Origin: an archaeon
GTDB taxonomy: Archaea; Thermoplasmatota; Thermoplasmata; Methanomassiliicoccales; Methanomethylophilaceae
Direction of reading: 5' to 3'
Assembly (NCBI GenBank): GCA_024399155.1
Contig: JAKSHX010000009.1
Coordinates: forward strand, 1-34,014
Length of the DNA stretch: 34,014 nucleotides
Shown piece after piece: positions 1-34,014 of the stretch (positions within the stretch are counted from its first letter, which is position 1; the number at the start of each line of letters is the position of its first letter). Position numbers and translations under genes: made by a program. The notes under the pieces were generated by a model. That model saw only the letters and a list, made by a program, of their open reading frames with translations, did not search any database and was not told the origin of the DNA.

Positions 1-39
1 GGGAGTGATGACGAACCAAAATCGCTTCGGGGTTTACGA

Positions 40-261
40 TTACCTCGACTTCATAATTTTCATCCAGCCACCTGACTCATACACTGACAAACGCTTTCTC
101 TCGAGGACGTTTTCGAACTCATCCCAACTGATGACTTCGAGTCTATCGTTAGTACCCTTCGTGAACAGAACACCCGATGTTCCCTTGACTCTTCCGGGCT
201 TAAGACCTTTGTTCTCTGCAATTTTTTTCGCTTTTGCGAGATTGATCTTTTCCATGGCCAT
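40..261 (-). CDS. Small conserved hypothetical protein (73 aa)
   Basis: I do not recognise a named function. The 73-residue product is basic, with an N-terminal Lys/Ala-rich helix-like stretch (residues 1-20) and a C-terminal part rich in aromatic and charged residues ending SGGWMKIMKSR. There is no signal peptide, membrane segment or cysteine. The frame is open further upstream, but I chose the ATG at 261 because a GAGGG Shine-Dalgarno-like run lies about 7 nt before it. The extra upstream residues also do not look like protein. The stop is TAA. The gene stands alone at the window edge, followed upstream (343-707) by a gene-free stretch. A small nucleic-acid-binding protein is possible from the charge, but that is a guess. 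Confidence 0.7.
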   Translation of the reverse strand: MAMEKINLAKAKKIAENKGLKPGRVKGTSGVLFTKGTNDRLEVISWDEFENVLERKRLSVYESGGWMKIMKSR

Positions 262-342
262 TTTTATCCCTCTAATGTACCAGTTGGAATATCCAGGTGC
301 TTGTTTATATAATTTAATACAATGCCTTTTCAGAAATAACAT

Positions 343-707
343 GACGTTGTGGGTAAAGACCTGTTCTTATACTTTGATAATCAGTTTATTTTGAGAATAA
401 GACGTCTGTACGCACTAACTTCAATAATCTGATCGTATCATTACATAACAAGATTTTCAGCTATCAATGAACGTCATGCTCGAAGTCATTAGTGAATAGT
501 AAAATTTTGATTAGTTACTGACAGCCTGTGAATATAAATCTAGATAAACGCTAAGAAGAGTAATTTTATCGACATTTCTCTCTAATTATTACAAAGCAGA
601 TGATAAAATAGTAAATTCATTGCCAAATTTTTAGTGGAATTAAGAAAACTGGAATCGGATGTCGCATATACTATTATCGAAGTGTGACAAATAAGATTAT
701 ACGTCTG
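343..707. other. Gene-free AT-rich interval
   Basis: I see no ORF with start signals, tRNA, or clear repeat here. The stretch is AT-rich with many stops in all frames. It separates the 3' end of the JAMM gene from the upstream side of the small gene at 40-261, so it may hold that gene's promoter and the terminator of the JAMM/NAD-kinase operon. Confidence 0.5.
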
Positions 708-1088
708 TTAGATGTGGTCTATAGTTTCTAGTACCACTTCTTCACCCTTGGAATCATAGGCTTTCCAGCTGTTTCTATCGTACGGTTGACATGTTATAAA
801 ATGTATACCACCCATATTTGCAAACAACAAAATATCTTCATCTGATGCTTTGTTACTGTATCCCGGATGAGAATGCGCAGTGCCGGCTATACTAAAATCA
901 ATGGGGGACATCCATTCTGAAAAGGAGCTATGACTATCCCCATATAATGTTCCAGGAAGCAATATCATCTCGTTGATAACTCCATTTTCCTGTCTAACCA
1001 TGCAAGTAAACTCATTTGGATAACATGCTTTTGCGGATTCATTAAAACTGTCGATAAAATCAATATCTACTGCACGAATTGTTTTCAT
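708..1088 (-). CDS. JAMM/MPN+ (Mov34) family metalloprotease-like protein
   Basis: This 126-residue protein has the JAMM zinc-site pattern: H72-S-H74, seven residues, S82-x-x-D85 (AHSHPGYSNKASDED). A likely catalytic Glu is E26 in YPNEFTCM. JAMM proteins in archaea remove ubiquitin-like modifiers (SAMPs) or act on related isopeptide bonds; that this one does so is inferred. The length is about that of a minimal single JAB domain, with no extra domain or signal peptide. Its ATG (1088-1086) overlaps the TGA of the NADP phosphatase/NAD kinase gene as ATGA, so the two are probably co-transcribed and translationally coupled. It could instead be a deamidase-like or inactive family member, although all metal ligands appear present. 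Confidence 0.85.
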   Translation of the reverse strand: MKTIRAVDIDFIDSFNESAKACYPNEFTCMVRQENGVINEMILLPGTLYGDSHSSFSEWMSPIDFSIAGTAHSHPGYSNKASDEDILLFANMGGIHFITCQPYDRNSWKAYDSKGEEVVLETIDHI

Positions 1089-2707
1089 TGTCGTCTTTCC
1101 AACTTATCCTTTACGCGTCTATAAAAGTCTGTATTAAAAATGATAAATGTGGCAGGATTGATGGATCTAATCATATCAATCTTAGTACCTCCTGGGATAT
1201 GTATCTCTTTTTGTCCATCAATGACAACTATACAACCTTCATTCAAAACAGTTTCTACTGTAACTTTAGTTGATGCTGGAATAACCATCTGGCTGGATGA
1301 AAATTTAAATGCTGCCATCGGTATCATAAGCCATGCGTCAACTTTATAATCTATAATCGGACCGCCAAGGTTCATCGCATATGATGTGGAGCCTGTAGGC
1401 GTAGAAAGAAGAATACCATCAGAACGCACATTCGATGAAAAAGAGTCGTTAACATAGATTTTAAATTGCCTGATCTTTGCGATGGAGTCGGTGTATACCA
1501 CAACCTCATTAAGAGCGTCTCCAAGAATATTACCATTTATCATGGTAGTGATTTTTTCCCTCTTCTGAATAGTATAATTACCTTTGATAAGTCTTTGAAT
1601 CCCACTCTCAATGTTTTCCATATCGATTTCAGCTAAGAACCCTACATCTCCAGCATTTATTCCGATTATCGCAACATTTGTGTTCTGAAGTGTACGAAGA
1701 ATCGTGCCGTCTCCTCCAATAACAATTAAAATATCGATGTCCATTTTGTAGATTGGTAGACCTTTCATCCCAAGTGATTGTGCTAAGTCCTCATCTAAAA
1801 CATATTCTTGATCGCCGAGAATTTCGATCACTTTGCGAGCGATGTTAATTACTGAGGAAATTGTCATGTTGGCACTTATACCATACCTAACTTTCGAAGG
1901 TACTTTTTTTAGAGTGAAATTACTGTTCATTACAAAATCGTAGACACTGCTGTTACTCGTCGCCAAAAAACTAGATCTGTGGGATAAATTAAAAGGCATA
2001 TCGAGGGGTACCCCGTCAAGCGTAAATACTTGGCCTCCCGCTTCCCTAAGTATCAGTGTGCTTGCTGCGATATCGACGATGCGTATGGAATGCTCATAAT
2101 CTCCTAAATCCATCAGGCAACCATCTATTGAGCCTTGCGCTACGTAAATCATCTCTAGTGATGTGCAACCAAGATCTCTGGTAGATCTGATACGTTTTGA
2201 TATAGAATATGCAAATGGTGTTGCACCTGATCCTAAATGTATTATTATCTTCGCTTTTTTTGGGTCGAATGCTTTACTCACTGTAATCTTTTTTCCGTTA
2301 TGAAAAGCTCCCTTACCTTTTTCTGCTGTAAATTCCTCCCCTGTGGCCAGATTTCTTACATACGCAACGTGTACACTATTCAGTGAGCACTTTCCTATTG
2401 CCATAGATATTGTGTACAGCGGAATTCCTGCAATAAAATTAGTTGATCCATCTATTGGGTCCAGGACCAGTGTTTCCGTTCCACCGTTGTCTACATAACC
2501 TATCTCTTCACTTAAAACGTTTAATTGTATGTTATTAGCTGCAATGTACCTTAAAACTGCGTTCTCTGCGATCTTGTCTATCTTGCCAGTCGGTGTACCG
2601 TCTGCTCCAATGCAAACCTCTTTTCCAACATCAACGTCATCAGGTATAGATGTTATCGCTTTGGCAACCTCATCAGCGATTTTTCTTAATATTTGGATCA
2701 TGCGCAT
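1085..2707 (-). CDS. Bifunctional NADP phosphatase / NAD kinase
   Basis: This 540-residue fusion sets the NAD/NADP balance in both directions. Residues 1 to about 260 form an inositol-monophosphatase fold with LDPIDGSTNF (D83, D86 metal ligands), acidic residues near E67-E68 and a second metal Asp near D212. This domain is expected to dephosphorylate NADP. Residues about 265-540 form an ATP-NAD kinase with GGDGT at 331-335 and a Gly-rich SDGILLSTPTGSTSYAMN segment. The same fusion is known from Methanocaldococcus jannaschii (MJ0917). A TATA-like element lies at 2723-2730, about 26 nt from the in-frame ATG at 2701. A leaderless start at 2701, two codons in, is therefore equally possible. The gene overlaps the downstream JAMM gene by ATGA. 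Confidence 0.95.
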   Translation of the reverse strand: MRMIQILRKIADEVAKAITSIPDDVDVGKEVCIGADGTPTGKIDKIAENAVLRYIAANNIQLNVLSEEIGYVDNGGTETLVLDPIDGSTNFIAGIPLYTISMAIGKCSLNSVHVAYVRNLATGEEFTAEKGKGAFHNGKKITVSKAFDPKKAKIIIHLGSGATPFAYSISKRIRSTRDLGCTSLEMIYVAQGSIDGCLMDLGDYEHSIRIVDIAASTLILREAGGQVFTLDGVPLDMPFNLSHRSSFLATSNSSVYDFVMNSNFTLKKVPSKVRYGISANMTISSVINIARKVIEILGDQEYVLDEDLAQSLGMKGLPIYKMDIDILIVIGGDGTILRTLQNTNVAIIGINAGDVGFLAEIDMENIESGIQRLIKGNYTIQKREKITTMINGNILGDALNEVVVYTDSIAKIRQFKIYVNDSFSSNVRSDGILLSTPTGSTSYAMNLGGPIIDYKVDAWLMIPMAAFKFSSSQMVIPASTKVTVETVLNEGCIVVIDGQKEIHIPGGTKIDMIRSINPATFIIFNTDFYRRVKDKLERRQ

Positions 2708-2722
2708 AACACTGCATTGTAG

Positions 2723-2730
2723 GTTATAAA
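2723..2730 (-). promoter_or_regulatory. TATA box for the NAD kinase fusion operon
   Basis: On the minus strand the sequence reads TTTATAAC. Its centre is about 26 nt from the ATG codon at 2701 and 20 nt from the one at 2707. That spacing fits an archaeal TATA box driving a leaderless transcript. It is identified by eye only. Confidence 0.5.
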
Positions 2731-3132
2731 CACACAGTACGGGACGTCACGCCGTGCCTGCATAAAAGTTTTGGATGTTTTGTACGACATCATGTGTCAA
2801 AAGATGGCATTGTGTAATATCAAGTTATCCATAATGAATGTGAAACACGCATCCGTAAACTGCTGTAATACAAGGAACAAAATTATGTGTGTTAGATGGA
2901 TATTTATTCTGTTTGCGTAGGTGTTATAAAAAATAAAATACTGTCTGAGTTCATATTAATCTATTTAGATTTGACAAAGGTCATCAGCAAAAGTGGTAAA
3001 TCGGCTAGGATACTGAATAATCCAAAAATATTCATTATTGGAGCAACACTTATGCACAGACACGAGTCGGGAAAAGTGATTATTTTATACAAACAACACA
3101 AAGCTGTGACATATATGAATAATTGAGATAAA
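2731..3132. other. Intergenic region between divergent NAD kinase and Nudix genes
   Basis: About 400 bases with no gene I can support. A 76-codon reading frame (2896-3126) lies just upstream of and in the same frame as the Nudix gene, but its composition is not protein-like. A TATA-like ACATATATGA near 3109-3117 is suitably placed to start transcription close to the Nudix ATG. Confidence 0.45.
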
Positions 3133-3588
3133 ATGTGGGGGCTACTATCAACGTTAAAAACATTTAAGGAATTTAGACAAAAAATGCAAAATATTCAAAA
3201 AGCTAATCTTAACATTCGTAAAGGATTTCATAAAGTGACTGTCACCGAGAAAAGACGGACAACATACTGTGTTGTCTTAGATAAAAAAAGATTTTTGATG
3301 GTTTATAATACTAAGCGTAATGGGTGGGAAATGCCTGGCGGAAAAATTGAAAAGAATGAAACTGTTGAAGAGGCAGCGAGAAGAGAATGTCTTGAAGAGT
3401 CTGGATACGATGTGGATGTCATAGCGACACGTGATGTCGGTTATTGTAACGTGTGTGCTTGCAAGCTTAAATATAAAGTTTCGAACGGTGAAATGCAATC
3501 TGAATTGTTTGATAAACTCCCTAGTAATTTGTCGTTTGGACCTGACGAATACAAAAATGTTATCAGCTGGGCTAGGTCCATTCTATGA
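3133..3588 (+). CDS. Nudix hydrolase
   Basis: The 151-residue protein contains a complete Nudix box, GGKIEKNETVEEAARRECLE followed by ESGY (about residues 73-96). It is preceded by a beta-strand region and the typical GWEMPGG turn. Nudix enzymes hydrolyse nucleoside diphosphates linked to another moiety; the substrate cannot be read from sequence. Residues 1-35 form a basic, helix-prone N-terminal extension. The ATG at 3181 (residue 17) is an alternative start. A TATA-like element near 3109-3117 supports initiation around 3133. The C-terminus (GPDEYKNVISWAR) resembles other small Nudix proteins. The gene is monocistronic or read into rps15 after about 90 bases. Confidence 0.88.
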   Translation: MWGLLSTLKTFKEFRQKMQNIQKANLNIRKGFHKVTVTEKRRTTYCVVLDKKRFLMVYNTKRNGWEMPGGKIEKNETVEEAARRECLEESGYDVDVIATRDVGYCNVCACKLKYKVSNGEMQSELFDKLPSNLSFGPDEYKNVISWARSIL

Positions 3589-3615
3589 CTAAGCGATATT
3601 ATTTAGACTGCCCAA

Positions 3616-3624
3616 TTTAAATAT
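3616..3624 (+). promoter_or_regulatory. TATA box for the rps15 operon
   Basis: TTTAAATAT lies about 60 nt before the rps15 ATG, predicting transcription start near 3646 and a leader of roughly 35 nt. A perfect 13-bp palindrome sits immediately downstream (3630-3642). Identified by eye. Confidence 0.5.
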
Positions 3625-3629
3625 AAGAA

Positions 3630-3642
3630 CATGATAATCATG
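3630..3642. promoter_or_regulatory. Palindrome between TATA box and predicted start of rps15 transcript
   Basis: CATGAT-A-ATCATG is a perfect 6-1-6 dyad placed between the TATA box and the predicted transcription start. A repressor bound here would block RNA polymerase. No cognate regulator is visible in the window. Confidence 0.35.
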
Positions 3643-3680
3643 ATTTGGTCTTGGAATCAAATTGTTCAGAGAGATGGTTT

Positions 3681-4127
3681 ATGTCAAAAATGCGTATGAG
3701 GAAGAAAGACGGTGCGTGTCCGCTGGTTACTGAGAATCCTGCGTGGGTTGCCCTGTCATCAGTTGAAATAAAAAACATGGTTGTGAAAATGGCAAAAGAC
3801 GGTAACAATTCCGCGGTTATTGGACTCATGCTTAGAGATCAGTATGGTGTTCCTGATGTCAAACTTGCAACTGGAAGGACGATTACGGCCATCATGAAAG
3901 AAAATGGAGTTGCATCTGCTCTTCCTGAAGATTTATCTAATCTCATGAAACGCGCTATCAATCTCAATACTCATCTTAAAGAAAATCACGGGGATGTTTC
4001 TAGTAAAAGAGGGCTTATGCTCATTGAGTCAAAAATTAGAAGACTAGAACGTTATTATAAGATGAACAAAGTTCTTTCAGAAGATTGGAAGTATTCACTT
4101 AGTACGGCAGAACTTATGCTTAAGTGA
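3681..4127 (+). CDS. rps15: 30S ribosomal protein S15
   Basis: The 148-residue product matches archaeal/eukaryotic S15 (the S13e-like form). It has the basic N-terminal extension (MSKMRMRKKDG...), the helix with MVVKMAKDGNNSAVIGLMLR, and the C-terminal LMLIESKIRRLERYYK segment that binds 16S rRNA helices. The frame is open to 3645, but the ATG at 3681 has GAGATGG a few bases upstream and matches the family N-terminus. It is followed after 7 bases by a RecJ-like nuclease gene. That S15-DHH pairing is common in euryarchaea and supports both calls. The stop is TGA. Confidence 0.97.
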   Translation: MSKMRMRKKDGACPLVTENPAWVALSSVEIKNMVVKMAKDGNNSAVIGLMLRDQYGVPDVKLATGRTITAIMKENGVASALPEDLSNLMKRAINLNTHLKENHGDVSSKRGLMLIESKIRRLERYYKMNKVLSEDWKYSLSTAELMLK

Positions 4128-4134
4128 GGACGAC

Positions 4135-5481
4135 ATGGACGTCCCCTCCAAACTTACTTTCCGTTTATCTAGAGCTGTTGATATCGTTCGTAACCATGAT
4201 TTTATTCAAGTTTACTCGCATTATGATGCTGACGGTCTTTCCGCCGCCAGTATCGTGGCGAAGGTCCTCATTAGGGCAGGTAAGGAATTTAGAATTACTA
4301 TTTTCACTTCTTTGGAGGAAGAATCTGTGCGGGTTATCAAAGAATGCGCATATGATTGCATACTCATAACCGATCTTGGGGCATCTTATATAAAGGAACT
4401 AGAAGAACTCAATAAGAGTGTTATTGTTCTTGATCACCATGTTATACACGAAGATTCCGATAAGGTATGTTACGTAAATCCTCATCTTGTGGGCATTGAT
4501 GGCTCTTCTGGTGCATGTGGTGCAACCATGGCATTCTTATTTGGTATATCTATGGACCCTGATAATTGGGATCTTGTGCAAATAGCATTCATTGGTATTA
4601 CCGGCGACAAACAACATCTAAGAGGGATTAGCGGGTTGAATTTATATCTTCTAAATGAAGGGATGAAAAGAAATTTTATTACACAATGTGAGGGGTCCCT
4701 CATACCACCCGGTCAAATATCAAAATCACTATTCTATAGCACTGAACCTTATATTAGAGGTATATCAGGAAATAAAGTCGAGGTTGATGTTTTCCTTAAA
4801 AGTGTTCACATATCTGGAGACAAAGACTTAAAAACCATGACCAAAAATGAAAAAAGGATACTGTCGTCCATAATCGCTATGAAATTGATAGAACAAGGCG
4901 TTACACTTCAAGCAATGATTGAAGTCTCCAGAACCAGATATTACCTTAAAGACTGGCAAATGGATGCAGAATCAATGGCTGAACTTTTAGATGCCTGTGG
5001 ACGCATGAGTACCCAAGGCACTGGCATAGCGATGTGTATTGGCAGTAATGATGATTTACTTAAAGCCGTCGAACTTAAAGATCAGTATAGTAAAAATCTT
5101 ATTGATGCCACATTAAAAATTGATAGGGAAGGCATCAAAGAACTGGAAAATCTTCAATACTTTGATTCTACCGAAACCGGTTTAACAGGTGTACTTTGCC
5201 ACATTGTAATGTACTATATTGGTAAACCCAGTAAACCCACCATAGGAATTCATAGATCTAGTGTAAAAACGAAGTTATCAGGAAGAGCGACTTATGAATT
5301 ACTCGACAGAGGTGTAGATCTTTCACTTGCATTGTCTGAATCAACAAAAATTTTTGGTGGGGAGGGTGGTGGGCACAACATTGCCAGTGGAGGTTCGATA
5401 AAGCCGGGTACTGAAGAGGACTTTATCAAAAATCTTAATATGATAATCGGTGACCAACTTAGTTCCGCCAGGTCACGTTGA
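4135..5481 (+). CDS. Archaeal RecJ-like / GINS-associated DHH single-strand exonuclease
   Basis: This 448-residue DHH-family phosphoesterase shows motif I SHYDADGLSAAS (D31, D33), motif II around D80, motif III DHH at 100-102, and the C-terminal DHHA1-type motif GGEGGGHNIASGG (about 405-417). Archaeal members act on single-stranded nucleic acid, and some (GAN/RecJ) associate with the GINS-MCM replicative helicase. The ATG at 4135 follows a GAGGA element and lies 7 bases after rps15, so the two are probably one operon. The 3' end overlaps the convergent kae1 gene by 23 bases. Whether this paralogue is the GINS-bound one cannot be told without comparing all DHH genes in the genome. Confidence 0.92.
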   Translation: MDVPSKLTFRLSRAVDIVRNHDFIQVYSHYDADGLSAASIVAKVLIRAGKEFRITIFTSLEEESVRVIKECAYDCILITDLGASYIKELEELNKSVIVLDHHVIHEDSDKVCYVNPHLVGIDGSSGACGATMAFLFGISMDPDNWDLVQIAFIGITGDKQHLRGISGLNLYLLNEGMKRNFITQCEGSLIPPGQISKSLFYSTEPYIRGISGNKVEVDVFLKSVHISGDKDLKTMTKNEKRILSSIIAMKLIEQGVTLQAMIEVSRTRYYLKDWQMDAESMAELLDACGRMSTQGTGIAMCIGSNDDLLKAVELKDQYSKNLIDATLKIDREGIKELENLQYFDSTETGLTGVLCHIVMYYIGKPSKPTIGIHRSSVKTKLSGRATYELLDRGVDLSLALSESTKIFGGEGGGHNIASGGSIKPGTEEDFIKNLNMIIGDQLSSARSR

Positions 5482-6442
5482 CTTTATCTGTCCTAAATTT
5501 TTGTTCTACCATTGTATCGGCGATAGACATACGCACCCCAGAGGAATACATCAGATTGCCCAACCATGCAATCATAACGCCATTATCCGCACAAAGTTTC
5601 TTATCCGGTGCATATACCTTCGCTCCACGTTCGTCAACCATTTTACCAATCATTTCTCTGAGACGCATATTCTGAATAACGCCACCACCGAGTAAAACTT
5701 CTTTTTTTCCAGTATGTGACATTGCTCTTTCAGTGACCTCGGCTAACATTGCGAAACATGTTTCTTGAATTGAAAACGCTATATCTTCAAGGCGACACCC
5801 TTTTCTATGAAGTGCCAACGCGGCAGTCATAATACCTGAAAATGACATGTCCATACCCTTAACTGAGTATGGTAATTCTAACAATTCGTCACCATCTTTT
5901 GCTAATTCTTCGATCACAGGACCGGCATAGTAACCTAGTCCAAGTTCTCTACCCAATTTATCCAACATGTTTCCAATACCTATATCGAGAGTTTCACCAA
6001 AAATACGATATTTCCTATTAGAGAAAGATATAATTTGGGTATTTCCACCTGATACATAAAGTAACATAGGATCTGTACAACCGGTTGTAGCCCTTCCAAT
6101 CTCAACATGTGCTACACAGTGATTTACGCCTATTATCGGCTTATTAAGAATGATTGATAAAGATCTAGCTGCAGTGGCAGCAACTCTGAGACATGGTCCA
6201 AGTCCAGGCCCTTTGGAAAAAGAGATCAAATCAATCTCCTTCATCGTTACTCCAGATTCTTCTAATGCCTTAAGTATAAGTGAGGATACGACATCTGCGT
6301 GATGATTAGCCGCCTCTCTTGGATGGAGCCCTCCTCGAGGTGGTCTATACATATTCAAAACATTAGCAAGAATTTTTTTATCACTATCTACAATACCTAT
6401 ACCCAGGGTATGTGCTGTGCCCTCGATACCTAAAGTTATCAT
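5459..6442 (-). CDS. kae1: tRNA N6-adenosine threonylcarbamoyltransferase (Kae1)
   Basis: The 327-residue protein is the catalytic subunit of the KEOPS complex, which transfers threonylcarbamoyl to A37 of ANN-decoding tRNAs. It has the ASKHA fold start MITLGIEGTAHTLGIGI, the metal-binding H108 and H112 in NHCVAHVEIGR, the SGGNTQI loop (131-137), and a late Asp in CADNGVMIAW. Length is that of Kae1 alone. There is no Bud32 kinase domain fused at the C-terminus, unlike many euryarchaeal orthologues. The ATG abuts the TAA of the upstream thioredoxin-like gene (TAAATG), so the pair is one operon. The 3' end overlaps the convergent recJ-like gene. Confidence 0.96.
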   Translation of the reverse strand: MITLGIEGTAHTLGIGIVDSDKKILANVLNMYRPPRGGLHPREAANHHADVVSSLILKALEESGVTMKEIDLISFSKGPGLGPCLRVAATAARSLSIILNKPIIGVNHCVAHVEIGRATTGCTDPMLLYVSGGNTQIISFSNRKYRIFGETLDIGIGNMLDKLGRELGLGYYAGPVIEELAKDGDELLELPYSVKGMDMSFSGIMTAALALHRKGCRLEDIAFSIQETCFAMLAEVTERAMSHTGKKEVLLGGGVIQNMRLREMIGKMVDERGAKVYAPDKKLCADNGVMIAWLGNLMYSSGVRMSIADTMVEQKFRTDKVNVTWRN

Positions 6443-6688
6443 TTACTGACCAATTGAAAGTTTTTTAAGATATTTTAAAGTGGGTCCGGCTCCTTCAGAA
6501 ACTATTTCATCATCGACAACAAGAACGGGAAATCCTTTATCAAGTACCCCGTAAAAGGCTCCTTCTGCAAGATTCTCTGATGATTCTTCAACATTTATGG
6601 TGAGAATAGAAATTTCTGAGGGAATTCTTTCTTTGACAAACGTGCACTTCTCACAGTTATTTTTGGTAAACAGCTTAATGTTAACCAT
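6443..6688 (-). CDS. Glutaredoxin/thioredoxin-like CxxC protein
   Basis: This is a small thioredoxin-fold protein of 81 residues from the ATG at 6688 (a GTG two codons earlier is also possible). Strand 1 is MVNIKLFTK, the redox motif is C12-E-K-C15, a cis-proline lies in KGFPVLVVDDE, and a Gly-rich turn precedes the last helix. This order matches archaeal glutaredoxin-like disulphide carriers, so thiol-disulphide exchange in the cytoplasm is the likely role. It has no signal peptide. Its TAA directly touches the kae1 ATG, which implies translational coupling; a link between this redox protein and t6A synthesis is not established. Confidence 0.8.
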   Translation of the reverse strand: MVNIKLFTKNNCEKCTFVKERIPSEISILTINVEESSENLAEGAFYGVLDKGFPVLVVDDEIVSEGAGPTLKYLKKLSIGQ

Positions 6689-6819
6689 AAACACGCTATA
6701 CTAGAGATTGGTTAATAACTTGCGGTCTTGTTTTATTCAATGATAAGCCAAAAGAGTATTGTTGATATTTTAGAATATCATAATCATTAATAACAGGGAA
6801 CTATATCAGCGATATCGTT

Positions 6820-6892
6820 GGGCTCGTGGTCTAGGGGTTATGACGTCACATTGACATTGTGAAGGTCGCCGGTTCAAATCCGGCCGGGCCCA
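6820..6892 (+). tRNA. tRNA-Val (anticodon GAC)
   Basis: Acceptor GGGCTCG pairs with CGGGCCC (with T-G wobble). The anticodon stem TCACA/TGTGA closes the loop TTGACAT with anticodon GAC at 6853-6855, and the T arm is GCCGG-TTCAAAT-CCGGC. The discriminator is A and CCA is not encoded. There is no intron. Confidence 0.96.
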
Positions 6893-7210
6893 CTATACAT
6901 TTCTGAAGTTTTATTTGGCGCTGTGTCGGACTTACGACTTTTCGTACACATTGAAAATTCTTATTGCCTATCCATGATGGTCGAACTTTTACAAAATTGC
7001 ATTGTGTTTCGAAAACAGCATTCGTCTTGATGTGTCTAATCGTAAAATTTGAGGAAAAATCTATCTGTCATTTTTGTATTTGTGGAAGGCACCTGATGCA
7101 GAGCATTCATAACGATAGGTAAAAAGGTCCTGTGTTGCTTACTTTATCACACTAAAATCACCAACGAAATCGCTCGGTGTTGAAAAGGCATTTCCCATTC
7201 GTCTTTTTGA
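6893..7210. other. Gene-free interval after tRNA-Val
   Basis: No reading frame longer than about 20 codons with a start signal, and no RNA I recognise. It lies downstream of both tRNA-Val (plus strand) and the convergent 55-codon gene (minus strand), so terminators are expected here. Confidence 0.45.
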
Positions 7211-7378
7211 TCATTTTAAAACACTCGGTCTGCTTTTATAAAAATCGCAAGTATTATAATCACGATCTTTAACACAGATTTCATAGTCTGCTATTTTTAA
7301 TAATTGCCTGACACGTTTAGCTTTGCATAAAATACATCTGCCGTCGTCAGCATGCCATAAACATCTTTCTAGCGTCAT
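7211..7378 (-). CDS. 55-aa Cys-rich small protein, coupled to the preceding gene
   Basis: I do not recognise this protein. The 55 codons begin with an ATG (7378-7376) that overlaps the TGA of the preceding gene (7377-7375) as ATGA. This is the usual sign of translational coupling and the main reason to believe it. The product has Cys at 6, 15, 18, 35 and 44 plus His9. The spacings C6-x2-H9 and C15-x2-C18 suggest a zinc or iron-sulphur site, and the tail TCDFYKSRP resembles the ends of small metal-binding proteins. Charge is basic overall and there is no membrane segment. The stop is TGA. A short spurious frame is possible but unlikely given the cysteine pattern and overlap. Confidence 0.6.
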   Translation of the reverse strand: MTLERCLWHADDGRCILCKAKRVRQLLKIADYEICVKDRDYNTCDFYKSRPSVLK

Positions 7379-7710
7379 TTAACTTTCTCGAAACTTACCG
7401 TATTTTCTCCAATCTCTTTTGCACGAGACTTAGAGAGCATTCCAGCTTCCAACCATGCCGCATTTATCACGCCATTGGGTACAAGACATGTCATAGTAAC
7501 ACGCTCACAGTTGTCATATGAAAAAATTTTGCTACTACGTATGTCAGTCAAGTCATTCATCGTTAGTGTGTCACCGAGTAATTTTCTATATTCTTTGACT
7601 TCCGGACAATTTGATGCTATATGAAGGTAAAAATCACCATCTTCTTTTTGTTTTACGGTTATTTTATGAATCTTATTGCAAAATTTCATGTGAACAACAA
7701 CAACTGCCAT
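7375..7710 (-). CDS. Conserved hypothetical protein, DUF6951-like
   Basis: The 111-residue protein resembles a small methanogen family (I believe DUF6951). It has an N-terminal strand with a Cys (C11), a central segment with C35, and a C-terminal half with C68 and C75 ahead of a Leu-Glu-Ala-Gly-Leu-like helix (WLEAGMLSKSRAKEI). The function is unknown to me. The four cysteines may bind metal, and there is no signal peptide. The ATG at 7710 fits the family's N-terminus. A good TATA box at 7720-7729, however, predicts transcription start near 7698, which would favour the ATG at 7689 (residue 8). It overlaps the downstream 55-codon gene by ATGA. Confidence 0.72.
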   Translation of the reverse strand: MAVVVVHMKFCNKIHKITVKQKEDGDFYLHIASNCPEVKEYRKLLGDTLTMNDLTDIRSSKIFSYDNCERVTMTCLVPNGVINAAWLEAGMLSKSRAKEIGENTVSFEKVK

Positions 7711-7719
7711 AATTTTGGA

Positions 7720-7729
7720 TTTATATATA
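7720..7729 (-). promoter_or_regulatory. TATA box for the DUF6951-like gene
   Basis: TATATATAAA on the minus strand is a strong archaeal TATA match. Its centre is only about 14 nt from the ATG at 7710 but about 35 nt from the one at 7689. The usual 26-nt spacing to the transcription start therefore favours the shorter protein start. Confidence 0.5.
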
Positions 7730-7793
7730 CAATAATTAATAGTATCGTTTCATATCAAAAATCATTAATGGTCAATTATCAATATGATGAATT

Positions 7794-7988
7794 ATGACAA
7801 TCGACTTTGATCAGTATTCATGTGAATTTTGTGGTAAAAAATCTACTAACGTCGTTTTTGCAGCATTTGTTTGTGGTGATCCAGAATGCGTAGAAAAAGC
7901 TAGACTCGCTAGAGGTGGTCCTGGCGGACATATGAAAAAAAAGATTAACGAAGCCCCAATCACCCCTATCGACTTATTAAAAAATTAA
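7794..7988 (+). CDS. 64-aa putative zinc-binding protein
   Basis: No function recognised. The product has two cysteine pairs, C10-x2-C13 and C27-x4-C32, in a short N-terminal treble-clef-like layout. A Gly-rich loop (RGGPGGHMKKK, about 40-50) and a short polar tail follow. There is no membrane segment. The ATG is at 7794 and the stop is TAA. It is transcribed divergently from the DUF6951-like/55-aa pair across an 83-base gap, so the three small Cys-bearing proteins may share a regulatory region. Binding of zinc is inferred from the cysteines only. Confidence 0.68.
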   Translation: MTIDFDQYSCEFCGKKSTNVVFAAFVCGDPECVEKARLARGGPGGHMKKKINEAPITPIDLLKN

Positions 7989-8063
7989 TAAATCTGGAGC
8001 GTATCTGTCGATCTGACTTTGATCTTTTCAAGGTTTGACTGCATTGGAGATATGTGAAAAATT

Positions 8064-9617
8064 TTATCCGTGTCTGAACACACGGCAACCGGTGAAGACC
8101 ATTGCCATATTATATTCATTAGCGGCCTGAATTACTTCATTGTCTCGAATGGATCCACCGGGCTGGATGATTGCCGTAACACCAGCTTTAGCAGCTTCGT
8201 CAACGCCATCTCTAAATGGAAAAAATGCATCAGATGCCATAACACTACCTTGTGTGGGCTCATTCGCTTTCATAGTTGCGATCTTCGCAGAATCAACGCG
8301 ACTCATTTGGCCTGCACCTATGCCTATTGCGCGTTCTCCTTTGACATACACTACACAGTTAGAAGTAACATGTTTGGCGAGTTTCCATGCAAATAACATA
8401 GCGTCAATTTCTTCCTCAGTGGGTGCACGCTTAGTGACAACTTTGAGGTTATTGCGTGTTACAATGGTGCTCACATCGGTTTGTACAAGGTATCCTCCTT
8501 GAACTCTTTTCACTTTATTTTCCCTGATTTTGTATTGCGGACCGATGGGAGAATTGGTCCTTAAAAGGCGGATGTTCTTCTTTTTTTCGAGTAGCTCGAG
8601 AACACCATTTTCATAACCTGGTGCAATTACTACCTCAACGAAATAATTGGATATCATTTCTGCAGTCTTAATATCACAATTTCTGTTGAGACAAATAACA
8701 CATCCGAATGCTGATAGTGGATCGACATTATAGGCGATTTTAAATGCTTCAAAAATTGTGGCTGCCGATGCGAGACCACATGGATTTGTATGTTTCATAA
8801 TGACTGCCGTGGGCCTTTCGAAATCCATACATATGTCTAATGCTTTGTCGATGTCTAGGATGTTGTTGTAAGACAAGTCTTTCCCATGAATTTTCTCTAT
8901 TTTTGAAACAGAATTGCCATAAGTGAATGGGTCTTGGTAGAACGCAGCTTTCTGGTCTGGATTTTCCCCGTATCTGAGTTCCTGAACAATCTCTGATGGC
9001 ATTGGATATGACTTAGGAAACATTGTACCAAATCTTACATTCATCTGAAAAGCAATCATCGCATCATAATTAGCGGTCATAATGAATGCCTCAGCCATAA
9101 GTCTTGAAAGAAGCGCGTCATCAATTTTTCCGTTGGACTTAAGTTGTTCAAGGACAACAGCGTACTGGTCTGACGATGTAACGACCGCAACCGATTTGTA
9201 ATTTTTAGCTGCGGCGCGGATCATGCTCGGGCCACCTATGTCAATATTCTCAATAATCTCGTCGATAGTGGCCCCATGTTTTAGAACTGTCTGTTTAAAT
9301 GGATAAAGATCAACAACTACCATATCAATTGTATCTATGTTTTTTTCAGCGATTGCTTTCATATGCGCTGGAATGTCTCTTCTAGCAAGGATTCCTGCAT
9401 GAATCATGGGATGAAGTGTTTTAACACGTCCATCGAGCATTTCTGGGAATCCAGTAACTTCTGACACCTCTTTAACTTTCAAATCATTGTCTCTTAAAAG
9501 TTTGTATGTGCCACCGGTGGATATCAACTCAATACCAAGTTCAGCTAATTCCTTGGCAAAGTTAACTATTCCACTCTTGTTCGATACACTGATAAGTGCT
9601 CTTTTGATTGCTATCAT
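8064..9617 (-). CDS. purH: Bifunctional AICAR formyltransferase / IMP cyclohydrolase
   Basis: This 517-residue PurH catalyses the last two steps of IMP synthesis. Residues 1 to about 135 are the MGS-like cyclohydrolase domain (KRALISVSNKSGI, STGGTYKLL, RVKTLHP). The rest is the formyltransferase, with RYGENPDQ (215-222), HGKDLSYNN (244-252) and the catalytic KHTNPCG (275-281). It is full length. PurH uses 10-formyl-tetrahydrofolate and is typical of bacteria. Many methanogens use PurP/PurO instead, so an old transfer into this lineage is plausible. The leader contains overlapping inverted repeats (9627-9657), and AGGA lies about 11 nt before the ATG. purD lies in another operon (23.2 kb). Confidence 0.98.
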   Translation of the reverse strand: MIAIKRALISVSNKSGIVNFAKELAELGIELISTGGTYKLLRDNDLKVKEVSEVTGFPEMLDGRVKTLHPMIHAGILARRDIPAHMKAIAEKNIDTIDMVVVDLYPFKQTVLKHGATIDEIIENIDIGGPSMIRAAAKNYKSVAVVTSSDQYAVVLEQLKSNGKIDDALLSRLMAEAFIMTANYDAMIAFQMNVRFGTMFPKSYPMPSEIVQELRYGENPDQKAAFYQDPFTYGNSVSKIEKIHGKDLSYNNILDIDKALDICMDFERPTAVIMKHTNPCGLASAATIFEAFKIAYNVDPLSAFGCVICLNRNCDIKTAEMISNYFVEVVIAPGYENGVLELLEKKKNIRLLRTNSPIGPQYKIRENKVKRVQGGYLVQTDVSTIVTRNNLKVVTKRAPTEEEIDAMLFAWKLAKHVTSNCVVYVKGERAIGIGAGQMSRVDSAKIATMKANEPTQGSVMASDAFFPFRDGVDEAAKAGVTAIIQPGGSIRDNEVIQAANEYNMAMVFTGCRVFRHG

Positions 9618-9626
9618 CTGTAAATT

Positions 9627-9657
9627 CCTGCGACACGCAGTGTACCGCAGGGGGTAC
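9627..9657 (-). promoter_or_regulatory. Overlapping inverted repeats in the purH leader
   Basis: The stretch has CTGCG-ACA-CGCAG (9628-9640), a second CGCAGG (9646-9651) that can pair with CCTGCG (9627-9632) instead, and GTACC/GGTAC (9642-9646 and 9653-9657). In the transcript these are mutually exclusive stems close to the AGGA ribosome-binding element. A TATA box at 9668-9681 predicts transcription start near 9648. The dyad could therefore be an operator at the start site or an RNA switch in the short leader. Confidence 0.4.
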
Positions 9658-9667
9658 CTATCCTATG

Positions 9668-9681
9668 TTATTAAATATAAT
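9668..9681 (-). promoter_or_regulatory. TATA-like element of purH
   Basis: The minus strand reads ATTATATTTAATAA. Transcription start is expected about 26 nt on, near 9648, giving a leader of about 30 nt. Confidence 0.45.
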
Positions 9682-9898
9682 CTTTCATCAACGGTCGGTG
9701 TTATGATAATTGAGTCTTTAACTAGTAGCTTTTATTGCTAATGCAGCGACTTCACGTTTTAGGTATTCAGTGCGTTTATGGGGCATATCATGTACTTTTT
9801 AATCAAGATGCTTAGTTGAGAATAGGTTTCATGTTTCATATTCTATTTTCCAAATGCACCACCAGTCTTGATATTGAAACTTGTAAGACACATACAGA
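9682..9898. other. Intergenic region between purH and tRNA-Ser
   Basis: I see no gene in these roughly 220 bases. A minus-strand reading frame that runs from about 10102 through the tRNA is an artefact of the tRNA gene. The right end holds the tRNA-Ser TATA box. Confidence 0.45.
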
Positions 9899-9899
9899 T

Positions 9900-9907
9900 T
9901 TTATATA
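9900..9907 (+). promoter_or_regulatory. TATA box of tRNA-Ser
   Basis: TTTATATA centred 27 nt before the first base of the tRNA, the standard archaeal spacing. Confidence 0.65.
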
Positions 9908-9930
9908 CGAAAATAATTGAGTGCTTTGAA

Positions 9931-10015
9931 GCCGAGATAGCCAAGCCCGGTATGGCGGTGGTCTCGAAAACCACTGGTCTTGACCTCGGGAGTTCAAATC
10001 TCTCTCTCGGCGCCA
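9931..10015 (+). tRNA. tRNA-Ser (anticodon CGA)
   Basis: Acceptor GCCGAGA/TCTCGGC. Anticodon stem GTGGT/ACCAC with loop CTCGAAA (anticodon CGA at 9965-9967). A long variable arm with GGTC/GACC is typical of class II tRNA-Ser, and the T arm is GGGAG-TTCAAAT-CTCTC. The discriminator is G and CCA is encoded (10013-10015). Confidence 0.96.
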
Positions 10016-10027
10016 TTTTTGTTTTTT
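10016..10027 (+). terminator. T-rich terminator after tRNA-Ser
   Basis: Five Ts, a G and six Ts directly follow the encoded CCA, as expected for an archaeal T-tract terminator. Confidence 0.55.
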
Positions 10028-10118
10028 AGAACGTTTAAAATGCATATTAATGGGTCTGGATTGATTATTATAACCAGTTGTGCTATTCACGTGAGCCAGC
10101 AAGATATTTAATCAAATT

Positions 10119-10442
10119 TTAGAATATGTATAATCTGCACACATGTAACAATATGTCACCTATTATGAATCCGATGCAAACTCCGTCTATCACATACGTT
10201 AAAGGCTTAGAAAAATTTCTGATGAAAATTATAGGTATGAGTAGAAACAAACACAATGAACTGATTTTGTATAGAACCAAAAGGTATACAGTTGCTGACA
10301 GCACAGTCGCTAATAACGTCACAGGCAGTCTGTATTTGTATTTTTCATCAATTGTCATATCTTTTCGTATTACTGCCCCACATTCGGGACATATTGAATC
10401 ATGTTCAGTGAGTTCACGACCGCACGCATTGCAAAAAAACAT
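10119..10442 (-). CDS. Zinc-ribbon membrane protein
   Basis: This 107-residue protein opens with a zinc ribbon: C4-x2-C7 and C18-x2-C21 (FCNACGRELTEHDSICPECG). A short charged linker and two to three hydrophobic segments follow (about 40-58, 60-75 and 83-105). The layout matches the many archaeal zinc-ribbon/TM proteins annotated only by the ribbon. The ribbon is probably cytoplasmic. Function is unknown. It lies between tRNA-Ser and tRNA-Arg(UCG), on the same strand as and downstream of tRNA-Arg, with only 18 bases between them. It could thus be read from the tRNA promoter. The stop is TAA. Confidence 0.75.
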   Translation of the reverse strand: MFFCNACGRELTEHDSICPECGAVIRKDMTIDEKYKYRLPVTLLATVLSATVYLLVLYKISSLCLFLLIPIIFIRNFSKPLTYVIDGVCIGFIIGDILLHVCRLYIF

Positions 10443-10460
10443 TGTCTACCTCTGAATTAG

Positions 10461-10533
10461 TGAGCTTGCCGGGATTCGAACCCGGGTCATCGACTCCGAA
10501 GGTCGAAAGGATGATCCACTACCCTACAAGCCC
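10461..10533 (-). tRNA. tRNA-Arg (anticodon TCG)
   Basis: Acceptor GGGCTTG/CAAGCTC (one G-T wobble). Anticodon stem TCGAC/GTCGA with loop CTTCGGA, anticodon TCG (complement at 10497-10499). The T arm contains GGTTCGAATCC. The discriminator is A and CCA is not encoded. A TATA box (10554-10561, TTTATAAT on this strand) lies about 25 nt upstream. Confidence 0.96.
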
Positions 10534-10553
10534 ATTTACTCAATCATTAACTA

Positions 10554-10561
10554 ATTATAAA
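10554..10561 (-). promoter_or_regulatory. TATA box of tRNA-Arg(UCG)
   Basis: TTTATAAT on the minus strand, centred about 25 nt before the tRNA 5' end. Confidence 0.6.
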
Positions 10562-10633
10562 TTTTTAACATTGAAACAGTAAAACTATAACATTTTCGAT
10601 AAATTTATCCATATTGCTACAGTTGCAAATGTT

Positions 10634-11683
10634 ATGACTAAAGTTACCATGAACCACGGCGCAGGCGGAGAAATCATGCAGGAGTTTCTTTCTAAGCATA
10701 TAATTCCTTGTTTTCCAAAAATGAATGCAGAAGTTCCGCTCACTTTTTTTGATGATTCTGCCGTTATAGATGACATTGTGTTTACCACAGACGGGCACAC
10801 CGTAAAACCATTATTTTTTTCTGGTGGGGATATTGGTTTACTATCCATTGCCGGCACTGTGAACGACATTTCAGTGATGGGGGCAACACCCATAGCGCTT
10901 TCATGTTCTCTAATTTTAGAAGCGGGACTGGATGTTAGTATTGTTGATAGAGTCCTTGAATCCATGGGAAAAACTTGTGAATCATGTGGCGTACCTATCG
11001 TTACTGGAGACACTAAAGTTATGGAGAAAGGAGCGCTGGACCAGATGGTCGTAGCTACATCCGCTATCGGCAAAAAATCTCAATACATGAGTTCAAATCT
11101 TGAAATTGCAAAACAATATAGGGATGTAGAATACAAGTGGGCGACAGACAACAATATCAAACCTGGAGATACAATCATTGTTACAGGTACAGTCGGTGAT
11201 CACGGTGTGGCACTATTGTCATCTCGAGAGGGATACGAATTTGGCGGTGATATTAAGAGTGATGTGGCACCCATTAACGGATTAATCACTGAAGGTCTAA
11301 AAATCGGAGGAATAGTATCTATGAAGGATCCTACGAGGGGCGGGCTAGCTAATACTCTTAATGAATTGTGTTCTAAATCTAAAATCGCGATGGAAATTAA
11401 TGAGTCGGATATTCCGATAAAGGACAGTGTAGTTAACGCCTGTGAAATGCTTGGTATCAGCCCTTATTGTATTGGCAATGAAGGGAAAGCTGTTATTGCA
11501 TGTGTTCCAGAAATGGCTGATCAGATTATAACGGCACTTAAAAATCATCCTCTCGGAAAAAATGCAGCAATTATAGGACGTGCTATAAAATCTGATATCC
11601 CAAAAGTTATTCTCAAAACAGAAATTGGTGGAAAAAGAATTCTCGAATCTCCAACAGGCGATCCAGTTCCAAGGATATGTTAA
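10634..11683 (+). CDS. hypE: [NiFe]-hydrogenase maturation protein HypE
   Basis: This 349-residue protein dehydrates the S-carbamoyl group on its own C-terminal cysteine to the thiocyanate that donates the CN ligands of the [NiFe] site. Diagnostic features are the start MTKVTMNHGAGGEIMQEF, the ATP-binding FFDDSAVID and GDTKVMEKG stretches, DPTRGGLANTLNE, and the exact C-terminal PRIC with its catalytic Cys. It is full length with an AIRS/PurM fold. A TATA-like AAATTTAT at 10601-10608 is about 30 nt before the ATG, so the transcript is nearly leaderless. It is not clustered with other hyp genes except hypB 12 kb away. Confidence 0.97.
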   Translation: MTKVTMNHGAGGEIMQEFLSKHIIPCFPKMNAEVPLTFFDDSAVIDDIVFTTDGHTVKPLFFSGGDIGLLSIAGTVNDISVMGATPIALSCSLILEAGLDVSIVDRVLESMGKTCESCGVPIVTGDTKVMEKGALDQMVVATSAIGKKSQYMSSNLEIAKQYRDVEYKWATDNNIKPGDTIIVTGTVGDHGVALLSSREGYEFGGDIKSDVAPINGLITEGLKIGGIVSMKDPTRGGLANTLNELCSKSKIAMEINESDIPIKDSVVNACEMLGISPYCIGNEGKAVIACVPEMADQIITALKNHPLGKNAAIIGRAIKSDIPKVILKTEIGGKRILESPTGDPVPRIC

Positions 11684-11734
11684 CATTATAATATTCCGCG
11701 TTGTTATAATACTGAATTCGGTGTGTAGTTAAGT

Positions 11735-12925
11735 ATGGTTGTATTCCTCCCATTTCCTGGGTATAGACCATTTATTAAAGATGGAGAAAACATTGAAGAT
11801 CGCGTCTCGCCGTCTTATGACGTTATTAGCGACGAGGGGCTGGAAATGTTTCGGAGTAAAAAGGGAAATGTAACGCTTCTTACGTTTGCATCAGATACAA
11901 ATAATGAATATAAAGAGTCAAAATCAAAATTTGAATCACTTATAAATGACGGATCACTCATCAGGGACAGCGAGTCATTCTACATTTATGAACAAACCTT
12001 TGACGATCGTGGTGTCATCAAAACTAGAACGGGGTATGTTGGAAAACTAAAAATAGAAAAATATGAAGAAGGACATGTGATTCCCTGTGAAGGAACATTT
12101 TCCAAAACTAAAGTAGATCACCTTGACCTTCTTAGAAAAATTGAGACGCATGTAGAGTCAATATTTGCAATATTTGATGGATTCTCTAAGTTGTTAAGGA
12201 CTGATATCAGAAATAGTGCCGAAAAACTATACGAATTTACCGATGGCACTGGTGTGGCTCATAAGTGCTATAAAATATCCAGTGTTGAGGTAATTGAAAA
12301 TATAACTAAGGAATTAAAAAATCAAAAGATATTGATTGCTGATGGTCGTCATAGATATGAGGCTGCCCTTGACTACTCACTTGAAAATCCAAACGATGCG
12401 CTTAAATCATACGTACTTGCAACATTGGTTTCTTTAAATGATGAAGGGCTATCCGTTTTACCCGTTCATAGACTTATAAGAGCAAACGAGATCGGTGAAA
12501 ATACTGCGATCAAAAAAATATGCAAGAGCGTTTCTGTAAAAGAAGTCTCTAGAAACGAGTTAATATCCGACTTAAGAAATTATCATTTTGGAATGATGTT
12601 TCAATCCGGAAAGTGTATATTGGCGAGATATAATCAAAAGAGTGATGATCCTATTTGGAATTTAGACACCTACGTAGTACAAGAAATTATTATTAACGGC
12701 GTCTATAAAGCCGATGATGGGAAATCGACTGTATCGTATGATTCTGATGTTAACTCTGTAATTAAAAAAATGGATGCAAAAGAATACGATGTAGCTGTAA
12801 TCCTGAATTATCAAAATTTGGAGCTTATATGGGATTTAGTACTTATTGGGAAAAAAATACCGAAAAAAACAGTATTCTTTTTTCCAAAAATATGGTCGGG
12901 GTTTGTCTTCTATAAAATGTATTGA
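11735..12925 (+). CDS. DUF1015 family protein
   Basis: A 396-residue member of the DUF1015 (COG4198) family, recognised by the opening FLPFPGYRPF, RVSPSYDVIS, the strongly conserved DGRHRYEAAL (about residues 203-212) and a C-terminus ending in FFPKIWSGFVFYKMY. The family is widespread in methanogens and other anaerobes and has no settled biochemical role. Conserved polar residues suggest an enzyme. Length is normal, with no signal peptide or membrane segment. It starts 51 bases after hypE on the same strand and may be co-transcribed. The stop is TGA. Confidence 0.93.
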   Translation: MVVFLPFPGYRPFIKDGENIEDRVSPSYDVISDEGLEMFRSKKGNVTLLTFASDTNNEYKESKSKFESLINDGSLIRDSESFYIYEQTFDDRGVIKTRTGYVGKLKIEKYEEGHVIPCEGTFSKTKVDHLDLLRKIETHVESIFAIFDGFSKLLRTDIRNSAEKLYEFTDGTGVAHKCYKISSVEVIENITKELKNQKILIADGRHRYEAALDYSLENPNDALKSYVLATLVSLNDEGLSVLPVHRLIRANEIGENTAIKKICKSVSVKEVSRNELISDLRNYHFGMMFQSGKCILARYNQKSDDPIWNLDTYVVQEIIINGVYKADDGKSTVSYDSDVNSVIKKMDAKEYDVAVILNYQNLELIWDLVLIGKKIPKKTVFFFPKIWSGFVFYKMY

Positions 12926-13258
12926 TCATTTATTCTGTTTTAGATGTTGTGTAGATCTGATGAAAATTGTTGATGTTCCGACAATTGACAAAATCTATCG
13001 TCTTTACTATCCAGGCATGGATTATGAGTGTCTGTATATGAGTTAAAATATTCTGTGTGACTGCGAATGCGTTTACAACTTTTGAAATGAAACATAACTG
13101 ACAACAGTTGGTCGTTTGTGTACATGAAAATACTTGCGTTCGGACATTTTTTATGAATTTGATAATCGCAATATGTCTACAAATTATGCGTGTGACCTAT
13201 AAAACAACAAGAGTACGTTGGTGTAAGGTGAAATAATAGTCGGACCGCAATTAAGAGG
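12926..13258. other. Gene-free interval between the DUF1015 gene and tRNA-Thr
   Basis: No supported gene. A 28-codon frame (12960-13046) and a 61-codon minus frame (12940-13125) are open but lack start signals or recognisable sequence. Downstream ends of the DUF1015 gene and tRNA-Thr meet here. Confidence 0.45.
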
Positions 13259-13333
13259 TGGAGCTGTTGATGGGAATCGAACCCACGGCCTGCGCCTTAC
13301 CAAGGCGCCGCTATACCACTGAGCCACAACAGC
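13259..13333 (-). tRNA. tRNA-Thr (anticodon GGT)
   Basis: Acceptor GCTGTTG/CAACAGC. Anticodon stem GCGCC/GGCGC with loop TTGGTAA (complement of the anticodon at 13299-13301). T arm GTGGG-TTCGATT-CCCAT. The discriminator is U and CCA is encoded (13259-13261). Confidence 0.95.
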
Positions 13334-13421
13334 CTTGTTCTGTGCAATTAAAGCCTCATTGATAAATGTTACGTTTATAGTGCGGATATATCTTTATCCG
13401 ATATTACATCTAACCTAGAAT

Positions 13422-15344
13422 ATGAAGAGAGAAATGAGTTCTTTCGACATTCGTTCAGTAGTCAACGATATGGCTATTATAAGAGATGCCCACGTAGACA
13501 AGATATTTCAATGGGGATTTAACGTATTATTTCGCGTAAACGTACAAGGATACGGAAAGAAGGATGTCTTTTTCAAAGAAAAAAAATGGTTGTATATGCC
13601 AAAAAATAAACCACAAACGCCAGTAGACCCACAATCTTTTGCCATGTTCCTCAGAAAATATTTGGATAACGCACGTATTGGCGATATTGAACAAGTTGGT
13701 TTCGACCGTATAGTTACCATGAATTTACTAAAATCAGGTCATAATTACCAGGTAATTTTTGAAATATTTGGGGGAGGAAACGTTCTCTTTGTAGAAAACG
13801 GAAAAATATTAAACTGCCTAGTTCATAAGACTATGAAGGATAGAAACGTTCGTCCAGGGGAAAACTACGTAATACCTGTACCACGTTTTGACCCTACATC
13901 GTCATCATTTAGTGACTTTGCTGGCATAATCAAATCATCTGTAACCGACGCTGTGAGAACACTGGCTACAGGAATAAATCTTGGGGGACAATATGCTGAA
14001 GAGGTCTGTACTCGCTCCAACATCGAAAAAAATACGCCCGTTGACAAATTGTCAGATGATGACCTTTTAAAGTTATACGATAAAGTGAAAGAAATTGTTG
14101 CTCAAATGATGAATTGCCAGGAGGCAATGCTGTATAGATCGGAATGTGAAATCGTAGATATTTCACCGATAGAAATGTCTATTTATTCTCACATGAAATG
14201 TGAAAAATTCGAAACAATTTCTAAAGCGATAGATCAATATATGATTGAAAATGCTGAGGCTGAATCGGAAGAATATATTGATCCCGAAATTATTAGACTT
14301 AGAAAAAGAATTGAAAAACAGACTGAAACCGTCGAACAGTATAAGCAAGATGCTGCGGGATATAAAAAGAAAGCCGATGTTATTTATACAAACTATCAAC
14401 AGATAAAGGAATTGTTGAATGTATTTAATCAGCAAAGTCGTAAACTTACATGGGAAAAATTGAAAGAAGGTGCAATGAAGATTTCATTTGTATCCTCAAT
14501 TGAACCTTCAAAAAACCTAGTGACGGCAGTGTTTGAAAATGTTGAAATACCGTTGGACTACACAAAAAATGTTGACGCCAATGCATCTGACCTTTATGAA
14601 AAGGGAAAAGAGATTGGGAAGAAAGCTATCAGAGCAAACGATGCATTAGAAGAAAGCGTAGCTGTTCTAAAAAAGAAGGAAGCTGGTATGATAAAGACCA
14701 AAGCTATGATGACCAGCGGGGTCCAGCCTACTAAACAATTCTGGTTTGATAGATATAAATGGTTTATCACACCGTCTGGAAGGCTAGTTATCGCGGGGAA
14801 AGATGCACATACAAATGATAATATTGTAAAGAAACACATGAAAGATAATGATATTTACGCACATACAGATATTCACGGTGCTCCGTCCACAATTTTGAAA
14901 GATGGGCTTAATGCCTCTGATGAAGATCTTAGAGAAACATGTATTTACGCTTTGGCGCAGTCAAAGGGGTGGGTTGCTGCGCTTACGGACGGTAGTGCCT
15001 ATTGGGTTTACACTGATCAGGTGAGCAAAACCCCACAAGCAGGGGAATTTGTTCCTAGAGGAGCATTCATCATCCGTGGAAAAAGAAATTATGAGTATCA
15101 CCTACCCATGGAAATTGCTGTCGGTGAGATTATGTATGAAAATAGTAAAAAGATTATGTGTTCACCTCTTGAATCTATGAAAAAATTATCGAAAAAATAT
15201 TTCATTATTAAACCGGGAAGGGGGAAATCTGGAAAAACTGCTGCACAGATTGCAGAAGAGCTACGTGTTCCAGAGGAAGAAGTGTCAAGAATACTTCCAC
15301 CAGGTGATTCAGAGATAGTTTTAAAGGTTTGGTCTGATGAATGA
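13422..15344 (+). CDS. rqcH: NFACT family ribosome quality-control protein (RqcH/Rqc2 homologue)
   Basis: This 640-residue protein is the archaeal homologue of Rqc2/RqcH. That factor binds stalled 50S-peptidyl-tRNA and, in bacteria, adds alanine tails. The NFACT-N domain covers the N-terminal half, starting MKREMSSFDIRSVVND. A charged coiled coil (about 280-405, EIIRLRKRIEKQTETVEQY) forms the M domain. The NFACT-R domain begins near WFDRYKWFITPSGRLVIAGK and includes DNDIYAHTDIHGAPS. The C-terminus is basic and Gly/Lys-rich. The ATG at 13422 lies about 31 nt after a TATA-like element (13387-13395); the ATG four codons later is an alternative. It is transcribed away from tRNA-Thr. Confidence 0.95.
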   Translation: MKREMSSFDIRSVVNDMAIIRDAHVDKIFQWGFNVLFRVNVQGYGKKDVFFKEKKWLYMPKNKPQTPVDPQSFAMFLRKYLDNARIGDIEQVGFDRIVTMNLLKSGHNYQVIFEIFGGGNVLFVENGKILNCLVHKTMKDRNVRPGENYVIPVPRFDPTSSSFSDFAGIIKSSVTDAVRTLATGINLGGQYAEEVCTRSNIEKNTPVDKLSDDDLLKLYDKVKEIVAQMMNCQEAMLYRSECEIVDISPIEMSIYSHMKCEKFETISKAIDQYMIENAEAESEEYIDPEIIRLRKRIEKQTETVEQYKQDAAGYKKKADVIYTNYQQIKELLNVFNQQSRKLTWEKLKEGAMKISFVSSIEPSKNLVTAVFENVEIPLDYTKNVDANASDLYEKGKEIGKKAIRANDALEESVAVLKKKEAGMIKTKAMMTSGVQPTKQFWFDRYKWFITPSGRLVIAGKDAHTNDNIVKKHMKDNDIYAHTDIHGAPSTILKDGLNASDEDLRETCIYALAQSKGWVAALTDGSAYWVYTDQVSKTPQAGEFVPRGAFIIRGKRNYEYHLPMEIAVGEIMYENSKKIMCSPLESMKKLSKKYFIIKPGRGKSGKTAAQIAEELRVPEEEVSRILPPGDSEIVLKVWSDE

Positions 15345-15355
15345 TACCCTGATAG

Positions 15356-15432
15356 TGGAGCTCGCGCCGGAATTCGAACCCGGGTCAAGAGATCCGCAAT
15401 CTCTCAGGATATCCAGACTACCCCACGCGAGC
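15356..15432 (-). tRNA. tRNA-Arg (anticodon GCG)
   Basis: Acceptor GCTCGCG/CGCGAGC. Anticodon stem AGAGA/TCTCT with loop TTGCGGA (complement of the anticodon at 15395-15397). T arm CCGGG-TTCGAAT-TCCGG. The best fold gives a U discriminator followed by an encoded CCA (15356-15358). It lies just downstream of rps17e on the same strand. Confidence 0.94.
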
Positions 15433-15469
15433 CTTAATTATTAAATTAGAAAGAATGGGTATTTGATTT

Positions 15470-15661
15470 CTAGAGTTCAACGTGCCCAATATAACGTGTG
15501 ACATAACCTGCGATACGGTTTCTCATGGTAACTGAAGTAACATCCGTGAGACTGCCAACCATCGCTTTATTATTCTCGAAGTCATTGTTGAACACCTTAG
15601 GATATTTGTTAACGAGATCAATAGCGACCCTCTTAATGTACGTAGGCCTAATTTTTCCCAT
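15470..15661 (-). CDS. rps17e: 30S ribosomal protein S17e
   Basis: The 63-residue product, MGKIRPTYIKRVAIDLVNKY..., matches archaeal S17e over its whole length, including the NRIAGYVTRY C-terminal segment. It belongs to the small ribosomal subunit. GGTGA lies about 7 nt before the ATG, and a palindromic TATA box (15695-15708) precedes it, giving a leader of about 14 nt. The gene ends in TAG, one of only two TAG stops in the window; reading through would add TAG plus seven codons before TAA. tRNA-Arg(GCG) follows by 37 bases and may be co-transcribed. Confidence 0.97.
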   Translation of the reverse strand: MGKIRPTYIKRVAIDLVNKYPKVFNNDFENNKAMVGSLTDVTSVTMRNRIAGYVTRYIGHVEL

Positions 15662-15694
15662 ATATATTCACCAAACGGGTTGGGTTAGGTGGAA

Positions 15695-15708
15695 ACTTTA
15701 TATAAAGT
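15695..15708 (-). promoter_or_regulatory. TATA box of rps17e
   Basis: ACTTTATATAAAGT, a perfect 14-bp palindrome containing the TATA core, centred about 40 nt before the ATG. It lies between the thyX stop and rps17e and shows that rps17e has its own promoter. Confidence 0.65.
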
Positions 15709-15721
15709 TAATCAACGACCA

Positions 15722-16387
15722 TCACTGAAAATCTGTTTTACGAGATTTGCCACAACTAAGTTTTCCTTCTGGGCATTTCTCTCTGACACATGGTGGGCCT
15801 GCATTTGAAAATATAATGGGTGACACAATTTTACACTGTCTAAGCATTTCATCCGCCAAATGTCTGATTTCCCATTGAGCACGATTACAACACCTAAGAG
15901 TGAAAAAATGAAATAACTCTCTTGCATTCATTGTTACTGTTATATTGGTGGTGCATCCGTTTGGGAGAACGTATCTTGCATCTTCCGGGGGAATTCTCTC
16001 AACCAGCTTATTGTATGATCCCCATATTTCTTTCATGGTGTCCTCATACACTTTTTTAAGTTCTGGATCGGCCTTAACGGTTTCGGGTATAACGTACGTC
16101 GGATTATTCATGGAAACATATCTTTGACTTTGTTGTGAGAATGACGCTATTCTATGTCTAACCAATTGATGCGTTAATGATCTCGATACGCCTTCAATTG
16201 AAAATGTGAATGATGCATGTTCTATTACCGAGTGATGACCCATCTCAACAATTTTTTTGAGAATGTTTGAAGTATATTTTCCTTCATCGGCGAGTACCAT
16301 CGATGACTTTTCTGAATAACATGACCTGCCCGCAGCAACACAAACTGCATCAGCATTCTGTGTGTAAGCGAGAAGTTTGACTTTCAT
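15722..16387 (-). CDS. thyX: Flavin-dependent thymidylate synthase
   Basis: The 221-residue ThyX makes dTMP from dUMP using methylene-tetrahydrofolate, FAD and NADPH. The signature RHR-x7-S is seen as RHRIASFSQQS (77-87). Other conserved parts are GHHSVIEHASFTF (50-62) and NARELFHFFTLRCCNRAQWEIR. The frame is open 21 codons further, but the ATG at 16387 has AGGTGA about 5 nt upstream and gives the normal N-terminus. The last 30 residues hold several cysteines (CVREKCPEGKLSCGK), an extension seen in some archaeal ThyX proteins whose role is unclear. It starts 4 bases after the TraB-like gene, so they form an operon. Confidence 0.97.
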   Translation of the reverse strand: MKVKLLAYTQNADAVCVAAGRSCYSEKSSMVLADEGKYTSNILKKIVEMGHHSVIEHASFTFSIEGVSRSLTHQLVRHRIASFSQQSQRYVSMNNPTYVIPETVKADPELKKVYEDTMKEIWGSYNKLVERIPPEDARYVLPNGCTTNITVTMNARELFHFFTLRCCNRAQWEIRHLADEMLRQCKIVSPIIFSNAGPPCVREKCPEGKLSCGKSRKTDFQ

Positions 16388-16391
16388 TATT

Positions 16392-17081
16392 TCACCTGTT
16401 CCAAACTTCAGCCTTAATCTTGTTAAGACTGCTCGTGTTGAGAATGTCATTTAACCTTATTTTTCTTATATCTTTTCTGCCGAGAAGTTTTGTTATACTT
16501 TCTACGTGAAGATCCCCGACGACGATTAGTACGTTGGAGAATCTGTCAAGATAATCAATTATATTTGTAACCATATGTTCATTACGTTCGTCGAATAATT
16601 TTCTTATAAGAGTCGGATATTTTTTTCGTAGAATTTCAATGACCTCATTTTCCCTTCCGTAGTAATTCTTTGTTACTCGTTTTGCATGTTTTTTGGTACT
16701 AAATTTGGTATTGAATGAGGATAATGAATACCTTATTTTTTCACCAAAAGACATTTCTGCCTGAGTCTCCTTTATTACACGTACTATATTATCATCTATG
16801 AAACCTATTTCTGCCCCTATTAATTTTCCAGTCTGTACAGCAGCAAACATTTCGTTACCTGTTACAACTCCGTATTTTTTTGATATTTTATTTTGATATT
16901 TAGCAACACTACGATACATCCGTGGAAAATTTTTTTTTTCTTCCGTGTTGTCAATATTCATAGCATTATAACGTGTCGCATCTAGTTCTACCAATACAAC
17001 ATCTGGCCATATATGTTTAATAAAAAACGCAATTTGCTCGGAGATATTAAAAACGTGTCCTGTTCCAATAATAGTGATCAT
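16392..17081 (-). CDS. TraB/PrgY-like domain protein
   Basis: A soluble 229-residue protein with the TraB/GumN-type motifs GTGHV (residues 6-10), VELD (31-34), an ERN..M segment in the second half and a late GDLHVES. The family includes the Enterococcus pheromone-shutdown protein TraB and many archaeal proteins, usually with C-terminal membrane helices; this one has none. Proposed roles include peptide processing, with no firm proof in archaea. A TATA element at 17105-17113 is about 26 nt from the transcription start predicted near 17083, making the transcript essentially leaderless. It is co-transcribed with thyX. Confidence 0.82.
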   Translation of the reverse strand: MITIIGTGHVFNISEQIAFFIKHIWPDVVLVELDATRYNAMNIDNTEEKKNFPRMYRSVAKYQNKISKKYGVVTGNEMFAAVQTGKLIGAEIGFIDDNIVRVIKETQAEMSFGEKIRYSLSSFNTKFSTKKHAKRVTKNYYGRENEVIEILRKKYPTLIRKLFDERNEHMVTNIIDYLDRFSNVLIVVGDLHVESITKLLGRKDIRKIRLNDILNTSSLNKIKAEVWNR

Positions 17082-17104
17082 AATTTTTTTGTCGTATCTG
17101 ATTT

Positions 17105-17113
17105 CTATAAAAT
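17105..17113 (-). promoter_or_regulatory. TATA box of the traB-like/thyX operon
   Basis: ATTTTATAG on the minus strand, centred 28 nt before the ATG at 17081, implying a leaderless mRNA. Confidence 0.5.
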
Positions 17114-17520
17114 TATTAATTGTTTTATACGAACAGATCGTGTTTTGGATTAATTCGGAATTTATATTTTAAAAACATAATACAAATAAAATGAATGATA
17201 GACACAGTACTTATCAAAAATCGGTAAATAATTGTAAAATCATTTTTTTAGAGTGTTAGATACCTGACGAAAACTATTAAATTTCTTAGAAATGTATGAT
17301 TTTGTGATATAGCAGTCTATGTTATATTATGTAAAAAAAAATCTGATGTTTCGAAAATTTTATATAGAGTTCACTTGCAGCCATCGAAGTTATTTAAGGC
17401 CCGTGTATGTCAATAAATTTAATTTTGATAATAGAGCAGCGAGGGATCTGGTTGATAATAAAAATTCTTGGTGTTGATTTAATTTTAAAAAATTAATTTT
17501 GGATTTAATTACCTACTTAT
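17114..17520. other. Very AT-rich gene-free interval
   Basis: No ORF over about 22 codons with signals. It holds a strong plus-strand TATA-like TTTATATA at 17359-17366 with no gene downstream, a run of nine As (17333-17341, a T-tract on the minus strand) and a perfect inverted repeat TTAATTTT/AAAATTAA (17479-17496). Variants of TTTAATTTT recur. A terminator for the zinc-finger/MBL operon is likely, and an unannotated small RNA is possible. Confidence 0.4.
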
Positions 17521-18132
17521 CTAACTTAAAGGTTTAGACGAGTTTCTTTTTCGTTTTGCATATATTCTAATTATATCTCTACCTTCTGCGATACCTTTTG
17601 TTACAAGGCGGTCACATGTTTTAATTGCATGAACATAATACTCTGTCTCTGCGATTGCTAGTACTTGTCCAATAATAAATTCGTCATCAGGTTCCGCCTT
17701 TATCTTTTTAGAGTAACTCCTACCGTTGTCATTAATTGTAACTTTCAAATTTAAAAAATCAAATTGCTGTACCCACATAGTTTTGACGTCTTGGATCTTT
17801 GCATTCTTTCTGCGTTGATTGTCACCAATGTCTAAAGAGCGTATCTTTAGGCGTCTTCCATCTTTAATAATAAACTCATCGCCTACAGTTACAATATCAT
17901 TTTCTTCAAACTCTGTAACAATTTTTTCAGAGACAGGGCCGTCACTAATAATTGTTGGAATCTTTATTATTTTAGGGATCCTTAAAACGGTGGAAAATAC
18001 GCGTCCGCATTTGGTGCATTGTACAACTCCCTCAAATGCAGCCTTACTGGTTCTACCCTTAAGTACATCATGCGTCGTATAACCACAATTTGAACATTCG
18101 AGGTATTTCTTCTCAAAAGCCTCTTTTTGCAT
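17521..18132 (-). CDS. HVO_0476-type zinc-finger protein
   Basis: The 203-residue protein has an N-terminal zinc ribbon C13-x2-C16 ... C39-x2-C42 (ECSNCGYTTHDVLKG, VQCTKCGRV). A beta-rich domain follows with GDEFIIKDGRRLKIRSLD and a repeat-like second half. This layout matches the euryarchaeal HVO_0476 family, whose role is not established; nucleic-acid binding is the usual guess. It ends in TAG, and an in-frame TAA follows only three codons later. The ATG lies 4 bases after the stop of the metallo-beta-lactamase gene, so the two are one operon. The C-terminus is basic (KRKRNSSKPLS). Confidence 0.82.
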   Translation of the reverse strand: MQKEAFEKKYLECSNCGYTTHDVLKGRTSKAAFEGVVQCTKCGRVFSTVLRIPKIIKIPTIISDGPVSEKIVTEFEENDIVTVGDEFIIKDGRRLKIRSLDIGDNQRRKNAKIQDVKTMWVQQFDFLNLKVTINDNGRSYSKKIKAEPDDEFIIGQVLAIAETEYYVHAIKTCDRLVTKGIAEGRDIIRIYAKRKRNSSKPLS

Positions 18133-18136
18133 TCTA

Positions 18137-18715
18137 TCATCCTTTTGTCTTAAACGGTGCTCCGTGACCTGGCACTATAACATTTGCGTAATTTGATATT
18201 GTTTTAATACTTTTGATGGCAGCATCTCTGCATACATGAATCATGGGAGGGACGTTCTTCCTGAAATTGTCCTCCAGTGGAATGGCATCACCGGCAATTA
18301 CATATTTGCCATCATAACCATCAACAAACACACTCATAGAGTCCCATGAATGTCCAGGAGTGTATCTAAGTTCTATCCCTTTTGCAATAAATGTATCTTT
18401 TTCAATAACCTCTGCTTCTCGAAAAAAATCGTTGTCACCCGCGTGTATCATAACTTTTGCGTTAGGAAACATATCTATGTTCTCCACATGGTCATGATGT
18501 GAATGTGTTAACACAACTGTATCGACATCATTAGTGCGTATACCTATCTGTCTTAATGACATTTTGAGTGCTGGATTAAATTTATGACTGCTAGTATCCA
18601 CAACAATGATCCTGTCATCGGTTCGAATAAGCGTTGATGTTGAGTGGGCTTCAAGAACGCTGCCATCTTTTCCACGAAAGAGACTACCAATGACGAGAAT
18701 AGTCAGATGATTCAT
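18137..18715 (-). CDS. MBL-fold metallo-hydrolase
   Basis: A complete metallo-beta-lactamase fold in 192 residues: H71-x-H73-x-D75-H76 (THSHHDHVEN), H122 (PGHSWDS), D143 (IAGDAIP) and H184 (PGHGAPF). All metal ligands are present, so it is likely an active hydrolase. The arrangement resembles small lactonase/glyoxalase-II-like members rather than RNase Z or CPSF nucleases. The substrate is unknown. AGGAAA lies about 5 nt before the ATG. It heads a two-gene operon with the zinc-finger protein and is divergent from the HemK2-type gene across 54 bases. Confidence 0.92.
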   Translation of the reverse strand: MNHLTILVIGSLFRGKDGSVLEAHSTSTLIRTDDRIIVVDTSSHKFNPALKMSLRQIGIRTNDVDTVVLTHSHHDHVENIDMFPNAKVMIHAGDNDFFREAEVIEKDTFIAKGIELRYTPGHSWDSMSVFVDGYDGKYVIAGDAIPLEDNFRKNVPPMIHVCRDAAIKSIKTISNYANVIVPGHGAPFKTKG

Positions 18716-18769
18716 AACATTTCCTTATACAATGCATGATGTTTTAAATCAATTTCTTGTTACACCATT

Positions 18770-19336
18770 GTGGAGTATTTATCATCTCTTAATATCAAAG
18801 AGTGTGACGATGTGTATCCTCCGTCTGACGATAGTATCCTTCTTATTAAATCCTTAGATGTAAAAAATGGTGAAAAGATTTTGGAAATTGGATGTGGCTC
18901 CGGAGTCGTGTCTATACATTGTGCAAAGAGCGGATGTTTTGTCACTGCGGTTGATATAAATCACTCTGCAGTTGAATGTACCATTGAAAATGCAAAACTC
19001 AATGGAGTGTCTATAAACGTAAAAGATTCTGATCTCTTTGAAAATGTTTCGGGAAGGTTCGATACTATAGTGTTCAATCTTCCCTATTTGCCTGTAGATG
19101 ACAATGGGGAATTGGCAAAGGCGTGGTCTGGTGGAGAAGACGGTTTGGGTCCATTGCCAAAATTGTTGAAACAATGTCAAGATTACCTTTTCGATAATGG
19201 GAGAGTTGTTGTGGTAGTATCATCATTGATGGATCAAAGTAAACTAAAAACCCTTTTGAGTAATTATAGAGTAACAGAGAAGGGATGTACTTCCTTATTC
19301 TTTGAAAAACTGAGTGTACTCGAGATTATTCCATAA
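18770..19336 (+). CDS. HemK2/MTQ2-type class I methyltransferase
   Basis: This 188-residue SAM-dependent methyltransferase has the family-specific entry VYPPSDDSILL (15-25), motif I EIGCGSG (39-45), acidic D62 in motif II, and the catalytic-type NLPYLP (103-108, in place of NPPY). The length and motifs match archaeal Mtq2-like enzymes, which methylate the GGQ glutamine of release factor aRF1; a different target cannot be excluded. Translation appears to start at a GTG, because no ATG lies in frame upstream of conserved sequence. The 3' end overlaps the convergent gatE by 11 bases. Confidence 0.87.
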   Translation: MEYLSSLNIKECDDVYPPSDDSILLIKSLDVKNGEKILEIGCGSGVVSIHCAKSGCFVTAVDINHSAVECTIENAKLNGVSINVKDSDLFENVSGRFDTIVFNLPYLPVDDNGELAKAWSGGEDGLGPLPKLLKQCQDYLFDNGRVVVVVSSLMDQSKLKTLLSNYRVTEKGCTSLFFEKLSVLEIIP

Positions 19337-21194
19337 GTTTTCTGATCTCTTGAGTTAACAACTCGTTGACTTTTTTTCCATCAATTTTACCCCTGAGTGC
19401 ATTCATGACTGGCCCCATAAGAGGCCCAACAGCTCGAATGCCGCCTTTAATTTTGATAAAATCTTCACGTTCTTTGACAATACGGGCAATAATCTGAGTT
19501 GCTTCATCGTTATCAATGGCCTCTAATCCAAGTTTTTTTATAGCCATTTCAACACTTTTTTCCGATGCTATTTCTCTAAGAAGTGCAGGTAACGCTTCTT
19601 TGGTAAAACGTCCTTCTTTCAACATACCAAAAATACCCATCATTTTCTCATCAGTAAATGCAGTGGTGTCTATGCCATCACGTTCTAGTTCCATATATGT
19701 ATTTAAAAAAGTCGTGGCAACAACACTGGCCATACCGTATTTGTTAGTAATTTTTTCAAACAGTTCAACATTATCCTGTTTGACGATTTGCTTAGCCTGC
19801 TGAATATTAATTCCATACTGTGTTATAAGGCGTTCTTCGATTTTCTCTGGGAACTCAGGGAGATTGTTAGAAATATTTGTCATCATTGCCTTTGTAATCT
19901 CTATTGGCGGAACATCAGTCTCTGGATACATTCTTGCTGCGCCTGGAAGAGGTCTAGAGTACTTTGAGGTTCCATCAGGAAGTGGATCGCGGGTTTCTTC
20001 GGGTACTCCGATAAGTGCTAAATTGGCTCTTTCGATCACCGCTTGAAGCGCGTTTTTAGCTTTCTTATCTTTTGCTGCACATATTACAAATGCATCGTTT
20101 TCATCAGTTATTCCCAAAAATTTCTTAAGGTTAACAACAAATTTTTGCTCGATGCCATAACCTGGAAGCTCATCTGAATGAAATATCCCTTTAACTCCTT
20201 GGGATTTGGCTCTCTGGGCAATTTCAGCTCCAAGACGTAACTTTTTGTCATCACACCTCATGACACCTCCAAACCCTGGAAGACGTACAGCTATGATCTT
20301 TCCATTATCTGAAAGTGCACCGTTAATCACTTTAGACTTACAACCATCGAATATTTCTGTTACATCTACAAATTCTACGTTAACAGGTTTGGTTCCCCTC
20401 TTAACAAGGATGTCTTTAACCCTTAGAAGCATTTTTTGTCTGTCCACTTCGTTTTGAACATATAACGGAAGAAGTTTTAGTTCTTGAACTCCTTTAATTT
20501 CTGTACGTGCTCCACCAAAAACTGAAATGTTTAAATCTTCTCTGATTGTTCCGATTCCGCGCTTGACTTTCTTTGTCGCCCTGAGAAGTGACCCAATTCT
20601 CAGCGCGACCTCCATGCACTCCTCAGGAGTGCGAATTTCAGGCCCTGTAGCAATCTCTATGAGCGGTATACCGAGTCTATCAAGGCGGTATGTTATTTCA
20701 CCATCTACAGATTCTATTTTACGACAGGCATCTTCCTCTAGACAAACTGATAAGATGGATATCTTTTTCTTACCGACTTCGACCTCTCCATCGGTAGCAA
20801 TTAACGCAGTCCTCTGAAATCCGGACGGGTTAGAACCGTCTACAACGATTTTTCTCATGAAATGAACTTCATCGACAACTTGTGCTTTCATCATCTCCGA
20901 AAAGATTAACGCTATATTCATCGCATCAACGTTAACATTGTGGGGAGGTTCATCATCCAATTCAACAAGACAACTTGTCTCAGGTGTTAACTGATATCTG
21001 TATCCAAGATTTTTTTGTGATTGCACTAGTGCTGCTCTATCAATCTCTCCCATCTCACTTGCTGTGGGCCTCAATCTGCGATAAACCGAATCGTACACAT
21101 TTTCGCAAAGATGACTATCACATGAACAAAATAATTTCTTGGTATCTAGTTGTTGATGGATCTCTATTCCGCAAATAAACTCAGATTCTGTCAT
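19326..21194 (-). CDS. gatE: Glutamyl-tRNA(Gln) amidotransferase subunit E
   Basis: At 622 residues this is full-length GatE, the kinase/transamidase subunit that converts Glu-tRNA(Gln) to Gln-tRNA(Gln) in archaea. It has the GatB-like core (ICGIEIHQQLDTKKLFCSC, ELDDEPPH, VDGSNPSGFQRT, GIGTIREDLNIS), the AspRS-like GAD insertion (LPGFGGVMR) and a C-terminal YqeY-like tRNA-binding tail (GPLMGPVMNALRGKIDGKKV). Its ATG shares one base with the TGA of gatD (TGATG), giving coupled synthesis of the two subunits. Its presence implies that Gln-tRNA is made indirectly in this organism. Confidence 0.99.
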   Translation of the reverse strand: MTESEFICGIEIHQQLDTKKLFCSCDSHLCENVYDSVYRRLRPTASEMGEIDRAALVQSQKNLGYRYQLTPETSCLVELDDEPPHNVNVDAMNIALIFSEMMKAQVVDEVHFMRKIVVDGSNPSGFQRTALIATDGEVEVGKKKISILSVCLEEDACRKIESVDGEITYRLDRLGIPLIEIATGPEIRTPEECMEVALRIGSLLRATKKVKRGIGTIREDLNISVFGGARTEIKGVQELKLLPLYVQNEVDRQKMLLRVKDILVKRGTKPVNVEFVDVTEIFDGCKSKVINGALSDNGKIIAVRLPGFGGVMRCDDKKLRLGAEIAQRAKSQGVKGIFHSDELPGYGIEQKFVVNLKKFLGITDENDAFVICAAKDKKAKNALQAVIERANLALIGVPEETRDPLPDGTSKYSRPLPGAARMYPETDVPPIEITKAMMTNISNNLPEFPEKIEERLITQYGINIQQAKQIVKQDNVELFEKITNKYGMASVVATTFLNTYMELERDGIDTTAFTDEKMMGIFGMLKEGRFTKEALPALLREIASEKSVEMAIKKLGLEAIDNDEATQIIARIVKEREDFIKIKGGIRAVGPLMGPVMNALRGKIDGKKVNELLTQEIRKLME

Positions 21195-22492
21195 CAGAAC
21201 ACTCTTCTTTCACTCATTTCATTAACCAATGGCGTTTTCATTGTTCTTTTGACATCATTGATATCTTTACAGTTAGCTAACGCCCATGATAACTTAACAT
21301 AGGCAGTCTCTGGAAGCATATCGAGTACAGAAATCACACCAGCATTCGTCAAATCTCTTCCTGTGCTGTATATATTCATGTTGGTTTGACCGTTGATACA
21401 TTGTGACGTCATTACGATGACAGTACCGTTTTTTATAGCGTCGGTTATCAATGGGACCATGTTCTCATTTGTGTGACCCAAGCCAGTGCCTGCAATTACT
21501 ACCCCTTTACTTTTCATGATTACATCTCTAAATAATTCCGGATTCATTCCCGGATAGCATTGCAGAAATACTGTGGACCTTTCCATATCAGTATAAGCTT
21601 TTATCTTTCTATTCATACACTCAGGGAGTTTCATGTTAAATGTAATTTTTCCATTTCCATCTAAATGCGCCGCAGGCGTTGTATTAATACTTTCAAATGC
21701 GCTGCGTTTGGATGTGTGTGTTTTTCTTACTCTTGAACCGAGATGGACGGCAAATGAGTCGTCGTTGGGTGTATCATGCATTATGACGTACACTCCTGCT
21801 TTTTTAGACTGGATACAGAATCTGACGCACGCTATGATGTTTGTAAACGCATCAGACGATGGTCTATCAAAGGATTTTTGGGATCCCACTAATACAACTG
21901 GTTTGGAAATATTTGGAAGCATAAATGACAGTGCGGCTGCGGTATAGCTCATTGTGTCTGTTCCATGAAGTATAATTATTCCGTCAGCACCATCATTAAT
22001 TTCTTCTGCAACTGCTTCTGCAAGTTTCTGCCAATGAGAAATGTCCATATTTTCAGAAAGTATAGAAAATAGCATCTTTGTACGAATATTCGTAAGATTC
22101 TTAATCTCTGGAACTGCTCTAACTATGTCTGATATAGGAAACGTTGGATGGACTGCTCCTGTCCTATGATCTACATGCGAGGCGATTGTGCCACCAGTGC
22201 CAATAAAAACGAGCGTGGGAAGGCTTTTATTTTCCTCCATTGCTGTGTCTGTCTTATATTTAATTACAGGTTTTTCTAACATTTTGATGACAGTATGATC
22301 AGTAATTCTAATGCCGATGTTATAACCATTTTTTAATTTTAGTATAACGATGTCTGGGGCACTGAATTTATGATGGTGTATCATTGTTCCGATGTGCGTT
22401 TTACCATTGGCCTCTATGGAAAGTTTGCAACCATCTTCTGCGCCTAATGTTTCCAACTTTTTTGATAACTTCGTGGAATAGCTCATAACCAT
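21194..22492 (-). CDS. gatD: Glutamyl-tRNA(Gln) amidotransferase subunit D
   Basis: The 432-residue asparaginase-like subunit releases ammonia from glutamine or asparagine for GatE. Residues 1 to about 85 form the GatD-specific N-terminal beta domain. The amidohydrolase follows, with the nucleophile region FIGTGGTIAS (T102), the second site ILHGTDTMSYTAAAL and the VGSQKSFDRPSSDA loop. Two ATGs compete: 22492 and 22486 (MSYSTKLSKK). The shorter form matches common annotation style, but no ribosome-binding site decides. It is divergent from hypB over 79 bases. Confidence 0.98.
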   Translation of the reverse strand: MVMSYSTKLSKKLETLGAEDGCKLSIEANGKTHIGTMIHHHKFSAPDIVILKLKNGYNIGIRITDHTVIKMLEKPVIKYKTDTAMEENKSLPTLVFIGTGGTIASHVDHRTGAVHPTFPISDIVRAVPEIKNLTNIRTKMLFSILSENMDISHWQKLAEAVAEEINDGADGIIILHGTDTMSYTAAALSFMLPNISKPVVLVGSQKSFDRPSSDAFTNIIACVRFCIQSKKAGVYVIMHDTPNDDSFAVHLGSRVRKTHTSKRSAFESINTTPAAHLDGNGKITFNMKLPECMNRKIKAYTDMERSTVFLQCYPGMNPELFRDVIMKSKGVVIAGTGLGHTNENMVPLITDAIKNGTVIVMTSQCINGQTNMNIYSTGRDLTNAGVISVLDMLPETAYVKLSWALANCKDINDVKRTMKTPLVNEMSERRVF

Positions 22493-22571
22493 TCACTTTA
22501 ACTTATATTCGTGTTCTTTATGATCGTCGTATATGCGCAGACATTAAATTATTTTGTTGCATTTTGCGTTT

Positions 22572-23228
22572 ATGCATCAAGTTACCAGTGTAGAAATGGA
22601 ATATGATGTCCTTAAGCAAAATAATGATATTGCTCACGAAAATTATGACATGTTAAAAAAACACAACATAACCTCTGTCGATTTTATGGGGTCCATCGGT
22701 TCTGGGAAAACAACGATGATTATTAAACTCGCAGAAAGACTGAGGATTAAAGGTAAAAAAGTATGCACTATTGCGGGAGATGTGACAGGATCTGATGACT
22801 TCGCGAGAATGAAGGCATCTGGTTTGGAAGCAGTTAATTGCAACACAGGTAAAGAGTGCCATTTAACTGCAAGTATGATTCATAAAAGACTTGACGCAAT
22901 AGATCTGGATAAAATAGATGTACTGTTCATTGAAAACGTCGGTAATCTAGTTTGCCCTGCGGATTTTCCCCTAGGGACGGACTATAGAGTGGTTGTCATT
23001 TCCACGACCGAGGGCGATGACATGGTAAGAAAGCATCCGAATATTTTTATTAACTCTGATATTGCAATTTTGAACAAGATCGACATCGCTGACGCGGTGG
23101 ATGTGGATCCTGAAGTCATTTTAGACGATTATAATAGAATAACGAATAATAACAAACTTATTATAAAGACAAGCATGAAAAAGGATATAGGAATAGATAA
23201 AGTTCTGAAAGCTATAAATTTGGAATGA
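22572..23228 (+). CDS. hypB: Hydrogenase/urease nickel incorporation GTPase HypB
   Basis: This 218-residue SIMIBI GTPase delivers nickel to the [NiFe] large subunit together with HypA. It has the P-loop GSIGSGKTT, switch/metal site NTGKECHLTA (Cys and His for Ni/Zn), ENVGNLVCPADFPLG, and NKID for guanine. It lacks the N-terminal His-rich stretch and the CxxCGC motif found in some bacterial HypB, as is normal in archaea. The frame opens with TTG codons at 22554, but the ATG at 22572 gives the usual start. The purD start follows after 5 bases, so hypB-purD-truA look like one transcript. Confidence 0.97.
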   Translation: MHQVTSVEMEYDVLKQNNDIAHENYDMLKKHNITSVDFMGSIGSGKTTMIIKLAERLRIKGKKVCTIAGDVTGSDDFARMKASGLEAVNCNTGKECHLTASMIHKRLDAIDLDKIDVLFIENVGNLVCPADFPLGTDYRVVVISTTEGDDMVRKHPNIFINSDIAILNKIDIADAVDVDPEVILDDYNRITNNNKLIIKTSMKKDIGIDKVLKAINLE

Positions 23229-23233
23229 TTTGA

Positions 23234-24556
23234 ATGAAGGTATTAACAATAGGAGGGGGCGGTCGTGAACATGTAGCTGTAGAAGCGTTTTATAAATCTG
23301 GCGCTGAAATTTATGCTGTGATGAAAAATGCTAATCCGGGCATTATTAGAAGGTCGACAAAATATGCAGTGGTCGATGAAATGGACGTTGATAAAATCTG
23401 TGATTTTGCCAAAAAAACAGGTGTCGTTATGGCGTTCATCGGACCAGAAGCTCCACTCGAAAAGGGAATTGTTGACGCTTTGGAAAAAATTGGAATAAAA
23501 TGTGCTGGGCCAACAAAAAATGCTGCTAAAATTGAAACGTCGAAGGCATTTATGAGGGATCTCATTACCAAATATGAAATTAATGGCAATATCAAATTTG
23601 CGTCGTTTAATAACGTTAATGATGCTAAAGCATATGTGAAAGATGTTGATCATGAAGTAGTTGTGAAACCTGTTGGACTTACTGGAGGAAAGGGTGTAAA
23701 AGTCCAGGGTGAACATTTGCATTCTCCTGAAGATGTTGTCGAATACATTGATGAAATTTTTAAAAACAATATAGGTGGAACTGGGGTTATTCTTGAAGAA
23801 AAGATCGTGGGTGAAGAATTTACACAAATGGCATTCTGCGATGGAAAAAAGGTTGTCCCAATGCCTTTAGTTCAAGACCATAAAAGAGCGTATGAAGGAG
23901 ATTTAGGGCCGAATACCGGGGGAATGGGATCGTATAGTGATAGCAATCACCTTCTTCCATTTATTACAGCAAGCGAAAGAAATACCGCATTAAAAATCAT
24001 ACAAGACGTTATAGATGCAATGGCAAAAGAGGGATATTCGTATCATGGGCCCATATATGGGCAATTTATGCTTACATCTGAAGGGCCAAAAATTATAGAA
24101 TTTAATGCAAGACTCGGAGACCCTGAGGCGATGAATGTCCTTTCTATATTAGAAACTGATTTTACCGACATATGTTACAGGATGGCTACAGGGTCCCTTA
24201 ATAATAACATCAAATTTTGTCACAAAGCCACGGTTTGCAAATATGTTGTCCCAGAAGGATATGGGGTAAAACCTGTACCAGGAAAAGAAATTATTGTCGA
24301 TGAAGATGGCATTAAGGATTCAGGTGCAACTATCTATTACGCAAATGTAAATCAAAAGGGTAAAAAACTTTTGACTGACACGTCTAGGTCTATAGCTATT
24401 GTAGGAATTGATAATTCTATTGATGTGGCTGAACAAAACTGCGAAAAAGCGTTAAAATTTGTAAAGTGCAATAATGTTTTTGTACGTCATGACATAGGAA
24501 CAAAAAAGCTTATACAGCGAAGAATTACTCACATGCAGCAATTGCGATCAATTTGA
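23234..24556 (+). CDS. purD: Phosphoribosylamine-glycine ligase
   Basis: This 440-residue ATP-grasp enzyme makes GAR, the second step of purine synthesis. Family marks are the N-terminal MKVLTIGGGGREHV, GPEAPLEKGIVD, the ATP-binding VVKPVGLTGGKGVKV, DHKRAYEGDLGPNTGGMGSY and FNARLGDPEAMNV. It is full length with the C-terminal domain present. It lies between hypB (5-base gap) and truA (1-base gap). Together with purH at 8-9.6 kb it supplies IMP synthesis, but from a separate operon. Confidence 0.99.
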   Translation: MKVLTIGGGGREHVAVEAFYKSGAEIYAVMKNANPGIIRRSTKYAVVDEMDVDKICDFAKKTGVVMAFIGPEAPLEKGIVDALEKIGIKCAGPTKNAAKIETSKAFMRDLITKYEINGNIKFASFNNVNDAKAYVKDVDHEVVVKPVGLTGGKGVKVQGEHLHSPEDVVEYIDEIFKNNIGGTGVILEEKIVGEEFTQMAFCDGKKVVPMPLVQDHKRAYEGDLGPNTGGMGSYSDSNHLLPFITASERNTALKIIQDVIDAMAKEGYSYHGPIYGQFMLTSEGPKIIEFNARLGDPEAMNVLSILETDFTDICYRMATGSLNNNIKFCHKATVCKYVVPEGYGVKPVPGKEIIVDEDGIKDSGATIYYANVNQKGKKLLTDTSRSIAIVGIDNSIDVAEQNCEKALKFVKCNNVFVRHDIGTKKLIQRRITHMQQLRSI

Positions 24557-24557
24557 A

Positions 24558-25337
24558 ATGAGAAGAGTAGCCGTAAAAATTGCTTATTTGGGAGAGGACT
24601 ACAGTGGCTCTCAATACCAACCAGATTTCAAAACTGTGGTTGGTGATGTAATAGCTGATCTAAAGAGGATTAGTGAAGGGAAGGCCGCTAAGTGGTTTAA
24701 TATTAAAATCGCAGGGAGAACCGACAAGGGTGTAAACGCCCTAAATAATGTTGTGGTGTTTAATACCACCTTTGACAATGATGATACCCTTCTGAAGGCA
24801 TTGAATTCTGTGTCTAGGAGGATATTTTACAGAATGATAGCAACAGTCGACGAAAAATTTAATCCTCGTCATGCTAGCGAACGTGTTTATAAATATACCT
24901 TACCATCAGAAGGCGTTGATTTTACTAAAATAAAAGAATGCACCAAATTATTCATTGATGAACACGACTTCATTAGGTTTTGCAAAAATGACGGTAAATC
25001 TACAATCGTTAAATTGTCATCGATAGAAACCGTTTTTGAAGATGATAAAATAATCATAATGTTCAGATCGCAATATTTTTTGCGTAATATGATTAGAAAA
25101 ATTGTTGCTGCTATTTTAGCAGTGGGAAAGGGTGAGCGTACCATCAATGACATAAAAGAAGCACTTAATGGAAAGCCGATAAATTTTGGTTTGGCCAGAG
25201 CTGATGCGCTAACCCTTGTGGATGTAATCTATGATTATATAAGATTCAAGATTCCGTCTAAAAATTATTATAATAATAGAATCAACCAAGAAAGGTTTTC
25301 TAATTGTCTTAAAACGGATTTCTTTGATTCATTGTGA
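24558..25337 (+). CDS. truA: tRNA pseudouridine synthase A
   Basis: The 259-residue TruA/PUS3-family enzyme makes pseudouridine at positions 38-40 of the anticodon arm. The catalytic Asp is D56 in AGRTDKGVNA, and the RFCKNDGKST and QYFLRNMIRKIVAAIL segments follow in the expected order. Length is slightly short but complete, with an Asn/Tyr-rich tail. The ATG follows the purD TGA after one base, so it is translationally coupled. A weak CATCC/GGATG inverted repeat just downstream could contribute to termination. Confidence 0.97.
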   Translation: MRRVAVKIAYLGEDYSGSQYQPDFKTVVGDVIADLKRISEGKAAKWFNIKIAGRTDKGVNALNNVVVFNTTFDNDDTLLKALNSVSRRIFYRMIATVDEKFNPRHASERVYKYTLPSEGVDFTKIKECTKLFIDEHDFIRFCKNDGKSTIVKLSSIETVFEDDKIIIMFRSQYFLRNMIRKIVAAILAVGKGERTINDIKEALNGKPINFGLARADALTLVDVIYDYIRFKIPSKNYYNNRINQERFSNCLKTDFFDSL

Positions 25338-25505
25338 TTTTCATCCATTTGACGTAACGGATGATATGTATAACAATAACTGAGTGTGGTTTTTTACTGC
25401 GGTTGCTTGATGGTTTAACACATTATATATACATCGTGATGTAAGATGTGTCATAAGGACGCGATTACAAGCTTTGGGTACGTTGGATGTTGAGAAAACG
25501 TGTTT

Positions 25506-26225
25506 TCAACGTCTTCCTTTGGGTTTACCGGTGTTACGTACGGGTTTTTGATATATTCGCAACAAAACCATAAGCATTATTACTAAAACCACGACTACGA
25601 TGATTTCAATTATGAAATAATTGTTATCAGATGGATAGAATTTTTTTTCGCATCCAAGACCTGAAATACTACAAATTTTACTCTCAGTTTCGAGACTGTA
25701 TACCGTGTTGTTGACATCTCTGGTAAAGAAATCGTAAGTAATATTTTTAGTACTGTTGGCATTGATGCTGACGTTTTGGACGCTGTCTTCTACTTTTTTT
25801 CCATTAATTTTAATAAAAACTGGAAGGTCAACGTTTGTGTTATTATTATTTTTCAATGTAAATTTTAATTTTATTGGCTTGACAATTTTTATTGGTATCT
25901 CTTTAATACCTACATGCTCTGACTTGTCGCTATTTAAAAAGAATTCTAATTTTAACACGTAATCACCCTCTTCGGGTGCTTTGATATCAATTGACCCATT
26001 ATGTGATGACCCCGACAATTTTCCGTTATATGGAGATATTGTTCCAGAGGATGAACCAGAAGAATTCAGAAAAGATGCAAGAAAATAGTAATCGTCATTG
26101 CCTCTAAGCGTACATTTTAAAGTCTTATTAACTCCGCACCAATCCTGTTCTGGTGTAACGTTGATGTTTGGATCTGTTATATTTGATTCGTCAGCAGCAA
26201 CATTTCCTAGCATACATATGACCAA
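25506..26225 (-). CDS. Secreted, C-terminally anchored surface protein without a normal start
   Basis: I do not recognise a named family. The product has an extracellular, Asn/Thr/Ser-rich body with about four cysteines and many N-x-S/T sequons. A CARDB/Ig-like segment (about 115-185, PIKLKFTLKNNNNTNVD) follows, then one C-terminal membrane helix (about 204-224) with a basic tail. The start is a problem: the only canonical in-frame start is TTG at 26225. The frame upstream is open to 26276 and encodes a good hydrophobic signal sequence (IIPIGIISLLVICMLGN) with no ATG or GTG. This stretch overlaps the end of the STT3-like gene in the -1 frame. See findings for the alternatives. It is probably co-expressed with that giant gene. 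Confidence 0.7.
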   Translation of the reverse strand: MVICMLGNVAADESNITDPNINVTPEQDWCGVNKTLKCTLRGNDDYYFLASFLNSSGSSSGTISPYNGKLSGSSHNGSIDIKAPEEGDYVLKLEFFLNSDKSEHVGIKEIPIKIVKPIKLKFTLKNNNNTNVDLPVFIKINGKKVEDSVQNVSINANSTKNITYDFFTRDVNNTVYSLETESKICSISGLGCEKKFYPSDNNYFIIEIIVVVVLVIMLMVLLRIYQKPVRNTGKPKGRR

Positions 26226-26248
26226 AAGAGAAATTATCCCTATTGGTA

Positions 26249-29200
26249 TTATTTTCTGCGTGTAAACACTCCCCTTCTAAAAGCTTCCCATATCGTAATG
26301 AAAAGCAATATGATGATCATAACGATAAGAACCCAAATTGCAACAGGCATGCTTCTCATATTGTTGACCACATATCTTCCATCCGCACTGCTATCAGTAA
26401 TATCAATAATAAAATTTGACGCAATCTTGGATTCAAACGATTCAGGCGTATCTATTGCACCATCGATCGCGTTTATAGTAAACTTGATTGATTTTGGAAA
26501 TTCATGTGGTCCATATTTGGACGTCAATTTAAGAGAAACTGTAGCCGTATTATACCCTGGCACGTTTATGTTATTTAATTCATTAGTTTCTTTCTCGTTA
26601 TAAATATAAGTTTTGTGCCAATATTCTTCTATCCGTTCATGGTCAATTTTGAATTTTTTAACGTAATTGTCTTTATTGACGATTTCAAGGGCATACGTAG
26701 CATACGAGTCTCCAATCGAATTAATTCCAGCATGGATTTCTATAGATTTACAATCAGTTTTGTCAATTTTGTACCATTTATTGTTGGGATCGTCAAGTAC
26801 TTCAGTTCCGCAAACTTTGTCATTAAGGTCTTTCAGAGTTATCGATAGATTATTTGAACCTAATCCAACTTTGAGACTTATAGTGCCTTTACCGTAGATA
26901 GTAGTGCTATCATTTACCGACGAAATCTGATGGGTCATCTGCTTATCACTATAAAATGACACGTGGTACCAATCTGATCCTCCAGAAATAGTGTATGTCT
27001 TGTTTTTTGTATTGCCTTTAGATAACTGTAATGAAAAAATAATTTCAGCTACATCTCCATTAATTGACATTTTATCAATTTTTGAGTCAATTTCTATTTC
27101 ATCAGTTTTACCGGTTGCTTTATTTTCTCTGGTTACCGCCAAATTATAAACTTTTTCACCACTCCAATTGAGACAATTTATGCTGTCTGACGCAGTGTAT
27201 AACTGTTTGTCTTTATTTTTGATCGATGCTGAAAGTTCAAGGGATTCACATGTTGGTACAAAAATCTTGTATCTTCCGGATTCGTCCACATCGAAATCGA
27301 GTTTCTCATCACCGATAGTTGCAGTGATCTTACCGCTGCCAGCAAGTCCTACAAATCCTGTGAGAGTAAACATTGGCTTACTTGTATTATCAATGTTTAT
27401 AGTTTCAGCCTTGGAAATATTTTTATACAGCACCTTTTTGGAATCATTATTTATTGCAGTAACACGAAATTTTTTGTCATGTTCTAGATAATATGTGCCA
27501 TTTGATGCGTCAATTTTCCTTCCGCTATCCATTGGGTCAATATTAACTTTGTAGTTGTTGGCATTCACAATCTTTAGAGGATAATACTCGACAACATCGA
27601 AGGTGTTGTTGTTAATTATGATTTTTTTAGTAGTTGGATCTTTAGTGGTTGGCGTTATATGCATGCGCCCTTCGTAATAGTAATGATGATTGGCGTCCGT
27701 ATGATCGATCTTTATATGCTGTGCGTTTGATGTAATTTTGATATTTGCATTAGATTTGTTTTCTATCTTCATGCCACCTATTTCAATCGGGTAATTTGCA
27801 TTGTTTTGAACGTTTATGTCACATAGATGTACTTTAAGGTCGGCTTTATCAGTTACTTCTATTTCATCTTTATCAGTTACTTTTACCCCATTAGCATCGA
27901 CGACATGGTAGTTATCACTCTCATATATCTTGATTTTGCATTTCTCTTTATCAGGTATGTAGAACTTGTAGGATCCAGTCATATCAGTGACAAAATTCAA
28001 ATTATGATCTTTGATATTAACATTAAATGGTACATAACACATTTTGAGATCGACTGGCTGACATGATACTTTTACTTCGATAAGTTTGCCTTGTTCTAGT
28101 TTAATGTCGTGCTTTTCTGAATTACTAACAATATATGAGTCAATAACTGCATCGGACCCCTTATCAGCGTAGGCGTATACTGTGTATTCTCCTTCTCCCA
28201 GAGAGACGTCATATTTTCCATCTGGTGAATGCACCGGTATTTGTATACCATCTCTGATGAATAAAATCGTTCCAGCCGTTGTTGTCCCTGATGACGTTTT
28301 AAGTTCCCCAGAAATCTTTATCGCATTGTGTCCTGCAGCTTTTCCGTCATCTGACTTTGCTATGTCTACTTTTTCTTTATTAAGACTGTATGCCGAATAA
28401 ATAACTTTATCACTAATTCCCCTAGGAAGTTTAATTGATAACGATCCATCGATATCGGCGGTTCCAGATGTTTGATACCCTGAACTGTAAATCTTTATCT
28501 CGCTATTGGGTGAGAAACCATTGAAGTTAACTGTTTTGGATGACATTGCCGTAATCGTCTTTGATATACCAGTATTTTTAACATTATCGACATCATTGAC
28601 AATAAGTTCTTGTGTTATGGATATGTAATCTTCGTCAAACTCTATTTTGTATGTTCCATTGGGTACATTGTAAACAGCCATGCCGTCATCGTCAATTTCA
28701 CTGGTATACGAGACGTTAGCCGTATCAATGAGCTTTGCTTTTTTACCGGATAATGATTTTAATCCAAACTCATCTTTAAATGTCAATGTAACCTTACATG
28801 TTTTTGTTTTGGATTCTACATCTTCATTAATTTTAAATTCTACACCCTTATTGTCTCCGGGAATAATCATGTGGGTTTTTGCTACATATGTGGTCTTTTC
28901 ATCTAGTGACGTGATTTTCACATCATAAACGTCGGGAACAATGTTTTTTATTGATATCTCGTTCGATGACCCTTCATATTTGCCCTCTGTACCGGTAGTC
29001 TTTCCTTTCATAACAACCTTCACTTCGAGTCCAACATCTTTGCCATCCTTATCAACACAGTTTCCATTAACAGATGTTTGTGGAATATTGGCATCATATT
29101 TATCGCCAATCTTTACAGTTTTGATTGGCATTCCATCAGAAAGGTTGTTGCTTCCAGTATAAAAGTTAATGGTAGATTTCTGATTGGTAACGTTAAGATT

Positions 29201-31894
29201 GAATTTACCGTTGTTATCTGTATATGTTGTAGATCTGACCATTCCATCTGGATCGATGGCACTAACACGCACTCCTTTGACACCGGAATCACGACAATTA
29301 ACAGTACAACTAACAGTTCCAGAAACAGTTATTCCATCGGAATTGGGGATGTACTTCAAAAACACTGGAAGTCCACTAAGATAGTTGATGAGTCCTCCTT
29401 CCTTTTCCTGTTTTGATATTGCATCGGCGTAAAGCATTTTAGTCCATCCGTCAGATGATGCTGTTGCACTCTTGTCTGGATTATACATGACGAACCAGTG
29501 ATCAAGCTCTGCTACATAGTTAGAGAGCCCATATCCAGGTTGTGCCTTGTATTTACCATCACTGAGTGTTAGCTTAGTAAGATAATCCAATGTATCGTCA
29601 ATCTCGGCTTCTTTTGGGGACATTCCTATATACGATCTCCACAGGAAAGTGTTGTACATTTTATCTGTGTAAGAATAATAGACTATGCCTGTGTTTGTAA
29701 CGGTGCGACCATCAGTAAACTCTCTAGTTGTTTTATTGTCCGCAACGGTATAACCATTACTAATGACCATATCGTTAAACGCGGAACTGCGCCAATAGTA
29801 CATAGGGAATATTGACCCATCAATCATAAAATGCGAGATTTTACATCTGTCTCTTAAAGCATCATACATTTTTGAGATCGTAAACCCATCATATTTCTTG
29901 GTAAGAAACCACTTTCCGTAAAGATATGATATGTTTTCATCGGAAACGGATTTACTGACAGTACTAAAATCATCTTTACCGATAACATCAGATCTGAATT
30001 CACAAGGATTGTTGACAATTCTCATGAGCTTGCAGTAGTCTTCTTCTTCGAGTCCTGCTTTATTAAGTTTATCTTTTATGTCGTCGTCAAATCCCGTCTG
30101 TTTTAAGGTGTAGATAAGCATCGCAGCCGTAGACGACCCATTTATGCCGTTAGAAAGAAAGATATTTGATACGGCTACCGCACCATTTCCCTTGGAATCA
30201 GTAATAACATCGAACCCACCAAAAGTGGATGCATCGTTAGAATTGCTAGACCAGCAGACCATTGCTCCGTTTTTGTCTGAATGTTGATATGTAAGAAGAG
30301 CATTGTTGACATCAGTAATATCGTATCCAACAAGACCAGGGTCTGGTCCATAAAGATCATTGTTCTGATTAACAGAAATACTTGCGTCTACAGCATACAC
30401 CACGTTAGGAGCGATCAACAGAAAAATAGTAGACAGTATTGATACAAATGGCGCAGGCTTGATGAGTTTCTTCCAAAATGTTTTGAAATTAGCTGTCTTG
30501 AAAGATGCAAAATATGATTTAAAATCGATGGAATTGAATAACCATGTCATGACATATGAAAATCCAATTGCGAATACAAACGAGAACATTGTAGCATAAC
30601 TCTGCGACTTCCACCCATAATAAGTTCCAAAAAATATTATCATGAACACTGTAATATATTTGTGAGACCCAATGTTTTTACGAATGTTTATGAGCATTGA
30701 GATAACCATCGCTAAACTAAACCACAATGCGACGGGTCCAAAAAATGTTGACATTCGCGAGATTGACATTTTACTTGCGACTAATTTTGAGACTTCTGGT
30801 GCATAACCACTGTTACCGTAAACAACTGAATTAAAAAGATTTGGCGTTATAACAGCTAGCCCGATGAAAAACGCAAGTGTAATAATGGTAAACACAGGAA
30901 TCGTGATTGCACAAGGCATGGTTTGAAGCATTGAAAAAGCAACACATATCGCAATTGCAAACATAGTTGCTATGAAAATTCCTGATAAAACATTGTTCCA
31001 GAGGCTTGCTGGTATGTAGTATGCTGTTGCAACAATCATTCCAATAAGAATTATTATTGAAAAATACAGAATTGGTAATCTGGAATCAATATTCCTGAGA
31101 CGATCGACAATAACTACGGCGACCATAACAAAAATAAGTGTAACGACTACGGGACGAAAATTACTTGTCGAAATTGTAATGAGTGCCAGAATAGCCCCCG
31201 ATATTAGTCCATACTTCATTGATCGATGATTATTTTTCACTACGTTGTCTAATTTGTCTTCTTTTGGAAGGATATTAAACGATTTTATTCCTTTAATGAA
31301 TAAAGTAAAAAATATGGTTATGAGAAGAAGATGCCATCCGACCTCGGCACCATTAGAAAACACAGTCTGAGAGATTACAACGGGACAAAATGCCATAAAG
31401 ATGGCGGTGAAGTACCCTGCTTTTCTTGTTCCAACAACTTCCATACCAAGAATGTACGCTATTACTACGGTAATTGTTCCACATAAAACGGCGAACGTCC
31501 CGAGCGCAAGCGATGCCGCCACAATTGGAGGCACTCCGGCGTTCATAACACCTGCTGCAATACCCGCAATGATGAAATCGATAACTATGGGATTTCCGTT
31601 AATAGAACCACATGGATAACATAATGAACTGACTGGCCCGAATACATTGTTGCCTTTTAATATTTGTACTACCGTATGTAGGTGTTCTGATGCTTCTAAT
31701 CCTCCGGACAACGCAAACATATTATCCGTTGATGTACCAAAAGAAAAAGCAGCCCTTATGACAAAGGCTATAATAGCTATCATCCCTACAATGATGACTG
31801 AGGTTTTCTTTCCAGTGGACCACAAACTTTTTTCTTTTAAATGTGGAGCGGCCTCTGTACAAGACCCTTCCGATTTCTTGCTGGTTTTTGGCAT
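26249..31894 (-). CDS. Giant STT3/AglB-like membrane protein fused to beta-rich repeats
   Basis: The 1881-residue protein begins like an archaeal oligosaccharyltransferase (AglB/STT3, GT-C fold). It has about 13 membrane helices between 31 and 503, an EL1-like loop with YPCGSINGNPIVIDF (93-107), and a following globular region (about 503-850) with RCKISHFMIDGSIFPMYYW. Expected catalytic motifs look altered: GLEASEHL (65-72) where a D-x-YYH motif is usual, SNGAEVGWH (180-188) for D-x-D/H, and MVCWSS (545-550) for WWD; a Glu in the SVSE-like loop (E367) remains. Residues 850-1848 are a long series of carboxypeptidase-regulatory/Ig-like beta modules. A C-terminal membrane anchor (about 1852-1870) and a basic tail end the protein. 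GTGGAG precedes the ATG. Confidence 0.85.
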   Translation of the reverse strand: MPKTSKKSEGSCTEAAPHLKEKSLWSTGKKTSVIIVGMIAIIAFVIRAAFSFGTSTDNMFALSGGLEASEHLHTVVQILKGNNVFGPVSSLCYPCGSINGNPIVIDFIIAGIAAGVMNAGVPPIVAASLALGTFAVLCGTITVVIAYILGMEVVGTRKAGYFTAIFMAFCPVVISQTVFSNGAEVGWHLLLITIFFTLFIKGIKSFNILPKEDKLDNVVKNNHRSMKYGLISGAILALITISTSNFRPVVVTLIFVMVAVVIVDRLRNIDSRLPILYFSIIILIGMIVATAYYIPASLWNNVLSGIFIATMFAIAICVAFSMLQTMPCAITIPVFTIITLAFFIGLAVITPNLFNSVVYGNSGYAPEVSKLVASKMSISRMSTFFGPVALWFSLAMVISMLINIRKNIGSHKYITVFMIIFFGTYYGWKSQSYATMFSFVFAIGFSYVMTWLFNSIDFKSYFASFKTANFKTFWKKLIKPAPFVSILSTIFLLIAPNVVYAVDASISVNQNNDLYGPDPGLVGYDITDVNNALLTYQHSDKNGAMVCWSSNSNDASTFGGFDVITDSKGNGAVAVSNIFLSNGINGSSTAAMLIYTLKQTGFDDDIKDKLNKAGLEEEDYCKLMRIVNNPCEFRSDVIGKDDFSTVSKSVSDENISYLYGKWFLTKKYDGFTISKMYDALRDRCKISHFMIDGSIFPMYYWRSSAFNDMVISNGYTVADNKTTREFTDGRTVTNTGIVYYSYTDKMYNTFLWRSYIGMSPKEAEIDDTLDYLTKLTLSDGKYKAQPGYGLSNYVAELDHWFVMYNPDKSATASSDGWTKMLYADAISKQEKEGGLINYLSGLPVFLKYIPNSDGITVSGTVSCTVNCRDSGVKGVRVSAIDPDGMVRSTTYTDNNGKFNLNVTNQKSTINFYTGSNNLSDGMPIKTVKIGDKYDANIPQTSVNGNCVDKDGKDVGLEVKVVMKGKTTGTEGKYEGSSNEISIKNIVPDVYDVKITSLDEKTTYVAKTHMIIPGDNKGVEFKINEDVESKTKTCKVTLTFKDEFGLKSLSGKKAKLIDTANVSYTSEIDDDGMAVYNVPNGTYKIEFDEDYISITQELIVNDVDNVKNTGISKTITAMSSKTVNFNGFSPNSEIKIYSSGYQTSGTADIDGSLSIKLPRGISDKVIYSAYSLNKEKVDIAKSDDGKAAGHNAIKISGELKTSSGTTTAGTILFIRDGIQIPVHSPDGKYDVSLGEGEYTVYAYADKGSDAVIDSYIVSNSEKHDIKLEQGKLIEVKVSCQPVDLKMCYVPFNVNIKDHNLNFVTDMTGSYKFYIPDKEKCKIKIYESDNYHVVDANGVKVTDKDEIEVTDKADLKVHLCDINVQNNANYPIEIGGMKIENKSNANIKITSNAQHIKIDHTDANHHYYYEGRMHITPTTKDPTTKKIIINNNTFDVVEYYPLKIVNANNYKVNIDPMDSGRKIDASNGTYYLEHDKKFRVTAINNDSKKVLYKNISKAETINIDNTSKPMFTLTGFVGLAGSGKITATIGDEKLDFDVDESGRYKIFVPTCESLELSASIKNKDKQLYTASDSINCLNWSGEKVYNLAVTRENKATGKTDEIEIDSKIDKMSINGDVAEIIFSLQLSKGNTKNKTYTISGGSDWYHVSFYSDKQMTHQISSVNDSTTIYGKGTISLKVGLGSNNLSITLKDLNDKVCGTEVLDDPNNKWYKIDKTDCKSIEIHAGINSIGDSYATYALEIVNKDNYVKKFKIDHERIEEYWHKTYIYNEKETNELNNINVPGYNTATVSLKLTSKYGPHEFPKSIKFTINAIDGAIDTPESFESKIASNFIIDITDSSADGRYVVNNMRSMPVAIWVLIVMIIILLFITIWEAFRRGVFTRRK

Positions 31895-31902
31895 TATAGG
31901 TT

Positions 31903-31908
31903 CTCCAC
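31903..31908 (-). promoter_or_regulatory. Ribosome-binding site of the STT3-like gene
   Basis: GTGGAG on the minus strand, 8 nt before the ATG at 31894, one of the clearest Shine-Dalgarno elements in the window. Confidence 0.6.
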
Positions 31909-31941
31909 TCTACAAACTAGTTACCGGTTATGAACATTGTA

Positions 31942-31949
31942 TTTATATA
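31942..31949 (-). promoter_or_regulatory. TATA box of the STT3-like gene
   Basis: TATATAAA on the minus strand, predicting transcription start near 31919 and a leader of about 25 nt that includes the ribosome-binding site. Confidence 0.55.
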
Positions 31950-32142
31950 GTTACAGTAAACACGTCACACCGCAAAAACAAAAATCTTAATAACTGAGGA
32001 TATTCCGCCGTCTCCTTATAATCTCTAGTGTTTTCCTGTGAATCTTCATCAAATATCGAAGCTATTTTGGTACTTATTTTAACAGGGTGTAGTCAAAGTT
32101 GCAACTGTTTATCTTAAAAATATTTAGTTGATGTACCTAGTA

Positions 32143-33201
32143 ATGAACATTAAGAAATTAGATTGTGGATCTGCACGATCTGGACCATTAGCCAATGGTT
32201 GCAAATACTGTATGAAGGGGAGCAAAATGGTTCTCTTTATCACTGGAAAATGCAAGACCAGTTGTTACTATTGTCCAATATCATTTGAAAAAAAAGGTAA
32301 AGATGTAATTTACGCCAACGAATTGAAGATATCTGATATGAGCGAAATATTGGAGGAAGCAGAATCGATGAATGCTGAAGGGACCGGTATTACCGGAGGA
32401 GACCCCTTATTCGATGTTTCGCGTACGACAGCGGCAATCAAACTTTTAAAAGACTTCTTTGGAAGGGGTCACCACATTCACCTATATACATCAACTATCG
32501 ATCCTGAAAAAGTAGGTGAACTCGTCAATGCGGGACTTGATGAAATAAGATTTCATCCTCCTCTGTATCAATGGGAAAAAATAAATTGCTCTACACTAAA
32601 AGAAATAGTAGAAATGAATGTTGATGTGGGAATCGAAGTGCCGGCACTCCCAGATCATGAAAAAGAACTGTCTACTTTGTTATCTTATGCGTCTGAAATT
32701 GACGTTAAATTTGTCAACCTCAACGAGCTTGAATTTTCTGAAAGTAACTGGAATATGATGAGTTCTTGTAATTATGATATAAAAAATGAGATCTCAGCAG
32801 CTGTCAACGGCTCTGAAGAGACTGCACTTCGTATGATGGAGAAACATTCAAGCATCTCGATTCATTACTGTTCATCATGCTTTAAAGATAGTGTTCAGCT
32901 CAGAAAAAGGCTTATCCGAAAAGCTAACAGAATAGCCAAAAAGTATGACGTAGTGACAGAAGATGGAACTATACTGAAAGGATATGCATGCCCAAGAAAT
33001 TTGGAAGATGCTACGTTGTTTCTAATAAATGAATGCAATGTACCGGGCGAATTGATATTCATAGATAAAAAAAATAATAGACTTGAAATCGCTCCGTGGA
33101 TTCTTGAGGACATAGCGAACGATCTTCCATTTGAATGCTACATATCCGAACAATATCCTACTGCAGACGAGCTTGAGGTAGAACGTATTCCTTTAAACTG
33201 A
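32143..33201 (+). CDS. COG2108-like radical SAM protein
   Basis: A radical SAM enzyme of 352 residues from the ATG at 32143. The SAM-cluster motif is C37-x3-C41-x2-C44 (GKCKTSCYYCPIS), followed by GTGITGGDPLFD (GGE-like motif) and a TIM-barrel-like run. Extra cysteines precede it (C8, C20, C23) and follow it (HYCSSC, YACPRN). They suggest a second iron-sulphur or zinc site, as in the archaeal COG2108 group, whose reaction is unknown. An ATG at 32131 and a TTG at 32128 are in frame. The TATA-like AAATATTT (32116-32123) sits about 24 nt before 32143, favouring that leaderless start. It is convergent with nusA. Confidence 0.85.
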   Translation: MNIKKLDCGSARSGPLANGCKYCMKGSKMVLFITGKCKTSCYYCPISFEKKGKDVIYANELKISDMSEILEEAESMNAEGTGITGGDPLFDVSRTTAAIKLLKDFFGRGHHIHLYTSTIDPEKVGELVNAGLDEIRFHPPLYQWEKINCSTLKEIVEMNVDVGIEVPALPDHEKELSTLLSYASEIDVKFVNLNELEFSESNWNMMSSCNYDIKNEISAAVNGSEETALRMMEKHSSISIHYCSSCFKDSVQLRKRLIRKANRIAKKYDVVTEDGTILKGYACPRNLEDATLFLINECNVPGELIFIDKKNNRLEIAPWILEDIANDLPFECYISEQYPTADELEVERIPLN

Positions 33202-33255
33202 TAAGAATTGAGAAGCTGCTTGTCACCTGCAGAAATTTCCAGTCTAAGAATTTAA

Positions 33256-33684
33256 TCAATCAACACTGATACTTTGAATTTCATGATGCCTGTTGACAAT
33301 GTTTCTGGCAATACGAAGATTTTTTCCAGCCTTACCAATTGCTCTCCCTTTCAATTTAGGATCAACCGTGACTGTGGCATGAGTAATATTCTCACGTTGT
33401 TCAATCTCAACTTTTTGAGGACCATAGATATGAAACACGTTCATAACAAATTGCACTGGGTCATCAGAATACTCGACAACCTGAATGTTTTTACCTGTTT
33501 TTTCTTTAAGTTTAATTACGTGCTCTCCTTTTTTTCCAACAGCAGTGTGCCCCTGTCCCTTTTCAACTACATAAACTAGTTTGTTTTCTGTATCCATACA
33601 GTCGATAACACTGGTCTTCGTTACTGCTTCGAATAATGAAATATATCTAAGAGTATCCTCGGTAAATACAATATCTGCGGGCAT
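33256..33684 (-). CDS. nusA: Archaeal NusA-like transcription factor
   Basis: The 142-residue archaeal NusA consists of two KH domains (GQGHTAVGKKGEHVIKLKEK near 63-82 and KLKGRAIGKAGKNLRIAR near 109-126) without the bacterial N-terminal RNA-polymerase-binding domain. It is expected to bind RNA during transcription termination or ribosomal operon expression. It starts 4 bases after rpl30e, and rpoA2 lies upstream, as is normal for euryarchaea. The usual next genes, rps12 and rps7, do not follow; a convergent radical SAM gene does. Confidence 0.97.
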   Translation of the reverse strand: MPADIVFTEDTLRYISLFEAVTKTSVIDCMDTENKLVYVVEKGQGHTAVGKKGEHVIKLKEKTGKNIQVVEYSDDPVQFVMNVFHIYGPQKVEIEQRENITHATVTVDPKLKGRAIGKAGKNLRIARNIVNRHHEIQSISVD

Positions 33685-33688
33685 ATTC

Positions 33689-33967
33689 TCACAGTGTCAA
33701 AATATTGGATGTACCTTTATCGATAACCACCAGCGCAGAAACTGAAAACGGCTTACCACAGAGGGCTCCTAACTCCATATTATTTCCCTCGTAAGTATGG
33801 ACTTTTACTCCAATATCTTTAGCTTTTAACATTTCGCTGGGGCAGTTCTCAGCTAAAATTACCATTTGCGCTTTTCCAGACTTTACTGCCTTTTCTGTTT
33901 GGTCCACTCCAAATTCTACGTGTCCCGTAGTAATTGCAGCTTTTAATGCTTTACTCATGTCTATCAT
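33689..33967 (-). CDS. rpl30e: 50S ribosomal protein L30e
   Basis: The 92-residue product matches archaeal L30e, an L7Ae-like RNA-binding fold, with KALKAAITTGHVEFGVDQTEKAVKSGKAQ (given here as region 5-33) and AENCPSE. The ATG at 33967 is preceded by GGTGA about 6 nt upstream and overlaps the rpoA2 stop as ATGA. An ATG three codons later is possible. It forms an operon with nusA. Confidence 0.96.
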   Translation of the reverse strand: MIDMSKALKAAITTGHVEFGVDQTEKAVKSGKAQMVILAENCPSEMLKAKDIGVKVHTYEGNNMELGALCGKPFSVSALVVIDKGTSNILTL

Positions 33968-34014
33968 TCTTTATCACCCTTTTTCTTTGGTGTGTAAATA
34001 AGATTTACTGCACC
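33964..34014 (-). CDS. rpoA2: DNA-directed RNA polymerase subunit A'' (C-terminal end, partial)
   Basis: Only the last 16 codons are in the window: GAVNLIYTPKKKGDKE then TGA. The sequence fits the end of RpoA'' (a GxGxVxL-like strand followed by a basic tail). It lies directly upstream of rpl30e-nusA with an ATGA overlap, the conserved euryarchaeal order rpoA1-rpoA2-rpl30e-nusA. The call rests mainly on position. Confidence 0.6.
   Translation of the reverse strand, partial: GAVNLIYTPKKKGDKE

Follow-up and report, generated by a model that had tools for sequence, protein, structure and literature searches.

Oligosaccharyltransferase has been called, in one passage of the literature, the 'signature enzyme' of N-glycosylation (PMC5131992). 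Of 168 archaeal genomes, only two were reported to lack AglB, which was read as N-glycosylation being common in Archaea (PMC4022621), and papers on the Thermoplasmatales merely record that AglB is present (PMC3750248; PMC5155288). No account of the AglB extension described below, or of an AglB lacking its motifs, was found in the open-licence literature.

The AglB of A. fulgidus (AfAglB; structures 3waj, 3wak, 5gmy, and 7e9s) is 875 aa long, carries all motifs, and has proven activity. In AglB, the loop EL5 closes over both substrates. The metal ligands of AfAglB are Asp47 in the first DXD and Asp161 and His163 in the second DXD; Glu360 of the TIXE motif is needed and participates via waters, TIXE pairs with the sequon, and the WWDYG motif binds the Ser/Thr of the sequon (PMC8342417).

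The window, i.e., the whole stretch of DNA analysed here, comprises 34,014 nucleotides of contig JAKSHX010000009.1 from an archaeon of the Methanomethylophilaceae (order Methanomassiliicoccales). All features described below lie on its minus strand. A single, intact open reading frame at 26249..31894 encodes 1881 residues and, based on single-copy orthologues and synteny, is a giant membrane protein descended from AglB/STT3 that has lost its catalytic motifs. It differs from AfAglB in having no intact motif and about 1000 extra residues.

Architecture and orthology of the window protein

The AlphaFold2 model of residues 30-855 (29330..31807), a predicted oligosaccharyltransferase-fold core made up of a multi-helix membrane region and a globular domain, had a pLDDT of 83.9 and a pTM of 0.77. 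Foldseek matched this model to A. fulgidus AglB (7e9s/3wak) and to human, yeast, and bacterial oligosaccharyltransferases with E values of 1e-12 to 1e-6 and a probability of 1.00; the top 19 matches were all oligosaccharyltransferases (AglB/STT3/PglB). AfAglB shares its fold with the window protein in both the membrane core and the globular domain, and a profile of window-gene orthologues matched AfAglB (3waj) with an E value of 9e-36. The sequence of the window protein alone had no STT3 match in Pfam (at the PF02516 gathering score) or NCBIfam; many of its orthologues passed the PF02516 gathering score.

Residues 856-1850 (26345..29329) were predicted to form an extracellular, all-beta rod of sandwich modules in series. 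The first module (residues 856-906) is CarboxypepD_reg/transthyretin-like; the Pfam match to CarboxypepD_reg had an E value of 1.1e-5 with the whole protein and reached the gathering score when the rod was searched alone. The rods of motif-intact AglB proteins consist of serial CarboxypepD_reg/transthyretin-like modules, and the rod of the window group was homologous to them along its length (hhalign 100%, E 6e-64). Foldseek searches with the rod returned generic multidomain beta-sandwich proteins only, among them alpha-2-macroglobulin and pilins; the TM-scores did not suffice for a relative to be named. A C-terminal membrane helix at residues 1851-1873 (26276..26344) was predicted in the model of the C-terminal fragment (helix 1001-1023 of that fragment). 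Behind this helix the protein ends in a basic tail (final residues RRGVFTRRK) that is conserved across the Methanomassiliicoccales.

The orthologue profile match to 3waj, the matches of the core model, and the rod and helix predictions confirmed the architecture of an STT3/AglB-type core, a beta rod, and a C-terminal helix. The preliminary description of this DNA had proposed that an AglB-type core continues into a long extracellular rod and then an anchor, and all three parts stood. Its expectation that residues 1-500 would match STT3 held with a profile or at the level of the fold but not with the single sequence. Its treatment of the long extension as unusual did not survive, and the motif loss and the downstream gene described below had gone unnoticed.

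In the class Thermoplasmata, the long form is what a single-copy AglB ordinarily looks like. It was found in 119 of the 121 sampled genomes, with complete frames mostly of about 2050-2270 aa, so an extension unique to the window gene was rejected. Phylum-wide, STT3 frames ranged from about 930 to about 3300 aa, and the 1881-aa size of the window protein is not unusual. Two families in the phylum search (f34 and f37) had STT3 frames of about 3000-3300 aa, exceeding the Thermoplasmata form.

Within the order, the gene was present in single copy in all 74 high-quality genomes (completeness of at least 90% and contamination of at most 5%), which rules out an assembly artefact. The gene order hypB-purD-(small genes)-aglB-radical SAM-KH was common to motif-less loci, motif-intact loci, and one other order. 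Neither the genome containing the window nor its motif-less relatives held a second STT3. Given this shared gene order and the lack of another STT3, the window gene and the single Thermoplasmata aglB are direct orthologues, and the former is not a second gene; single copy, synteny, and the tree ruled out a paralogue, or a gene of foreign origin, accompanying a normal aglB.

The giant AglB proteins of other Thermoplasmata (e.g., L052, L164, L174, and L180) are likewise single copy, with a rod, a C-terminal helix, and the same downstream partner, and their gene order is the one common to the window's order and one other order. Unlike the window protein, they keep TIXE and WWDYG, and the CarboxypepD_reg modules of their rods are more recognisable.

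Active-site motifs and their two losses

Motifs were compared in an alignment of 168 orthologous loci, reduced to 124 non-redundant sequences at 90% identity and anchored on both sides by the retained first Trp, S-G-G, and S-x-G. In the window protein the first DXD region (EL1) reads SGGLEASEH (residues 63-71; 31682..31708), with Glu67 as the equivalent of Asp47. The second DXD region (EL2) reads SNGAEVGW (residues 180-187; 31334..31357), with Ala183 and Val185 as the equivalents of Asp161 and His163. The expected TIXE site in EL5 reads SKLVASKM (residues 369-376; 30767..30790), with Ser374 at the Glu360 position, and the WWDYG position is occupied by WSSNS (residues 548-552, CWSSN in context; 30239..30253), in which only the first Trp is kept. 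The window protein thus has an oligosaccharyltransferase fold and is an AglB orthologue, yet it failed on all of the catalytic features tested: both DXD motifs, TIXE, and WWDYG. For this reason homology alone does not justify annotating it as an oligosaccharyltransferase.

The TIXE Glu, both Trp residues of WWDYG, and the WWDYG Asp were present in 58 of 58 motif-intact sequences, which came from other Thermoplasmata and from sister genera within the family. In the motif-less clade of the window gene's family, the TIXE Glu, the second WWDYG Trp, and the Asp161 equivalent were each found in none of the 65 sequences. The Asp47 equivalent was kept in nine of the 65 and was Ser or Gly in most, and no motif-less sequence had an acidic replacement at the Glu360 position. 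Trp548, the first Trp of WWDYG, was kept in 63 of the 65. The flanks of EL1 (ALSGG) and EL2 (S-x-G) were among the most conserved columns in the motif-less clade; several EL5 columns ranked among the most variable of the core. Taken by sequence, the loss of catalysis in the window protein and its motif-less relatives is strongly supported.

The 65 motif-less sequences formed one clade, which included named Methanomethylophilaceae records of Methanoplasma, Methanomicula, Methanomethylophilus sp. 1R26, UBA71, and others. On a tree of 59 sequences, the motif state changed exactly twice (starred support). One loss lay on the stem of the Methanomethylophilaceae minus genera g14 and g9, a branch of 1.5 substitutions per column; g9 is motif-intact and was left out of this tree as too incomplete. 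The other affected just one lineage, G041/L066, which belongs to another family and sits among motif-intact relatives; its branch measured 1.05 substitutions per column. L024 and L028, which branch earliest among the motif-less sequences, kept the EL1 Asp and had TWLDYG or TWLDFG, partial motifs of the kind expected of stepwise decay.

Pairwise dN/dS of the core (Nei-Gojobori counts) was 0.09-0.41 for motif-less pairs and 0.03-0.24 for motif-intact pairs, and the motif-less gene is under purifying selection. Across the order, frames of the gene were intact and long in 74 of 74 high-quality genomes, apart from truncations at contig edges; motif-less proteins were shorter in total length than their motif-intact relatives of the order. 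Active-site residues lost from a gene under purifying selection are one mark of a pseudoenzyme (a catalytically dead homologue with a retained function), and by sequence the motif-less protein bears it.

Among other Thermoplasmata orders or families, some sequences (L180-L183, L175, L177, and L179) had the second DXD replaced (e.g., by TDGRMHTP or TFGNYLPF) with the EL1 Asp, TIXE/TVXE, and WWDYG intact. These represent altered metal ligands in an otherwise normal AglB.

Partner gene and genome context

Directly downstream of aglB on the same strand, a gene of 239 aa (25506..26225) encodes a protein whose N-terminal segment is hydrophobic and which has a beta-sandwich ectodomain, a C-terminal membrane helix, and a basic tail (KPVRNTGKPKGRR). 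The two genes are separated by 23 nt in the window and often overlap by 4 nt elsewhere. The partner was present in all 76 loci with a readable downstream region, motif-intact and motif-less, other orders included; some of these copies were incomplete at the sequence end, and a few of the loci represent one genome counted twice. Relatives of the partner matched CARDB with E values of 1e-11 to 4e-4, and alignment placed them in one family. It is a class-wide, CARDB-type, single-pass membrane protein, translationally coupled to aglB. From this conserved linkage we infer that the partner is a candidate AglB accessory subunit.

Motif-less genomes had a median of three GT2 enzymes as compared with 10 in motif-intact genomes; for size-matched genomes (1.4-1.8 Mb) the medians were two and seven. 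The second motif-less lineage, G041, had four GT2 enzymes vs. at least nine in its family relatives. One or a few GT2 enzymes persisted in most motif-less genomes. Three near-complete motif-less genomes (G035, G026, and G098) had no match to Glycos_transf_2 (PF00535), unlike all other searched genomes of the order. An order-wide search for Flg_new (PF09479) found 2-67 matches per motif-less family genome, at least 68 in G041, and 0-2 in motif-intact genomes.

Passages of a report on genome reduction in gut methanogens likewise link fewer glycosyltransferases and gain of Flg_new to host-associated Methanomassiliicoccales; these passages discuss glycosyltransferase loss but not AglB decay, and Methanimicrococcus is reported to keep AglB (PMC9723798). 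The link of GT2 and Flg_new counts to motif loss is a correlation over two events, and since both counts also track host association, which may explain it, the change in AglB need not be the cause. PMT_2 was absent from the window's own genome. PF00953 was discarded as a marker of lost lipid-linked glycan synthesis because its absence from the whole order says nothing about losses.

The ratio of N-x-S/T to its reversed control, S/T-x-N, in the rod was 1.02 for motif-less proteins, 1.58 for motif-intact members of the order, and 1.99 for other orders. In secreted-like proteins, sampled from five genomes with 7-22 testable proteins each, the ratio failed to distinguish the groups and in part ran against expectation: it was 1.04 and 0.93 in motif-less genomes, 0.89 and 1.69 in motif-intact ones, and 1.86 in G041. 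No genome-wide loss of sequons is therefore claimed. It is for the rod only that sequon statistics support the pseudo-oligosaccharyltransferase reading.

Three of the GT2 matches contained a single in-frame TAG (G022:C2:165369-165830, G070:C2:18232-18708, and G106:C21:48484-48933). Members of the Methanomassiliicoccales use pyrrolysine, so these codons may be read through as Pyl.

Possible role of the motif-less protein

With its metal-binding, sequon-binding, and catalytic residues lost, the window protein very probably transfers no glycan. The active-site motifs were lost while the protein, its rod, and its partner gene were kept, which suggests a structural job that outlived the enzyme. We consider the window protein to be probably a pseudo-oligosaccharyltransferase that persists as a scaffold of the envelope or of secretion, most likely together with the CARDB protein. 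The 13-helix core and globular domain, probably joined by the co-transcribed single-pass protein of CARDB type, would provide a large base in the membrane. From this base the transthyretin/Ig-like modules, about 1000 residues in all, would extend directly outside the membrane. The modules might then act as an envelope spacer or as a scaffold on which secreted and surface proteins dock; the lineages concerned would have swapped glycosylated surface proteins for Flg_new adhesin-like ones. The scaffold role is proposed from the anatomy of the protein and its conservation, and a complex with the partner from conserved linkage. The preliminary description had offered the core as a membrane platform only as an alternative, and this has become the better-supported reading.

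Decay of an AglB pseudogene surviving by inertia would account for the long stem branch and the reduced total length, but the intact long frames, a dN/dS far below 1, and retention of the partner gene make it so improbable that it was rejected. The conserved first Trp and parts of EL1 and EL2 indicate that the pocket may still bind something, and two other explanations draw on this. The old pocket may have taken on a new, non-catalytic task as the receptor of a lipid carrier or a peptide, with the rod secondary. In the motif-less clade, A-L-S-G-G and S-x-G, which surround the former metal site, are strictly conserved, as would fit such a receptor. The receptor is nevertheless unlikely, as EL5, the loop that in AglB closes over both substrates, is largely unconstrained.

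The same conserved flanks and Trp548 might instead belong to a glycosyltransferase that is still active with altered chemistry or an altered acceptor (e.g., metal-independent, like other GT-C enzymes), its residues not aligning with those of AfAglB; persistence of the EL1 Asp in a few motif-less genera and of some GT2 enzymes agrees with this. Against an active enzyme stand the lack of any acidic substitute for Glu360, the variability of EL5, the Ser or Gly that replaces the EL1 acidic residue in most motif-less sequences, and the three genomes that encode the protein without any GT2 match. Together these leave continued catalysis very unlikely.

A wider proposal extends the scaffold reading to the class: Thermoplasmata AglB would combine an oligosaccharyltransferase core that bears a rod with a CARDB subunit, its essential role being a structural or secretory one, and gut lineages would have lost N-glycosylation twice and kept the dead scaffold. 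This is put forward tentatively, as a little short of an even chance. Catalysis was lost twice, separately, and each time the whole protein was kept, which points to a non-catalytic role of the oligosaccharyltransferase fold; this role could be tested by comparing, within one family, genera that kept the motifs with sister genera that lost them. If the proposal is true, a dead scaffold reveals a non-catalytic function of an oligosaccharyltransferase. The class-wide operon partner is a candidate accessory subunit of the archaeal enzyme. The aglB orthologue of this mostly gut methanogen family cannot be read as evidence of N-glycosylation, and annotation by homology would mislead.

The rods of motif-intact proteins (L052 and others) showed a possible likeness to the eukaryotic luminal, translocon-associated, transthyretin-like rods of NOMO and EMC7. 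NOMO_5th was matched in 20 of 22 motif-intact rods and the EMC7 beta-sandwich in four of 22. This is a resemblance only; NOMO is a separate chain and, unlike the window rod, is not fused to STT3. As CarboxypepD_reg scored far better than NOMO_5th or EMC7, the likeness may reflect superfamily similarity only.
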